Of a stretch of 64,000 bases of DNA, positions 1-64,000 are shown piece after piece. This DNA comes from Aminobacter sp. AP02. GTDB lineage: Bacteria > Pseudomonadota > Alphaproteobacteria > Rhizobiales > Rhizobiaceae. The stretch spans positions 62,001 through 126,000 of the forward strand of contig NZ_QGGX01000011.1 in NCBI RefSeq assembly GCF_003148805.1. Direction: 5' to 3'. The first letter of the stretch is position 1, and every line of letters begins with the position of its first letter. Both the position numbers and the translations under genes were made by a program. The notes below the pieces were generated by a model that saw nothing but the letters and a program-made list of their open reading frames with translations, was not told the origin of the DNA and ran no database searches.

Positions 1-584
1 ACATCGGCAAGGTTCTGATCCACTACGACCCCGACCTGCCTTTCAGCCGCATCATCCCCGATCCGGTCGAGCGCCGCTGGTTCTTCGACAATGTCTGCAC
101 CAGCGAGTGGAACATCGAACAGGATCGCGGCCGCACCTGGGAAGAGGCCGAAGCGCTGCTGATCGCCGATTTTCCCGAGCATGAAAACAGTATCCGTGCC
201 TTCCGCCTGCACTGGCACGACATGGTGCCGCACGCCTATGACGACTCCGTTGCCTTGATGGAAGGCCTCGTCGCCGCCGGCCACGACGTAACCATGCTGA
301 CCAACTGGGCCTCGGACACGTTCCGCGAGGCGCGCGGCCGCTTTCCGTTCCTCGAAAGGCCGCGTGGGGTCACGGTTTCCGGCGACGTTGGCCTGATCAA
401 GCCCGACCGCCGCATCTACGACCTTCATGTCGCGTCATTCGATCTCGACCCGAAGGCATCGCTGTTCATCGACGACAGCCAGAAGAACGTGAACGCCGCC
501 ATCGACGCCGGCTGGCAGGCGGTGCTGTTCACAAATGCGAAAACGCTCGAGGCGGACCTCGAGCGTCTCGGGATCGGACGGTGA
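1..584 (+). CDS. HAD-superfamily hydrolase, subfamily IA (5' end outside window)
   Basis: Predicted haloacid-dehalogenase-like phosphatase, substrate unknown. The open frame is entered at base 3, reading IGKVLIHYDPDLPF. Bases 1-2 (AC) close the preceding codon, which would be GAC, the catalytic Asp of HAD motif I in relatives (DIGKVL), so the gene starts only a few codons upstream. Later motifs are present: MLTNW (motif II region), the motif III lysine in GLIKPDRRIYD, and the acidic pair of motif IV in LFIDDS. It ends with TGA at 584 and is followed by 161 bases without a recognisable gene before the convergent ccrM. Family assignment is firm; the substrate cannot be told. Confidence 0.85.
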   Translation, partial: IGKVLIHYDPDLPFSRIIPDPVERRWFFDNVCTSEWNIEQDRGRTWEEAEALLIADFPEHENSIRAFRLHWHDMVPHAYDDSVALMEGLVAAGHDVTMLTNWASDTFREARGRFPFLERPRGVTVSGDVGLIKPDRRIYDLHVASFDLDPKASLFIDDSQKNVNAAIDAGWQAVLFTNAKTLEADLERLGIGR

Positions 585-745
585 CTGGAAACCGGCCGAT
601 CGGCGAACCCGGACTGGCTAAGACGGCTGCCGGAATTCGAGCTTCGTTCGCGGGATTGGAATTAGCACTCTCCAGAGCGGACCGATCGTAGCGCCCGAGC
701 AGCCGCGCCGGATGCCCTTACTGGCCCAGCGCGACGCTTGATCGT

Positions 746-1900
<1,155 letters not shown>

Positions 1901-1904
1901 TTAC

Positions 1905-1942
1905 TGTTTACTCGCCGTTATGGTTACCGATCAGCGTAAACA
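1905..1942. promoter_or_regulatory. Dyad in the ccrM upstream region
   Basis: Inverted arms TGTTTAC (1905-1911) and GTAAACA (1936-1942) lie 24 bases apart in the 171-base gap between ccrM and the divergent HAD gene. Between them, on the ccrM strand, is TAACCAT (1926-1920), close to the TTAACCAT half site used by CtrA in rhizobia. ccrM is under CtrA control in several alphaproteobacteria, so a regulatory role is plausible. The assignment is an inference from position and sequence likeness. Confidence 0.35.
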
Positions 1943-2050
1943 ATTGATGAAGCGGGCCTTCCAATTTGCGGATCGGGCCAGAATGGTGTAATCGCCGCGC
2001 CTTGAACTTTTCCGCGCGCCCCCGGCGTCGCCCAGTTTTCCCGGACCGTC

Positions 2051-2740
2051 ATGACCCAGCCAGACCTAGTGATATTCGATTGCGACGGCGTGCTCGTCGA
2101 TTCCGAAATCATCGCCGCCCGCATCGAGGCAGAGCTTCTGACCTCGGCCGGATTCGAGATATCGGCCGAAGAGATCGCCGAAAGCTATGCCGGCCTGACC
2201 TTCAAGGACATCCTGCTCAAGATCGAGGAAAAGGCGGCGATCCCGTTCCAGGCCTCGCTGATCAGCCAGGCCGAAGAACTGGTCGACCGCCGGCTCAAGA
2301 ACGAAGTGCGCGCCATCGACGGCGTGCACGAGGCAGTCGCCGCCGTCACGGCGCCGCGCTGCATCTGCTCAAATTCGACAAGCGAGCGCATCGAAATGAT
2401 GCTCGAGCGAACCCGCCTCCTGCCGCTGTTCAAGGGCCGCATCTTTTCGGCGTTGGAAACACCGAGCAAGAAGCCGAAGCCCTCGCCCGACGTCTTCCTG
2501 CACGCTGCCAAAACCTACGGCGCCAATCCGGCCAACACCTTCGTCATCGAGGATTCGGTGCACGGCATTGCCGGTGCGGTTTCGGCTGGCATGCGCGTCA
2601 TCGGCTTCACCGGCGGCGCGCACAGCTATCCCGGCCACGCCGACATGCTGACCGAGGCGGGTGCTGAAACTGTGATTCGACGCTGGGCCGACCTGGGCGG
2701 CGTACTCGAAGCGCTGAGCATGTGGTCGGAAAACGCCTGA
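2051..2740 (+). CDS. HAD family hydrolase, phosphoglycolate-phosphatase/beta-phosphoglucomutase-like
   Basis: 229-residue HAD hydrolase of the Gph/beta-PGM type. Motif I is VIFDCDGVLVDSE at residues 7-19 with the nucleophile Asp and the general acid Asp two residues on. The segment after it is a four-helix cap (C1 type). Motif II serine lies in CICSNSTSERI, motif III lysine in KKPKPSPDVF, and motif IV in FVIEDSVHGI. Likely a cytoplasmic sugar-phosphate or nucleotide phosphatase; the motifs alone do not fix the substrate. ATG at 2051 follows 171 bases shared with the divergent ccrM, and a strong hairpin follows the stop codon. Confidence 0.88.
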   Translation: MTQPDLVIFDCDGVLVDSEIIAARIEAELLTSAGFEISAEEIAESYAGLTFKDILLKIEEKAAIPFQASLISQAEELVDRRLKNEVRAIDGVHEAVAAVTAPRCICSNSTSERIEMMLERTRLLPLFKGRIFSALETPSKKPKPSPDVFLHAAKTYGANPANTFVIEDSVHGIAGAVSAGMRVIGFTGGAHSYPGHADMLTEAGAETVIRRWADLGGVLEALSMWSENA

Positions 2741-2744
2741 AACG

Positions 2745-2770
2745 AAAGCGCCGGCCAAGGCCGGCGCTTT
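2745..2770. terminator. Bidirectional intrinsic terminator
   Basis: A perfect 12-bp stem, AAAGCGCCGGCC (2745-2756) with GGCCGGCGCTTT (2759-2770), sits five bases after the stop of the HAD gene and ten bases before the stop of the convergent lipoprotein gene. Both arms end in short T runs in their own direction, which suits a shared rho-independent terminator for the two convergent genes. Confidence 0.85.
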
Positions 2771-2779
2771 GCCTCAAGC

Positions 2780-3373
2780 TTATCGAGCCTTCTTCTTTTC
2801 CGGGCTGTCGTCAAAGCCCGCGAAAATCTGGATGTCGCGTGCGGTCGGAATCGGGATCACGACATTCGGCACAGTGAAGACGAACTGCGTGGCCGTCGAC
2901 GGATCGGTGACGTGAACGGCGTTCTTGTGAAGCTGCGAGTAAAGCACCTCGCCGCCGCGCGTCACCGCAATGCGGATCGGCATGTTGACAGTGCCAGCAC
3001 CACCGGCCGGACCGACCACCACCTTGCCGGCAACGCCAACCTTGATGGTCATCTGGCCGTCGGCGCGCGTGCAACTGCGGGTAACGTCGGTGATCGCCGA
3101 TTGATGAACCAGCTTGCTCGGGTCGTCCTGGCCGCCCTTGGCATAGCTGTTGAAGAAGGCGGTGCCGTCACGCAACGTGATGCCTGGGCAATAAGCAAGC
3201 AACTCGCTGGCCAGGATCTTGCCCTCTTCGGCCGCGACTTGCTGGGGATCTTTCGGGGCAGGAGGGCCGAAAAGGCCGCCGCTGCCGCCAGATTGGCAAC
3301 CTGCGACGGCCAGCATAAAGCCGCCGGTCGCCAAAGCCGTCAGAAAACGGCCGTCGATCAAACGAAACAACAT
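2780..3373 (-). CDS. Predicted lipoprotein of unknown function
   Basis: 197-residue envelope protein. I place the start at ATG 3373 (MLFRLIDGRFL), because it follows a GAGGGAAG ribosome site and gives a normal signal peptide; an upstream ATG at 3487 would add 38 residues that do not look like protein. The signal ends in a lipobox, LAVAGC (Cys about residue 26), followed by a Gly/Ser/Pro-rich linker. The mature domain carries two cysteines (LLAYCPG and TRSCTRADG) that could form a disulfide. I do not recognise the family. It is transcribed towards the HAD gene and divergently from thrC, sharing a 128-base promoter gap with it. Confidence 0.8.
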   Translation of the reverse strand: MLFRLIDGRFLTALATGGFMLAVAGCQSGGSGGLFGPPAPKDPQQVAAEEGKILASELLAYCPGITLRDGTAFFNSYAKGGQDDPSKLVHQSAITDVTRSCTRADGQMTIKVGVAGKVVVGPAGGAGTVNMPIRIAVTRGGEVLYSQLHKNAVHVTDPSTATQFVFTVPNVVIPIPTARDIQIFAGFDDSPEKKKAR

Positions 3374-3501
3374 GAACTGCACTTCCCTCTCGCAAAGCAG
3401 TCGTTCTATATCAACCGCGCGGCAAAAATGCGACTGATGGAGCGCAGTTTTCCCCGCCCCGCCGTTCAACGGCAGGTCGTATCGCATTGGAATGGATAGC
3501 T

Positions 3502-4899
3502 ATGCACTATGTGAGCACCCGTGGGGAAGCACCCACGCTCGGATTTTCCGATGCAGTCCTTGCCGGCCTCGCACGCGACGGCGGCCTCTATCTTCCAGCT
3601 CAATGGCCGACCTTCAGCGCCGCCGAAATCCGCGCCATGCGCGGCCTGGGTTATGCCGACCTGGCGATCAGGCTTTTGACCCCGTTCCTGGGCGGCGAAA
3701 TCAAGCAGGACGTCTTCGAGCGCCTGGTGCGCGAGGCGTACGGCACTTTCCGCCACGACGCGGTCTGCCCTCTGGTCCAGACCGGCGCCAACAGCTTCGT
3801 GCTCGAGCTGTTTCATGGCCCTACCCTCGCCTTCAAGGACGTCGCCATGCAATTGCTGGCACGGCTGATGGACCACGTGCTTGCCGAACGCGGCCAGCAC
3901 GCGACCATCGTCGGCGCCACTTCGGGCGACACCGGCGGCGCTGCGATCGAGGCTTTTGCCGGACGCGAACGCACCGACATCTTCATCCTGTTCCCGCACG
4001 GCCGCGTCTCGCCGGTGCAGCAGCGCCAGATGACGACGTCGGATGCAGCCAACGTCCACGCCCTGTCGATCGAAGGCAATTTCGACGACTGCCAGGGCCT
4101 GGTGAAGGACATGTTCAACGACCACGGCTTCCGCGACCGCGTGCAACTGTCGGGCGTGAACTCGATCAACTGGGCCCGCATCATGGCCCAGATCGTCTAC
4201 TATTTCTCCTCGGCCATCTCGCTGGGCGCGCCCGACAGACCGGTGTCCTTCACCGTGCCGACAGGCAATTTCGGCGACATCTTCGCTGGTTACGCGGCCA
4301 AGAAAATGGGGCTGCCGATCGACCAGCTCATCATCGCCACCAACGACAACGACATCCTCGCTCGCACCTTGAAGAGCGGCGAATATCGCCAGACCGGCGT
4401 CGTGGCGACAACCTCGCCATCGATGGATATCCAGGTGTCGTCGAATTTCGAGCGCCTGCTGTTCGAGGCGTCCGACCGCGACGCCGCTGTGGTGCGCCGC
4501 TACATGGCCAGCCTCAAGCAGTCCGGCGCATTCACCATCGAAAGCAAGGCGCTCGCCAGCATCCGGGGTGAATTCCAGGCCGGCCGCTCAGGCATGAACG
4601 AGACGGCGCCGACCATCCGCTCGACGCTTGAAAAGAGCGGTTATCTGCTCGACCCGCACACGGCAACTGCCATGCACGTGGCTGCCGGGCTGCCCAAAAA
4701 CGACGTGCCGATGGTGGTGCTGGCCACCGCCCATCCGGCAAAATTCCCTGCCGCGGTGAAGGCTGCCTGCGATATTGAGCCCAACCTGCCAAAATGGCTG
4801 TCGGGGCTGATGGAACGTAAGGAAAAGTTCACGGTACTTCCATCAGAGATAAAAATGGTGGAAGATTACATTAGCCGTCGCACACGAGCGGCGGGTTAG
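3502..4899 (+). CDS. thrC: Threonine synthase
   Basis: PLP enzyme that converts O-phosphohomoserine to threonine, the last step of threonine synthesis. 465 residues, the long form usual in Gram-negative bacteria and fungi. MHYVSTRGEAP is the classic N-terminus, so I start at ATG 3502 rather than 15 bases upstream. The Schiff-base lysine is K112 in GPTLAFKDVAMQ; the phosphate-binding loop is in VPTGNFGDIFAGY and the ATSGDTGGAA stretch also fits the family. The next gene starts 13 bases after its stop, so the M16 peptidase is probably cotranscribed. thrB lies 7.5 kb away on the other strand. Confidence 0.97.
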   Translation: MHYVSTRGEAPTLGFSDAVLAGLARDGGLYLPAQWPTFSAAEIRAMRGLGYADLAIRLLTPFLGGEIKQDVFERLVREAYGTFRHDAVCPLVQTGANSFVLELFHGPTLAFKDVAMQLLARLMDHVLAERGQHATIVGATSGDTGGAAIEAFAGRERTDIFILFPHGRVSPVQQRQMTTSDAANVHALSIEGNFDDCQGLVKDMFNDHGFRDRVQLSGVNSINWARIMAQIVYYFSSAISLGAPDRPVSFTVPTGNFGDIFAGYAAKKMGLPIDQLIIATNDNDILARTLKSGEYRQTGVVATTSPSMDIQVSSNFERLLFEASDRDAAVVRRYMASLKQSGAFTIESKALASIRGEFQAGRSGMNETAPTIRSTLEKSGYLLDPHTATAMHVAAGLPKNDVPMVVLATAHPAKFPAAVKAACDIEPNLPKWLSGLMERKEKFTVLPSEIKMVEDYISRRTRAAG

Positions 4900-4911
4900 G
4901 GAGTACGCTTA

Positions 4912-6204
4912 ATGAGTGTTGAGGTAAGCCGTCTGTCGAACGGCCTGACAGTGGCCACTGAAACACTTCCAAGCGTAGAGACCGTAGCTCTCGGCACATG
5001 GGTCAAGTCGGGCGCGCGCAATGAGCGCGACGACGAGCACGGCATGGCTCACCTGCTCGAGCACATGGCGTTCAAGGGCACCAAGAACCGCACCGCCTTT
5101 GAAATCGCTTCGCAAATCGAAAATGTCGGCGGCGAAATCAACGCCGCCACATCGGTCGAGACGACATCCTTTTATGCCCGCGTGCTGGCCGACGATGTAC
5201 CGCTCGCGGTCGACATCTTGTCCGACATCCTCCAGGATTCCGAGTTCGATCCGGACGAACTCGAGCGCGAACAGCACGTCATCCTGCAGGAAATCGGCGC
5301 GGCGCACGACACTCCCGACGACATCGTCTTCGACCGCTTTACCGAAACCGCCTTCCGTCACCAGACGATCGGCCGCTCCATCCTCGGCACACCCGAGACG
5401 GTGAAATCATTCACCTCGGCACAGCTTCACGATTTCATGACCCGCCAGTATGGCGCCGAGCGCATGGTCATTGTGGCAGCCGGCGACGTCAAGCACGACG
5501 AATTCGTCCGCCACGTCGAAAAGCGGCTGGGCAATTTCCGCTCCAAGGCCGAAAGCGCCATTCCGCAATACGCCCAGTATGTCGGCGGCGACTTCCGCGA
5601 AGACCGCGACCTGATGGACGCGCAGATCGTGCTCGGCTTCGAAGGCCGCGCCTATCATGTGCGCGACTTCTATGCCTCGCAGGTGCTGTCGATGATCCTC
5701 GGCGGCGGCATGTCTTCACGCCTGTTCCAGGAGGTGCGCGAGAAGCGCGGCCTGTGCTACTCGGTCTATGCTTTCCATTGGGGCTTTTCCGACACCGGTA
5801 TCTTCGGCATCCACGCGGCGACCGGCCAGAGCGACATCGCCGAACTGATACCTGTCATCATCGGCGAATTGCAGCGGACCGGCGAGAACATCCTGCTCGA
5901 AGAGCTCGACCGCGCCCGCGCTCAATATCGCGCCGGCCTCATCATGTCGGCCGAGAGCTGCTCCAGCCGTGCCTCGCAGATCGCCCGCCAGCTTTTGCTG
6001 TTTGGCCGTCCTATCGCCAAGGAAGAGCTGATGGAGCGCCTGTCCGCGCTGACCGTCGATCGCCTGACCGACCTGTCGTCGCGCCTTTTTTCGACACGCC
6101 CGACGATTACCGCAGTGGGGCCGGTCGGCACACTTGCGCCTTACGAATCGATCCTCGACTCGCTGCCGGGCGCGCAGTCTTCAGCCCGCAAGCTCGCTGT
6201 CTAA
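4912..6204 (+). CDS. M16 family zinc peptidase, mitochondrial-processing-peptidase-like
   Basis: 430-residue pitrilysin-family protease. The inverted zinc motif HxxEH is intact at residues 47-51 (HLLEH in GMAHLLEHMAFKGT), and a downstream glutamate region (EREQHVILQEIGAAHDTPDD) supplies the third ligand. The second half holds the usual GGGMSSRLFQEVREKRGL signature. Proteins like this are the bacterial counterparts of the MPP beta subunit and are common next to thrC in Rhizobiales. Start is ATG 4912, twelve bases after the thrC stop. The substrate is unknown. No signal peptide is visible, so it is probably cytoplasmic. Confidence 0.93.
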   Translation: MSVEVSRLSNGLTVATETLPSVETVALGTWVKSGARNERDDEHGMAHLLEHMAFKGTKNRTAFEIASQIENVGGEINAATSVETTSFYARVLADDVPLAVDILSDILQDSEFDPDELEREQHVILQEIGAAHDTPDDIVFDRFTETAFRHQTIGRSILGTPETVKSFTSAQLHDFMTRQYGAERMVIVAAGDVKHDEFVRHVEKRLGNFRSKAESAIPQYAQYVGGDFREDRDLMDAQIVLGFEGRAYHVRDFYASQVLSMILGGGMSSRLFQEVREKRGLCYSVYAFHWGFSDTGIFGIHAATGQSDIAELIPVIIGELQRTGENILLEELDRARAQYRAGLIMSAESCSSRASQIARQLLLFGRPIAKEELMERLSALTVDRLTDLSSRLFSTRPTITAVGPVGTLAPYESILDSLPGAQSSARKLAV

Positions 6205-6219
6205 GCAGCCCTTGCACGC

Positions 6220-6816
6220 ATGTTTCCGTTCTCGCTTTTTCGCCGCGACACCCCGGCACTGAAAGGCGAACGCGTCAGCCTGCGCATGCCGAACTGGCGC
6301 GACTACCACGAGTGGGTGGCCCTGCGCGCCGAAAGCCGCTCGTTCCTCGAACCATGGGAGCCGCGCTGGGCTCCCGACGAGCTTGACCGCTCGGCATGGC
6401 GCGTCCGGCTGGCTCGCTACCAGGATGAACATATCCAGGGTACGGCGGCTGCCTTTTTCATCTACGACAATTCAACCGGCAAGCTTGTCGGCGGCATCAC
6501 CCTCGGCAACATCCGCTACGGCGTCGCCCAGACCGGGCATATCGGATACTGGATCGGCGAGCGCTATGCAGGCCAGGGCTTCATGGTCGATGCGGTTCGA
6601 CTTGTCGTGAGGCATGCGTTCGATACGCTCAGGTTGCACCGGATCGAGGCTGCCTGTATCCCCGAGAATACACGTTCCGTACGCGTGCTTGAAAAAGCCG
6701 GATTCCGGCGCGAAGGACTTCTGCGATCCTACCTTAGGATCAACAGCGAATGGCATGACCACTACCTCTACGCACTGATTGCGGACGATCCGCAAGCTGT
6801 CACCTTGAAGGCTTGA
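6220..6816 (+). CDS. GNAT acetyltransferase, RimJ/RimL type
   Basis: 198-residue acetyltransferase of the type that acetylates ribosomal-protein N-termini (RimJ-like). The N-terminal PALKGERVSLRMPNWRDY resembles the start of RimJ. The acetyl-CoA loop is GYWIGERYAGQGFMVDAVR (about residues 109-127), followed by HRIEAACIPENTRSVRVLEK and a GF near the end of the fold, the standard order for this subgroup. It sits 15 bases after the M16 peptidase gene and overlaps the next gene by four bases (TTGA), so these genes are probably one transcript. The real substrate is not shown by sequence. Confidence 0.88.
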   Translation: MFPFSLFRRDTPALKGERVSLRMPNWRDYHEWVALRAESRSFLEPWEPRWAPDELDRSAWRVRLARYQDEHIQGTAAAFFIYDNSTGKLVGGITLGNIRYGVAQTGHIGYWIGERYAGQGFMVDAVRLVVRHAFDTLRLHRIEAACIPENTRSVRVLEKAGFRREGLLRSYLRINSEWHDHYLYALIADDPQAVTLKA

Positions 6817-9707
6817 ACTTGTCGAAGCATTTCCTGCTGGCGCCTTTGTTTGCGCTCATCGTTTCCATGATCGCCAGTGTCTGCGCGGTGTCGCAGGCGC
6901 TCGCCGTGGAACCGATCAAGATTTCCCGTGACGATGTCGCGCTCAACCTGTCGGGCGCCGTCGAAATCTACCGGAATCAGGGCGAGAACTTTCAGGTTTC
7001 GACAGCTCCGGGCCTCGACGGCATCGTTCGCCGCATCGAAGTCGAGGCCAACGACAAGCGCTCAACGGGCGACTGGGCGGTGTTCGCGCTTGCCAACACC
7101 ACCGACCAGGTGATCGACCGGCTGATCGTTGCACCGCATTTTCGTCTGGTCGGCTCCGGCCTGATCTGGCCCGACCTCGGCTCCAGCCGCATCGCCGCCA
7201 TCACGCCGAGCGAAGGTTTCGCGCTCGACCGCCAGGCAAGCCCCGACGCCGACGTATTCCTGGTCACGCTCAATCCTAATTCGGTCGTGACCTTCATTGC
7301 GGAACTGTCCTCGCCCAAGCTGCCGCAGGTCTATCTGTGGGAACCGGAAGCCTACAAGGATACGGTCAATTCCTACACGCTGTTCCGTGGCATCGTCATC
7401 GGCATTGCCGGCCTTCTGGCGCTGTTTCTGACCATTCTGTTCGTGGTCAAGGGGACCTCGATGTTCCCGGCCACCGCAGCTCTCGCATGGGCCGTGCTTG
7501 CCTATATCTGCGTCGATTTCGGCTTCCTCAACAAGGTCATCGAGGTCTCGCCCGGCAATGAGCAGATATGGCGAGCCGGCACGGAGGTGGCGCTCGCCGG
7601 CACATTTGTCGTCTTCCTGTTTGCATATCTCAACCTCAACCGATGGCACGGCCATTTCAGCTATGGTGCCTTCGTCTGGATCATCGGCCTGCTTCTGATC
7701 GCCGGCGTCGCGATCATCGATCCGGCGGTCGCCGCCGGTATCGCGCGCATCTCCTTCGCTGCGACCGCTGTTACCGGGCTTGGGCTGATCGTCTATCTCA
7801 GCATCCGCGGCTACGACCGCGCCATCATGCTGGTGCCGAGTTGGGCCATGGTGCTGATCTGGCTGACCGGCTCGTGGATGGCGATCACCGGGGTTCTGGA
7901 CAACGACATCGTCCAGCCCGCGCTAGGCGGCGGCCTGATCCTCATCATCCTGCTGATCGGCTTCACGGTCATGCAGCACGCCTTCGCCGGCGGCGGCGCG
8001 CACCAGGGCCTGTTCAGCGACATGGAGCGGCAGGCGCTGGCGATCTCCGGTTCGGGCGACATCGTCTGGGACTGGGACGTTCTGCGCGACCGGGTCGTGA
8101 CCAGACCCGACGTCTCGCTGCAGCTGGGACTAGCACCCAACAGCCTTGGCGGTGCGGCGCGCAACTGGCTGCCGGTGCTGCATTCCGACGACCGTGACAC
8201 TTTCCGCACCACGCTCGACGTCGTGCTCGAACATCGCCGTGGCCGCGTGGCACAGAGTTTCAGGCTGCGCGGTGCCGACGGTCACTATCACTGGTTCTCG
8301 CTCAAGGCGCGCCCGGTGATCGGCTCGGACGGCGAAGTGATCCGCTGCGTCGGCACGATGGTCGACGTGACCGAGCAGAAAAAGTCGGAAGAACGCCTGC
8401 TGCACGACGCCGTGCACGACAACCTGACCGGCCTGCCCAACCGCGAATTGTTCATGAACCGGCTGGAGGCGATCATCTCGATCGCCCGCACCGAAGAAAA
8501 GGTCCGTCCGTCGGTCTTCGTCATCGATATCGACCGTTTCAAGCTGGTCAATGACGGCCTTGGCATCTCGGCCGGCGACACCATCCTATTGACCATAGCG
8601 CGCCGCTTGCACCGCCTGCTCAAGCCCAAGGACTCGCTGTCTCGCTTTGCCGGCGATCAGTTCGCGCTGATGCTCTTGTCCGAGCAGGACCCCTCGCGCA
8701 TCGCCGTTGTGGCTGACGCCATCAAGCAGGCGATCAAGGCGCCGATCACCTTTGCCAAGCGCGAGATCGTGCTCACCGCATCTGTCGGCCTGATCACCTG
8801 GACCACGGCCCAGGGCTCTGCCGAAGACATGGTCAAGGACGCTGAGCTTGCCATGCACCAGGCCAAGCGTTTTGGCGGCGACCGCATCGAGCCGTTCCGT
8901 CCGGCCTTCCGTACTGTCGGCACGGATCGGCTGCAGCTTGAATCGGACCTCCGCCGCGCCATCGAGCGCAAGGAGTTCACGCTTGCCTACCAGCCGATCG
9001 TACGGCTCGAGGATGGCAGCGTCGCCGGCTTCGAGGCCCTGCTCAGATGGGATCACCCGCGCCGCGGCATGATCCCACCGGGCGACTTCATTCCGGTCGC
9101 GGAAAGCTGCGGCCTGATTGTCCAGCTTGGCCTGTTTGCCATGCAGCGCGCTGCCGAGGACCTTGCCGAATGGCAAAAGCAGATCAGCGACGCGCCGCTA
9201 TCGGTGTCGGTCAACCTGTCGAGCCGCCAGCTCATCCGTCGTGACCTCGTCAGCGACGTTCGCTCGGTCATCGCCAGGGCCAATCTCAAGCCGCGCTGCT
9301 TCCGCCTCGAACTCACCGAGTCTCTGGTGATGGACAACCCCGAGCAGACCAACCATGTGCTGACCAAGCTCAAGCAGCTCGGCATCGGCCTGTCGCTCGA
9401 CGATTTCGGCACCGGCTATTCGTCGCTCTCCTACCTGACCCGTTTCCCCTTCGACACGATCAAGATCGACAAGAGCTTTGTCGACGACACCTCGCCCAAG
9501 CGCGCGGTGCTGATCAAGTCGATGGTCAACATGGCTCATGAACTGGGAATGTCGGTGGTCGCCGAAGGCATCTCCGACGAGAGCGACGCTCTGGAGTTGC
9601 GCCAGATGGGCTGCGAATATGTGCAGAGCTTCATGTTCGGGGCCCCGATCCCCGGCGACCAGGCCCTGAAGATGCTGAAAGAGCAGTACCCGCTAGCTCA
9701 GGCGTGA
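6813..9707 (+). CDS. Membrane sensor with 7TMR-DISM-like, PAS, degenerate GGDEF and EAL domains
   Basis: 964-residue cyclic-di-GMP signalling protein. Order: signal peptide (residues 1-31), a periplasmic sensory domain to about 180, seven or so hydrophobic segments (about 190-395) as in 7TMR-DISM receptors, a PAS domain (about 405-525), GGDEF (from [10 protein letters not shown] near 538) and EAL. The GGDEF signature reads RFAGDQFAL near 610, so the GG(D/E)EF core is AGDQF and cyclase activity is doubtful. The EAL part keeps EALLRW (E741), [17 protein letters not shown] (863-872), IKIDKSFV and VVAEGI, so phosphodiesterase activity is likely. It starts with TTG, overlapping the stop of the acetyltransferase gene, and ends overlapping yqgE by ten bases tail to tail. 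Confidence 0.92.
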
Positions 9708-10306
9708 CCGGCAGCGCTGCTGAGCCGCGCAAGGTCGATACCGAGTGCGGCGAGGATGCGGTCATATTTGCGGTCGATGTCGGTGTCGAACAAAAGCTCC
9801 GACGTCGCCGGGCAGGTCAGCCAGCCATTTTCGGCGATCTCGCTTTCAAGCTGGCCGGCGCCCCAGCCGGAATAGCCAAGCGCCATCAGAGCATGGCGAG
9901 GCCCGCGCCCGGCGGAGATCGCGCGCAGAATGTCGACGGTGGCGGTCAGGCAGATCTCCTCGGAAACCGGCAAGGATGACTCGACCTTGTAGTCGTCGGT
10001 ATGCAACACGAAGCCGCGGCTGCGATCGACCGGCCCGCCATTGCGGACGATGAAATCCCTGGCCTTTGTCGGCAGCCGGATGGCTTCCTGCTCATCCAGT
10101 ATGCCCAGTTGGACCAGCAGATCGGGAAACAGCAGCGGCTGCACCTGGTTGATGATCAGGCCCATGGCGCCTTCGTCGCTGTGGGCGCAGATGTAGATGA
10201 CGGCGCGCGAGAACCTGTCGTCCTTCATCCCCGGCATGGCGATGAGGAACTGATCGTCGAGAAAACCGCGCTGCGACGCGCCCTTTTTCTGGCGTATGAG
10301 GTCCAT
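9698..10306 (-). CDS. YqgE/AlgH family protein (UPF0301)
   Basis: 202-residue member of the widespread YqgE/AlgH family, biochemical role not established. Diagnostic stretches are [19 protein letters not shown] near the N-terminus, the GAMGLIINQ motif, NGGPV, and the [16 protein letters not shown] segment near residue 145. The ATG at 10306 gives [20 protein letters not shown], in line with rhizobial homologues. Its stop codon lies inside the last codons of the convergent GGDEF-EAL gene (ten-base overlap). Its promoter lies in a 148-base gap shared with the divergent DsbD-like gene. Confidence 0.93.
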
Positions 10307-10454
10307 TGCAAGAAGGTAACGCGTTTCCCGGCTTCTTGAAAGATAGCGAAAGGGCTGCGGCGTTCATCTTTTCAAAGGCAACGTCACGCAAAAATGATGC
10401 GATGTGTTGGCGCTCCCTGTTGCGGACGCTGCGGGAGGCTATCAAATCACCGCC

Positions 10455-11261
10455 ATGAAAATCGCGCTTGTTTCCACGATCTGTGCCGGCTCGGCCTTGC
10501 TTGCCGCAGCCCCCGCTCACGCTGCATCGTCGGCGTGGTTCGACGCCGACGGCGGGCGTTTCCGGCTAGTCACCACCGGTCAGCCCGACGCAACGGGCAA
10601 GCTCCAGGGCGTGCTCGACATCGAGCTCAAGCGCGGCTGGAAAACCTATTGGCGCGACCCCGGCAATTCCGGCGTGCCGCCGCAGATAGACATTAGCGCG
10701 AGCCGCAATGTCTCGGCGGCCGAGTTCTCCTATCCTGCCCCGCAGCGGCATGACGACGGCTACTCCAAATGGGCCGGCTACGATTATTCGGTGCGCCTTC
10801 CGGTGAGCTTCACCGTTCCCGCCCCTGGCGAGCCGACGACGATCGCCGCCGACGTCTTCCTCGGCGTCTGCGAGACGATCTGCGTGCCGGTGCAAGCGCG
10901 CCTTGAGCTCGATCCGACAGCAGATCCAGACAACGCCGACGACGCCACGCTGGTGAAGGCCGCGCTTGCGGCCCTGCCCGGGGCCGCGAAGCCCGATTTC
11001 GGGGTAACGGTGAAGTCCAGCGAGGGCGAGCACATTTCGCTCCTGGCGGCCTCCGCGGGCGCGCCAGAGGCCGTCGACATCTTTGTCGCTGGAACCGACG
11101 GCTATCAGTTCGGCACACCTGAGCGGCATGTGGAGGCGGGAAAGCCGGTCTTCACCATCAAGGTGCTGGAACGTCCGGCAACGAAGCCCTCCGGCGAGGG
11201 CATTCCTTACACGCTGACAGGAGCGGCAGGGGCCGTCCAAGGTTTCTTGCCCTACCCCTGA
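10455..11261 (+). CDS. Periplasmic DsbD N-terminal-domain-like protein
   Basis: 268-residue exported protein. MKIALVSTICAGSALLAAAPAHA is a clear signal peptide with cleavage after residue 23; the ATG at 10455 is preferred over an upstream one at 10404, which would hide it. The body resembles the soluble N-terminal domain of DsbD/ScsB thiol-disulfide interchange proteins, with GWKTYWRDPGNSGVPP and a C-x3-C pair in GVCETICVPVQ that would be the redox pair. No membrane segments or C-terminal thioredoxin domain follow, so it is only the periplasmic module. It probably passes electrons in the periplasm; the partner is not evident nearby. A peroxiredoxin gene follows 128 bases later. Confidence 0.82.
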   Translation: MKIALVSTICAGSALLAAAPAHAASSAWFDADGGRFRLVTTGQPDATGKLQGVLDIELKRGWKTYWRDPGNSGVPPQIDISASRNVSAAEFSYPAPQRHDDGYSKWAGYDYSVRLPVSFTVPAPGEPTTIAADVFLGVCETICVPVQARLELDPTADPDNADDATLVKAALAALPGAAKPDFGVTVKSSEGEHISLLAASAGAPEAVDIFVAGTDGYQFGTPERHVEAGKPVFTIKVLERPATKPSGEGIPYTLTGAAGAVQGFLPYP

Positions 11262-11389
11262 ACATCGCGCGCTCAACTTCCTACATCTGGCGAGCTATTG
11301 GACCAGCCATTGGCTATGACCGGCATCTGCGCTAGTTGGGATGCGCGCTCATCCTGGAACTTTCAATCACCACGCATGCGAGGAAATTC

Positions 11390-11875
11390 ATGACCATTTC
11401 GATTGGCGACAAGCTGCCTGAGGCCACGTTCAAGACGATGACGACCGATGGTGCCAAGAGCCTCACTACCGACGAGATCTTCGCTGGAAAGAAGGTCGTG
11501 CTGTTCGCCGTTCCCGGAGCTTTCACGCCGACCTGCAGCAACAACCACCTGCCCGGCTATGTCGAAAACCATGACGCCATCATCGCGCGCGGCGTCGACA
11601 CCATCGCGGTCGTTTCGGTCAACGACGTCCACGTCATGGGCGCCTGGGCGCGCTTCAGCGGCGGCGAAGGTAAGGTCCTGTTCCTCGCCGACGGTAGCGG
11701 CGACTTCGCACGCGCGACCGGCCTCGACATCGACCTGTCGGCAGCCGGCATGGGCCTGCGTTCGAAGCGTTTCTCGATGGTTGTCGAAGACGGCAAGGTC
11801 ACCCAGCTAAACGTCGAGGGCTCGCCTGGCCAGGCCATCGATTCCGGCGCCGCCAAGATCCTCGAGCAGATCTAA
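11390..11875 (+). CDS. Peroxiredoxin, Prx5 type
   Basis: 161-residue thiol peroxidase that reduces hydrogen peroxide and alkyl hydroperoxides. The peroxidatic cysteine is C49 in VPGAFTPTCS, with the Prx5 continuation NNHLPGYVEN. It is the only cysteine in the protein, so this is a 1-Cys form that must be recycled by glutathione/glutaredoxin or another thiol. GDKLPEATFKTM opens the fold and FSMVVEDGKV the C-terminal part. The start at ATG 11390 follows AGGAAattc; an earlier in-frame ATG at 11336 adds a poor 18-residue leader. It converges on rnhA. Confidence 0.95.
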   Translation: MTISIGDKLPEATFKTMTTDGAKSLTTDEIFAGKKVVLFAVPGAFTPTCSNNHLPGYVENHDAIIARGVDTIAVVSVNDVHVMGAWARFSGGEGKVLFLADGSGDFARATGLDIDLSAAGMGLRSKRFSMVVEDGKVTQLNVEGSPGQAIDSGAAKILEQI

Positions 11876-11885
11876 GCGTATCTTC

Positions 11886-11912
11886 GCGCGCCGTCAGCCC
11901 TTGGCGGCGCGC
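11886..11912. terminator. Hairpin between convergent peroxiredoxin and rnhA genes
   Basis: Arms GCGCGCCG (11886-11893) and CGGCGCGC (11905-11912) form an 8-bp GC-rich stem with a 12-base loop, spanning the rnhA stop codon. There is no T run on either strand, so it may only assist termination or be chance in GC-rich sequence. Confidence 0.35.
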
Positions 11913-12373
11913 AGTCCGGAAGTCCCGCCACGTCCGGACTTGAAGGGCGCCATGCCCTCGCGCGCCAGTTCGTCGGCACGTTCGTTTTCGGCGTGGCCGG
12001 CATGGCCCTTGACCCAGTGCCACGTCACCTTGTGACGCTTGTTGGCTTCATCCAGCGCCTGCCACAGCTCGCCGTTCTTCACCGGCTTCTTGTCGGCCGT
12101 CTTCCAGCCATTCTTCTTCCAGCCGTGGATCCATTTCGAGATCCCGTCCATGACGTATTTGCTGTCGGTGTGAAGGTCGACGGTACAGGGCTCCTTCAGC
12201 GCATTCAGCGCGGAGATCGCCGCGAGCAGTTCCATGCGGTTATTTGTGGTCTCGGCCTCGCCGCCCGACAGTTCCTTGGTTTTACCGTTGTAGCGCAGGA
12301 TCGCACCCCAGCCGCCAGGGCCCGGATTGCCCGAGCAGGCTCCGTCGGTGAAAATCTCGATATGTTTTGTCAT
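11894..12373 (-). CDS. rnhA: Ribonuclease HI
   Basis: 159-residue endonuclease that cuts the RNA strand of RNA-DNA hybrids. The active site matches E. coli numbering exactly: D10 ([19 protein letters not shown]), E48 (NNRMELL), D70 (LHTDSKYV), H124 (VKGHAGH) and D134 (ERADELA). The start is ATG 12373, which overlaps the thrB stop as ATGA, so translation is probably coupled. It is the last gene of the ispH-thrB-rnhA run, a linkage that is common in alphaproteobacteria. A Lys/Arg/Gly-rich tail follows the catalytic domain. Confidence 0.97.
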
Positions 12374-13332
12374 TTCAGACCGTATTCCTGGGCGGACTTG
12401 ATCGTCCGATGGAAGCGCATGCGCCGGATGTATTCCGACGGGTCGCGCTTCATGACCAGCCCGCCATCCGGCACCGTCAGCCAGTCGTAGAGCCGCGTCA
12501 GCATGAAGCGCAGTGCCGACCCCCGTGCCAATATGGGCAATGCCGCCTTCTCCTCCTCGCTGAGCGGGCGCACACTCTGGTAGCCGTCCAGCAGTGCCGT
12601 GCCCTTGGTCAGGTTGAAGGAGAAATCCTTCTCGAAGCACCACGCATTGAGGCAGGTGGCCAGATCGTAGGCGTAAAGGTCGTTGCAGGCGAAATAGAAA
12701 TCGATCAGGCCGGACAGCCTGTCGCCGAGAAAAAAGACGTTGTCGGGAAACAGGTCGGCGTGGATGACACCCGATGGCAGATCCTTCGGCCAGTACCTTT
12801 CGAACTCGGCGAAGTCGGCATCGACTTCCCGGGCAAGCCCCGGCTCGACTTCGTCGGCGCGCGGGTGCGCTGCGTCCCAAAGCTTGCGCCAGCCGTCAAT
12901 GGCGAGTGAATTCGGCCTGGTCATCGCGAAATCCTGGCCGGCTATATGCAGTTCGGCCAATGCCTTTCCGACCTCGCGGCAATGCACGGCCTTGGGCCGA
13001 CGCAACCACATGCCTTCGAGGAAGGTGATGATCACCGCCGGACGGCCGGCCAACTCGCGTATGACATTGCCGTCCTTGCCGTCGACCGGCAGCGGACAGG
13101 AAATGCCCTTGTGGGCAAGGTGCTGCATCAGGCCGAGGAAGAACGGCAGGTCGGACCTTTCGACCCGCTTTTCGTACAGCGTCAGAATGTACGACCCGGC
13201 CGTCGTATGCAGCAGGAAATTGGTGTTTTCAGTGCCTTCGGCGATGCCCTTGTAAGACAGCAGCTCGCCGACCGGATAATTGCGCAGGAACGCTTCGAGT
13301 TCGCTCTCGCCGACGTCGGTGTAGACAGCCAT
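12370..13332 (-). CDS. thrB: Homoserine kinase, ThrB of the aminoglycoside-phosphotransferase fold
   Basis: 320-residue kinase that phosphorylates homoserine for threonine synthase. This is the alphaproteobacterial/pseudomonad form with the APH/choline-kinase fold, not the GHMP kinase of E. coli. The Brenner-type catalytic loop is [13 protein letters not shown] and the metal-binding Asp lies in [30 protein letters not shown] is the typical N-terminus. Its ATG at 13332 shares one base with the ispH stop (TGATG), and its stop overlaps the rnhA start by four bases, so the three are probably translated in coupled fashion. Confidence 0.96.
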
Positions 13333-14342
13333 CACGCGATTCCGTTGACGAAGGCCATGTCGGCTGGCGTCAGCTCGACGTCGCGCAATACCCGCATCAC
13401 CGGAAAGTCCTCCGTCTCGGTCGCCGTGATGGCGAGTTCCACGTTCACTTCGAAGCGTTCGCGGAAAGCGTTGATGATCTCGTCGACGATGATTTCGGGT
13501 GCCGAAGCACCCGCCGACAGTCCCAACGTAGCGATGCCGCCAATGTCGTTCCACGGAATCTCCGACGCGCGCTGGACCAGCAGCGACATCTTGGCCCCTG
13601 CCCGTTCGGCGACTTCGACGAGGCGGCGCGAATTGGAGGAATTGGGCGCGCCAACAACGAGATAGAGATCGGCGCCCGGCGCCGTCTCCTTCACCGCGTC
13701 CTGGCGGTTGGTGGTGGCGTAGCAGATCGATTCGGCAGCCGGCGCCTGCATCGCGGGGAACTTCGCCTGCAGCGCCTTCAGGATGCCGGCGGTATCTTCC
13801 ACCGACAGCGTGGTCTGGGTGACGAACCCCAGCGCCTCCGGATCGGCCGGCGTAAAATTCTTCACGTCCGCCTCGGTCTCGATCAGCGTCACCGCGCCGT
13901 CGTCGAGCTGCCCCATGGTGCCGATCACCTCAGGGTGGCCGGCGTGGCCGATCAACAGCACATGGCGGCCCTTGCGCTGATGGCGCATCGCCTGCTTGTG
14001 CACCTTGGAGACGAGCGGGCAGGTTGCGTCGAGATAAAACAGATTGCGCGCCACGGCATCCGCAGGCACCGACTTCGGCACGCCATGGGCGGAAAACACC
14101 ACCGGAGCGTCCTGGTGTTCGACCGGGATTTCGCTCAGTTCCTCGATGAACACCGCGCCGAGATTTTGCAGGCCTTCCACGACATAGCGGTTGTGCACGA
14201 TCTCATGGCGGACATAGACCGGCGCGCCGTATTTCTTGAGAGCCAGGACGACGATCTGGATCGCGCGGTCGACACCTGCGCAGAAGCCGCGCGGCTGGCA
14301 AAGCCTGATTGTCAGGGGCGGTTTTGTAGGTGTCTGGGGCAT
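13332..14342 (-). CDS. ispH: 4-hydroxy-3-methylbut-2-enyl diphosphate reductase
   Basis: 336-residue iron-sulfur enzyme, last step of the MEP pathway, making IPP and DMAPP. The three cluster cysteines are C21 ([14 protein letters not shown]), C108 ([11 protein letters not shown]) and C207 ([10 protein letters not shown]). Other family marks are HEIVHN and FSAHGVP for substrate binding, and the TTNRQ and SSNSRRL motifs. Start at ATG 14342. It follows the SURF1 gene on the same strand with a 68-base gap and overlaps thrB by one base. dxs, ispE and a polyprenyl synthase of the same pathway also lie in this window. Confidence 0.98.
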
Positions 14343-14410
14343 TTAATCCGGTTCTTCATTCAGTGCCGAAATGAGCTGCGCGCACCCTTGCTGTCAAGGG
14401 AGGCTCATCC

Positions 14411-15166
14411 TCATTTGCCGTCGGGCCGGCGCAGAAGCCAAAAGCCCATGACGCCCAAAAGTGCGGCCGCCAGCCCATACCATGTGACCGCATATTGCAG
14501 GTGGTTGTTGGGCATATCGACCATGGTGACGCCGCCGACTGGCAGGCCACCCGGATTGGGCGTCTTGTCGGCATCGACGAAGAACGGCACCACGACCGCA
14601 TCCGACGGCAAACCGGCGGTCGAAGCCATCGCGTCACGGTCCTTCCAATAGAAGATGTTTTTGGCCGGATCGTTGTCAGGAACCAGCGAGCCGGGCTTGC
14701 CGTCAAGCGGATTGCGCGCAAGGCCGACAATGTCGACGGTGCCCGTCACCTGGCCCACCGGTCGCTTTGCGGCATTCTTGAAATCGTAGGGAACGAAACC
14801 GCGGTTCACGAGGACGAAGCGGCCGTCCTCCAGCTTGAGCGGCGTGTAGACGTAAAAGCCCGACTGGCCTTCCCAGGTGGCGAAGAAGTGCCGCTCGCCC
14901 TCATGCACGAAGGTTCCGCTTACCGTCACCGGCCAGTAATCAACATCGCCGGAGCCCCTGAACTTCACTTCCATCTCAGACAATGGCAACGGCTGGGATT
15001 GCGTGCGCTGCGCGATCTGGGCGATCAATTCCTCTTTCCAGAAGAGGCGCTGGACCTGCCAGCTGCCAAGTGCGATCAGCAGCGCGAACGCAATCGTGCC
15101 GAGCACCAGCATGAGCATGAGCCCGGAGCGTCGCACCGGGACGGACATCGTTTTTTGATCGCTCAT
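14411..15166 (-). CDS. SURF1 family cytochrome oxidase assembly protein
   Basis: 251-residue inner-membrane protein that helps insert heme a into cytochrome oxidase subunit I. It has one membrane segment near the N-terminus (LMLMLVLGTIAFALLIALG, residues 14-32) and one near the C-terminus (TWYGLAAALLGVMGFWLL), with the periplasmic domain between them. Typical SURF1 stretches are LGSWQVQRLFWKEELI, FVLVNRGFVP and NNHLQYAVTWYGLA. I start it at ATG 15166, which overlaps the DUF983 stop as ATGA; further upstream the same frame runs through DUF983 and is not coding. Last member of the oxidase biogenesis run. Confidence 0.94.
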   Translation of the reverse strand: MSDQKTMSVPVRRSGLMLMLVLGTIAFALLIALGSWQVQRLFWKEELIAQIAQRTQSQPLPLSEMEVKFRGSGDVDYWPVTVSGTFVHEGERHFFATWEGQSGFYVYTPLKLEDGRFVLVNRGFVPYDFKNAAKRPVGQVTGTVDIVGLARNPLDGKPGSLVPDNDPAKNIFYWKDRDAMASTAGLPSDAVVVPFFVDADKTPNPGGLPVGGVTMVDMPNNHLQYAVTWYGLAAALLGVMGFWLLRRPDGK

Positions 15167-15549
15167 TCGCCCTTGTCCAAACGCCCTTCGGCAGCCTTGT
15201 TGCGGTACTGCAGCGTGATCAGCACGCCCTTGATCAGACGAAGCGATCCAAGGCCAAGCACCAAGGTCAGTGGTATCCATAACAGCAGGTGCAACCACAG
15301 CGGCGGCGCCAGCGTCACTTCCATCCACAATGCCAGACCGACGACGACGAAGCCGATGATCAGGATGACGAACACGGCCGGCCCATCGCCAGCGTCGGCG
15401 AAGGAATAGTCGAGCCGGCAAACACCGCATTCCTTGCCGACCGTCAGAAAACTCGAGAACAGCTTGCCCTCGCCGCAGCGCGGGCAGCGCCCCTTGAGCC
15501 CGGCCGAGATCGGTTCGACGGGAGGCCAGATAGCCTGATCTTCGCTCAT
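15163..15549 (-). CDS. DUF983 membrane protein
   Basis: 128-residue protein of family DUF983, regularly found beside cytochrome oxidase genes in alphaproteobacteria; its role is not known, though a copper or oxidase-assembly role has been supposed from context. The N-terminal part carries a possible zinc or metal knuckle of two pairs, CPRCGEGKLF and ECGVCRLDY. Two hydrophobic segments follow (VFVILIIGFVVVGLALWM and LHLLLWIPLTLVLGLGSL). It overlaps both neighbours by four bases (ATGA at each end), so it is translated together with the L,D-transpeptidase and SURF1. Confidence 0.93.
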   Translation of the reverse strand: MSEDQAIWPPVEPISAGLKGRCPRCGEGKLFSSFLTVGKECGVCRLDYSFADAGDGPAVFVILIIGFVVVGLALWMEVTLAPPLWLHLLLWIPLTLVLGLGSLRLIKGVLITLQYRNKAAEGRLDKGE

Positions 15550-16037
15550 GGATTTATCTCAATGGGAGTGCCGTCTTCGACCATGTGCCAGATTTCCGCC
15601 ATTTCCTCGTCGGTAACGGCGATACAGCCATTCGTCCAGTCGAACATCTGCACCAGCCAGGACCACCATCCATATCCATTGGGCTGGCCGTGGATCATAA
15701 TCATTCCACCGGGATCGACACCTGCTCTCTTTGCCGCAGCCTGGTCATCGGCATTGGGGTAGGAGATGTGGATCGACTTGCTGAACGCGCTGCCGGGATT
15801 ACGCCAGTCGAGAACGTAGCGACCTTCCGGCGTGCGCTCATCGCCCTGCTGACGCTTGTGACCGATCGGGTTGGCCCCGAGTGCGACAGCATAGCTGCGA
15901 ACCACCCTGTCGCCCGACACCAATTCCAGCCGACGCTCGGCCTTGGCCACACGCACGAGGTCGACAACGTCGGCACGCGCAGACAAGGTTGTGGCGACGA
16001 GAGCAATCAAAGCCAAGGCGAAGCGGCTGGCCATCAT
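15546..16037 (-). CDS. L,D-transpeptidase family protein
   Basis: 163-residue exported enzyme of the YkuD/ErfK class, which builds 3-3 peptidoglycan cross-links or links proteins to the wall. A signal peptide (MMASRFALALIALVATTLSA) is followed directly by the catalytic domain. The active-site pattern is intact: the histidine in GMIMIHGQPNG and the cysteine nucleophile in DWTNGCIAVTDEEM. It starts at ATG 16037 (a second ATG follows at once) and overlaps DUF983 by four bases. It lies between ctaE and DUF983, inside the cytochrome oxidase cluster, where I would not have expected a wall enzyme. Confidence 0.92.
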   Translation of the reverse strand: MMASRFALALIALVATTLSARADVVDLVRVAKAERRLELVSGDRVVRSYAVALGANPIGHKRQQGDERTPEGRYVLDWRNPGSAFSKSIHISYPNADDQAAAKRAGVDPGGMIMIHGQPNGYGWWSWLVQMFDWTNGCIAVTDEEMAEIWHMVEDGTPIEINP

Positions 16038-16120
16038 GGGATGTGGTTGCCGCAAGAAAACGTCCAAAAAGAGAAGGCGGCCGCGTTGCCGCGACCGCCT
16101 TGCATCAAAATCCGGACCTG

Positions 16121-17011
16121 TCAGTGGCCGGCAGCGATGGTGCCGCCTGCCGAACCCCAGACGTAGATCGCGGTGAACAGGAACAGCCAGACGACGTCGA
16201 CGAAGTGCCAGTACCAGGCAGCCGCCTCGAAGCCGAAATGCTGCTTCGGCGTGAAGCCACCGCCCATGGCGCGGAACAGGCAAACCAGCAGGAAGATCGT
16301 GCCGACGATGACGTGGAAGCCATGGAAGCCGGTCGACATGAAGAAGGTCGCGCCGTAGATCGAGTCGCGGAAAGCAAACGGAGCGTGGATGTACTCGTAG
16401 GCCTGAACGAAGGAGAACAGGATACCGAGGCCGACCGTCAGCGCGAGACCATTGACCAGACCCTTGCGGTCATTGTGCAGCAGCGCGTGGTGCGCCCAGG
16501 TCACCGCCGTGCCCGAGAGCAGCAGGATGATGGTGTTGTAGAGCGGAAGGTGGAAAGGATCGAGAACCTCGATGCCCTTCGGAGGCCAGACGCCGCCTGT
16601 GAACTCGGCGCGCGTGACCTGGTGAACCTCGCCGGGGAACAGTGCCGCGTCGAAGAACGCCCAGAACCAGGCAACAAAGAACATCACCTCGGAGGCGATG
16701 AACATGATCATGCCATAGCGCAGGTGCAGCGACACGACACGCGTGTGATGCCCCTCGTTGCCTTCCTTGATCGTGTCCGACCACCAGCCGAACATGGTGT
16801 AGAGCACGATCAACGTGCCGATCAGGAAGATCCAGTAGTTGGCGTTGGCAACGTTGTAGCCGAAGATCGGGAAGACGCTGCCCTTCAGGTGCTGCATCCA
16901 GGCGACGGCGCCGAACGCCATGACGAGCGCGCCCACCGAGCCGAGGAACGGCCATGGGCTAGGATCGATGATGTGATAGTCGTGTTGTGGTTTCGCGTGC
17001 GCGTCTGCCAT
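16121..17011 (-). CDS. ctaE: Cytochrome c oxidase subunit III
   Basis: 296-residue integral membrane subunit of the aa3 oxidase, with seven hydrophobic helices. Family stretches include [18 protein letters not shown] at the N-terminus, [17 protein letters not shown], and [16 protein letters not shown] near residue 225 with [16 protein letters not shown] at the end. I choose ATG 17011 ([14 protein letters not shown]) as the start; upstream in-frame codons run into ctaG. Subunit III binds lipid and keeps the oxidase stable during turnover. It begins one base after the ctaG stop region, so the two are cotranscribed. Confidence 0.97.
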
Positions 17012-17012
17012 A

Positions 17013-17657
17013 TCAGCCCCCGGCTTTTCCGTCGGAATTAACATTTTTCGTTTCGCCGTCAACCTTTGGCGCGGCTGCAACGGGCTTTTCCCCCTCTATC
17101 GGGAAAAAAGTATAAGACAATGTAATCGTCTTGATGTCCTTGAGTTCGGGCACGTTGACGATTTCCGGATCGACATAGAAGACCACCGGCATGTCGAGCG
17201 TTTCGCCTGGCTTCAGCGTCGTGTCGGTGAAGCAGAAGCACTCGACCTTGTTGAAGTAGGCCCCCGCCATCTCTGGCGTGACGTTGAACGTCGCGCGGCC
17301 CTGGGTCGGCGCGTCAAAGACGTTCTTGGCGGTGTAGTGCGCCTGGGTCGTTTCACCGATCTTGATCTGGATGTCACGTGCCACTGGCTGGAAGTCCCAG
17401 GGCAAGCCACCAGACGTATTAGCGTCGAAACGCACGGTGATCGTGCGGTCGAGGATCTTGTCCGAATACTGCTCGACGCGCTGCGTCGTGCCGCCATAGC
17501 CCGTAACCTGGCAGAACATGGCGTAGAGCGGAACCGCCGCATAGGCCATGCCAACCATACCGCCGACGAATGCGATGCACATGCCCGCAACCTTGCGGTT
17601 GGAGTTCTGCTTCTTGGCGTCGATGGCTTGCGTCTCGTTCGTCATGCCATTGCTCAT
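17013..17657 (-). CDS. ctaG: Cytochrome c oxidase assembly protein CtaG (Cox11)
   Basis: 214-residue copper chaperone that delivers CuB to subunit I. One N-terminal membrane helix ([19 protein letters not shown]) anchors a periplasmic domain. The copper-binding pair is in [16 protein letters not shown], and [14 protein letters not shown] follows the membrane helix as in all Cox11 proteins. Start is ATG 17657 ([10 protein letters not shown]) or the ATG 12 bases on; the first overlaps the stop of the small upstream gene as ATGA, which favours it. The Gly/Ala/Lys-rich C-terminal tail is somewhat longer than usual. Confidence 0.96.
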
Positions 17658-17812
17658 AGCGACCGATCCAGGATAGCCGGACCGAATTTCGCAATCGTGG
17701 CGAGGTAGAAGATGATGACGAGCGCGGCCAGCGCCAGGCCGATGGCGATGTTGCGGCTGCGGCGCGCCTTCTTCTGCTTGTCAGTGAGCGTAACGAGACC
17801 GTTGTCCGACAT
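17654..17812 (-). CDS. Small single-helix protein of the oxidase cluster (CoxF-like)
   Basis: 52-residue protein with a charged N-terminus ([12 protein letters not shown]) and one membrane helix ([19 protein letters not shown]). A protein of this size and make-up sits between ctaB and ctaG in many alphaproteobacteria and is usually left as hypothetical or called CoxF. I start at ATG 17812 (MSDNGLV). The gene lies one base downstream of ctaB and overlaps ctaG by four bases. The position argues for a part in oxidase assembly or as a small subunit; sequence alone does not prove it. Confidence 0.85.
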
Positions 17813-17813
17813 A

Positions 17814-18755
17814 TCATGCACCTCCAAGCGCAAAGACACGCTCGATGACACTGTCCGCCAGATATGCGGCGAAGATCACGAACAGGTAAAGCAGCGAATA
17901 ACCAAACAGCGCCTTGGCGGGTTTCATCACGCGGTCGCTATCGGGCATGCGAAGCACCTTCCAGGCGTACCAGACAAAGCCCGCGCCGAGTGCCAGCGAA
18001 ACCACGCCGTAGCCGATGGTGGTGTAGCCAAGCAGCCAAGGCGCGACGCCAACGGGTGCCAGCAACAGCGAGTAGGCGAAGATCTGGCGGCGCGTCGACG
18101 CCTCGCCAGCGACGTTCGGCATCATCGGGATGCCGGCGCGCTCATAGTCCTGAGACTTGAACAGCGCGAGCGCCCAGAAATGCGGCGGCGTCCACAGGAA
18201 TGTGATGAGGAAGAGTACGAAGCTCTCGAAGCTGACGGAGCCGCTCACGGCAGCCCAGCCGATCATCGGCGGCAGCGCACCGGCCGCGCCACCGATGACG
18301 ATGTTCTGCGGCGTCCAGCGCTTGAGCCACATCGTGTAGACAACGGCGTAAAAGAAAATCGTGAAGGCGAGCAGTGCCGCCGACAGCCAGTTGATGAGGA
18401 CGCCCAGCGTCATCACCGAAAGCACCGACAGCACCAGGCCGAAGGTCAGCGCTTCACCGGGACGAACGCGGCCGGACGGCACCGGCCGGTTGACCGTGCG
18501 CGCCATGACGGCGTCGATATCGGCGTCGTACCACATGTTGAGGGCGCCCGAGGCGCCTGCTCCGATCGCGATCGCAAGGATCGCGACGACGGCGAGGAAC
18601 GGGTTGATGGTCTCGGGCGCGGCAACCATGCCGACAAAGGCCGTGAAGACGACCAGCGACATGACACGCGGCTTCAGCAGGGCGAAAAAGTCGCCCGCCG
18701 TAGCTTCCGACATGCGGATGCTCTGGTCTTCAAACCGGTTGTGGACAAGGGCCAT
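17814..18755 (-). CDS. ctaB: Protoheme IX farnesyltransferase (heme O synthase)
   Basis: 313-residue UbiA-family membrane enzyme that adds a farnesyl group to heme b, giving heme O, the precursor of heme A for the oxidase. The first Asp-rich motif is [19 protein letters not shown] (about residues 73-91) and the second loop carries [16 protein letters not shown]. About nine hydrophobic helices are seen, beginning with [19 protein letters not shown] at 18755; the 75-base gap to ctaD upstream holds no other gene. Its farnesyl donor derives from the isoprenoid pathway for which this window encodes dxs, ispE and ispH. Confidence 0.96.
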
Positions 18756-18830
18756 GCGTACTTACGTCCAGTCGTTCCGTTTGGCCGAAACCGCCGGTCA
18801 TGCCGGCGGCTTCGTAGTTCAGTCAGTGCT

Positions 18831-20507
<1,677 letters not shown>

Positions 20508-20517
20508 CTACCGCGGC

Positions 20518-21384
20518 TCAGTTGCCGGCGGCCGCAACCTTGGCCGCACCATCCGTCTCGGCCATCAGCGCCTTGTTGGCACCTGGCAGGTCGGACTTCG
20601 CGGCGGCAAGCCACGTGTTGTACTGCGCGTCGGAGACGACGCGAATTGCGATCGGCATGTAGGCGTGATCCTTGCCGCAAAGCTCGGAGCACTGGCCGTA
20701 GTAGAGGCCTTCCTTGTCAGCCTTGAACCAGATCTCGTTGATACGGCCCGGCACCGCATCCGTCTTCACGCCGAAAGCCGGCATGGCGAAGGCGTGGATG
20801 ACATCGCTGGCGGTGACCAGGACGCGAACCATTGTGCTGACGGGAACGACGACCTCGTTGTCCACGGCAAGAAGGCGCGGATATGCCGCCTTGTCTTCCT
20901 TGCCTGCCGCGGTGCGATCGGCCTCGGCGAGCATCGACGAGTTGAAGGAGAGCGGCTCGGCGTTCTGGTACTCATAGTCCCAGTTCCACTGGTTGGCGGT
21001 CGCCTTGATCGTCAGCTTGGCCTCTTCCGGCGGCGAGTACTGCGCCGTCAGGAGCTGGAAGGACGGGATCGCCAAGAACAGCAGAATCACAACCGGGCCG
21101 ACGGTCCAGATGACCTCGATCAGCGTGTTGTGGCTGGTGCGCGAAGGCACCGGGTTGGCGCTCGCCCGGAACCGCCAGATGCAATATGCCAGCAGCACAA
21201 GCACGAAAAGCGTGATCGGGACGATGAACCACAGCGTGTAGCGCTCGAACCAGGTGATCTGTTCCATGATACCGGTCGCGGCCGGCTGGAAAGTGGTTTG
21301 CCAAGGCGTCGGCTGTGCCGCATAGGCCGCGACGCTGGCAAGGGAAGCAGTCGCCGCGACGGCGCTAGCAAAGATCTTTCTCAT
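20518..21384 (-). CDS. ctaC: Cytochrome c oxidase subunit II
   Basis: 288-residue subunit that takes electrons from cytochrome c through the CuA centre. A signal peptide (MRKIFASAVAATASLASVAAYA) is followed by two membrane helices (YTLWFIVPITLFVLVLLAY and TVGPVVILLFLAIPSFQLL) and a periplasmic cupredoxin domain. CuA ligands lie in DVIHAFAMP and GQCSELCGKDHAYMP, and TANQWNWDYEY is the electron-entry aromatic patch. The ATG at 21384 follows GAGGG; an open frame continues upstream but lacks a signal and is not typical. It is the first gene of the cluster, and its promoter must lie in the gap above 21384. Confidence 0.97.
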   Translation of the reverse strand: MRKIFASAVAATASLASVAAYAAQPTPWQTTFQPAATGIMEQITWFERYTLWFIVPITLFVLVLLAYCIWRFRASANPVPSRTSHNTLIEVIWTVGPVVILLFLAIPSFQLLTAQYSPPEEAKLTIKATANQWNWDYEYQNAEPLSFNSSMLAEADRTAAGKEDKAAYPRLLAVDNEVVVPVSTMVRVLVTASDVIHAFAMPAFGVKTDAVPGRINEIWFKADKEGLYYGQCSELCGKDHAYMPIAIRVVSDAQYNTWLAAAKSDLPGANKALMAETDGAAKVAAAGN

Positions 21385-21768
21385 CGCCCTCTGTATCTCC
21401 CATTTCCGTGCGGGCGTAGCCGCAAGGACATCCTGCCGCTCCGGGACGGGAATCCCAGAGACGTTCGGAGGTTCAAACCATACTCTCTTTCCAACCGCAA
21501 GGAAGCAGAGGCGTAACTCATGCGGCATTTTTGCGCGCAGGCCCATGGGCTGGCGCTGAGGCGCGTTTGGGGTTAGTTGAAGAGCGCGCGGGCGGAACCA
21601 GGCATTCGCCGGCTTTGTGCTGTCATGGTCTGGAAAGGCGTCGCAATTCGGGCCAAATTGGTCTCGAATGTCTGGAAAACCTGGGATTGCGGGATGGCGA
21701 AGACGCTGTCTTGTTATTTACTTGCTGCCTGCACGGCCTAACTGGCCGTGATTCGCAATGGAGCCGTC
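21385..21768. other. Intergenic promoter region between ctaC and the IalB-family gene
   Basis: 384 bases without a protein gene, the largest gap in the window. It must hold the divergent promoters for the oxidase cluster (minus) and for the IalB-family gene (plus). I found no tRNA-like fold and no convincing -35/-10 pair. The only clear structure is a hairpin close to the IalB start (CACGGCC 21732-21738, GGCCGTG 21744-21750, five-base loop), which would fall in the 5' leader of that mRNA. Confidence 0.5.
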
Positions 21769-22281
21769 ATGAAGTCTGGGCTTTTGAAAACCGTGGCTAA
21801 AATGTTGGTTGCCGCGGCCTGCGTGGTTCCCATGCAAGCCGGCGCTCAGCAGAGCGGCACGGTCAAGTCCACCCATGGCGCATGGTCCATCATCTGCGAC
21901 ACGCCAGCAGGCGCGACCAACGAACAGTGCGTGATGATGCAGAATGTCATCGCCGAAGACCGCCCGGAGATGGGCCTGTCGGTGGTCATCCTGCGCACCG
22001 CCGACAACAAGGCCGAGATCCTGCGTGTGCTCGCCCCCCTGGGTGTGCTCTTGCCAAACGGGCTTGGGCTCAATGTCGACCAGAAGGACATCGGCCGTGC
22101 TTACTTCGTGCGCTGCTTCCAGGACGGCTGCTATGCCGAGGTGATCCTCGACAAGACGCTGCTCGACACGTTCAAGACCGGCAAGTCGGCTACCTTCATC
22201 GTGTTCCAGACGCCTGAGGAAGGCATCGGCATTCCGGTCGACCTCAACGGATTTGGCGAAGGTTTCGCCGCCCTGCCCTGA
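21769..22281 (+). CDS. Invasion-associated locus B (IalB) family protein
   Basis: 170-residue exported protein of the IalB family, named from a Bartonella protein needed for red-cell entry but widespread in non-pathogenic Rhizobiales, where its job is unclear. A signal peptide (MKSGLLKTVAKMLVAAACVV to about residue 28) leads to a domain with the family pattern HGAWSIICDTP, two cysteine pairs (CDTP and EQCVMMQ; FVRCFQDGCYAEV) and GVLLPNGLGLNVD. ATG 21769 follows GGAG. It stands alone, with the GNAT gene starting 13 bases downstream on the same strand. Confidence 0.9.
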   Translation: MKSGLLKTVAKMLVAAACVVPMQAGAQQSGTVKSTHGAWSIICDTPAGATNEQCVMMQNVIAEDRPEMGLSVVILRTADNKAEILRVLAPLGVLLPNGLGLNVDQKDIGRAYFVRCFQDGCYAEVILDKTLLDTFKTGKSATFIVFQTPEEGIGIPVDLNGFGEGFAALP

Positions 22282-22293
22282 GGCCACCTGCCT

Positions 22294-22788
22294 TTGACGT
22301 TGAAGCTACTCGCCCCTGAAGATTACGAGGCTTTCAAGCGCATTCGCCTGGAAGCCTTGCGTATGACGCCCGAAGCCTTTCCCAGCAGCGAAAAGGATTG
22401 GGCGGCACTCCCTGACGAGGAATGGCGGCGACGCCTCACCAACAATGCGGTCGTCGTCTCTTTTCGGGGAGAAGAGCCTGTCGGCATCATGGGGCTCATG
22501 CCGCAGCAGGCCGCCAAGATGGCGCATCGCGCCACCATCGTCATGGTGTATCTGCGCGCAAATGAACGGGGCGGCGGGCGTGCCGTCGCCATGCTTGACC
22601 TGTTGCTCGAACATGCCCGCACACTAGGTGTACGACAGGTCGAGCTAGCGGTGAGCGCCGAAAATCCGGCAGCCAAACGATTTTACCTTCGCGAAGGTTT
22701 TCAAGAGATCGGCCGCATACCTGGCGGCTTGATTCACGAAGGTCGAGAAATCGACGAGATCATGATGGCGCGCCGCTTGGTTGCCTAA
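22294..22788 (+). CDS. GNAT family N-acetyltransferase
   Basis: 164-residue acetyltransferase. The acetyl-CoA-binding region is VYLRANERGGGRAVAMLDLL (about residues 86-105, a variant of the R/Q-x-x-G-x-G/A loop), followed by VRQVELAVSAENPAAKRFYL and GFQEIGRIPGGL, the usual final strands. Substrate unknown. No ATG suits the N-terminus; TTG at 22294, ten bases after GAGG, or TTG at 22300 is the likely start. It is probably cotranscribed with the IalB-family gene (13-base gap), though no functional link is evident. Confidence 0.85.
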   Translation: MTLKLLAPEDYEAFKRIRLEALRMTPEAFPSSEKDWAALPDEEWRRRLTNNAVVVSFRGEEPVGIMGLMPQQAAKMAHRATIVMVYLRANERGGGRAVAMLDLLLEHARTLGVRQVELAVSAENPAAKRFYLREGFQEIGRIPGGLIHEGREIDEIMMARRLVA

Positions 22789-22840
22789 CGGTGCCCGCGC
22801 GCCTACATCCGGTAAAATCGTTTTTCGAAGGGCAAGCGCC

Positions 22841-24253
22841 ATGACCAGCCTTCTCAGCCAGTTCGACATATCAGAAGAGCGCGTGCGCAAGATCGTTGCC
22901 GAGACGATCGAAGGCGCCGACGACGGTGAGCTCTTCCTCGAATATCGCGAGGGCGAGGCGCTGATGTTCGACAATGGCCGGCTGAAGACGGCCAGTTTCA
23001 ATACCGACCAGGGTTTTGGCCTTCGCTCGGTTGCCGGCGAGGCGACCGGCTATGCGCATTCCAGCGACTTGTCCGAGGCCGCATTGCTGCGCGCATCCGA
23101 TGCGGTCTCCGCCGTCAAGGGCGGTTATTCCGGCACGCTCGCCGCCGCTCCTGCGCGTACCAACCGCCACCTTTATGGTGAGGAAAACCCCATTCCCTCG
23201 CCTTCGTTCGAAGCCAAGGCCAAGCTTTTGCAGGAAATCGACGCCTGGCTTCGCGACAAGGACCCGCGTGTCCGCCAGGTCACGGCATCGCTTGCCTCGT
23301 CGTGGCAGCATGTCGAGATCCTGCGCGGCGACGGCCAGGTCGTGCGCGACATCCGCCCATTGGTGCGCATGAGCATTGCGGTGGTCGTCGGCGACGGCGA
23401 CCGCCAGGAAAGCGGTTCGTACGGTGCGGGTGGGCGCAAGGGTTTCGACGAATTCCTGACCGAGGAAAACTGGAAGGATGCTGCTGGCGAAGCGCTTCGC
23501 CAGGCCCTGGTCAATCTGGAGGCAATTCCCGCCCCTGCAGGCACCTTCGACATCGTGCTGTCGAGCGGCTGGCCGGGTGTGATGCTGCATGAGGCCGTCG
23601 GTCACGGCCTCGAAGGCGACTTCAACCGCAAGAAGACCTCGGCCTTTGCCGGCCTGATGGGCCAGCAGGTCGCGGCCAAGGGTGTCACAGTCGTTGACGA
23701 CGGCACCATCGCCGAACGCCGCGGCTCGATCACCGTCGATGATGAAGGCACGCCGAGCGGCCGCAACGTTCTGATCGAGGACGGCAAGCTTGTCGGCTAC
23801 ATGCAGGACCGCCAGAACGCGCGCCTGATGGGCATGAAGGCCACCGGAAACGGCCGTCGCGAATCCTACGCGCATCAGCCGATGCCGCGCATGACCAACA
23901 CCTACATGACCTCGGGCGACATGACGCCCGAAGAGATCATCGCCTCGGTCAAGAACGGCATCTATGCGGTGTCCTTCGGTGGCGGCCAGGTCGACATCAC
24001 CTCGGGCAAGTTCGTGTTCGGCTGCACCGAGGCCTACATGATCGAGGACGGCAAGGTGACCCAGCCGATCAAGGGCGCGATGCTGATCGGCAACGGCCCC
24101 GACGCCATGCATCGCGTGACCATGGTCGGCAACGACATGAAGCTCGACACCGGCATTGGCATGTGCGGCAAGGCCGGCCAGGGCGTGCCCGTCGGCGTCG
24201 GCCAGCCGCATCTGCGCATGAACCAGATGACTGTCGGTGGCACCAGGGTCTAG
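22841..24253 (+). CDS. tldD: Metalloprotease TldD
   Basis: 470-residue subunit of the TldD/TldE (PmbA) protease, which processes modified peptides such as microcins and degrades CcdA in E. coli. The zinc motif is HEAVGHGLEGD with the first His near residue 250 and the following Glu/His pair as in other TldD proteins. YREGEALMFDNGRLKTASF near the N-terminus and the C-terminal MCGKAGQGVPVGVGQPHLRM are also characteristic. The start is ATG 22841; upstream codons in frame read through non-coding sequence. The partner tldE/pmbA is not in the window, which is usual as the two are often unlinked. Confidence 0.96.
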   Translation: MTSLLSQFDISEERVRKIVAETIEGADDGELFLEYREGEALMFDNGRLKTASFNTDQGFGLRSVAGEATGYAHSSDLSEAALLRASDAVSAVKGGYSGTLAAAPARTNRHLYGEENPIPSPSFEAKAKLLQEIDAWLRDKDPRVRQVTASLASSWQHVEILRGDGQVVRDIRPLVRMSIAVVVGDGDRQESGSYGAGGRKGFDEFLTEENWKDAAGEALRQALVNLEAIPAPAGTFDIVLSSGWPGVMLHEAVGHGLEGDFNRKKTSAFAGLMGQQVAAKGVTVVDDGTIAERRGSITVDDEGTPSGRNVLIEDGKLVGYMQDRQNARLMGMKATGNGRRESYAHQPMPRMTNTYMTSGDMTPEEIIASVKNGIYAVSFGGGQVDITSGKFVFGCTEAYMIEDGKVTQPIKGAMLIGNGPDAMHRVTMVGNDMKLDTGIGMCGKAGQGVPVGVGQPHLRMNQMTVGGTRV

Positions 24254-24282
24254 CCCCGGACGCAGTTGCAGAATTTAAGCTC

Positions 24283-24990
24283 ATGCACCGCCCAACTTCG
24301 ATCGTCGTGCTTACCGGCGCAGGCATCTCGGCCGAATCGGGCGTCGACACCTTTCGCGACAAGGACGGCATCTGGTCGAAGGTCGACTATCGGGACGTGG
24401 CGACGCCGGAGGGCTTTGCCCGCAACCCCGAACGGGTTCACGAATTCTACAACCAGCGTCGGAGCGGCCTTGCCTCGGTCATGCCGAATGCCGCGCATCT
24501 GGCACTGGCGAGGCTCGAACGCACGTTCCGTGGCAAGTTCCTGCTCGTCACCCAGAATATCGACGACTTGCACGAGCGGGCGGGGTCGCAGCAACCCGTC
24601 CATATGCATGGCGAACTGACCAAGGCCCTGTGCGCCAGTTGCGGCTCCAGGCATCCGTGGCACGGCGCGATGTCGCGCGCCTCGCGCTGCCCGTCATGCA
24701 ATGAAATCGGCCAGTTGCGGCCGGATGTCGTCTGGTTCGGCGAAATGCCCTACCTGATGGATGAAATCGACGAGGCGCTGGCGAATTGCGACCTCTTCGT
24801 CTCCATCGGCACCAGCGGCAACGTCTATCCCGCTGCGGGCTTCGTCGAGCAGGCGCGCTATGCCGGCGCCCACACGATCGAGCTCAATCTTGAACCGTCG
24901 GAAGGCCACGTTCTCTTCGAGCAGGCCATCCACGGCCGCGCCACGGAAATCGTCCCCGAATTCGTCGAGCACATATTGGCTGGACGCTAG
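24283..24990 (+). CDS. cobB: NAD-dependent protein deacylase, sirtuin CobB type
   Basis: 235-residue class III sirtuin that removes acyl groups from lysines using NAD+. NAD-binding signature LTGAGISAESGVDTFRD at residues 9-25, TQNIDDLHERAG, the catalytic His in VHMHGELTKA, and two zinc Cys pairs (CASCGSRH, CPSCNEIG). The FYNQRRSGL stretch keeps the Tyr-x2-Arg pair that marks sirtuins able to remove succinyl and malonyl groups. ATG 24283 gives the usual length; the ribosome site is weak. It follows tldD by 29 bases. Confidence 0.95.
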   Translation: MHRPTSIVVLTGAGISAESGVDTFRDKDGIWSKVDYRDVATPEGFARNPERVHEFYNQRRSGLASVMPNAAHLALARLERTFRGKFLLVTQNIDDLHERAGSQQPVHMHGELTKALCASCGSRHPWHGAMSRASRCPSCNEIGQLRPDVVWFGEMPYLMDEIDEALANCDLFVSIGTSGNVYPAAGFVEQARYAGAHTIELNLEPSEGHVLFEQAIHGRATEIVPEFVEHILAGR

Positions 24991-25017
24991 AGGCCGACCT
25001 CCGGTCTGGGTGCCCCT

Positions 25018-26259
25018 TCATCGCCGCTTCTTTGGCTTCTCCAACAGCGCGACCGCCTCGACATGGTGCGACCAGAGGAACTGGTCGATCGGGGTTACGC
25101 TCTTCAGCTTGTAGCCGCCGTCAATGAGGATGCGCAGGTCACGCGCAAGCGTCGCCGGATTGCACGACACAGCCGCCACCATCGGCACGTCCGAGCGGGC
25201 GATCTGCTTGCACTGGTCCTCGGCACCCGCGCGCGGCGGGTCGAAGACGATGCCGTCGAAGACGTTCAGTTCCTTGAACGTCAGCGGGCGCCGGTCTAGG
25301 TCACGGCGCTCGACGGTGACGCGCTTCAAGCCGCTGGCGAAGCGGAAGCCGCGATCAAGTGCTGCCAGTGCCGGCGCGTCGCCCTCTACCGCGTGAACCT
25401 CGGAATTGGCCGCGAGCCTGAGCGCGAAGGTGCCGCAACCCGAGAAAAGATCGGCGACCTTCTTGGCCTTGCGCATGTGACCGGTCACGAGCGACGCCAT
25501 GGTGTTTTCCGCCTCGGCTACAGCCTGGACGAACGCGCCTGGTGGCGGCGTGACTGTCGCTGAGCCGAAGGTCAGCATCGGCTTGACCGGCTCGACGATG
25601 ATCTCACCGTCGATGGAAAGCCTGGCAATCTTGGACTTGATGACGAAGTCGGTCGCCGCGCGGCGGATCGCTTCGGTCGGCTTGCCGCAATCGGCCGCCG
25701 CCACGTCGAAACCGGACTCGGTGGCCGTGACCAGGAACCTGAAAGGCTTGGATGTGTTGGCGATGATGCCGGCAAGGTGCCTGAGGGTCGCGCTCGCCTC
25801 GACGATCGCAGGCAAGAGCACCGGGCATTCCTCGATGTCGACGAGAGTGTGCGAGAACGCCTTGTTATAGCCGAGATGCAGTCCGGTTTCGGTATTGCGC
25901 GCGGTGAAGGCTGCGCGGCGGCGACTGTGCGGCGGGCAGAAGACGAGATCTTCGACCGGCGTTTCGATGCCCCTCGCCGTCAGTGCGTGGGCCACCAGGC
26001 CGCGCTTCCAGTCGCGATACGCACTGTCCTCCAGATGCTGGATCGCGCAACCGCCGCATTCGGTGAAGTGGCGGCAGGCTGGCTCGATACGCTGCGGCGA
26101 TGGCTCGATCACCGCGACCAGTTGGGCGCGGTCCTTCTCGCGCGCGGCGGTTACCGTCTCGCCGGGCAGCGCGAAGGGGATGAAGACATGCCCGCCATTG
26201 GCATCGACGACGCCGTCGCCATGCGCGCCCAGCCGCGCAATCTCGAAACGCACCGTCAT
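25018..26259 (-). CDS. RNA uracil-5-methyltransferase, RlmC/RlmD/TrmA family
   Basis: 413-residue SAM-dependent enzyme that makes 5-methyluridine, most likely in 23S rRNA. The N-terminal TRAM-like part (ARLGAHGDGVVDANGGHVFI) is followed by iron-sulfur cysteines in CRHFTECGGCAIQH, as in RlmD/RlmC. The SAM motif is VADLFSGCGTFALRLA, motif IV is GIVFDPPRAGAEDQ, and the catalytic cysteine lies in VSCNPATLARDL. Start is ATG 26259, sharing one base with the tlyA stop (TGATG). The two rRNA methyltransferases are thus translationally coupled. Exact target base cannot be read from sequence. Confidence 0.94.
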   Translation of the reverse strand: MTVRFEIARLGAHGDGVVDANGGHVFIPFALPGETVTAAREKDRAQLVAVIEPSPQRIEPACRHFTECGGCAIQHLEDSAYRDWKRGLVAHALTARGIETPVEDLVFCPPHSRRRAAFTARNTETGLHLGYNKAFSHTLVDIEECPVLLPAIVEASATLRHLAGIIANTSKPFRFLVTATESGFDVAAADCGKPTEAIRRAATDFVIKSKIARLSIDGEIIVEPVKPMLTFGSATVTPPPGAFVQAVAEAENTMASLVTGHMRKAKKVADLFSGCGTFALRLAANSEVHAVEGDAPALAALDRGFRFASGLKRVTVERRDLDRRPLTFKELNVFDGIVFDPPRAGAEDQCKQIARSDVPMVAAVSCNPATLARDLRILIDGGYKLKSVTPIDQFLWSHHVEAVALLEKPKKRR

Positions 26260-27020
26260 CACATTTTCACTCCACCGAGCAGATATTCGCGGTTGCCGTC
26301 GCCACCATCGAGCGGCGATGGACAAATGCCGAGCGCACGCCAGCCCGGAACGGCAGCGAGCCAAAGGCGCAATTCTTCAGCCACGCGCGGACCGTCTTCA
26401 GCATTCTTGAGCAGGCCGCCCTTGCCGATCGCCTCGCGTCCGGCTTCGAACTGCGGCTTGACCAGGAATAGACCCCTGGCGCCTGGAGCGGCCAGATCGA
26501 GCGCATTGGGCAAGGCCAGGCGTAGCGAGATGAAACTGACGTCCGACACCAGGAAATCGGGCGTGCGGCCGCCAAGATCATCTGACGTCAGGTTGCGGGC
26601 GTTCAGTCCCTCCAGGCACGTGACGCGCGGATCGGCTCTGAGCTTGTCGTCCATCTGGCCGTGGCCAACGTCGATTGCCACCACATGGGCGGCGCCGCGT
26701 TCCAGCAGCACCTGGGTGAAGCCGCCGGTCGACGCGCCAATGTCCAGCGCTTGCCTGCCAACAGGATCGAAACCGAAATGATCGAGGCCGGCGATCAGCT
26801 TGAGCGCCGCGCGCGAGACATAGGCTTGCGCCGGGTCGTCGACCTCAATGGCAACGTCAGCCGCAACGGTTTGCCCGGGCTTCTTTGCGGGCTGGCCGTC
26901 GACGCTCACCGCACCGCGCGCCACCGCGTCGCGAGCGCGCGAGCGGCTCGCAAAGAAACCGCGGCTGACGAGCAATTCGTCGAGCCGCAGGCTGGCGGTG
27001 GCTGGCCTTGAGATTTCCAT
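26259..27020 (-). CDS. tlyA: TlyA family rRNA 2'-O-methyltransferase (hemolysin A family)
   Basis: 253-residue methyltransferase of the TlyA family, which modifies ribose 2'-OH in 16S and/or 23S rRNA. An S4 RNA-binding domain comes first (RLDELLVSRGFFASRSRARD, GAVSVDG), then an FtsJ-like catalytic domain with the SAM motif ALDIGASTGGFTQVLLERGA, and the catalytic-tetrad-like DVSFISLRLALP and LVKPQFEAGRE. I start at ATG 27020 (MEISRPATAS); the frame continues upstream without protein-like sequence. It lies 50 bases after dxs on the same strand, a common rhizobial arrangement. Confidence 0.94.
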   Translation of the reverse strand: MEISRPATASLRLDELLVSRGFFASRSRARDAVARGAVSVDGQPAKKPGQTVAADVAIEVDDPAQAYVSRAALKLIAGLDHFGFDPVGRQALDIGASTGGFTQVLLERGAAHVVAIDVGHGQMDDKLRADPRVTCLEGLNARNLTSDDLGGRTPDFLVSDVSFISLRLALPNALDLAAPGARGLFLVKPQFEAGREAIGKGGLLKNAEDGPRVAEELRLWLAAVPGWRALGICPSPLDGGDGNREYLLGGVKM

Positions 27021-27070
27021 GGCTTTCAATGGCGAATGCGCGCCTGCAAGGCAAGCGCTCACTCGAAAGC

Positions 27071-28984
27071 TCAGGCGCGGACGGCCTGGGCCGACTTGCC
27101 GAGCGCGGCGAAGACGGCGCGCACGATGCCGCCCGCATCGAGGCCGGCGTCGACATACATCTTGTCTGGATTGGCGTGGTCGACGAAGCTGTCGGGCAAC
27201 GTCAGCGGACGCACCTTCAGGCCATTGTCGAGCAGGCCGTTGCGGGCAAGGAAATCGAGCACCTGGCTGGAGAAACCTCCGACCGAGCCCTCTTCGACGG
27301 TGACCAGTACCTCGTGCGAACGCGCCAGGCGACGGATCAGATCCTCGTCCAGCGGCTTGGCAAAGCGCGCATCGGTGACAGTCGTCGACAGGCCGGCAGC
27401 ACCGAGTTCCTCGGCAGCGAGGAGGCAATCCTTGAGCCGTGTGCCAAATGACAGCAGCGCGACCTTGGTGCCTTCCTTGACCACCCTGCCCTTGCCGATC
27501 TCCAGCACCGAGCCGCGCTCCGGCATGTCGACACCGACGCCGTTGCCCCTGGGATAGCGGAACGATATCGGACCTTCGTCATACTCGGCGGCCGTGCGCA
27601 CCATGTGACGCAGTTCAGCCTCATCGGCTGCAGCCATGACGACGAAGTCCGGCAGCGAGGCGAGGTAGGTCGTATCGAAGGCGCCGCAATGGGTGGGACC
27701 GTCCGCGCCGACAAAGCCTGCGCGATCGATCGGGAAACGAACCGGCAGCTTCTGGATGGCGACATCGTGCACGACCTGGTCGTAGGCGCGCTGCAGGAAG
27801 GTCGAATAGATCGCAACGAAGGGCTTGTAGCCTTCCGTGGCAAGCCCGGCGGCGAAGGTCACCGCATGCTGTTCGGCGATGCCGACATCGAAGGTACGCG
27901 ACGGAAACGCCTCGCCAAACAGATCAAGACCGGTGCCCGAGGGCATGGCTGCGGTAACGGCGACGATCTTGTCGTCGGCGCGCGCTTCCTGGAGCAGGCT
28001 TTCGGCGAACACCTTGGTGTAAGCAGGTGCATTGGCAGGCGCCTTGGCCTGGGCACCGGTGATGACGTCGAACTTGTTGACGCCATGGTACTTGTCGGAG
28101 GCGGCTTCGGCAGGCGCGTAGCCCTTGCCCTTCTGGGTCACGACATGGATCAGCACGGGACCGGTGCCGTTGTCGCGGACGTTCTTCAGCACCGGAACCA
28201 GATGCTCGAGATTGTGGCCGTCGATCGGGCCGATGTGGAAGAAGCCCATCTCCTCGAACAGCGTGCCGCCAGTGACGAAGCCGCGCGCATGCTCGACCGC
28301 ACGGGTAATCGCACGGTCAACGCGGCGGCCGAGATACGACGTCAGCTTCTTGCCGAGTTCGCGCACGCCCGCATAGGTGCGGCCCGAAGCGAGACGCGCC
28401 AGATACGCGCTCATCGCGCCTGCCGGCGGTGCGATCGACATGTCGTTGTCGTTGAGGATGACGATCAGGCGCGCATCGAGCGCACCGGCATTGTTCATCG
28501 CCTCATAGGCCATGCCGGCCGACATCGCGCCGTCGCCGATGATGGAAATGACGTTGTTGCGGCCACCGGAGAGGTCGCGCGCCACGGCCATGCCAAGACC
28601 GGCGGAAATCGAAGTCGACGAGTGCGCCGCGCCAAAAGGATCGTACTCGCTTTCGGAACGCTTGGTGAAACCGGAGAGACCGTGCTCCTGGCGCAGCGTA
28701 CGGATGCGGTCGCGCCGGCCGGTCAGGATCTTGTGCGGATAGGCCTGATGGCCAACGTCCCAGATGATGCGGTCATCGGGCGTATCGAAGACATAGTGCA
28801 ACGCCACCGTCAGCTCGACCACGCCGAGACCGGCGCCCAGATGCCCGCCCGTCTGCGACACCACGTCGATCAGCTCGGCCCGCAACTCGGCGGCCAGCTG
28901 CGGAAGCTGGCCCTCGTCGAGCGCGCGCAGGTCGGACGGCAGGCGGACCTTGTCCAGAAGGGGCGTTTCAGGTTTTGCGTTCAT
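27071..28984 (-). CDS. dxs: 1-deoxy-D-xylulose-5-phosphate synthase
   Basis: 637-residue thiamine-diphosphate enzyme that joins pyruvate and glyceraldehyde 3-phosphate in the first step of the MEP isoprenoid pathway. The ThDP motif is [20 protein letters not shown] (near residue 150), preceded by the catalytic His in [15 protein letters not shown]. The transketolase domain shows [18 protein letters not shown] and the C-terminal domain ends normally. I choose ATG 28984 ([10 protein letters not shown]); a GTG immediately before it is also possible. It is followed by tlyA and the rRNA uracil methyltransferase, probably one transcript. Confidence 0.97.
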
Positions 28985-29062
28985 CACTCAGCACTAACAT
29001 CGGTTAACCTTTGGCAGATACGTCCACAGGCTGTGAAAGTAAATGCGTGGAGGTGACGCGCC

Positions 29063-29983
29063 TCAGCTTTCGGGCAGCGGAATGAATTCTTCCTCGTCGC
29101 CAGGAACGATATCGAAGCGCCCGGTCTTCCATTCGTTCTTGGCCTGCTCGATGCGTTCTTTCGACGATGAGACGAAATTCCACCAGATGTAGCGCTTGGA
29201 ACCCAAAGACGCGCCGCCGAACAGCATGAAATGCGCGCCGGTTTCAGAACCCACCACGATCTCGTCGCCGGGCCGGAACACCAAAAGCCGTTCGGGGGGA
29301 AAACGGTCGCCCAAAATGTCGAGGTCGCCGTTCAACGTGTAGATGGCGCGTTCCTCGGCATCGGCGGGGATTTTTATCCTTGCGCCGGGCGCGAGCGAAA
29401 TATCAGCATAGAGCGTGTCGGACGCCGCACGCACCGGCGAACGCAGGCCCTTGAAGTCGCCGATGATGAGGCGCCCGGTGGCGCCGTCGGCGGCGAATGT
29501 CGGCAAGTCGGCATAGCCGGTGTTTTCAAACAACGGCGCCACTTCCTCCTTGCCGTCGGGCAGCGCCAGCCATGTCTGAAGGCCGGATACCGACATCGGC
29601 GCGCCGCGCAGTTCCTCGGGCGTGCGCTCGGAATGCACGATGCCCCTGCCGGCCGTCATCAGGTTCACGTCGCCCGGTGCGATGACCATTTCGGTGCCGA
29701 GCGAATCGCGGTGCCTGATCTTGCCGTCGAACAGGTAGGTGACGGTGGCAAGCCCGATATGCGGGTGCGGACGCACGTCGAGCGCATGGCCGGCGCGCAG
29801 GATCGCGGGCCCCATGCGGTCGAAGAAGATGAACGGCCCGACCAGCCGGCGCTTGGCCGTCGGCAAGGCGCGACGTACTTCGAAGCCGTCGATGTCCTTG
29901 GCGTTGGGGATGACCATCAGTTCCAGGGCGTCGCAGGAAAAAGCGTCGCCGGGGCTCGGGTCGGGTGCGGGAAAGAAGCTCAT
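29063..29983 (-). CDS. Pirin family protein
   Basis: 306-residue bicupin of the pirin family, thought to have quercetin-dioxygenase-like or redox-regulatory activity. The N-terminal cupin carries the metal-binding pattern VRPHPHIGLATVTYL and a later His/Glu pair in GIVHSERTPEEL, as in human pirin. FFDRMGP and RRLVGPFIFF fit the family consensus. Start is ATG 29983, six to eight bases after AGGAT; a GTG two codons earlier is less likely. It lies upstream of dxs on the same strand with a 78-base gap. The substrate cannot be told. Confidence 0.93.
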   Translation of the reverse strand: MSFFPAPDPSPGDAFSCDALELMVIPNAKDIDGFEVRRALPTAKRRLVGPFIFFDRMGPAILRAGHALDVRPHPHIGLATVTYLFDGKIRHRDSLGTEMVIAPGDVNLMTAGRGIVHSERTPEELRGAPMSVSGLQTWLALPDGKEEVAPLFENTGYADLPTFAADGATGRLIIGDFKGLRSPVRAASDTLYADISLAPGARIKIPADAEERAIYTLNGDLDILGDRFPPERLLVFRPGDEIVVGSETGAHFMLFGGASLGSKRYIWWNFVSSSKERIEQAKNEWKTGRFDIVPGDEEEFIPLPES

Positions 29984-29999
29984 GGCCACATCCTAGTTC

Positions 30000-30093
30000 A
30001 TGACCCCGAAAATCGGAATCGATTTTCGGAAAGGATCACGCACAGGTTTAAAGTGCTACAGCGTCCGTTGCGCGTCCTGGGACGCGCGGCGCG
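30000..30093. repeat. Rhizobial palindromic intergenic repeat, copy A
   Basis: About 94 bases made of two dyads. The first has CCGAAAATCG (30006-30015) facing CGATTTTCGG (30020-30029); the second has GCGTCC and GGACGC further right (about 30073-30084). The same layout and much of the same sequence recur at 57060-57163 (copy C), including GCGTCC-x-TTG-x-GCGTCC. Repeats of this look are scattered through intergenic regions of many Rhizobiales. Their role is unknown; here one lies just upstream of the pirin gene. Confidence 0.75.
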
Positions 30094-30134
30094 GTGCGAG
30101 GGGAACGTTGCTGTCACCCAAGTTAGCACAACAC

Positions 30135-30401
30135 TCAGGCAAATCTCAGCGCCGAACGTGCCTTCGCCTTGGCGGCTTCTTCCTCGCGATTGCGCGGATG
30201 TTGGTGCGTTTCCATCGAATGCAGCAGGTCGTGCGCTGCTTCGGCGATCCTGTCGACCGCGCGATTGAACGCGTCTTCGTTTTTCTTCGAGGGTTTTGTC
30301 GAACCGCTCAGCTTGCGGACAAACTGAAGCGCGGCGTCACGAATCTCGTCATGCGTTGCCGGCGGCTCGAAATTGAACAAGGTCTTGATGTTACGGCACA
30401 T
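30135..30401 (-). CDS. DUF2277 family protein
   Basis: 88-residue protein of unknown function family DUF2277, found in actinobacteria and alphaproteobacteria. MCRNIKTLFNFEPPAT is the signature N-terminus, and I therefore start at ATG 30401. The middle (IRDAALQFVRKLSGST and NRAVDRIAEAAHDLL) is predicted helical and the tail is charged. No membrane segment or known catalytic motif is visible. It is downstream of xseB on the same strand, across a 162-base gap rich in hairpins, so it may have its own promoter. Confidence 0.88.
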   Translation of the reverse strand: MCRNIKTLFNFEPPATHDEIRDAALQFVRKLSGSTKPSKKNEDAFNRAVDRIAEAAHDLLHSMETHQHPRNREEEAAKAKARSALRFA

Positions 30402-30465
30402 CGCCTGCTCCCGGGCTTTCCACCATTTGGGCACCTGTTAACTGGGCGCAATGTGCCGCAAGGTC

Positions 30466-30549
30466 AAGCTGGAAGGCACAGTGCTCATTCCAGCTTTGCG
30501 GGAGCTTGCCCGCTCGGTGAGATGCGCGTACCCGACTGCTGGGGAGCAG
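30466..30549. other. Hairpin cluster between xseB and the DUF2277 gene
   Basis: The 162-base gap holds a strong stem of AAGCTGGAA (30466-30474) with TTCCAGCTT (30488-30496), whose 13-base loop itself contains GCACAGTGC, and further right CTGCT (30537-30541) with AGCAG (30546-30550 region). This could be the xseB terminator, an mRNA processing site or a small RNA; nothing in the sequence decides. No T run follows on the minus strand. Confidence 0.4.
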
Positions 30550-30563
30550 CCGGAAAGCACAAC

Positions 30564-30815
30564 TCACTCGGCGTCGAGTGGTTCGGTGCCAACCGGATTG
30601 CCGTCACGGGTCAGGCGGATCTTTTCGACCTTGTCTTCAGCTGCCTTCAACAGGCGGTCGCAATGGGCCTTAAGTGCCTCGCCGCGCTCATAGATCTTGA
30701 TCGACTGGTCGAGCGGCACGTCACCGCGCTCGAGATCGTCGACGATCTTCTCCAGTGCGGCCAGCGCCTGCTCGAAGCTCATCGCCTTGATTTCGTCATT
30801 GGGCTCAGCGGCCAT
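30564..30815 (-). CDS. xseB: Exodeoxyribonuclease VII small subunit
   Basis: 83-residue small subunit of exonuclease VII, which degrades single-stranded DNA to acid-soluble oligonucleotides together with XseA. Family marks are [20 protein letters not shown] and [19 protein letters not shown]. It begins at ATG 30815, three bases after the stop of the histone-deacetylase-like gene, so the two are cotranscribed. The large subunit gene xseA is not in the window. The length is normal for the family. Confidence 0.95.
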
Positions 30816-30818
30816 GGT

Positions 30819-31745
30819 TCATCCTTTCATCAGGCGTGTGACGTGGGCGGCGACCGAAAAGGCCAACCCGTGAAGATCGTAGCCGCCTTCCAGCAGGCTG
30901 ATAAGGCGATTGCCACAATGGTGTGCAGCACTATCCATCAATTGACCCGTCGCCCAGTCGAAATCGTCTTCCGTCAGATTGATCTCGGCGAGCGGGTCGC
31001 GATGATGCGCGTCGAAGCCGGCCGAAATGATGATGAGGTCGGGCGCAAATCGGTCGAGTGCCGGCAAAACGCGCGAGCGCATCGCCTCGCGGAAATGCTC
31101 GCTGCCGGTATTGGGGGCGAGCGGGGCGTTGACGATATTGCCCGCGCCGGTCTCGCTTTTGGCGCCGGTACCGGGAAACAGCGGCATCTGGTGGGTGGAG
31201 CAATAGAGCACCGACTTATCGTCCCAGAAAATGTCCTGGGTGCCGTTGCCGTGATGCACGTCCCAATCGACGATCGCCACCCGTTCGGCGCCGTGCTTGC
31301 GCTGGGCATAGCGCGCGGCGATCGCTGCATTGTTGAACAGGCAAAAGCCCATCGCCGCGGTCTTTTCGGCATGATGGCCCGGTGGACGCGAGGCAACGAA
31401 GACATTGCTGATCTTGCCTGAGAAGACATCGTCGACGGCGGCGTTGGCAGCGCCGATCGCGGTGACCGCCGCCTGCCAGCTTTTCGGGCTCAGCATCGTG
31501 TCGCCGTCGATGGTGGCCAAACCCTCCCTGGGCACTTGCCGGCGAACATTTTCGACAAATTTTTCGGGGTGAACGTAGAGAATCGTCTGCTCGTCGCCTT
31601 CTGGCGCTTCGGCGCGATCGAGCATTTCGAAAGGCTCGTCGTTGAGCGCGCGCTCGATGGCGCGCAGCCTGTCGGGCCGCTCGGGATGCCCGGGCGTCGT
31701 CAGATGCTCCAGATAGATGGGATGGGAATAGAGCCGCGTGGTCAT
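30819..31745 (-). CDS. Histone-deacetylase-like amidohydrolase (class II, AcuC/HdaH type)
   Basis: 309-residue zinc hydrolase related to histone deacetylases and acetylpolyamine amidohydrolases. The catalytic pieces are all present: the tandem His in ASRPPGHHAEKTAAMG, the zinc Asp/His in AIVDWDVHHGNGTQDIF, the Asp in ISAGFDAHHRDPL, and the LEGGYDL end motif. The substrate may be acetyl-lysine, an acetylpolyamine or another amide. ATG 31745 (MTTRLYSHPIYLEH) is preferred over one 48 bases upstream because homologues begin this way and GGTGGG precedes it. Linkage to xseB is conserved in Rhizobiales as far as I recall. Confidence 0.93.
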   Translation of the reverse strand: MTTRLYSHPIYLEHLTTPGHPERPDRLRAIERALNDEPFEMLDRAEAPEGDEQTILYVHPEKFVENVRRQVPREGLATIDGDTMLSPKSWQAAVTAIGAANAAVDDVFSGKISNVFVASRPPGHHAEKTAAMGFCLFNNAAIAARYAQRKHGAERVAIVDWDVHHGNGTQDIFWDDKSVLYCSTHQMPLFPGTGAKSETGAGNIVNAPLAPNTGSEHFREAMRSRVLPALDRFAPDLIIISAGFDAHHRDPLAEINLTEDDFDWATGQLMDSAAHHCGNRLISLLEGGYDLHGLAFSVAAHVTRLMKG

Positions 31746-31899
31746 CACCCACCTTATCAGCAATGGCGAACCAGACCACGCAGTACCTGCCAAACCCTGG
31801 GGAAAACGGCAGCCGCGTCACTACCGAGGCGTAAGTCCGCTTCGACAGGGACGCTTTGAAGGCCGCAGCACTCGACATGTTTGCCGCAGGCGGAAAAGA

Positions 31900-32511
31900 T
31901 CAACTGGCGCGCTTGCCGTCCACAAGTAGCCCTTCCATGAGCCCGCGGAAAGCCTTCACTGCCTTCTTCGACGTGGCGCCGGGGTCATCGGAATTGGCGA
32001 TCCACTGGGCGGCATAAAGCGAGGCGCCGCTGATCAGCCGCGCCATGGCCTCAGGGTCGATGTCGCGTATGACGCCCTCCTCCTTCAGCGCGGCAAGGTT
32101 CCTCGTTATGGCCGAAATACAGGCGTTGGCGTTAGGCCATTGCGCCGGATCGCCGAGGACCGCCGGTCCGTCGCGGAGGACGATGCGTTGGATCTCCGGC
32201 TCCAGCGCCATTTCAACGTAGCCGATGTTTTCGTCTAGGAAGCCCTGCCAGCGAGTCTTGGCCTTGGCCGAGATCGCGTCGAGGCGCGACGACATCTCTT
32301 GGTCGATCTGGGCGAGTACCGACTCGAACAGTCCCTTCTTGTCACCAAAGTGATGGTACAGCGCACCGCGCGTGAGCCCTGCCTCGGCAGTGAAATCGTC
32401 CATCGAGGCGTTGGTATAGCCCACCGTCGCGAATGCCTTGCGACCGGCCGCAATCAGCTTGGCACGCGTTTCGGCAATCATCTCGCTACGGGTTTTGTGC
32501 GCGGTCTTCAT
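31900..32511 (-). CDS. TetR family transcriptional regulator
   Basis: 203-residue repressor. The N-terminal helix-turn-helix domain reads TRAKLIAAGRKAFATVGY, then SMDDFTAEAGLTRGALYHHF (about residues 37-56), then GDKKGLFESV, the standard TetR signature. The C-terminal ligand-binding half is not recognisable beyond the fold. It is divergent from two MFS transporter genes, and the 154-base gap carries four palindromes that are the obvious operators. The expected circuit is repression of itself and of the exporters, relieved by a substrate of the pumps. Start is ATG 32511. Confidence 0.94.
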   Translation of the reverse strand: MKTAHKTRSEMIAETRAKLIAAGRKAFATVGYTNASMDDFTAEAGLTRGALYHHFGDKKGLFESVLAQIDQEMSSRLDAISAKAKTRWQGFLDENIGYVEMALEPEIQRIVLRDGPAVLGDPAQWPNANACISAITRNLAALKEEGVIRDIDPEAMARLISGASLYAAQWIANSDDPGATSKKAVKAFRGLMEGLLVDGKRAS

Positions 32512-32573
32512 CGTTCATTCCCTACCGCGCCGTCCTCACATACGACACGTATCTTTTTTTACATACGACACGT

Positions 32574-32602
32574 ATGGTAATTGACATACGTAGCGTATGC
32601 AA
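32574..32602 (-). promoter_or_regulatory. Predicted promoter of the TetR gene
   Basis: On the minus strand TTGCAT (32602-32597) and TACCAT (32579-32574) are spaced by 17 bases. Operator 3 fills the spacer and operator 2 overlaps the -10 box, so a bound repressor would block it. Four of six bases fit at the -10. Confidence 0.4.
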
Positions 32603-32609
32603 TTATTTA
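32581..32609 (+). promoter_or_regulatory. Predicted promoter of the MFS pair
   Basis: A perfect -35 TTGACA (32581-32586) is followed after 17 bases by TATTTA (32604-32609), a weak -10. Operator 3 sits in the spacer. The start codon of the first transporter lies 57 bases downstream, with operator 4 in the leader. Confidence 0.4.
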
Positions 32610-32665
32610 CTTCGCATACGCCACGTATGTAAGTGGCGCACCCTCAAGTTTCCAGGAGTGCTCCA

Positions 32666-33886
32666 ATGCACAATCCTTATGGTGACATATTCAGAGTTCC
32701 CGGGACCAAAGGCTTCGCAGCGGCGGCCTTCGTCGCGCGCTTGCCGATCGCCATGGCTCCCATCGGCATCGTCGCCATGCTGTCGCAGACGCACGGCCAA
32801 TACTGGCTCGCCGGCGCGGTCGCGGCCACCTTCGCCCTGACCAATGCCTTTGCCGCCCCTCAGATCTCGCGCTGGATCGACCGACACGGCCAGACTGCCG
32901 TGGCAGTGCCCACCACGGTCATCTCCGTCATCGCCTTCGCCATGTTGCTCATTGCGACCCGCTATGCCTGGCCCAGCTGGACGCTGTTCGTCTCGGCTTT
33001 CCTGGCGGCGGCCATGCCAAGCATCCCCGCAATGGTGCGGGCGCGCTGGACCGAAATCTTCCGCGACCGTCCGGAACTCAATACCGCCTTCGCCTTTGAA
33101 TCGGTCGCCGACGAAATGGTCTACATTGCCGGTGCCTCGCTTTCGGTCGGCCTGAGCGTCGCGTTCTTCCCGGAAGCCGGAATGCTGGCGAGCACGCTAT
33201 TCCTGGCGCTGGGCATGGCAGCTTTCATCCTGCAACGGTCGAGCGAACCCAAGGTCAGGACGCCGGGCCTTGCAGGCGCCGGCTCGGCGATCATGTTGCG
33301 GCCTGTCCAGATCATAACGCTGGCCCTCGTCTTCGTGGGCTTCATCTTCGCCACAGCAGAGGTGGGCGCCGTAGCGATCACCAAGGAACTCGGCCAGCCG
33401 ACCGCCGCCAGTCTCGTCATTGGCGTCTACGCCGCCGGTTCCCTCGTCGTCGGCCTGATTGTGGGTGCATTGAACCTGCGAGCACCGAAGCAACGCCTGC
33501 TCGCCATCGCGATCGCCATAGCGGCACTGACCACACTGCCGTTGCTGGTCGCCAACACTGTGCCCTTGCTCGCGCTCGCCATCTTCTTCAGCGGGGTGGC
33601 GATCTCGCCCACCTTCATCATGGCCTTCGGCCTCATCGAGCGACGCGTGCCCGAAGCCATGCTGACCGAGGGCATCACCTGGGTGATGGCCGGCATCGGC
33701 ATCGGCATGGCACTGGGCGCATTCGTGGCTGGTTGGGTCGTTGACAATTTTGGCGCACAAAACGGCTTCTGGGTGTCCGTGGCCGCAGGCACGATCTCCT
33801 TCGTTATCGTCCTGCTGGGTCAGAAGGCGCTTGCCGGCGAGCAGGAAAGCGAATTACTGCAAGCTACTCCGCAAGCAGCGGAATGA
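32666..33886 (+). CDS. MFS transporter, probable drug/small-molecule exporter (first of a tandem pair)
   Basis: 406-residue inner-membrane permease with about twelve hydrophobic segments. FAAPQISRWIDRHGQTAV after helix 2 is the loop 2-3 region of MFS antiporters (D-R-x-G core). The start is ATG 32666 (MHNPYGDIF), seven bases after CCAGGAGTG. The TetR control region directly upstream argues for an exporter of a toxic compound, but no substrate can be named. The next gene is a close paralogue (shared MLS-TH-YWLAGAVAATFA and GIGIGMALG stretches), so the pair arose by tandem duplication. The protein style resembles actinobacterial MFS exporters. Confidence 0.9.
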   Translation: MHNPYGDIFRVPGTKGFAAAAFVARLPIAMAPIGIVAMLSQTHGQYWLAGAVAATFALTNAFAAPQISRWIDRHGQTAVAVPTTVISVIAFAMLLIATRYAWPSWTLFVSAFLAAAMPSIPAMVRARWTEIFRDRPELNTAFAFESVADEMVYIAGASLSVGLSVAFFPEAGMLASTLFLALGMAAFILQRSSEPKVRTPGLAGAGSAIMLRPVQIITLALVFVGFIFATAEVGAVAITKELGQPTAASLVIGVYAAGSLVVGLIVGALNLRAPKQRLLAIAIAIAALTTLPLLVANTVPLLALAIFFSGVAISPTFIMAFGLIERRVPEAMLTEGITWVMAGIGIGMALGAFVAGWVVDNFGAQNGFWVSVAAGTISFVIVLLGQKALAGEQESELLQATPQAAE

Positions 33887-33918
33887 CACCCGCAAGATTA
33901 CAGCAAGCGCTCCCGCTG

Positions 33919-33942
33919 CGAGCCGCCGCTTCAGGCGGCTCG
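33919..33942 (+). other. Hairpin between the two MFS genes
   Basis: CGAGCCGCC (33919-33927) pairs with GGCGGCTCG (33934-33942) around a six-base loop, 33 bases after the first MFS stop and 44 before the second start. There is no T run, so it may lower expression of the second gene or protect the first mRNA rather than end transcription. Confidence 0.5.
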
Positions 33943-33985
33943 ACTGCCTTCGAAATCTCAGTTACTTCTGTCCCCGGTGACATCA

Positions 33986-35194
33986 ATGCGTAATCCATAC
34001 ATCGAAATCTTCACCGCGCCAGGCGCCAAGGCCTTTTCGTCTGCCGGCTTCATAGCGCGCCTGCCGCTGGCCATGATCACGCTCGGCATCGTCACGATGC
34101 TGTCGGAGACGCATGGAGAGTACTGGCTCGCCGGCGCGGTTGCGGCGACCTTCGCTTTTGCCAACGCGCTCATTGCACCCCAGGTATCGCGGCTCGTCGA
34201 CCGCTACGGGCAGCGCCGCATTCTCATCCCCGGCACCATTGTCGCCGTCTCCGCCTTGAGCGGGCTGATGCTAGCCACGCACTACTCGGCACCCAACTGG
34301 ACGCTGTTCGTGTTTGCCGTGCTGGCCGGCACCATGCCCAGCATGAGCGCATTCGTTCGTGCGCGCTGGACCGAGATTTATCGCGGCTCCTCGAAGCTGC
34401 ACACCGCCTTCGCATTCGAATCGGTCGTCGACGAAGTCATCTTCATGACAGGCCCGATCGTCGCCATTGGCCTCAGCGTCGGCGTTTTCCCTGAAGCAGG
34501 ACCACTTGTCGCCACCATGCTGCTCGCCTTCGGCAACTTGCTGTTTGCAGCACAACGCTCGACGGAGCCTCCCATTCACGCCCAGGACATCAGCGGCGGA
34601 AGTTCTGTGATTCGTCTCGGCTCGATGCAGATCCTGGTACTGACGCTGGTTGCCATCGGTGCGATCTTCGGTACCGCCGAAGTGACGGCCGTTGCCTTCG
34701 CCGAAGCCCAGGGCGACAAGGCTGCCGCGGGCTTTGCGCTGTCGGCCTACGCCGCAGGCTCGCTCATCGCCGGGCTTGCCTTCGGTGCGCTCAAACTGAA
34801 GATTCCGCTGCCGAGGCAACTGCTGCTGGCTATCACGCTCGCCGCACTCACCACCTTGCCCTTGCTGATGGTCGCAAACATCCCGACGCTCGCCGTGGTC
34901 CTGTTCGTTGCCGGCGTCGCCGTCTCGCCGACCATCATCATCTCGATGGCATTGGTGGAGCAGTTGGTTCCTTCGTCAAAGCTCACCGAAGGCATGACCT
35001 GGGCGATCACCGGCATCGGCATCGGCATGGCGCTGGGATCGTCGGCGTCGGGGTGGGTCATCGACGAGTTCGGCGCCACCAGCGGCTTTTTCATTTCGAT
35101 GCTTGCCGGTCTGATGGCCTTGCTCACCACTCTGCTGGGCCAGGGCAATCTTCTGCGGTCGGCACGCGGCTTGGCTGCGGTCCCCGCCGAATGA
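33986..35194 (+). CDS. MFS transporter, second of a tandem pair
   Basis: 402-residue permease, paralogue of the preceding gene along its whole length: MRNPYIEIFTAPGAKAF against MHNPYGDIFRVPGTKGF, RLPLAMITLGIVTMLSETHG, IAPQVSRLVDRYGQRR and TWAITGIGIGMALGS in the same places. I start at ATG 33986 by matching its paralogue; GGTGA is five bases upstream, and a GTG at 33977 is the alternative. About half of the residues look identical by eye. It probably shares the TetR-controlled promoter 1.4 kb upstream. Two similar pumps may form a heteromer or differ in substrate. Confidence 0.9.
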   Translation: MRNPYIEIFTAPGAKAFSSAGFIARLPLAMITLGIVTMLSETHGEYWLAGAVAATFAFANALIAPQVSRLVDRYGQRRILIPGTIVAVSALSGLMLATHYSAPNWTLFVFAVLAGTMPSMSAFVRARWTEIYRGSSKLHTAFAFESVVDEVIFMTGPIVAIGLSVGVFPEAGPLVATMLLAFGNLLFAAQRSTEPPIHAQDISGGSSVIRLGSMQILVLTLVAIGAIFGTAEVTAVAFAEAQGDKAAAGFALSAYAAGSLIAGLAFGALKLKIPLPRQLLLAITLAALTTLPLLMVANIPTLAVVLFVAGVAVSPTIIISMALVEQLVPSSKLTEGMTWAITGIGIGMALGSSASGWVIDEFGATSGFFISMLAGLMALLTTLLGQGNLLRSARGLAAVPAE

Positions 35195-35200
35195 CAAAAC

Positions 35201-35228
35201 AGCGCGGCTCGCTACGGCGGGCCGCGCT
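35201..35228. terminator. Hairpin between convergent MFS and membrane-protein genes
   Basis: AGCGCGGC (35201-35208) pairs with GCCGCGCT (35221-35228) around a 12-base loop in the 36-base gap between two convergent stop codons. CTCTTCA follows on the plus strand. Probably a shared transcription stop, although the T-run is poor. Confidence 0.5.
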
Positions 35229-35230
35229 CT

Positions 35231-36214
35231 TCACGCATTCTTGGGCGCACCGTCCCAGCGTGAAGCCTCGCCCGAGCCGAACGCCTTTTCCTTCAGCTCG
35301 CTGAATTTGGACGACGCCTCCTCCAGCGTGCGGTCCCATTCGGGATTGGGCACCTGGCCGTCGATGACCTTGAAATAGACCTGCATCAGCGAAGCGACCG
35401 CAAAGGGTTCGATCAGCGCCGATTTGAACGCCCAGGCAAAGACGACCGCGAGCACAAAGCCCCAGCCGCCAAGTTCGCCGGGCATGAAGTACAGGATGGC
35501 TCCGGCGGGTGCGAGCATGAACAGGAAGACCGCCAAGGTCACGCCCCAGGCGACCAGCGACAGCCACATCGCATTCCGGATCATGGTCTTGCCGTTCTGG
35601 GCGTAAAGCACGATGCCCTGTCGCGCGCTCTGCCAGGGCGAGGTGCTGCCGATGCGGATATTGTAGCCCAGGACGATCTCGTCGACATAGGTCAGCGACA
35701 TGCGGATCACGGTGTTGATGAACCGGACCAGCCCGCCGAGGCCCGGGATTGGCAGGAAAGCGGCAATGCCACCGACCAGTGTGGTGATGGTGCGGATCAC
35801 TCCCTTCACCAGTTGATCAAGCACGAACAGGACGCTGGCCTCACTGAAGCGCGCCGTGACGACATCGCGGGCATAAGAGAGTTGATCCTGACCGTCGGGG
35901 ACATCGCGCCCGTCGATCAGATGGACCATGACGGCGATATGGCCGGCCTTGACGATGTAGAGAATGTATTCGCGGATGCAGAAGACCGCGATCGAAACCA
36001 CGCCGAAGCCGGCGATGCCGCCCCATAGCGCAAACGACATCGCGCTTTCAGGATCTGCTGCGGCATGTCCTAACCCATAGCCGAAGCCGGCGCCTGCCCC
36101 CGTCGCCACGATATAGGCGAGCGTGATGCCGAAATAGACGGCCATGCGCAGCACGATGAACGGCCAGGTGCGCGCCATGATCGCCAGGCTTTGGCCTATG
36201 CTGAAATCCCACAT
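35231..36214 (-). CDS. Multi-pass membrane protein of unknown function
   Basis: 327-residue protein with roughly six hydrophobic segments, for example LRMAVYFGITLAYIVATGAG, IAGFGVVSIAVFCIREYIL, VRTITTLVGGIAAFLP (approximate), LVAWGVTLAVFLFMLAPAG and WGFVLAVVFAWAFKSAL. The C-terminal 50 residues are charged and probably cytoplasmic (EWDRTLEEASSKFSELKEKA). I do not recognise a named family; similar proteins are annotated as hypothetical in Rhizobiales. Start is ATG 36214 (MWDFSIGQSLAIMART). It converges on the MFS pair and is separated from ribB by 80 bases, with no clear operon partner. Confidence 0.8.
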   Translation of the reverse strand: MWDFSIGQSLAIMARTWPFIVLRMAVYFGITLAYIVATGAGAGFGYGLGHAAADPESAMSFALWGGIAGFGVVSIAVFCIREYILYIVKAGHIAVMVHLIDGRDVPDGQDQLSYARDVVTARFSEASVLFVLDQLVKGVIRTITTLVGGIAAFLPIPGLGGLVRFINTVIRMSLTYVDEIVLGYNIRIGSTSPWQSARQGIVLYAQNGKTMIRNAMWLSLVAWGVTLAVFLFMLAPAGAILYFMPGELGGWGFVLAVVFAWAFKSALIEPFAVASLMQVYFKVIDGQVPNPEWDRTLEEASSKFSELKEKAFGSGEASRWDGAPKNA

Positions 36215-36294
36215 CCCGACTCTCCCCCAAGAGCGGCCATGAGAATGCGCTGCGGCTCGCGGAAGTCAATCACCCCCCGCCGAGCCAATGGAGA

Positions 36295-37392
36295 TCAGCG
36301 GATTTCGGTCTTGGCAATGCGGATGCCGAAGCCCTCGAGGCCGACATAATGGCGCTCGCGCGAAGCAATCAGGTTGATCGAGGAGATGCCGAGATCCTTG
36401 AGGATCTGGGCGCCCAGGCCGATCTGCCGCCATTCGTCCTCGCGGTGGCGCGCTTCTTCATGGTCCTCACGCTCCGCTGCCGGGCGGTTGCGGCCGAGAT
36501 TGGAAACGCCGACCGAACCTTCACGCAGGTAGACGATGACGCCACGGTTGCATTCGCCAAAGCCCTTCATGATATCGCCAAGGCGATTGCTGGTGCCGAA
36601 CACGTCAGTCACCACGTCCTCGGTGTGCAGGCGCACCGGCACTTCCTCGCCGTCGCGGATGTCGCCGAAGACGATGGCGAGATGGTGCATCACATCCCAG
36701 GGCAGCGTGTAGGTGATGGCCTTCGCCTTGCCTGCCGGGGTTTCGATGTCGAAGGCGCTGACGCGTTCGATCAGCGTTTCCTGGCGCTGGCGGTAGGCGA
36801 TGAGATCGGCGACCGACACCTGCTTGAGGCCGTTCTTCTCCGCAAAGGCGGCAACCTGCGGGCCGCGCATCACCGTGCCGTCGTCGTTCACCAGTTCCGA
36901 GATGACGCCGACCGGCGGCAGGCCAGCGAGCTTGCACAGGTCGACGGCGGCTTCGGTATGCCCCGAACGCATCAGGACGCCACCCTCGCGCGCGATCAGC
37001 GGGAAGATGTGGCCGGGGCGGACGAAGTCCGAGCCGCCGACATTGCCATTGGCGAGATTGCGCACGGTCAGCGTACGGTCCTCGGCCGAGATGCCGGTCG
37101 TGGTGCCATGCTTGAAGTCGACAGAGACGGTGAACGCCGTCGTATGCGCTGAATCATTGTCGGCGACCATCGGCGCAAGGTTCAGACGCCTTGCGTCCTC
37201 CTTCAGCATCGGCGTGCAGACGATGCCGGAGGTGTGCCGCACGATGAAAGCCATCTTCTCGGCCGTGCAGTGAACGGCGGCAACGATCAGGTCGCCCTCG
37301 TTCTCGCGCCCGTCGTCGTCCATCACGACCACGATCTCCCCGCGCTCGAAGGCTCTCAGCGCTTCGACGACTTTCTTTTGATCGTAGGCCAT
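36295..37392 (-). CDS. ribB: 3,4-dihydroxy-2-butanone 4-phosphate synthase with a degenerate GTP cyclohydrolase II domain
   Basis: 365-residue protein in RibBA layout. Residues 1-200 are a complete RibB domain: the acidic loop DDDGRENEGDLIVAA (about 25-39), the HTS and GHTEAAVDLCKLAG motifs, converting ribulose 5-phosphate to the riboflavin precursor. The second half is homologous to GTP cyclohydrolase II (PVRLHTEDVVTDVFGTSNRLG) but where active enzymes have HSECLTGD...LRCDCG the three zinc cysteines are gone, and the GRGIGL loop is replaced by EGSVGVSNLG. I therefore call only RibB activity. A separate ribA elsewhere would be needed. ATG 37392; the aroC gene lies upstream on the same strand. 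Confidence 0.93.
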   Translation of the reverse strand: MAYDQKKVVEALRAFERGEIVVVMDDDGRENEGDLIVAAVHCTAEKMAFIVRHTSGIVCTPMLKEDARRLNLAPMVADNDSAHTTAFTVSVDFKHGTTTGISAEDRTLTVRNLANGNVGGSDFVRPGHIFPLIAREGGVLMRSGHTEAAVDLCKLAGLPPVGVISELVNDDGTVMRGPQVAAFAEKNGLKQVSVADLIAYRQRQETLIERVSAFDIETPAGKAKAITYTLPWDVMHHLAIVFGDIRDGEEVPVRLHTEDVVTDVFGTSNRLGDIMKGFGECNRGVIVYLREGSVGVSNLGRNRPAAEREDHEEARHREDEWRQIGLGAQILKDLGISSINLIASRERHYVGLEGFGIRIAKTEIR

Positions 37393-37442
37393 GGCGGGGT
37401 CACTCGGTGCGTTTGTTTGTTCTGGAGCAGATTAGGGCATGT

Positions 37443-37503
37443 GGGCAGTAAGGCAGTAGGTTTTTTTGCATGTAGGGCAAATTGCCCTACGCCCTTACTG
37501 CCC
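37443..37503. repeat. Nested palindromes between aroC and ribB
   Basis: Outer arms GGGCAGTAAGG (37443-37453) and CCTTACTGCCC (37493-37503) enclose a 19-base palindrome GTAGGGCAAATTGCCCTAC (37472-37490) and a run of seven T (37461-37467). On the aroC strand the inner hairpin is followed by ATGC and then seven A, so it is not a normal terminator for that strand; on the plus strand the T run precedes it. It occupies most of the 117 bases between the aroC stop and the ribB start. Function unknown. Confidence 0.7.
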
Positions 37504-37509
37504 TACTCC

Positions 37510-38610
37510 TTAGATTCTTCCCGTTTGTCCGCGATGGCGGAGATAGTGGTCGGCAATCGCGCAGGCAACCATTGCCTCGCCGATCGGCACGGCGCGGATG
37601 CCAACGCACGGATCATGCCGGCCCTTGGTCATCACATCGACGTCCTTGCCGTCCTTGTCGATGGACTTGCGCGGCGTCAGGATCGACGAAGTCGGCTTGA
37701 CGGCGAAACGCGCGATCACAGCCTGTCCTGTCGAGATGCCGCCCAATATACCGCCGGCATGATTGGACAGGAAGTGCGGCACCCCGTCATTGCCCATGCG
37801 CATCTCGTCGGCGTTTTCTTCGCCGGTGATCCGCGCGGCCTCAAAACCGTTGCCGATCTCGACGCCCTTGACGGCGTTGATCGACATCAGGTTGGAGGCG
37901 ATGTCCTGGTCGAGCTTGCCATAGATCGGAGCTCCGAGCCCCGCAGGCACGCCCTCAGCGACGATCTCGATCACCGCGCCAACTGACGAGCCAGACTTGC
38001 GGATGCCGTCGAGATAGTCGGCGAATAGCTGGACTGAACCGGCGTCCGGCGTGAAGAAGGGGTTTTCGGCGCTGCCGATGAAATCCCAGTCCCAGTTGGC
38101 GCGGTCGATCGACTTGACACCCATCGACACGAGGGCACCACGCACGACGAGCCCTGGCACGATCTTGCGTGCGATCGCGCCGGCCGCCACGCGCGCAGCC
38201 GTCTCGCGCGCCGACGAACGTCCGCCGCCGCGATGATCGCGCAGGCCGTATTTGACGTCGTATGTGTAGTCGGCATGACCCGGGCGATACTGCCGGGCGA
38301 TCTCGCCATAGTCCTTGGAACGCTGGTCGACATTTTCGATCAGCATCGAAATCGGCGTGCCGGTGGTCACGAGCGTTTCGCCGTCGTCGTCCACAATGAC
38401 GCCCGACAGCACCTTGACCTCGTCGGGCTCGCGGCGCTGTGTGACGAAACGCGACTGGCCCGGCTTGCGCTTGTCGAGTTCGTCCTGGATATCCTTCAGC
38501 GCGAAGCGGATGCCGGGCGGGCAGCCGTCGACAACACAGCCAAGTGCCGGCCCATGGCTTTCGCCCCAGGTGGTCACGCGAAACAGATGGCCGAAGGTGT
38601 TGTGCGACAT
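37510..38610 (-). CDS. aroC: Chorismate synthase
   Basis: 366-residue FMN-dependent enzyme of the shikimate pathway, converting EPSP to chorismate for aromatic amino acids, folate and ubiquinone (the ubiA substrate stems from chorismate). [20 protein letters not shown] is the classic N-terminus, with [18 protein letters not shown] the first signature; [18 protein letters not shown] and the [17 protein letters not shown] end are also diagnostic. ATG 38610. It is monocistronic-looking or cotranscribed with ribB, which follows 117 bases later on the same strand. Confidence 0.98.
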
Positions 38611-38652
38611 GCAATGGGCCCTTTCCGGCAGGTGCCGGGGTATGGCGGCGTT

Positions 38653-38697
38653 CTAGCGCATGGCCCCGAAAAGTAAAATTCCTTTTCGCAAAAGGAA
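38653..38697. repeat. Short variant of the rhizobial palindromic repeat, copy B
   Basis: CTAGCGCATGGCCCCGAAAA opens a 45-base block with an inverted pair (CGAAAAG at 38668-38674 and CTTTTCG near 38682-38688). The opening TAGCGCAT-GG-CCCGAAAA matches the left end of copy C at 57061-57078; the second dyad seen in copies A and C is missing. It lies between aroC and the DUF1344 gene, in a 286-base gap that otherwise shows only a -35-like TTGACA at 38806-38811. Confidence 0.6.
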
Positions 38698-38896
38698 CCT
38701 AGGCGGTTCCAGCGACGAAACATCCCAAGTGCGATCCAAACCGATGCGGAGCGGTCAACTCGCTGTTTTAGCGGTGGTCAAACTGTGATCGGAGCAGATT
38801 TAGTTTTGACACATTCGGTTGGTTTCTGCTTCCTTCCAACCGCCCCATTGTGGTTTGCCTCGCGCTTTGCGGGGCGCAGAGAAAAAGAGGACGACA

Positions 38897-39145
38897 ATGC
38901 GTACCCTTATTGGCGCCGTTGCAGCCGTGCTCATGATGTCAGGTGCAGCACTGGCCGCCGAAGCCGAAGGTCAGGTCAAGTCGGTCGACAAGGAAAAGTC
39001 GATCATCACCCTCGACAACGGCAAGACCTACAAGCTGCCGGGCGAGTTCGATGTCGACAACATCAAGCCGGGCATGGATATCCTGCTGGCCTATGACGTG
39101 GTCGAGGGCGAAAACCTCATCACCGACATGGAACTGCCGCAGTAA
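38897..39145 (+). CDS. DUF1344 family exported protein
   Basis: 82-residue periplasmic protein. The signal peptide MRTLIGAVAAVLMMSGAALA ends at residue 20. The mature part (EGQVKSVDKEKSIITLDNGK, YKLPGEFDVDNIKPGM) is the DUF1344 pattern: a small beta-fold typical of Rhizobiales, of unknown role. ATG 38897 follows AGAGG by seven bases; an earlier in-frame start would add a leader that hides the signal. It converges on a histidine-phosphatase gene 18 bases away. Confidence 0.9.
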   Translation: MRTLIGAVAAVLMMSGAALAAEAEGQVKSVDKEKSIITLDNGKTYKLPGEFDVDNIKPGMDILLAYDVVEGENLITDMELPQ

Positions 39146-39163
39146 GAAATCGGGCCGCCGGCT

Positions 39164-39751
39164 TCACAGCCAGTCGAGGCGGCCGTTTTCCACTTTCAGC
39201 ACGCGGTCTTGGGGGATCTCCAGGGCCGCGGCTTTGTTTTTGGGCAGGTCTTCGACAAGCCTGAAGATCGCGCGCATGACGCCGCCATGGGTCACGCAGA
39301 CCGTTGGCCGCGCAACCCCCATCAGCCATGGCCGGATACGTCGGGTGAGCATCTCGTAGCTCTCCGCCTCCGTGCCCGGCGGCACAAAATCCCATTTGTT
39401 CAGTTGCCGCGTTTCACTCGCGCCAGGCTCGTGAGCCTCGAGTTCGGCAAAAGTGAAGCCCTGCCAATCGCCGAAATTCACTTCGACCAGTCGCGCGTCG
39501 GTGCGGTAGGCCAAGGTATCGAGCCCCATGGCAGCACGAACGCGCTCCATGGTCTCGCGCGTGCGCCGCATCGGGCTTGCCACGAAATCGAAGGCCTGGG
39601 GCTCAGCGAGGAGCTCGGCGAGCCGGCGGCCGTTACGGTCGGCCTGTTCGCGCCCGACCGCATCGATGTCGATGTCGGCCTGCCCCTGCAGGCGCTGCTC
39701 GGCGTTCCACGGCGTCTGCCCGTGGCGCACGAAATAGATGAGCGGGGTCAT
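39164..39751 (-). CDS. Histidine phosphatase family protein (phosphoglycerate-mutase-like)
   Basis: 195-residue member of the histidine phosphatase superfamily, branch 1. The phospho-acceptor is H10 in IYFVRHGQTPWNAEQRLQG; the second catalytic His lies in CVTHGGVMRAI. SPMRRTRETMERV supplies the arginine that binds phosphate. It resembles GpmB/CobC-like phosphatases rather than true glycolytic mutases. No cobalamin gene is nearby, so a housekeeping phosphatase is more likely. ATG 39751; fabI lies 21 bases upstream on the same strand and is probably cotranscribed. Confidence 0.92.
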   Translation of the reverse strand: MTPLIYFVRHGQTPWNAEQRLQGQADIDIDAVGREQADRNGRRLAELLAEPQAFDFVASPMRRTRETMERVRAAMGLDTLAYRTDARLVEVNFGDWQGFTFAELEAHEPGASETRQLNKWDFVPPGTEAESYEMLTRRIRPWLMGVARPTVCVTHGGVMRAIFRLVEDLPKNKAAALEIPQDRVLKVENGRLDWL

Positions 39752-39772
39752 GGCGAAGCTGCGCGGGAAGGA

Positions 39773-40591
39773 TCAGTCCTTCACGGCGGCGATGTCGGGC
39801 GCGTCGACGGCCTTCATGCCGACGACATGGTAGCCGGAATCGACGTGATGCACTTCGCCGGTGACGCCGCGCGACAGATGCGACAGGAAATAGAGCCCGG
39901 CGTCGCCGACCTCTTCGATCGAGACCGTACGGCGCAGCGGCGCGTTATACTCGTTCCACTTCAGGATGTAGCGGAAATCGTCGATGCCGGACGCGGCGAG
40001 CGTCTTGATCGGGCCGGCCGAGATCGCGTTGACGCGGATGTTCTTCGGGCCAAGGTCGACGGCGAGATATTTGACGCTCGCCTCGAGCGCGGCCTTGGCC
40101 ACACCCATGACGTTGTAGTTCGGCATGACCTTTTCGGCGCCATAGTAGGTCATGGTCAAAAGCGAGCCGCCATCGGTCATCAGCTTCTCGGCACGCTGGG
40201 CGATCGCCGTGAAGGAAAAGACCGAGATATCCATGGTGCGCAGGAAGTTGGCATGGCTGGTGTCGACGTAACGGCCGGTCAGCTCATCCTTGTCGGAGAA
40301 GCCGATGGCGTGGACGACGAAATCGAGCTTGCCCCACTTCTTTTCCAGCGCCTCGAAGCAGGCGTCGATGGTCGCCATGTCGGTGACGTCGCAATGGCCG
40401 CACACGAATGCGCCGATTTCGGCTGCCAGCGGCTCGACGCGCTTCTTCAGTGCATCGCCCTGATAGGTGAATGCAAGCTCAGCGCCCTGGTCGGCGCATG
40501 CCTTGGCGATGCCCCAGGCAATCGATCTGTTGTTGGCGACGCCGAGAATAAGGCCGCGCTTGCCGGCCATCAGGCCCTGTCCACCCGCCAT
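39773..40591 (-). CDS. fabI: Enoyl-[acyl-carrier-protein] reductase (NADH), FabI
   Basis: 272-residue short-chain dehydrogenase that reduces enoyl-ACP in fatty-acid elongation. The cofactor loop is GKRGLILGVANNRSIAWGIAKA, typical of FabI rather than other SDRs. Catalytic Tyr and Lys lie in YYGAEKVMPNYNVMGVAKAA (Y-x6-K), and ISAGPIKTLAASGI is the substrate-loop region. I start at ATG 40591 (MAGGQGLMAGKRGL), about nine bases after GGAG. Rhizobia often carry two FabI genes; this is the one beside a phosphatase and a J-domain gene. Known target of triclosan in other bacteria. Confidence 0.95.
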   Translation of the reverse strand: MAGGQGLMAGKRGLILGVANNRSIAWGIAKACADQGAELAFTYQGDALKKRVEPLAAEIGAFVCGHCDVTDMATIDACFEALEKKWGKLDFVVHAIGFSDKDELTGRYVDTSHANFLRTMDISVFSFTAIAQRAEKLMTDGGSLLTMTYYGAEKVMPNYNVMGVAKAALEASVKYLAVDLGPKNIRVNAISAGPIKTLAASGIDDFRYILKWNEYNAPLRRTVSIEEVGDAGLYFLSHLSRGVTGEVHHVDSGYHVVGMKAVDAPDIAAVKD

Positions 40592-40720
40592 GTGAGCGCA
40601 CTCCAATCAATGATTTGTTTTGCAGAGCCTATCGCATAGGCAATCTGCACCTTCAAGCTTTCATGCAACCATCGTCGCAAGGCCAGGGCCATGGACCTCG
40701 GACGTGACGCAAGCCTTGCG

Positions 40721-41677
40721 TCAGTCGGCCGACTTGCGCAGCAGTTCCGCGAGCGCCGCATCGCCGCCTTCAGGCAGCATGACACGGACGTGGGCATAAA
40801 GGTCACCGTGGCCGCCTGCCTTTTCGGGCAGGCCGCGGCCCTTGAGGCGCAGCACCTTGTCGGAACTCGACCACTCGGGAATTTTCACCGCCAGCCGGCC
40901 GGTGGGCGTCTCGACCGCCGCCTTTGTACCGAGCACCGCGTCCTTGAGGCTCACCGGCAGGTCGACATGCAGGTCCCTGCCCTCGACTCGGTAGCGCGGA
41001 TGACGGCGAAACCTGATCTTGACCAGTGCGTCGCCGGCACCGCCAAATCCCTGCTCGCCCTGGCCCTTGAGCCTGATCGTCTGGCCGTCCTCGACGAATT
41101 CCGGCAGCTTGACCGCGAGCTTGCGGCCGTCAGGGAACATCGCCGTGACCTTTGGCGCGGTCGCGGCTTCCTCGATGGTCACATCGAGCGTGACATTGAC
41201 GTCCGCTCCCGGCTGGGCGCGCTGCCCGCCGCCACCCATGCCGGCCCCGCCACCTGCCCCCGGGCCAGGTCCCTGGCCGCGCTGGCTGAACGAATCGCCG
41301 AAAATCTGGCTGAAAATGTCACCGGCATCAAAAGACGCGCCACCCGGACCGCCGGAACGGAATTCAAATCGCGATCCGCCAGGCCCCGCCTGCTGACGGC
41401 GAAAGCCGCCGAAAGGGTCACCGCCTGCGGCACCTTCGAAGCCATGGAAGCGCTGCTTGCCCTCGGCGTCGATCTCGCCGTGGTCAAAGGCCGCCTTTTT
41501 CTTCTCGTCGCCGAGAATCTCATAGGCTTGGTTCGCGGCGGCAAAGCGTTCCTTCGCCTTCGGATCATCAGGGTTCTGATCCGGATGATGCTTCTTGGCG
41601 AGCTTGCGATAAGCCGCCTTTATGTCCTTGGCCGAGGCGTTCTTGGCAACGCCCAGCACCTCATAGGGGTCGCGCAT
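40721..41677 (-). CDS. J-domain co-chaperone of the CbpA type (no zinc finger)
   Basis: 318-residue Hsp40. The J domain is at residues 1-70 ([30 protein letters not shown] with the HPD tripeptide), followed by a Gly/Phe-rich linker ([18 protein letters not shown]) and the C-terminal peptide-binding domain ([28 protein letters not shown]). The cysteine-rich zinc finger of DnaJ is absent, so it is a class II co-chaperone like E. coli CbpA. It should deliver clients to DnaK. ATG 41677; separated from fabI by 129 bases on the same strand. Confidence 0.95.
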
Positions 41678-41764
41678 GTCTCATTCCATAATAGAGAAAA
41701 GGGTTGGTCCCTTCCTATATGCGCTCGGCTAGGAAGAAATTCCAGAGGCGGAGTGCCGCGGACT

Positions 41765-42229
41765 TCACACAGGTTCGAATGCCAGCATCTGCCAGGCCCC
41801 GGCTCCGGCGGAACAAATCTCGCCCTTGAACAGTCTTACGCCATCAAAGCTTTCGCGCGAGACGGCGAACTCACGACACAGAACACCACGCTCGGTGCTT
41901 TCCACAAGCGCGCTGATGGCACCGCGCGAACCGGTGTCGGCATTGGCCCAGGGGATCGCCTGCCCCTTCAACTCGGCGACGTCGGCGGACGAAACCGCGT
42001 TGCGGATGGTCGTCTCGTCGGCCAGCCGATTCGCATCGGTGGTCCTATTCACATCGTCGGGAATCTTGTTGGTCACCAGGCTGCGATCCACCTCCGCCTT
42101 GTCCAGGCTGAAGCCGCCGGCACCACAGGCGCTGATCGTCGTCAGGCTAAGCAGCAGCAGCACCTTGAAGGATCGGAACCCGAATTGTGGGAGGCAATGG
42201 CCCTCAAAGGCTTGCGCGAAGCGCGACAA
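41765..42229 (-). CDS. RT0821/Lpp0805-family surface lipoprotein
   Basis: 154-residue predicted lipoprotein. No ATG fits the N-terminus: the TTG at 42229 (reading MSRFAQAFEGHCLPQ) follows GGGAG by about eight bases and gives a signal ending in the lipobox TISAC. Upstream of it the frame runs opposite pdxH and is not coding. The mature part has the conserved end of this family, PWANADTGSRGAISAL and CREFAVSRESFDGVRLFKG, with a Cys in GEICSAGAGAWQML. The same family includes a rickettsial surface antigen; its function is not known. It is divergent from pdxH. Confidence 0.85.
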   Translation of the reverse strand: MSRFAQAFEGHCLPQFGFRSFKVLLLLSLTTISACGAGGFSLDKAEVDRSLVTNKIPDDVNRTTDANRLADETTIRNAVSSADVAELKGQAIPWANADTGSRGAISALVESTERGVLCREFAVSRESFDGVRLFKGEICSAGAGAWQMLAFEPV

Positions 42230-42269
42230 TAGGCATTCTCCCGGTCGGAAATGGCAGGACGAGTAAGCT

Positions 42270-42887
42270 ATGACGGACACAGAGTTAACAAGCAGTGACT
42301 TCACGGAGAGCGCGGAGCCTTTCCGGCTTTTTGCCGCGTGGCTGAAGGATGCAACGGCCAGCGAGCCGAACGATCCGACGGCACTGGCATTGGCGACCGT
42401 CGATACCGACGGACTGCCTGACGTGCGCATGGTGCTGCTCAAGGGATTCGACGAACATGGCTTCGTCTTCTACACCAATTTCGAAAGCGCCAAGGGCCGC
42501 GAAATCCTCGCGACGATGAAGGCGGCGATGTGTTTCCACTGGAAATCTCTACGCCGCCAGGTTCGGGTGCGCGGCCCGGTGGAAATCGTCACCGACGCGG
42601 AAGCCGACGAGTATTTCGCCACGCGCCCGCGCGGCAGCCGGATAGGCGCCTGGGCATCGAAGCAGTCACGCCCGCTCGAAAGCCGCTTCGCGCTGGAGAA
42701 GGCGGTCGCCGAATACACCGCCCGCCATGTCGTCGGCGAAATCCCGCGGCCACCGCATTGGTCTGGTTTCCGCATCGTGCCGAGCCAGATCGAATTCTGG
42801 CACGATCGCCCATTTAGACTGCACGACCGCATCGTCTTCACCCGCACCGCCGACGGCGGCTGGGAAAAGGACCGGCTCTATCCGTGA
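42270..42887 (+). CDS. pdxH: Pyridoxamine 5'-phosphate oxidase
   Basis: 205-residue FMN enzyme that oxidises PNP or PMP to pyridoxal 5'-phosphate, the cofactor of enzymes such as threonine synthase. Family marks: [54 protein letters not shown] for FMN and substrate binding, and the C-terminal signature [17 protein letters not shown]. Start is ATG 42270. It stands alone between the divergent lipoprotein gene and a convergent crotonase gene. Confidence 0.97.
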
Positions 42888-42896
42888 CGTGCGTTA

Positions 42897-42916
42897 CCCT
42901 CCCCGTTGCTGGAGGG
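42897..42916 (+). terminator. Hairpin after pdxH
   Basis: CCCTCC (42897-42902) faces GGAGGG (42911-42916) with an eight-base loop, ten bases after the pdxH stop. No T run follows. The 115-base gap to the convergent crotonase gene holds nothing else that I can name. Confidence 0.35.
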
Positions 42917-43002
42917 CCTGCGAACTAGCGATGCGAAGCGAGCGCGACGGCGTAGGACTTCATCGCCTACCCCGGTCCGCTTGGCGATCGGGTTGAGGGA
43001 AA

Positions 43003-43755
43003 TCAGCCCTTCTTGCGCGACATGAAGGCAACGAGCGCCGCACGCGCCTCGTCAGACTTGAGCCGGGCGCGGAAATGCGCGCCCTCTTCCTTGATGCGCG
43101 CGACAAGCTCCGAGCGGTTCCCGCGCATCAGGTCGCGCGCGATCTTCAGTGCCTCGGGTGGCTTGGCAGCGATCTCGCGGGCGGCGGCAAGCGTTGCCGC
43201 TTCCAGTTCGTCTTCGGCCACGACCTTGTAGATCAGTCCCGAAGACTGCGCACGTTCGGCGCTGAAACCCTCGCCCAATCCGAGCAGCGCAAAGGCGCCC
43301 TGGAGTCCGAGCACCTGTGGCGCAAGCAAGCTCGAACCGGCCTCGGGCACCAGCCCTAGGTCGACGAAAGGCGTGCGGAAAATGGTTCGGGGCGTCGCGA
43401 ACGTCAGGTCGCAATGGAGGTTGATCGTCGTGCCGATGCCAACGGCGATGCCGTCGACACCCGAAATGACGGGCCTTTCGGTGCCGGCCAGGGCAAGCAG
43501 GAAATCCCATACTTCGCCGCCGCCTTCGCCGCCCGTCGCAATCGCCATGAAATCGGCAAGGTCGTTGCCGGACGAGAACGCGCCGGGGACGCCGAGGAAG
43601 ACATGGCAGCGCACGGCTGGATCGGCGTCGCCCGCGGCAAGCGCCGCCGCCATCTCGGCATACATGGCGCGGGTGATGGCGTTTTTCTTGTCCGGACGGT
43701 TCATCCGGATGATCTGCACGGCGTCCTGCCGTTCGATGAGAATGTGGTCGCTCAC
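43003..43755 (-). CDS. Enoyl-CoA hydratase/isomerase (crotonase family)
   Basis: 250-residue crotonase. The oxyanion-hole segments are AFSSGNDLADFM and VDGIAVGIGTTINLHCDL; the second acidic residue lies in LGLVPEAGSSLLAP, which resembles enoyl-CoA isomerases as much as hydratases. No methionine codon fits the start; GTG at 43755 (VSDHILIERQD) gives the normal N-terminal length. It lies 26 bases downstream of an acyl-CoA dehydrogenase on the same strand, so the two are probably successive steps of a beta-oxidation-like pathway. Confidence 0.9.
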   Translation of the reverse strand: MSDHILIERQDAVQIIRMNRPDKKNAITRAMYAEMAAALAAGDADPAVRCHVFLGVPGAFSSGNDLADFMAIATGGEGGGEVWDFLLALAGTERPVISGVDGIAVGIGTTINLHCDLTFATPRTIFRTPFVDLGLVPEAGSSLLAPQVLGLQGAFALLGLGEGFSAERAQSSGLIYKVVAEDELEAATLAAAREIAAKPPEALKIARDLMRGNRSELVARIKEEGAHFRARLKSDEARAALVAFMSRKKG

Positions 43756-43781
43756 GTCAGTCTTGTCCCTGGTTCCAGATC

Positions 43782-45560
43782 TCACGCCGAAATCAGCGCT
43801 GTGGCGGCAGCGGCTAGGCTGCCTGCGCCGCCGGTGATGCGATCTTTCAATGCGGCCGTCTCGCCAAGCAGGTTCTCGGCGAAGAACCTGCAAAGAGCGA
43901 TTCGGTTTTGATCGCCGTCGGCAAGGGCCGCGCGCGCCAGATAGGCGCCGCCCGCCACCAGCGCGAACAGCCTGAGATAGGGCGTTGCCCCGGCCAGCGC
44001 CTCGTCCGTTCGGCCGTCGCTCAGCTTGATTTGCAGATCGCGCGTGGCGTCTTGCAGATCGTCGAGTGCCTGATCGATATTGAGAGCGGTGCGGCCGTAG
44101 TCCTTGCTGTTCATCGCAGCGACCGCAATTGCGATGCCGTCCAGTTCCTTGATGTAGCCGAACACGTGCTCGCCGCCGCCGAGCGGTAGCTTGCGGGTGA
44201 CCAGGTCGATGGCCTGGATGCCGTTGGTGCCCTCGTAGATCGGGGCGATGCGGGCGTCGCGCAAAAGGGCCGCGGCGCCCGTCTCTTCGATGAAACCCAT
44301 GCCGCCATGGACCTGCACGCCGAGCGAGGCCACCTCGACGCCGACATCGGTGGCAAAGGCTTTCGCCACCGGGGTCAGAAGATTGGCTCGATCGTGCCAG
44401 TGCGCCTTGTCGGTGCCTTCCGAAACCCTGGCCATGTCGATGGCGTGGGCGCAGGAATAGGCGATGGCGCGCGCGGTCTGGGTCAGCGTCTTCATGGTCA
44501 AAAGATTTCGCTGGACGTCGGGGTGGTGGACGATGGGTGCCATGCCCTCGCCCTTGTAGGACGACGCCTTGCCCTGGCGACGGTCGTTGGCATAAGCGAG
44601 CGCTTTCTGGAAGGCGGTCTCGGCAATGGCCACGCCCTGGATGCCGACCAGCAAGCGGGCATTGTTCATCATGGTGAACATGCAGGCCAGGCCCTTGTTC
44701 TCCTCGCCGATCAGCCAGCCGACAGCGCCCGCCTCGCGGGCCTTGGCGAAACCGTCGCCATAGATCATCGTGCAGGTCGGCGAGGCATGGATGCCGAGCT
44801 TTTCCTCGAGGCCCGAGCAGAACACGTCATTGCGCGCACCAGGCGTGCCATCTTCGTTGAGCAGGAACTTCGGCACCAGAAACAGCGAGATGCCGCGCGT
44901 GCCGGCGGGTGCATCGGGCAGCCGCGCCAGCACAAGGTGAACGATGTTGTCGGTGAAATCGTGCTCGCCATAGGTGATGAAGATCTTCTGGCCGAAGATG
45001 CGATAGGTGCCGTCGCCGGCGCGTTCGGCGCGCGTGCGCAATGCGGCGAGGTCCGAACCGGCCTGCGGCTCGGTCAGGTTCATGGTGCCCATCCACTCGC
45101 CGGAGACGAGCTTGGCGAGATAGGCTGCCTTCAGTTCTTCCGACGCGTGCCTTTCGAGTGCCTCGACAGCCCCCATGGACAGGGTCGGGCCAATGCCGAA
45201 GGCCATCGAGGCCGAGTTCCACATTTCAAGGGCGGCAACCCCCATCATGGTAGGCAGGCCCTGCCCGCCATGCTCCTCGGGACCGTTCAGACTGTTCCAG
45301 CCGCCTTCGGTCCAGTTCTTGTAGACGTCTTTCCAGCCGGGCGGCATGGTCACTTCAGCGTCCTTGAGCTTGGCGCCGACCCTGTCACCGACCTCGTAGA
45401 GCGGGGCCACTTCCTCGCTGGCGAAGCGGCCGGCCTCGCCCAGTATGGCGTCGATCAGGTCCTCGCCGAGATCGCCGAAGGTACCCGCGTCGAGCGCGGC
45501 CTTCAGCCCCGCGACATGCTTCAACGCAAAGGCAATCTCTTCCACCGGGGCGCGGTACAT
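43782..45560 (-). CDS. Acyl-CoA dehydrogenase, DmdC-like long form
   Basis: 592-residue flavoprotein of the long acyl-CoA dehydrogenase group that includes methylmercaptopropionyl-CoA dehydrogenase (DmdC). FAD/substrate motifs are MNLTEPQAGSDLAALRTRAE and FITYGEHDFTDNIVHLVLA, with QVHGGMGFIEETGAAALLRD and YEGTNGIQAIDLVTRKL near the catalytic Glu region. The extra 150 residues at the C-terminus fit this group. It may act on a short or branched acyl-CoA; sequence does not prove DmdC activity. ATG 45560; upstream lies a palindrome that looks like a LiuR-type site. Confidence 0.92.
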   Translation of the reverse strand: MYRAPVEEIAFALKHVAGLKAALDAGTFGDLGEDLIDAILGEAGRFASEEVAPLYEVGDRVGAKLKDAEVTMPPGWKDVYKNWTEGGWNSLNGPEEHGGQGLPTMMGVAALEMWNSASMAFGIGPTLSMGAVEALERHASEELKAAYLAKLVSGEWMGTMNLTEPQAGSDLAALRTRAERAGDGTYRIFGQKIFITYGEHDFTDNIVHLVLARLPDAPAGTRGISLFLVPKFLLNEDGTPGARNDVFCSGLEEKLGIHASPTCTMIYGDGFAKAREAGAVGWLIGEENKGLACMFTMMNNARLLVGIQGVAIAETAFQKALAYANDRRQGKASSYKGEGMAPIVHHPDVQRNLLTMKTLTQTARAIAYSCAHAIDMARVSEGTDKAHWHDRANLLTPVAKAFATDVGVEVASLGVQVHGGMGFIEETGAAALLRDARIAPIYEGTNGIQAIDLVTRKLPLGGGEHVFGYIKELDGIAIAVAAMNSKDYGRTALNIDQALDDLQDATRDLQIKLSDGRTDEALAGATPYLRLFALVAGGAYLARAALADGDQNRIALCRFFAENLLGETAALKDRITGGAGSLAAAATALISA

Positions 45561-45645
45561 GAAGCTTCCTCCTGCTGGCCTGATAACTGCTGTCGCGGCC
45601 TTTCACGCACACTAGCCGCGTTCCTTCAACAAGGGGAAGTGACTT

Positions 45646-45661
45646 TTTACGTAAACGTCAA
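45646..45661. promoter_or_regulatory. LiuR-like operator upstream of the acyl-CoA dehydrogenase
   Basis: TTTACGTAAACGTCAA, an inverted pair TTTACGT and ACGTCAA around AA with one mismatch, lies about 85 bases upstream of the acyl-CoA dehydrogenase start. From memory it agrees with sites proposed for the MerR-type regulator LiuR of branched-chain amino acid and fatty-acid breakdown. No MerR gene is in the window, so control is inferred. Confidence 0.45.
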
Positions 45662-45794
45662 ATTTTAACCCGCGCTTTGCGCCAAAGTCCAACCGCACGC
45701 GCGCCACACCCTTGTTAATGACTTTGCCGAGGCCCGCAGGGCGCTGTCGCTTTCAACCTAGAGGCGGTGGAGCTTCATCAGCATTTCCTTAACC

Positions 45795-46991
45795 ATGGCG
45801 GTTCACCATCGGCTTGTCACCGAGGATCGCCGTTTGAGGGGATTGGCGTCTAAGCTTCAACGTCTTGCGCTCGCAGCGCTCACCGCCGCGTGGACATTCC
45901 ACCTTCCAGCCGCCTCCCATGCCTCCGACTTCTCCGAACCGTGGAAGAAGGTCGACCGCGCGCTGGTCATCGACGCCTACGAATACAATTCCATCGACTG
46001 GCAGAAGCTGTCGGGCGACAAACGCATCGTCGGCTTCATCAACAAGGCCTCGGACGGCCTGGCGCCGCCCTATTCCTGCTCCGGCGAGGAAACCGCCTAC
46101 AAGCTTTGCAAGGCGCTGTGGAAGCGCCATGCGGTGGCCCGCGAACTGTTCCACACGCGCAAGGTCGTCGCCAAGGCGCTTGGCCTCAAATGGGGCGCCT
46201 ACCACCTCGCCCGCCCTGGTAATCCGATCGAACAGGCCGACAACTTCCTCGACTTCGCCGAGCCGGGTCCCGACGACCTGATGGCCATCGACATCGAGGA
46301 AAACGATCCGGCCAAATGGATGTCGCTGGAGGACGCCGAACTGTTTGTGCGCCGCATCTTCCAGCGCACCGGCCGCTACCCGATCCTCTACACCAACGGC
46401 ACGACATCTCGCTACATCGCCGACAATCGCTACCGCTACCGGCTCTTGTCGCGCCTGCCGCTGTGGTATGCCCGCTACAAGCCCGAGATCGGCATCCATT
46501 TTCCGAAAGGCAACTGGCAAGGCTATTCGCTGTGGCAATTCTCGGCGCAAGCCAATTGCGGCATCCGCCGCTGCCCCTACCGCGTCGCCGGCACACCCAA
46601 CGACATCGACGTCAATGTCGCTCCAATGGACGCCGACGGTTTGCGTAAAATCTGGCCGTTCGGCCAGCTGATAGAAACGACGGACGACTTCATGCTCAAC
46701 GTGCCGCTGCCGATCGCGCGCGACCAAGGCCTCAAGGGCGAAAGCCGCATCGCCTATGCCTCGGTCGCCTATCCGGTGCGCCTCGATCTTCTTGCCGAGG
46801 CGTTTCGAGCGAGCTGGAACAATGCCGTCGTCGCCACGCTGCCGACAGTCAAGGCGCCCGCCAGCCGCTACGCCAATGGCATGGCCGAGTATATCGCCTC
46901 AAGGCTTGACCAACGGGCGCGCGAAATTCGCAAGGTCGAACTCGACACCGTTTCGACTGCTTCCACCGAACTCGACAGCGCTGGACGTTAG
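45795..46991 (+). CDS. Glycoside hydrolase family 25-like exported protein
   Basis: 398-residue protein with an N-terminal signal ([20 protein letters not shown], ending near residue 44). The first domain resembles GH25 lysozymes: [17 protein letters not shown] at the start of the barrel, [20 protein letters not shown], then [13 protein letters not shown] with the catalytic D-x-E pair, and [35 protein letters not shown] as in the family. It would cut peptidoglycan in the periplasm. A 130-residue C-terminal extension has no motif I know. Its stop overlaps that of purD tail to tail (TTAG). Start ATG 45795. Confidence 0.8.
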
Positions 46992-48265
46992 GCCTGCTGT
47001 TCGCGCTCGACCGCGCGCCAGCCGATATCGCGGCGGCAAAACCCTTCCGGCCAATCGAGCAGATCCACCGCCGCATAGGCCTTTTTCTGCGCTTCACCAA
47101 CGCTGAGGCCTGTCGCCGTGACGTTCAGCACACGCCCGCCACTGGCCACGATCTTGCCTTCATGCATCGCTGTACCGGCATGGAACACCTGGGCCCCCGA
47201 GGCCTCGGCCTTGTCGAGACCTGAGATGACAGAGCCTTTTTCCGGCGTTCCTGGATAGCCCTTGGCCGCCATCACAACAGTCAGCGCCGCCTCGTTTCGC
47301 CAGCGCGCCGATACATGCGTGAGCTGGCCATCGGCGGCTGCATTGAGCAGCACGAGAAGATCTTCCTTCAGCCGCATCATCAGCACCTGGCATTCTGGGT
47401 CGCCGAAGCGGGTGTTGTATTCGATCAGCTTCGGGCCCTTGTCGGTCAGCATCAGGCCGGCGAACAAAACGCCGGCGAAGGGGGCGCCCATTTCGGCCAT
47501 GCCGCGCATCGTCGGCTCCACGATCTCGCGCATCGTCTGCTCGATCAGCTCGGGCGTCATGACCGGAGCCGGCGAATAGGCGCCCATGCCGCCCGTATTG
47601 GGCCCGACATCGCCGTCGCCGACGCGTTTGTGATCCTGCGCGGTGCCGAAAGGCAGCGCGGTCTTGCCATCGCAGAGGCAAAAGAAACTTGCCTCCTCGC
47701 CAGTCATGAATTCTTCGATCACAACGGAAGCCCCTGCACCGCCGAACGCGCCCTCGAAGCAGCCGTCCACGGCGCCCAATGCTTCATCGAGCGTCATGGC
47801 CACGGTCACGCCCTTGCCGGCGGCCAGGCCATCGGCCTTGATAACGATCGGCGCACCCATCTTCTCGACATAGGCGCGGGCATCGGCGGCGTTGTCGAAA
47901 CGGCCATAGGCGGCGGTCGGAATGCCGTAGCGGGTGCAGAGATCCTTGGTGAAACCCTTGGAGCCCTCGAGCTGGGCCGCCGCCTTCGAGGGGCCAAACA
48001 CACGGATGCCTTGGGCGCGCAGGTCATCGCCGATGCCGGCGACCAGCGGGCCCTCGGGACCGACGACGACGAGATCGATGGCCTTGTCCTTGCAGAACGC
48101 GGCCACCGCCGCATGGTTGGCGAGATCGAGCGCCACCAATTCAGCTTCTTGCGCGATGCCCGGGTTGCCAGGCGCGGCATAAAGCTTGGTCAGCATCGGC
48201 GACGCCGCAAGCTTCCAAGCCAGCGCGTGTTCGCGGCCGCCGGAGCCGATGAGCAGAACATTCAT
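46988..48265 (-). CDS. purD: Phosphoribosylamine-glycine ligase
   Basis: 425-residue ATP-grasp enzyme, second step of purine synthesis (GAR synthetase). [20 protein letters not shown] is the standard N-terminus, so I start at ATG 48265. ATP-grasp parts: [45 protein letters not shown] (family signature R-F-G-D-P-E-x-Q as [13 protein letters not shown]). Glycine and PRA binding regions look intact. Stands alone; the C-terminus overlaps the GH25-like gene, and the yoeB toxin gene follows 112 bases upstream on the same strand. Confidence 0.97.
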
Positions 48266-48377
48266 GCGAGTGACCTCTTGCCGCTGCTGGACGTGATGCA
48301 CCCGCTAGTGGTCGTGGCGGCTAAGGTCAAGGAGAGAACGAGTTACCGATTGCCTGTAGTGGGAAAACGGCGACAAG

Positions 48378-48650
48378 CTACCTGTCATAATGATAGCGGC
48401 ATGCGGCAATCTCGAGCGCCTGCGTTTCGCCCTTTCCAGTCACTCTGTAGATGAACCTGTGCTCGCGCGTGATGCGTCGCGACCAGAAGCCTGAGAAGTT
48501 GCCCGAGAGTGGTTCAGGCTTGCCGATCCCGACGAATGGCGACCGCATCGTATCCTTGGCAAGCTCATTTATCCGGTCGCAGACAACTTTGTCGTTCTGC
48601 TGCCAAAACAGGTAGTCGGACCACGAAGCTTGCGAAAAGACGATCCGCAT
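48378..48650 (-). CDS. yoeB: Toxin YoeB (Txe family mRNA interferase)
   Basis: 90-residue ribosome-dependent RNase of the YoeB family. FSQASWSDYLFWQQNDK is the family opening, and SGFWSRRITREHRFIYRV plus the C-terminal CRYHYDR carry the catalytic Arg, His and Tyr. The gene begins at ATG 48650, sharing one base with the antitoxin stop (TAATG). Toxin and antitoxin would be made in coupled fashion from one transcript. The pair is placed between purD and ubiA, probably as a small chromosomal insertion. Confidence 0.95.
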   Translation of the reverse strand: MRIVFSQASWSDYLFWQQNDKVVCDRINELAKDTMRSPFVGIGKPEPLSGNFSGFWSRRITREHRFIYRVTGKGETQALEIAACRYHYDR

Positions 48651-48901
48651 TACTCAATGAGATCTCGCTCAACCACCTCGCCAGCATCGAGCTCAGCAAT
48701 CGAGCGCTGGAGATGTTCAGCATTGGCACGAGAACTCAGTAGGTGCAGCGTCTCGCGAAGACCTTCGAGTTCGGAAAGTGCCATCACTACCACCGGCTCA
48801 TGATTCTGCCTTGTCACCACCAGCTCGGTGCGATCTGCCTCGATCTTGTCGAAATGCTTGGCCATGTTGGCGCGCAGTTCAGTCAGCGTCACATAGGTCA
48901 T
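48650..48901 (-). CDS. yefM: Antitoxin YefM (Phd/YefM family)
   Basis: 83-residue antitoxin that binds YoeB and represses its own operon. MTYVTLTELRANMAKHFDKI is the typical N-terminal Phd/YefM DNA-binding part, and TRQNHEPVVVMALSELEGL the following strand. The acidic C-terminus (ELDAGEVVERDLIE) should be the YoeB-binding region. I start at ATG 48901, seven bases after GAGGAGG. A palindrome with TGTACA core lies 24 bases upstream of the start. Confidence 0.95.
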   Translation of the reverse strand: MTYVTLTELRANMAKHFDKIEADRTELVVTRQNHEPVVVMALSELEGLRETLHLLSSRANAEHLQRSIAELDAGEVVERDLIE

Positions 48902-48924
48902 GTTCGACCTCCTCATTCCACTTC

Positions 48925-48942
48925 TGTACATATATACGTACA
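48925..48942. promoter_or_regulatory. YefM-type operator
   Basis: TGTACATATATACGTACA, an 18-base palindrome with one mismatched pair, lies 24 bases upstream of the yefM start. YefM of E. coli binds palindromes built on TGTACA, so this is the probable autoregulatory operator of the toxin-antitoxin pair. The match of the hexamers at both ends is seen directly. Confidence 0.75.
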
Positions 48943-49003
48943 GATAACTGGCATCAAGTCAGAGCAGCTTGACGCCCGCCCGCCTCGCTGGCACTCCCGT
49001 CAT

Positions 49004-49987
49004 ATGGAACAGATCCAATCAAAAGCCGGCCAGGGCCGAGTTGCCGACGCGCCATCCCGCCATTGGGTTTACCGCGCCTTGCCGCGCAGCCTCTGGCCTT
49101 ACGCACAGCTGGCGCGCTGGGACCGGCCGATCGGCTGGGTGCTGTTGCTCTGGCCGTGCTGGTGGTCGGCGGCGATGGCGGCAAGCGCTTTTGCGCGGCC
49201 AGGCGACAGCCTGATCTCGCTATTGCCCTCGCCCTGGTTCCTGATGCTGTTCCTGATCGGTGCCATCGCCATGCGCGGCGCCGGCTGCACCTACAACGAC
49301 CTCGTCGACGAGGGTATCGACGCCCAGGTCGAGCGCACGCGTTCGCGCCCCCTTCCTTCCGGCCAGGTCAGCCGCCGTCAGGCCTGGATGTTCCTCGTGC
49401 TTCAGGCGCTGGTCGGCCTCGTCGTGCTGTTGCAGTTCAACAGCTTCGCCATCCTGCTCGGCATCTCGTCGCTCGCCATCGTTGCGATTTACCCGTTCAT
49501 GAAGCGTATCACCAACTGGCCGCAATTCGTGCTCGGCCTTGCCTTTTCATGGGGCGCGCTGATGGGTTGGGCGGCCGAGTTCGGCGACATCGACGGCCCG
49601 GCAGTGCTGCTCTATATCGGTTCGATCATGTGGGTGATCGGCTACGACACGATCTACGCCCACCAGGACAAGGAAGACGACGCGCTGGTCGGCGTGAAGT
49701 CGACCGCACGCTTCTTCGGCGAAAACACCAAGTCATGGCTGGTTGGGCTTTATGCCGGCGCGCTGATGCTGTTTGCTACTGCCTTTGCGATTGCACAGGT
49801 GCCGATGCCGGCGCTCGCTGGCCTCGTTGCCGCCGGCATACATATGGCAAGGCAGATCATCACCCTCGATATCGACGATCCAGACCAGTGCCTCAGGCTG
49901 TTCAGGTCGAATGGCCAGGTCGGCTGGATCATCTTCATCGGCCTGGTCTGCGGCGGCGCCTGGGTGGCGCTGAAGCCGCTGATCTAG
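49004..49987 (+). CDS. ubiA: 4-hydroxybenzoate polyprenyltransferase
   Basis: 327-residue membrane enzyme that joins 4-hydroxybenzoate to the polyprenyl tail of ubiquinone. The first Asp-rich motif is CTYNDLVDEGIDAQVERTRS, followed by RPLPSGQVSRRQA; the second is YDTIYAHQDKEDDALVGVKS. Around nine membrane helices follow the N-terminal RALPRSLWPYAQLARWDRPI. I start at ATG 49004 (MEQIQSKAG); upstream in frame is the antisense side of yefM. A polyprenyl diphosphate synthase encoded at 59.4-60.4 kb may supply the tail. Confidence 0.95.
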   Translation: MEQIQSKAGQGRVADAPSRHWVYRALPRSLWPYAQLARWDRPIGWVLLLWPCWWSAAMAASAFARPGDSLISLLPSPWFLMLFLIGAIAMRGAGCTYNDLVDEGIDAQVERTRSRPLPSGQVSRRQAWMFLVLQALVGLVVLLQFNSFAILLGISSLAIVAIYPFMKRITNWPQFVLGLAFSWGALMGWAAEFGDIDGPAVLLYIGSIMWVIGYDTIYAHQDKEDDALVGVKSTARFFGENTKSWLVGLYAGALMLFATAFAIAQVPMPALAGLVAAGIHMARQIITLDIDDPDQCLRLFRSNGQVGWIIFIGLVCGGAWVALKPLI

Positions 49988-49994
49988 ATTTGCG

Positions 49995-50561
49995 TCATGC
50001 CCGGGCGATGATCTCTTCGCCGTCGATGACGAGCCGCACTCCCAGTTCGCCCGACTTGCGGCGGGCCAGGAAACGTGGCCGGCGCATGCGCGACACCCGG
50101 CCCTTGCGGCGCTCCTGCGGCGGCATCGTCTTGATCGCCGCACCCAGCGACTCTTCCAGCGTGCGGGCGACGCCGTCGGCCTCGATCAGCAGCATCGGCA
50201 GGCTGTAGTAGTCGGCCCAGGCGCGCCAGTCGGCGGCGACGTCCTCGAGATCGTCGGCGACCAGCAGCGGCACCGACAGCATCGGATCGTTGTGCAGCAG
50301 TTCCAGCGTCACCGTGACGTTCAGGTTTTCGTCTTCCATGGCACGCGCCGCGACACCGCGGAAGGCCCGCGCCGGCAGTGCGATGGCAGCGGGAAGCCCG
50401 CTTAGCGCCAGAACGCGGCGGATCACCGCGCCGCGATGGTCGATCGTGAAGGTGACGTCGCCAAGGTCGTCACGCGTGGTGTAGCTGACCTTTTGCGGCA
50501 AGCGGAACGGGTCGAGGCGCATGTTGCGTCCCGCCCAGACTGGCTTCAGTCCGGTGTTCAT
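49995..50561 (-). CDS. DUF6101 family protein
   Basis: 188-residue protein of unknown function, the kind annotated DUF6101 in Rhizobiales. MNTGLKPVWAGRNMRLDPF opens it; the central part (FTIDHRGAVIRRVLALSGLP, SVPLLVADDLEDVAADWRAW) and the basic C-terminal segment (ERRKGRVSRMRRPRFLARRK) are distinctive. No signal peptide or membrane helix is seen, so it is probably cytoplasmic, and the basic stretch could bind nucleic acid or membrane. It converges on ubiA with a seven-base gap. Confidence 0.85.
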   Translation of the reverse strand: MNTGLKPVWAGRNMRLDPFRLPQKVSYTTRDDLGDVTFTIDHRGAVIRRVLALSGLPAAIALPARAFRGVAARAMEDENLNVTVTLELLHNDPMLSVPLLVADDLEDVAADWRAWADYYSLPMLLIEADGVARTLEESLGAAIKTMPPQERRKGRVSRMRRPRFLARRKSGELGVRLVIDGEEIIARA

Positions 50562-50729
50562 ATTGTGCCTTCCTGTTATCTCCTGAGAGCCGGCTTCCGG
50601 TCTCTCCGGACCAGTTTTCCCGGTCTCGTTGGGAAGGACACTAGCGGGGGGTCCTTACCGCCCCGCTTAAGAAATTGGGTTAAATTTTGCTGATCTCTCC
50701 GATGGTTATCGGAATACCACCAGAGTCGT

Positions 50730-52160
50730 TCAAATCGTCTTGCCGGGGTTCATGATGCCGGCAGGATCGAATGCCGACTTGATCCGCCGCATCAGATCCA
50801 TGGCGATGGGCGGTGCGGTGGCGATCAGTTCGTCGCGCTTGAGCTGGCCGATGCCATGCTCGGCCGAGATCGAACCGTTCATGGCGCGCACGACGTCATG
50901 TACCGCCTTGTTCATCTGGCGATACAGCGCGAGAAACGCTGCGCCGTCCATGCCAACCGGCTGGGAGATGTTGTAGTGCAGGTTGCCGTCGCCCATGTGG
51001 CCGAAGCAAACCACACGCGCCTCAGGGCTGACACGTGCAACGGCAAGCGCCCCCTGCTCGATGAAGGCGGGGATGCTGGCGATCGGCACGGAAATGTCGT
51101 GCTTGATCGATGCGCCTTCCGCCTTCTGCGTTTCAGGCAGCATCTCGCGCAAGCGCCAGAATTCGTTGGCGTGGGCAACGCTCGCGGCAATCGCCGCATC
51201 GCCGACCTGCTCGGCCTCGAATCCTGCCGAGAGAATGTCCTCGATCAGCGTGCGCGCGTCCTCGGCCGAGCGGCCCGATGAGATTTCCATCAGCACCTGC
51301 CAGGGCCAGTCGCCTTCCAGCGGCGGCCGCGCGTCGGGAATGTGGCGCATGGCGAACTCCATCGGCAGGTGCCCGATCAGCTCGAACGCGGTCAGGGCGC
51401 TGCCGGCGAGGTCCTGGGCACGGTCGAACAGCGCCAGGGCTGCCTCCGGCGACGACAGGCCGACCCAGGCCACCTCGCGGCCCTTTGGCTTGGGATAGAG
51501 CTTCAGCACCGCAGCCGTGATCACGCCGAGCGTGCCTTCGGCGCCGACGAACAGGTTCTTCAGGTCGTAGCCGGTGTTGTCCTTCTTGAGCTTGCGCAGG
51601 TCGTCGAGCACTTCGCCGGTGGGCAAGACGACTTCGACGCCGAGGCACAATTCGCGCGCATTGCCATAGGCGACAACGCCCGTGCCGCCGGCATTGGACG
51701 ACAGGTTGCCGCCGATCTGGCACGACCCCTGCGAAGCAAGCGACAGCGGGTAGAGACGATCGACATCGTCAGCAGCCTTGTGCAGCACATCAAGCACGAC
51801 GCCAGCCTCGGCGATCACCGTATTCGACACCGGATCGATCTCGCGGATGCGGTTGAGACGCGACAGCGACAGCACGACCTGGCCACCCGAACGGTCGGGC
51901 ACCTGGCCTCCGACGAGGCCGGTATTGCCGCCTTGCGGCACGATCGGCGTACGGGTTTCGGTGGCGAGCTTCATGATCGCGCTCACCTCCTCGACGTTTG
52001 CCGGGCGCAGAACCAGAGTGGTCGCGCCCGTGAACAGGCCGCGCGGTTCGTGCACGTAAGGTTCGATATCGACTTCCGCGCGAACGGCGTAGCGTTCGCC
52101 GACGATGGCGGCAAAGCGCTCGGCAAGCGCGGGATCGAGGCCTGGGAGATTCTGGGTCAT
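50730..52160 (-). CDS. FAD-linked oxidase, D-2-hydroxyglutarate/D-lactate dehydrogenase type (GlcD family)
   Basis: 476-residue VAO-fold flavoprotein. The FAD-binding domain reads VPQGGNTGLVGGQVPDRSGG (residues 74-93), then QIGGNLSSNAGGTGVVAYGN, and VGAEGTLGVITAAVLKLYPK. The C-terminal domain has GHMGDGNLHYNI with metal-binding His residues and ISAEHGIGQLKRDEL, typical of enzymes oxidising D-2-hydroxy acids such as D-2-hydroxyglutarate, D-lactate or glycolate. No glcE/glcF genes are adjacent, so D-2-hydroxyglutarate dehydrogenase is most plausible. ATG 52160; it follows the threonylcarbamoyl synthase on the same strand. Confidence 0.93.
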   Translation of the reverse strand: MTQNLPGLDPALAERFAAIVGERYAVRAEVDIEPYVHEPRGLFTGATTLVLRPANVEEVSAIMKLATETRTPIVPQGGNTGLVGGQVPDRSGGQVVLSLSRLNRIREIDPVSNTVIAEAGVVLDVLHKAADDVDRLYPLSLASQGSCQIGGNLSSNAGGTGVVAYGNARELCLGVEVVLPTGEVLDDLRKLKKDNTGYDLKNLFVGAEGTLGVITAAVLKLYPKPKGREVAWVGLSSPEAALALFDRAQDLAGSALTAFELIGHLPMEFAMRHIPDARPPLEGDWPWQVLMEISSGRSAEDARTLIEDILSAGFEAEQVGDAAIAASVAHANEFWRLREMLPETQKAEGASIKHDISVPIASIPAFIEQGALAVARVSPEARVVCFGHMGDGNLHYNISQPVGMDGAAFLALYRQMNKAVHDVVRAMNGSISAEHGIGQLKRDELIATAPPIAMDLMRRIKSAFDPAGIMNPGKTI

Positions 52161-52175
52161 GTGATGAAGCTAAGT

Positions 52176-53144
52176 TCAGATGTGGGGATTGTCACGCGGC
52201 GCGGCAGCACGCGCCAGCCTGTCGTTGATCGCCTCGCCAAGTTCTCCCGAGGGCACCGGCTCAACGGCGATCAGTTCAGCGCCACTGCGGTCGAGCGCTT
52301 GCAGATGCGCAAAAAGGTTTGTCGCCGCTTCGCGCAGATCGCCTGTTTCGGACAGGTTGAGGAAAGCGCGCGCCTGCTGCCAGCCTTCGGCGCGATGGGG
52401 ACCAAAGCCAAGCAAGGCCTCTCCTGCCCCGACGCTGTCGGCATTGAGGCGCATCAGGGCACCCGGCGCGTAATGCGAGGCAAGCATGCCCGGCGCCTCG
52501 ATGCCTGCGGTCACCCCGCGCAACAGGGGCATGCCGGCGACAGACTCAATTTCGCTCGCAGGCACGCCGCCCGGGCGCAGCAGCCGCACATTGCCGTCCT
52601 CTACCTTGACGATGGTCGACTCGAGCCCGACCGACGTCGGACCGCCGTCGACGACAAGGGGGATACGTTTACCGAGATCGCTCGCCACCGCCTCGCCGCT
52701 GGTCGCGCTGATCTTGCCCGAGCTGTTGGCGCTGGGAGCTGCCAGCGGCCGACCGAGCCTGGCGATCAACGTGCCGCCAAAGCCCTTCGGCATGCGCAGC
52801 GCAATCGTATCGAGACCTGCCGTCACCAGCGGATGGATACCCGCGCCTGGGCGCAACGGCACGACAAGCGTCAAAGGCCCCGGCCAGAATTTTTCGGCGA
52901 GCTTGCGCGACAGCGGGTCGAACACGCCGATGCGCTCGGCCATGGCCATGTCGGCGACATGGGCGATCAGGGGGTTGAAACGCGGCCTGCCCTTGGCTTC
53001 GAAGATGCGCGCGACCGCTTCGCCATGGGTGGCGTCGCCGGCCAGGCCATAGACGGTCTCTGTCGGTATAGCGACGACCTCGCCCGCGCCCAGCAGCGCA
53101 AGTGCTGCGTCCATCGCCTTGTCCGCTGCGATCAGCTTCGCCAC
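52176..53144 (-). CDS. tsaC: L-threonylcarbamoyladenylate synthase (Sua5/YciO/YrdC)
   Basis: 322-residue enzyme that makes threonylcarbamoyl-AMP from threonine, bicarbonate and ATP for t6A at position 37 of ANN-decoding tRNAs. The YrdC domain covers about residues 10-200: GEVVAIPTETVYGLAGDATH, KGRPRFNPLIAHV, and LAAPSANSSGKISATSG. A C-terminal Sua5 domain follows after the linker (LASHYAPGALMRLNADS), so it is the longer Sua5 form. ATG 53144. The FAD-linked oxidase starts 15 bases downstream on the same strand, so the two are probably cotranscribed. Confidence 0.94.
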   Translation of the reverse strand: MAKLIAADKAMDAALALLGAGEVVAIPTETVYGLAGDATHGEAVARIFEAKGRPRFNPLIAHVADMAMAERIGVFDPLSRKLAEKFWPGPLTLVVPLRPGAGIHPLVTAGLDTIALRMPKGFGGTLIARLGRPLAAPSANSSGKISATSGEAVASDLGKRIPLVVDGGPTSVGLESTIVKVEDGNVRLLRPGGVPASEIESVAGMPLLRGVTAGIEAPGMLASHYAPGALMRLNADSVGAGEALLGFGPHRAEGWQQARAFLNLSETGDLREAATNLFAHLQALDRSGAELIAVEPVPSGELGEAINDRLARAAAPRDNPHI

Positions 53145-53314
53145 GTCATAGCTTCCAGTTGCATGCCCGGTCCCTAGCCCGCATCAGGCAACGCGACAAG
53201 GCACGGCACCCAAGATTTCAGCCATTGGCTAAAATGCACGGCATCTTTGCAAGCCGGCCGCAACCGCCGCTCTGATAGGTTGTTCGCGAAAACTGCTTCA
53301 ACTGCGGGGGCCAA

Positions 53315-53698
53315 ATGCGTCTGTTTGCTGCGTTTCTTGCGGCCGGTATCTCCATGTCCGGTGCCGCTCATGCATCTTCCATCATCGTCGTCGAAGGCGA
53401 TGCGACCAGCCCGTCATCGATTCTGGTCGGCGCTCCGAAATCGGCGAGCTCGATCATCGCGATCGGCGTTCCATCGATTGACGCCGGCAAGGTCGCGGCA
53501 GTCGACTCGTCCTCCAAAAGCAAGGCCACCAAGCTGGGCGGCGAACTGATGGTCATCCGAGGCGGCGAGGTTGGCAGCGCTTCGCCCGAGCCGGCAGCGG
53601 CAGCACCCGCGCAGCAAGCCGCGACTGGCGACCAGGCACCTATGCCGACCCAGAGCGCGGCCCCCGTTGACGAAACGGCATCGGCCGAGCTCCAGTAG
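53315..53698 (+). CDS. Small exported protein of unknown function
   Basis: 127-residue predicted exported protein. MRLFAAFLAAGISMSGAAHA is a signal peptide ending at residue 20. The mature part begins SSIIVVEGDATSPSSILVG, contains a second similar SSIIAIGVPSID, and ends in a low-complexity Ala/Pro/Gln tail (PEPAAAAPAQQAATGDQAP). I recognise no family; homologues are likely confined to Rhizobiales. It lies in a 573-base gap between the convergent glyS stop and the divergent tsaC start. Codon use matches its neighbours, which supports it as real. Confidence 0.75.
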   Translation: MRLFAAFLAAGISMSGAAHASSIIVVEGDATSPSSILVGAPKSASSIIAIGVPSIDAGKVAAVDSSSKSKATKLGGELMVIRGGEVGSASPEPAAAAPAQQAATGDQAPMPTQSAAPVDETASAELQ

Positions 53699-53717
53699 TC
53701 CGGTCGCTTCGCCCGGC

Positions 53718-56009
53718 TCAACCCGCGATCTTGGAGAAGTCGGCGACCTGATCGGTTGCCGTGCGGATGCGGGCGAGCAGCGCCAAGCGATTGGCGCGCA
53801 CCGCAACATCCTCGTCATTGACGAGAACCTTCTCGAAGAATGAATCGACCGGTTCGCGCAACACGCTCAGCGCGCGCATGGCGGCGGAAAAATCTTCATT
53901 GCGAATGGCTTGGCCGGCTTCGCTGACAGCCTGATCCACCAGTGCAAACAGCGCGCTTTCCGCCTCCTCGCGGAAAAGAGCCGGATCGACGGCCTTCGCA
54001 ACCGCTGTCCCCTTCTTCTCCTCGGCGGCCAGAATGTTGGCGGCGCGCTTGGTGCCGGCGAGCAGGTTCTTGCCGTCTTCGGTGTCGAGGAACTTGCCGA
54101 GCGCCTCGACGCGACGGGTGATGGTCAAGAGGTCGTCGGCGTCAGGGGTGATCACCGCGTCGATCAGATCGTGGCGGGCGCCGAGCTCGCGCAGATAGAC
54201 CTTCAGGCGATCGTGGAAGAACGCGATCAGGTCAGCCTTGAGTGGTGCTGCACGATCAATCGTTTCCTTGCGCAACTCTGCCTCATAGGCGGCGAGCGCG
54301 TTATCGACATCCTGCTCGCCATCGACGTCGCCGCTGTCGATGGCGGCCTGCTCGGCTTCGAATGCGGCAAGCCGGCGCTGGACGGAGGCCTCCTCAAGTT
54401 GGCGCAATGCTGCATCAAACAGTTGCTGCAGCGGCAGGCGGCCGCGCGCCGCCAGGATGATCCTGACGATGCCGAGCGCGGCACGGCGCAGCGCGTACGG
54501 ATCCTTCGAACCTGTAGGCTTCTCGTCGATTGTCCAGAAGCCGACCAGCGTGTCGAGCTTGTCGGCGAGTGCCACCGACACCGAAACCGGGTCGGCCGGC
54601 ACGCGATCCGAGGGGCCTTGCGGCTTGTAGTGTTCTTCGATTGCGGCCGCGACCGAAGGGCTCTCGCCCTGCAGCAACGCATATTTGCGGCCCATCGCGC
54701 CCTGCAATTCGGGAAACTCGCCGACGACCTCGGTCTGGAGATCGGCCTTGGCGAGTACTGCTGCGCGGTCAGACAGCTTCGGCTCGGCGCCGACCAGCTT
54801 TGCGATCTCGCGCGCCAAGCCACGGATGCGCTGGACGCGCTGCCCTTGTGTTCCCAGCTTGGCATGGAAGGTCACGCCGAGATGGTCGAGGCGTGCCATG
54901 CGCTGATCGAGCGGCTTCTTGAGGTCGAGCCCGAAGGCCTCGGCCGACTGCTTCAGCGTGTCGAGGTCCGGCAGGTCGCCCTGGTCGGTGTTCCAGAAAT
55001 AGAGCGCGTCCGACAGGCGGGCGCGAACGACCTTGCCGTTGCCGTGGGCGATCTCCTTGCCGCCGTCCTTGGCCTCGATGTTCGAGGTCAGGATGAAGTG
55101 GTTGGAAAGCGTATCCTCGCTGCCTTGCGGGCGCGTGACGAAGCACTTCTGGTTGGCGCGGATGGTCAGCCGGATGACTTCGGCGGGGATCTGCAGATAG
55201 GTGTCCTCGAAGGTGCCCATCAAAACGACAGGCCATTCGACGAGGCCCGAAACCTCCTCCAGCAGCCCCTCGTCCTCTACCAGCTCGAGCCCGCTGGCGA
55301 AGGCCAGATTGCGCGCGTCGGCTACGATCATTTCCTTGCGGCGCTCGGCATCGATGACGACCTTCGCCGACTCGAGCTTGGCGGCATAGTCGTCGAAACG
55401 GCGCACCTTGATGGCTTCGGGCGCGTGGAAACGATGGCCATAAGTGATGTTGCCGGAACGGATGCCGTCGACCTCGAAATCGACCACCACCGGCTCCTCG
55501 GTCTCGGGACCGAAGGTGCACACGATCGACTGCAGCGGACGCACCCAGCGCAGGCTGCCCGGCTTGGCAGAGGCCGGTCCCCAGCGCATCGACTTGGGCC
55601 AGGGGAAGCTCTTGATGATCGCCGGCATCAGCTCGGCGATGATCTCCTCGGCCGAACGGCCGGGCTTGGAGATGTGGGCGACGTAGAAATCGCCCTTCTT
55701 GGGGTCACTATGGACATGCGCTTCGGCAATCGAAGCAAGGCCGGCACCACGCAGGAAGCCCTGGATCGCGGCCTCGGGCGCCTTTGTGCTCGGGCCCTTG
55801 CGCTCTTCGCGAATGTCCTTGGAGCGTGGCGTGAGGCCACGGATATCGAGCGTCAGCCGGCGCGGCGTCCAATATTCGCGCGCCGCCTCGTAGGTGAGGC
55901 CGGCTTCGACAAGACCATCGGTCAGCATCTTCTTGAGATCGCCCGCCGCCTTGCGCTGCATGCGCGCGGGGATTTCTTCGGAACGAAGTTCGAGCAGCAA
56001 ATCCGGCAT
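53718..56009 (-). CDS. glyS: Glycine-tRNA ligase beta subunit
   Basis: 763-residue beta subunit of the alpha2beta2 glycyl-tRNA synthetase; it carries the tRNA-binding part of the enzyme. The N-terminus is [20 protein letters not shown] and the C-terminal anticodon-binding domain includes [37 protein letters not shown]-like and [20 protein letters not shown] segments fit the family; length is a little above the E. coli 689. I start at ATG 56009, sharing one base with the glyQ stop (TGATG), so the subunits are made in coupled fashion. The frame runs further upstream inside glyQ but is not coding there. Confidence 0.96.
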
Positions 56010-56986
56010 CAGAGTTTCTCCATCCGCATGCCATCTTCTTTCATGCTCGTCTTCGCACTGTCGGCACCCCCCGCTTCCGTCAGAAGGAATGCCTCGCCGC
56101 ACATCTTGGCGAGGTTGCGCACGCGCAGGATGTAGCTCTGGCGCTCGGTGACCGAGATCACGCCACGCGCGTCGAGCAGGTTGAGCAAATGGCTCGCCTT
56201 GATGCATTGGTCATAGGCCGGGAACACCATCTTGTGGTTGGCCTGGTTGCCGCCTTCGGCAGGAGCCCCGGCATCGAGCAGCGCCTTGCATTCGGCTTCG
56301 GCGTCCGCGAAATGCCTGAACAGCATGGCGGTGTCGGCGTGCTCGAAATTGTGCCGGGAATATTCCTGCTCAGCCTGCAGGAAGACCTCGCCATAGGTGA
56401 CCTTATCGTTGCCTTCGAGGCCGTTGAAGTTGAGGTCGTAGACATTGTCCACGCCCTGCACATACATCGCCAGGCGCTCGAGGCCATAGGTCAGCTCGCC
56501 GGCGACAGGTGCGCATTCGATGCCGCAGACCTGCTGGAAATAGGTGAACTGCGACACTTCCATGCCGTCGCACCAGCACTCCCAGCCAAGACCGGCCGAG
56601 CCGGTGGTCGGGTTCTCCCAATCGTCCTCGACAAAACGGATGTCGTGCACCAGCGGATCGACGCCGATCGCGGCCAGCGAGCCGAGATACAGCTCCTGCA
56701 GATTCGCCGGGTTCGGCTTCAGGATCACCTGATACTGGTAATAATGCTGCAGCCGGTTCGGGTTTTCGCCATAGCGCCCGTCCTTGGGACGGCGCGAGGG
56801 CTGCACGTAAGCGGCATTCCAGCGCCGGGGTCCGAGAGCGCGCAGCGTCGTGGCCGGATGTAGCGTACCCGCGCCCACTTCCATGTCATAGGGCTGGAGA
56901 ATGATGCAGCCTTGCGCAGCCCAGAAATTGTGCAGCGTCAGGATAAGCCCCTGAAACGAACGGCTGGGGTGCATGTGGGCGGGCAT
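56009..56986 (-). CDS. glyQ: Glycine-tRNA ligase alpha subunit
   Basis: 325-residue alpha subunit with the class II catalytic core that forms glycyl-adenylate. [40 protein letters not shown] and [20 protein letters not shown] are the canonical stretches, and [17 protein letters not shown] and [15 protein letters not shown] follow in order. Start is ATG 56986 ([13 protein letters not shown]); a second ATG four codons on is possible. Only weak ribosome sites precede either. The 223-base gap upstream holds a hairpin and a rhizobial repeat (copy C), so glyQS probably has its own promoter there. Confidence 0.95.
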
Positions 56987-57023
56987 TTGGTCGATCACGG
57001 GCGAAGCTCGATCATTGGCGCGC

Positions 57024-57043
57024 GCCCCGCACAACTGCGGGGC
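57024..57043. other. Hairpin upstream of glyQ
   Basis: GCCCCGCA (57024-57031) pairs with TGCGGGGC (57036-57043) around a CAAC loop, 38 bases upstream of the glyQ start. No T run follows on either strand, and no T-box features are seen. It could shape the glyQ leader or help end the TPR-protein transcript. Confidence 0.4.
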
Positions 57044-57059
57044 CGCAAGACGGTTCGTC

Positions 57060-57163
57060 CTAGCGCATCGGCCCGAAAATCGGAAGCGATTTTCGGAAAG
57101 CACGATGCGCAGATTCAAAGACTTAGAGCGTCCTTTGTGCGTCCATTCGGACGCACGGCACTC
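57060..57163. repeat. Rhizobial palindromic intergenic repeat, copy C
   Basis: About 100 bases with the same two-dyad plan as copy A at 30000-30093: CCGAAAATCG (57073-57082) facing CGATTTTCGG (57087-57096), then GCAGATTCAAAGACTTAGAG and a GCGTCC/GGACGC pair near 57139-57153. The two copies agree over most of their length, including CCCGAAAATCGGAA and the GCGTCC core. It lies between the TPR-LysM gene and glyQ. Confidence 0.75.
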
Positions 57164-57209
57164 CAGTCCGGCCATCGGCAAGGGTCAAGCAGTCGCCGCG
57201 CGCTGCGGC

Positions 57210-59225
57210 TCACTTGCCCGGCAGCTGAAGTTCCTGTCCCGGTGCGAGCCGGGCGGGGTCGCCGCGCAGCTGCGGGTTGAGGTCGAGGATCTCGCGATAG
57301 CGGTCGCCATCGCCGAGCACTTCGTTGGCAATCGACCACAAGGACTGGCCGCGCTGCACCTTGTAGGCAGCGGGGATGACCTGCACTGCGGGTTCAATCG
57401 CCTGCGCGGGTGTCTCGACCTCGCTCTTTTTCTGGCTGTCCGTTGCGGGTGCCGCCGGCTTTACCTCGGTGAGAGGCGGCTTGGCAGGAGCTTCAAGCGC
57501 CGTGGGCTTTTCGGGCAGCGGCGCCATGCCGCTGGCGAGCTTCTTTTCGACCTCGGCCAAGACGTTCGGCTCAGGCTTCATGTCGCGGGCATGACGCCAC
57601 TGGAAGGTGGCCTCAAGCTTCCGCCCGGCACGCCAGTAGGCATCACCAAGGTGGTCGTTCAGAACCGGATCGTCAGGCTTGAGCGAAACGGCGCGCTCCA
57701 GCTCTCGCACGGCGTCTTCATAGCGGCCGAGGCGGTAATAGGCCCAGCCGAGCGAATCGATGATGTAGCCGTCGCTCGGCCTGAGGTCCGCAGCCTGCTT
57801 GATCATCCCGAGGCCTTCCTCGAGATTGGTGTTCATGTCGACCCAGGAATAGCCGAGATAGTTGAGCACCTGCGGCTGATTGGGAAACAGCTTGAGCGCC
57901 TCGCGGAAGTTCGGCTCGGCCTTTGGCCATTCCTTCAGACGCTCATAGGCGATGCCGCGCTGATAGAAAATGTTCCAGTTGGCGTTGGTCGGCGTCTTCA
58001 GCACGGCAACCGCCTTGTCGTAGACATCGGCTGCGGCGCGATAGTTTTCCACGGAGGCATAGACCCCGCCAAGCGCCAGATAGCCGCGCATGTCGTCGGG
58101 ATTGGCGTCGAGCAGCGCCTTGAGATGGCTGACGGCCTCGTCGTGACGCTTGAGATCAGCCAGGTTGAGACCGAGCTGCAACTCAGACAGCCGCTTCAGC
58201 GGCGACGACGCAGGCACGCGACGATAAAGGGCGATCGCGGCCTCGCTATCCCGCTGCTGCTCGGCAATGGCTGCGAGCTGCACCAGGAGTTCGTCGCTCT
58301 CGGGCTTCAGTGCCAGCGCATATTGCAGGTAGAGCCTGACGAAAGGCTCGCCGCCGCCACGATTGAGCGCGGTCGACAGGTTGAGCAGGATTTCGGCGGC
58401 ACCATCATTTGGACCGGCCACCAGCGGGGGAATTTTCTCGCCCTTGGTGATCTTCTCACGCAATGCCGCAATCGGCAGCTTGCCGGGCGCGAATTCCTCG
58501 GCGCGATCAAGGATCGCCAGCGCTTCGGTCTTCTTGCCGCTGCGTGCCAGGAAGCCGGCATAAGCCTCGGCCGCACGCATCCAGGTCTCGGGTGCCGCGC
58601 TGCCGGCGCCAACATTGTCGATCGTGGCGCGGTAGATCTCGTTGGCCTTTTCGTTCTTGCCGGCCGTCTCGGCGATCAAGGCCTGGTGATAGGTCTTGAA
58701 CAGCTCGTACCATTCGGGGCCGTCGAGCTTGTCGAGGAATTGCAGCCCATCGCCGCCGCGGCCTTCGCCCTGCTTGGCCCAGGCCGTCATGGTGCCGGTG
58801 ATCAGCCGATCGAGATCGGATTCAAGCGCCAGCTTGAGCCATTTCTCGGCGGCATCGTAGTCTTTCTTGCGAAACGTATCGACTGCTAGCGCCAGCCGCG
58901 AAAAGCGCTCCACATCGGGAACCGTCTTCAGCATCTCGGCGTAGGGCAGCGACTCGTCGAACCGTCCCTGCGCGATCAGCGCCAGCATCACACTCTGCTG
59001 AAGGGCGGTATCCGCCGGATCAAAAGCGAGCGCGCGCTTGTAATAGGCAATCGCACTGTCGAGGTCGTCATCGGCTTCGGCGGTACGTGCCGCCAGGTAA
59101 GCCCCTGAAAACGAACTGATCTCGACTGGCTGGGAGACCTCCTTGGCATATCCAGGCTGGGTCAGGGCGGTAAAGCCCGCAAGAGCCGCCAGGCCCAAAA
59201 GCCAGATTGCGCGTCGCTGCCGCAT
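57210..59225 (-). CDS. Exported TPR-repeat protein with a C-terminal LysM domain
   Basis: 671-residue secreted or periplasmic protein. Signal peptide (residues 1-27, WLLGLAALAGFTALTQPGYA), then ten or more tetratricopeptide repeats up to about 560, for example DDLDSAIAYYKRALAFDPAD, GWAYYRLGRYEDAVRELERA and PVLNDHLGDAYWRAGRKLEA. After a Pro/Ala/Lys-rich linker, the last 50 residues form a LysM module (YKVQRGQSLWSIANEVLGDG, ILDLNPQLRGDPARL), which binds peptidoglycan. It probably scaffolds proteins on the wall. ATG 59225 after AGGAAGGA. A polyprenyl synthase gene lies upstream on the same strand. Confidence 0.92.
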   Translation of the reverse strand: MRQRRAIWLLGLAALAGFTALTQPGYAKEVSQPVEISSFSGAYLAARTAEADDDLDSAIAYYKRALAFDPADTALQQSVMLALIAQGRFDESLPYAEMLKTVPDVERFSRLALAVDTFRKKDYDAAEKWLKLALESDLDRLITGTMTAWAKQGEGRGGDGLQFLDKLDGPEWYELFKTYHQALIAETAGKNEKANEIYRATIDNVGAGSAAPETWMRAAEAYAGFLARSGKKTEALAILDRAEEFAPGKLPIAALREKITKGEKIPPLVAGPNDGAAEILLNLSTALNRGGGEPFVRLYLQYALALKPESDELLVQLAAIAEQQRDSEAAIALYRRVPASSPLKRLSELQLGLNLADLKRHDEAVSHLKALLDANPDDMRGYLALGGVYASVENYRAAADVYDKAVAVLKTPTNANWNIFYQRGIAYERLKEWPKAEPNFREALKLFPNQPQVLNYLGYSWVDMNTNLEEGLGMIKQAADLRPSDGYIIDSLGWAYYRLGRYEDAVRELERAVSLKPDDPVLNDHLGDAYWRAGRKLEATFQWRHARDMKPEPNVLAEVEKKLASGMAPLPEKPTALEAPAKPPLTEVKPAAPATDSQKKSEVETPAQAIEPAVQVIPAAYKVQRGQSLWSIANEVLGDGDRYREILDLNPQLRGDPARLAPGQELQLPGK

Positions 59226-59414
59226 GAAGGTCCTTCCTAGTCAGGTCGTATGGTCATCATGACACCCGCAAGGCGGGATCCGTGGCCGCAACTTCGTTTT
59301 CGTTGCCAAGCATGGCCTTTTTGCGGTCACGCTTCAATCCGCCACCACTTTACAATCCGACAACCGGCTTAAGGTTTCCAGAACATGTGCGCCCGCGCGG
59401 CGCTATTTCCGACT

Positions 59415-60431
59415 TCAGACGACGCGGCTGATGCAGAAATCGATGACGTCGAGCAACGCTGCCTTCTGCGGCGTCGATTCAAGCGGGGCGAGCGCGTCGC
59501 GGGCGATCTCGCCAAAATGGCTGGCACGGCCGATGGTATCGGCGATCGCACCATGGCGGACCATGAGGCCGACAGCCTTTTCGAGTGCGGCATCGTCGGA
59601 AACGCCATCCTCGATGGCGCTCTTCCAGAACGCACGCTCGCCGGCAGTCCCCCGGCGATAGCTCAGGATGACCGGCAGCGTAACCTTGCCCTCTCGGAAA
59701 TCGTCGCCGACATTCTTGCCGAGGTCCTTGCTCGACCCGCCGTAGTCCAGCGCATCGTCGATGAGCTGGAAGGCAAGGCCAAGGTTCATGCCGTAGGAGC
59801 GAAGGGCCGCCTTGTCATTTTTCGAGGCGCCGGCAATCACCGGCCCGACTTCGGCCGCAGCCGAAAACAGTGCCGCGGTCTTGGCCTTGATCACCGCGAA
59901 ATGCTCGTCTTCGGTGGTTTCGAGGTTCTTGGCCGCGGCCAGCTGCATCACCTCGCCCTCGGCGATGATCGACGCGGCGGAAGAAAGGATATCGAGCGCT
60001 TCGAGCGAACCGACCTCGACCATCATGCGGAACGCCTGGCCAAGCAGGAAATCGCCGACAAGCACGCTTGCCTGATTGCCCCAGATGGTGCGCGCGGTCT
60101 TCTTGCCCCGGCGCAGATCGCTTTCGTCGACGACATCGTCATGCAGCAGCGTCGCGGTATGCATGAACTCGACCGAGGTGGCGAGCTTGACGTGATTTTC
60201 GCCGGAATAGCCGAACATCTGGGCTGCCGCGAGCGTCAGCATCGGACGCAAGCGCTTTCCACCCGATGAGATGAGGTGGTTGGCCACCTCCGGGATCATC
60301 TCGACATCGGAGCCGGCCTTGGACAGGATCAGTTCGTTGACCCTGGTCATGTCGGACGAGGTCAGGTCGATCAGATCCTTGATCGACGCGGTGTCCCGCT
60401 TTCCCTTCTCGATGTTGAGAACGACACCCAA
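59415..60431 (-). CDS. ispB: Long-chain polyprenyl diphosphate synthase
   Basis: 338-residue trans-prenyltransferase that extends IPP units to make the C40-C50 tail for ubiquinone. First Asp-rich motif TATLLHDDVVDESDLRRGKK (near residue 90-109), second FQLIDDALDYGGSS, and LAAAQMFGYSG and GGKRLRPMLTLAA in between. No ATG suits; TTG at 60431 gives MGVVLNIEKGKRDTASIKDL and has GGGAG eight bases upstream, so I prefer it to the TTG five codons earlier (60446). It feeds ubiA in this window. The TPR-LysM gene follows 189 bases downstream; its gap shows nothing I can name. Confidence 0.94.
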   Translation of the reverse strand: MGVVLNIEKGKRDTASIKDLIDLTSSDMTRVNELILSKAGSDVEMIPEVANHLISSGGKRLRPMLTLAAAQMFGYSGENHVKLATSVEFMHTATLLHDDVVDESDLRRGKKTARTIWGNQASVLVGDFLLGQAFRMMVEVGSLEALDILSSAASIIAEGEVMQLAAAKNLETTEDEHFAVIKAKTAALFSAAAEVGPVIAGASKNDKAALRSYGMNLGLAFQLIDDALDYGGSSKDLGKNVGDDFREGKVTLPVILSYRRGTAGERAFWKSAIEDGVSDDAALEKAVGLMVRHGAIADTIGRASHFGEIARDALAPLESTPQKAALLDVIDFCISRVV

Positions 60432-60580
60432 GGCCAACACTCCCAATTACACAAACGCGTGGTCGCGCGCGCATCTCTTAGGCGATTCTAGGGCGGCATG
60501 CACCGTACCCGCAAGTGGCGAATTGGCGCGGTGCAACACACAACGTTTACTTCGCCGCACCAAACTGCGAATTTCGCGCC

Positions 60581-60805
60581 ATGATCGAACTCATCCGCAC
60601 CAACGACGCCGTCATCATTTCCTTCGTGGAATCGCTGCTGCGCGACTCCGGCATCGGCTGTTTCATCGCCGATCAGAACATGAGCGTGCTCGACGGATCG
60701 ATCGGCATCCTGCCGCGCCGCGTCATGATCGACGCCGACGACGCTGACGAAGCGCGCCAACTGCTCACAGATGCCGGCATCGAGCACGAAATCCGCCTGA
60801 AGTGA
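60581..60805 (+). CDS. DUF2007 domain protein
   Basis: 74-residue cytoplasmic protein of the DUF2007 (putative prokaryotic signal-transducing) family: MIELIRTNDAVIISFVESLL, SGIGCFIADQNMSVLDGSIG, PRRVMIDADDADEARQLLTD. Its role is unknown. ATG 60581; it ends within the next gene's GTG start (GTGA overlap), so it is translationally coupled to the TrmN6-like methyltransferase, as is usual for this pair in Rhizobiales. Divergent from the polyprenyl synthase gene. Confidence 0.92.
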   Translation: MIELIRTNDAVIISFVESLLRDSGIGCFIADQNMSVLDGSIGILPRRVMIDADDADEARQLLTDAGIEHEIRLK

Positions 60806-61602
60806 CAATCCCGCCTCCACCAGCCGAAGATACGGAGCTGCCGCCGCACACGGTGGACGCCTTCCATCGCGGCGATTTCTGGCTGGTCCAGCCCAGGAAC
60901 GACGGGCATCGCGCCGGCATGGACGCGCTGATGCTGGCGGCCACGGTACCGACTGCCTTTTCCGGTCGGCTTGCCGATTTCGGCGCTGGTGCCGGTGCAG
61001 CCGGACTTGCCGTTGCCTCGCGCTGCAAGGCGGCAGGGGTGCTTCTGGTCGAGCTCACCCCCGAAATGGCGCGCTTCGCCAACGCAACTCTTGCCCATCC
61101 AGGCAACGCGCATCTCACCCGGCGCGCCTCCGTTCTGGTCGCCGACGTTGGCTTGTCCGGCAAGGCGCGAGCCGAAGCCGGACTTGCCGACGCCTCGCTC
61201 GACTTCGTCATCATGAATCCGCCCTTCAATCCTCCCCACCACCGACCGACGCCCGACGCGCTCAAGCGCCAGGCGCATGTCATGGAGGACGGGCTGTTCG
61301 AAAGCTGGATCCGCAGCGCCGCCGCCATGGTCAAGCCGCGAGGCGGCTTCGCCATCATCGCAAGGCCGGAGCAATTGGTGCCGATCCTGACTGCGATGGA
61401 CGGGCGCTTCGGCAAGGCGGAGATCGTTCCCGTGCATCCGCGCGAGGACGCGGCGGCCATTCGCATCATCATACGCGCGGTGCGGGCCTCGCGAGCGCCG
61501 CTGGTGCTGTGCCCGCCCTTGGTGCTGCATGAGCAAAACGACAGCTTCTCGCAACGTGCCCAAGACATAAGCAGTGGCCGCTCGGCGCTTTTCGGCGATT
61601 GA
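60802..61602 (+). CDS. TrmN6-like SAM-dependent methyltransferase
   Basis: 266-residue N6-adenine methyltransferase of the YfiC/TrmN6 type, which methylates A37 of tRNA1(Val) in E. coli. The N-terminal HRGDFWLVQPRNDGHRAGMD is characteristic; SAM motif I is LADFGAGAGAAGLAVASRCK, and motif IV is DFVIMNPPFNPPHH (near residues 140-153). RNA or DNA target is not proved. Start is GTG 60802, overlapping the DUF2007 stop. The S49 peptidase gene follows after a 69-base gap. Confidence 0.91.
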   Translation: MTIPPPPAEDTELPPHTVDAFHRGDFWLVQPRNDGHRAGMDALMLAATVPTAFSGRLADFGAGAGAAGLAVASRCKAAGVLLVELTPEMARFANATLAHPGNAHLTRRASVLVADVGLSGKARAEAGLADASLDFVIMNPPFNPPHHRPTPDALKRQAHVMEDGLFESWIRSAAAMVKPRGGFAIIARPEQLVPILTAMDGRFGKAEIVPVHPREDAAAIRIIIRAVRASRAPLVLCPPLVLHEQNDSFSQRAQDISSGRSALFGD

Positions 61603-61671
61603 GCAACGCTTGAGCATTGCGGATGTCACAAGAATACATACATCCCGCATGACACAGACCGGAGAGACTAA

Positions 61672-62538
61672 GTGAAGAACCCGTTCCGCCGCCTGCTGCC
61701 GAAATCCATGCGTGGCGGCGAGGTCATCGTTCCCGTCATCAGGCTGCAAGGCGCCATCATGTCGGGCGGCGGCCAGTTCCGGCCCACTCTTTCGCTGGCA
61801 ACGACTGCGGGACTGATCGAAAAGGCCTTTTCGATCACCAGCGCGCCGGCCGTCGCCATCTCCATCAATTCGCCCGGCGGTTCGCCGGTGCAGGCGCGGC
61901 TGATCTACAAGCGCATCCGCGACCTCGCCGCAGAGAAGAACAAGAAAGTTCTGGTCTTCGTCGAGGATGTGGCTGCCTCCGGCGGCTACATGATCGCAAT
62001 CGCCGGCGACGAGATCATAGTCGACCCCTCCTCCATCGTCGGTTCGATCGGCGTGGTGTCGTCATCCTTCGGCTTCACCGAACTCATCAAGAAGATCGGC
62101 GTCGAGCGGCGCGTCTATACCGCCGGCGAAAACAAGGCGACGCTCGACCCGTTCAAGCCGGAAAAGAAAGAAGACGTCGAGCGGCTCAAGAAGCTGCAGC
62201 TCGAGGTCCACCAGACCTTCATCGACATGGTCAAGGATCGCCGTGGGGCGAAACTCAAGGATGACCCCGATTTGTTCACCGGCCTGTTCTGGTCGGGCAA
62301 GAAGGGGCTCGAACTCGGCTTGGTCGATGCGCTTGGCGACATGCGCACCGTGCTCAGGGACCGCTATGGCGCCAAGGTGGAACTCAAGCTGATCACTGCA
62401 CCACGTGGCCTTTTCGGCCGCAGGCTGGGGCTCGGCTCGTCGTTCACGGGCTTCACGCCCGAAGTCGCCGGCGCTGTGGCCTCCGGCCTCGTGGATGCGG
62501 CGGAAGAGCGCGCGTTGTGGAGCCGGTTCGGCCTTTGA
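61672..62538 (+). CDS. S49 family peptidase (SppA-like)
   Basis: 288-residue serine protease of the signal-peptide-peptidase family. Catalytic Ser103 lies in VAASGGYMIAIAGDEI and the general-base lysine K155 in YTAGENKATLDPF; the 52-residue spacing equals that of the short SppA of Bacillus. GSIGVVSSSFGF fits as well. Unlike most SppA proteins I see no N-terminal membrane helix, so it may be cytoplasmic or peripheral. Start is GTG 61672, seven bases after GGAGAG. A small membrane-protein gene and ispE follow on the same strand. Confidence 0.92.
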   Translation: MKNPFRRLLPKSMRGGEVIVPVIRLQGAIMSGGGQFRPTLSLATTAGLIEKAFSITSAPAVAISINSPGGSPVQARLIYKRIRDLAAEKNKKVLVFVEDVAASGGYMIAIAGDEIIVDPSSIVGSIGVVSSSFGFTELIKKIGVERRVYTAGENKATLDPFKPEKKEDVERLKKLQLEVHQTFIDMVKDRRGAKLKDDPDLFTGLFWSGKKGLELGLVDALGDMRTVLRDRYGAKVELKLITAPRGLFGRRLGLGSSFTGFTPEVAGAVASGLVDAAEERALWSRFGL

Positions 62539-62580
62539 AAAAGCACGGATAGCGGATTATCATCCGGGGAAACCCCGACT

Positions 62581-62597
62581 GGCCGGGAACGCCGGCC
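62581..62597 (+). other. Hairpin between the S49 peptidase and small membrane-protein genes
   Basis: GGCCGG (62581-62586) and CCGGCC (62592-62597) form a 6-bp GC stem with a five-base loop, preceded by GGGGAAACCCC (62566-62576). No T run follows, so partial termination or mRNA protection is more likely than full termination. Confidence 0.35.
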
Positions 62598-62618
62598 CCC
62601 GACGGGAGGAGAATGACG

Positions 62619-62804
62619 ATGCCTCAGCTCATCTTTTTCGTGCTTGTCGGCGTGGTGGCATATATCGGCTATCGCTCCTTCATCAAGGAAGCCGATAGGG
62701 TGACCGCCAAGGTGCGCCGCAACGAAAAGCAGCGCCAGACCGGCGCCAACGGCACGCTGGTCAAGGACCCCGAGACCGGCGAATACCGGCTTGAGAAAGA
62801 CTGA
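62619..62804 (+). CDS. Small membrane protein of unknown function
   Basis: 61-residue protein with one hydrophobic helix (LIFFVLVGVVAYIGYRSF) and a charged C-terminal half (VRRNEKQRQTGANGTLVKD). Two ATGs stand near the start: 62613 and 62619. The second has GGAGGAG at a good distance and gives MPQLIFF, so I prefer it. Similar short proteins next to sppA/ispE are common and uncharacterised. A role with the S49 peptidase upstream is possible from position only. Confidence 0.75.
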   Translation: MPQLIFFVLVGVVAYIGYRSFIKEADRVTAKVRRNEKQRQTGANGTLVKDPETGEYRLEKD

Positions 62805-62814
62805 CGACAAGCCT

Positions 62815-63681
62815 GTGACATTGAACAGCGTTCCGCACGCCGAACTTGCCCCTGCCAAGATCAACCTCGCGCTGCATGTCACCGGCCGGCGTGCGGACGG
62901 CTACCATCTGCTCGACTCGCTGGTTGTGTTTGCCGAACTCGGCGACCGCATCACGGTCACCCCTTCGAATGAAAACCGGTTCCACGTCGATGGCCCATTC
63001 GCAGGCGACGTGCCGCTGGACAGCGGCAATCTTGTCTTGCGCGCCCGCGACGCGCTGCGCGCAGCTTACCCGCGTCATGCAGCCCAACCTGTTTCGATCT
63101 CGCTCGAAAAGAACCTGCCGGTGGCCTCGGGCATAGGCGGCGGGTCGAGCGACGCGGCTGCCACGTTGCGCGCACTGAAACGCATTTGGCGCGTTCCCAT
63201 CGACACGACAGCGCTCGCCGACCTTGCTTTGCCGCTCGGCGCCGACCTGCCGATGTGCCTGGCGGGGCGCCCACTGTTGGCGCGTGGCATCGGCGAGCGG
63301 CTCGAAGCTGTCGAGCATTTCCCCGCGCTGCATCTCGTTCTGGTCAATCCAAGCCTCGCGGTCGAAACCCCTTCCGTCTTCCGCGCGCTGGCTTCACGCG
63401 ACAACCCGGCCCTTGTGCCGCTCGACACCGCCGATACGGTGCTCGACTGGCTGGCTGCGACGCGCAATGACCTCGAGCCGCCAGCGACGGCCATAGAGCC
63501 GTCGATCGCCGAGGTGCTTGCAGCCCTTCGCCGCTCCGGCGCTGCCTTCGCCCGCATGTCGGGTTCCGGCGCCACCTGCTTCGGCATTTTCGACAGCGCT
63601 GCGGCTGCCTCGCGCGCCGCCGTGGCCATCTCGGGCGAACATCCCGGTTGGTTCAGCGCCGCGACAGTGACCCGGACCTAG
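62815..63681 (+). CDS. ispE: 4-diphosphocytidyl-2-C-methyl-D-erythritol kinase
   Basis: 288-residue GHMP-family kinase of the MEP pathway. The catalytic lysine is in ELAPAKINLALHVTGRR (K15), with DGYHLLDSLVVFAELGD next. ATP-binding motif PVASGIGGGSSDAAATLR, and the third GHMP motif ARMSGSGATCFGIFDSAA, are intact; the catalytic Asp lies in PLGADLPMCLAGR. No ATG fits: GTG at 62815 is the likely start, with TTG at 62791 or 62821 as alternatives. Overlap or near-overlap with the small membrane-protein gene (stop at 62804) suggests cotranscription. moaB follows 12 bases downstream. Confidence 0.94.
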   Translation: MTLNSVPHAELAPAKINLALHVTGRRADGYHLLDSLVVFAELGDRITVTPSNENRFHVDGPFAGDVPLDSGNLVLRARDALRAAYPRHAAQPVSISLEKNLPVASGIGGGSSDAAATLRALKRIWRVPIDTTALADLALPLGADLPMCLAGRPLLARGIGERLEAVEHFPALHLVLVNPSLAVETPSVFRALASRDNPALVPLDTADTVLDWLAATRNDLEPPATAIEPSIAEVLAALRRSGAAFARMSGSGATCFGIFDSAAAASRAAVAISGEHPGWFSAATVTRT

Positions 63682-63693
63682 GAGCCCAAGACA

Positions 63694-64000
63694 ATGGCAA
63701 GCGAGCCTCGCCCCTTCGTGCCCGTCCGCATAGCGGTGCTCACTGTCTCCGATAGCCGCACGCTGGCCGACGACAAGTCTGGCCAGACACTCGCCGACCG
63801 CATCACCGAGGCCGGCCATGTGCTCATGGCGCGTGACATCGTCACCGACGACAAGGAAAAACTCCGGGACCGCGTCACCGCGTGGTCGCTCGATCCCGAA
63901 ATCGACGTGATCATCACCACTGGCGGCACCGGCTTCACCGGCCGCGACGTCACACCCGAGGCTCTGGAACCGATCTTCGAAAAGCGCATGGACGGCTTTT
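63694..64000 (+). CDS. moaB: Molybdenum cofactor biosynthesis protein MoaB (3' end outside window)
   Basis: First 102 codons of MoaB. The protein belongs to the MogA/MoaB family that adenylates molybdopterin or binds it during molybdenum cofactor synthesis. VPVRIAVLTVSDSRTLADDK and DVIITTGGTGFTGRDVTPEA (about residues 75-94) are the MoaB/MogA signatures. ATG 63694 follows AGGAG by nine bases. The end lies beyond base 64000. It is separated from ispE by 12 bases, so the two are likely on one mRNA. Confidence 0.93.
   Translation, partial: MASEPRPFVPVRIAVLTVSDSRTLADDKSGQTLADRITEAGHVLMARDIVTDDKEKLRDRVTAWSLDPEIDVIITTGGTGFTGRDVTPEALEPIFEKRMDGF

Follow-up and report, generated by a model that had tools for sequence, protein, structure and literature searches.

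The window analysed here is a stretch of 64,000 nucleotides from Aminobacter sp. AP02, in which a gene for a TetR-family repressor lies divergent from two tandem MFS transporter genes. The product of the tetR gene (31900–32511, minus strand) contains a TetR_N helix-turn-helix domain scoring above cut-off (PF00440, E 1.7e-13) and a TetR_C_41 domain (PF21351, E 7e-40); it resembles the repressor DitR and has a cysteine at position 131 and an asparagine at position 95. On the plus strand, MFS1 (32666–33886) encodes a protein that shares 48% identity with the MFS transporter of the DitR-type locus L218, and MFS2 (33986–35194) encodes a tandem paralogue 53% identical to MFS1. A strong, G+C-rich stem-loop without a clear T run occupies positions 33919–33942 (plus strand) of the gap between the two transporter genes (−24.5 kcal/mol for 33905–33960, z −2.5) and could dampen read-through into MFS2. 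Downstream of tetR lies an apparently ordinary gene of the histone deacetylase family (30819–31745, minus strand; PF00850).

The 154-bp region between tetR and MFS1 holds four palindromes of the form CATACG-N3-CGTATG, assigned to neither strand and named D, C, B and A in order from the tetR side towards the MFS side. Sites C (32562–32576), B (32585–32599) and A (32615–32629) match the motif perfectly, and site D (CATACGACACGTATC, 32539–32553) departs from it by one mismatch, at its last base. The centres, at 32546, 32569, 32592 and 32622, are separated by 23, 23 and 30 bp. Coordinates and motif matches thus bear out the sequence-only reading as to the number of palindromes, their centres and spacings, and the single imperfect copy; its description of them as evenly spaced holds for the first two intervals and fails for the last. 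None of 20,000 dinucleotide shuffles of the intergenic region yielded three perfect 6-3-6 palindromes (shuffle mean 0.04), and none reached even two copies of the motif at up to one mismatch (shuffle mean 0.002 vs four observed). Nor is the motif common elsewhere, as a genome-wide scan established: the 5.6-Mb genome contains exactly three perfect matches, all at the tetR/MFS locus. Four further matches with at most one mismatch were considered as regulon members and rejected, since all of them lie inside long ORFs.

A simple sigma-70 consensus scan of the region found no promoter. Cross-species conservation nevertheless supports two overlapping divergent promoters, whose elements are predictions. 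The putative MFS promoter consists of a −35 box TTGACA (32581–32586, plus strand), which overlaps site B by two bases and is conserved in homologues, and, after a 17-nt spacer, a predicted −10 box TATTTA (32604–32609, plus strand), for which the homologue consensus at the same offset is TAT(C/T)T. Read on the opposite strand, the homologue columns give TTGCAT-17-TAATAT for tetR; the corresponding predicted elements in the window are TTGCAT (−35; 32597–32602, minus strand) and TACCAT (−10; 32574–32579, minus strand). The latter overlaps the right arm of site C, and this accounts for the frequent replacement of the final G of this site by A. Of 131 assigned homologues, 128 have a TTGACA that overlaps site B, a count helped by the assignment rule, which favours a B preceded by TTGAC. 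An independent column count anchored on the B-A pair alone, covering the 65 loci with a 30-bp B-A spacing, finds the first five positions of TTGACA invariant and the sixth conserved in 64 of 65.

Relative to these predicted promoters, site C lies just upstream of the MFS −35 box and over the tetR −10 box and start, site B lies in the −35/−10 spacer of both promoters, site A lies over the MFS transcription start, and site D falls in the tetR 5′ leader. That the sites cover both divergent promoters, as had been proposed, is upheld for these predicted promoters by their conserved position in homologues and by a published footprint of the homologue DitR.

The array recurs in related genomes. Homologues were collected by protein, not by motif, and gave 138 distinct upstream regions, of which 131 have B and A in register, 115 have C and 14 have D (at up to two mismatches). 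The usual layout is C-23-B-~30-A, and a divergent MFS gene is seen in homologous loci too. The C-B interval equals 23 bp in 93 of 98 MFS-linked loci; the B-A interval is 28–31 bp in 104 of 106, with a full range of 24 to 36 across homologues, and the D-C interval is 21–24 bp. In the 65 loci with a 30-bp B-A spacing both B and A have nearly invariant arms, and most central bases drift. Judged by this distribution, the array is a module that is both old and conserved. Three sites are the rule in this subfamily and four amount to one extra, so that the earlier view of four sites as exceptional for the TetR family does not stand. Four Variovorax MFS-linked loci (L073, L081, L083 and L088) have only two sites, 22–23 bp apart, in intergenic regions of 72–83 bp, shorter than those of the rhizobial loci.

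Loci with D belong mostly to one Aminobacter-like clade. A tandem second MFS gene is present in only 9 of 80 relatives (3-kb flanks), and these are the Aminobacter-like loci that carry D; because the nine loci are close relatives, MFS2 and D probably reflect one lineage event and not a repeated association. In four Aminobacter-like loci (L013, L015, L016 and L090) C has decayed and D persists at a distance of 46 bp from B, which suggests operator turnover.

A further line of evidence is co-occurrence with the regulator. The paired motif is present in 28 of 200 genomes of the family, and all 28 fall within the 69 that carry the TetR (hypergeometric p ~1e-15, an optimistic value that ignores shared ancestry). 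Across the phylum, TTGACATACG-N3-CGTATG is present in 22 of 398 genomes, again all within the 38 that carry the TetR (p ~3e-26 by the same test, likewise optimistic in ignoring kinship). The motif, its register, its conservation and its co-occurrence with the regulator are the direct results of this analysis. Together with the conserved position of the sites and the DitR footprint, this co-occurrence supports the attribution of the sites to the adjacent TetR.

The closest characterized counterpart is the DitR/mfsBC system of Stenotrophomonas maltophilia, in which a diamide-responsive TetR repressor is encoded divergently from the mfsBC operon (PMC9342713). DitR represses mfsBC and is released by diamide through Cys92 and Cys127. 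Its footprints cover three boxes of the form CATAC-N5-GTATG, of which Box IIa (CATACGCAGTGCATG) lies directly upstream of −35, Box IIb (CATACGACGCGTATG) in the interval from −35 to −10 and Box I (CATACGCTCTGTATG) over +1 (PMC9342713). The window locus shares with it a tetR divergent from tandem MFS genes of the MfsB type, and its sites C, B and A correspond in motif and position to Boxes IIa, IIb and I, respectively. The spacings agree as well, being 23 and 30 in the window vs 23 and 31 as inferred from the published DitR coordinates (PMC9342713). The published mfsBC −35/−10 assignment, GATTAT/TGTAGG with a 20-nt spacer (PMC9342713), differs from the −35 inferred here (TTGACA). The DitR-type locus L218 has a box identical to DitR Box I over 22 bases and encodes a TetR 52% identical to that of the window. 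Two features set the window apart from DitR/mfsBC, namely the fourth site, D, on the tetR side, and Asn at position 95 in place of the sensor Cys92. We class the window locus as a DitR/mfsBC-like switch on the strength of these similarities, DitR-like and not DitR in the sensing sense, because the counterpart of Cys92 is Asn. The kind of system is already known; what is new here is the four-site, one-cysteine variant.

Two other relatives are more distant or less informative. The closest solved structure by sequence, PDB 2hyt, is a TetR-family regulator (phmmer E 7e-53, residues 5–198) and a sequence relative only; the molecule name of the entry carries no function, and over the part that was compared the L218 product matches 2hyt in sequence. 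Rv0078 (EthR2) of Mycobacterium tuberculosis is likewise encoded divergently from its target, with overlapping divergent promoters, and its DNA contacts Thr47, Arg48 and Tyr52 are found at the same positions in the window TetR; its operator is a different, single 21-bp element bound by two staggered dimers, and its target Rv0077c is a different gene (PMC6016246). The literature on the motif, on multiple TetR operators, on Mesorhizobium TetR and on RidA/YjgF regulators provided nothing closer than DitR, on which one paper was found.

The sensor cysteines vary among homologues. DitR positions were mapped onto the homologue columns by way of L218. On this mapping, 137 of the 138 aligned homologues, the window protein among them, have Cys131, which corresponds to DitR Cys127, and 40 of 138 have Cys at position 95, which corresponds to Cys92. 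The second cysteine of MFS-linked homologues is at position 95 in 40 and at position 78 in 47, and is at neither in 24, which include the clade of the window; the RidA-linked clade described below has only Cys131. A DitR-style two-cysteine switch is thus unlikely in the window protein, which may respond through a single cysteine or to a ligand. The inducer may differ from that of DitR, because one of its two sensor cysteines is missing.

In our opinion, the palindromes are very probably operators of the adjacent DitR-like repressor. Binding, repression and diamide release are known for DitR; for the window TetR we infer binding, autoregulation, a role for D and an inducer. One repressor dimer would bind per site. 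Occupied, site A would cover the MFS transcription start, site B would place a dimer in the −35/−10 spacer shared by the overlapping promoters, and site C would place one on the −10 and start of tetR, upstream of the MFS −35; RNA polymerase would be blocked at both promoters, so that the exporter genes would be repressed and the regulator would repress its own gene. The protein would be released by an inducer, which may be an electrophile or a thiol oxidant sensed close to Cys131. Site D would carry occupancy into the tetR leader, and its simplest role would be tighter autoregulation in the Aminobacter-like lineage.

It had also been proposed that the array is cooperative, with dimers on neighbouring sites touching one another and setting a sharp induction threshold. 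The near-constant C-B interval, the narrow D-C interval and the retention of D at 46 bp, i.e., 2 × 23, from B where C has decayed are all consistent with such an arrangement, and two dimers of the distant homologue Rv0078 do bind cooperatively on one operator (PMC6016246). The sites bound by Rv0078, however, overlap and are staggered by 7 bp within 21 bp, a different geometry (PMC6016246). Furthermore, the 24-to-36-bp range of the B-A interval tells against a rigid lattice, and the fixed C-B interval may come from promoter geometry. Neither 23 bp (2.2 turns) nor 30 bp (2.9 turns) amounts to a whole number of helical turns, and neighbours at these distances would sit on different faces. We consider cooperative loading unlikely, and one operator per promoter element is the simpler reading. 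The number of operators does not by itself say much about cooperativity, because most sites follow promoter geometry.

Site D may, alternatively, be a relic or a neutral duplicate that does nothing by itself. None of the 14 D copies is perfect, most relatives do without D, and in the four loci with a decayed C, D may merely have replaced it. Yet D is retained in the Aminobacter-like loci read, even where C has decayed, and the copy in the window is only one base off the motif; we find a functionless D doubtful. It is very improbable that the palindromes serve a different, unrelated regulator or represent terminators or general repeats: a terminator-like match does overlap site B, but within the genome the sites are confined to this locus, the array occurs, among the genomes sampled, only in those with this TetR, and it is the arms that are conserved, the central bases being mostly free.

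Candidate operators of the same kind are not confined to exporter genes. Homologues at about 50–63% identity have the same array facing a gene of the RidA family (PF01042), and their TetRs form a clade apart from those linked to MFS genes (support values of 0.92 and 0.88 in a FastTree tree rooted at the midpoint). The literature on RidA/YjgF regulators contained no report of this branch that we could find. At one further locus (L213) a homologous TetR faces a gene for a CurA-type curcumin reductase (NF058644), with degenerate sites. RidA genes preceded by between one and three sites, but with no tetR detected beside them, occur in six genomes. One of them (L158) has three sites and no tetR by tblastn; L190 and L191 have three sites each, L169 and L189 two each and L167 one, and for these five the absence of tetR refers to a strict-threshold search with few candidates scored per genome, which a diverged tetR could escape. 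Such RidA genes are possible trans targets. A RidA array in the window genome was rejected, the best RidA relative there having 37% identity and the genome no second motif locus.

We give about an even chance to a broader reading, in which the operator code CATACG-N3-CGTATG, in the layout C-23-B-~30-A, would be common to two sister TetR clades across Proteobacteria, of which one controls MFS exporters and the other RidA-family genes. Some genomes would have lost the RidA-linked tetR but kept its sites, and through these the MFS-linked TetR would act in trans on a RidA gene. Taken by itself, the locus in the window is rather ordinary. The present comparison ties DitR, a repressor that has been footprinted but seldom followed up, to an operator layout that is widespread and almost invariant, and the motif predicts targets of DitR-like repressors in many genomes. 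If the broader reading is true, an exporter and a hydrolase of reactive intermediates would form one stress regulon.
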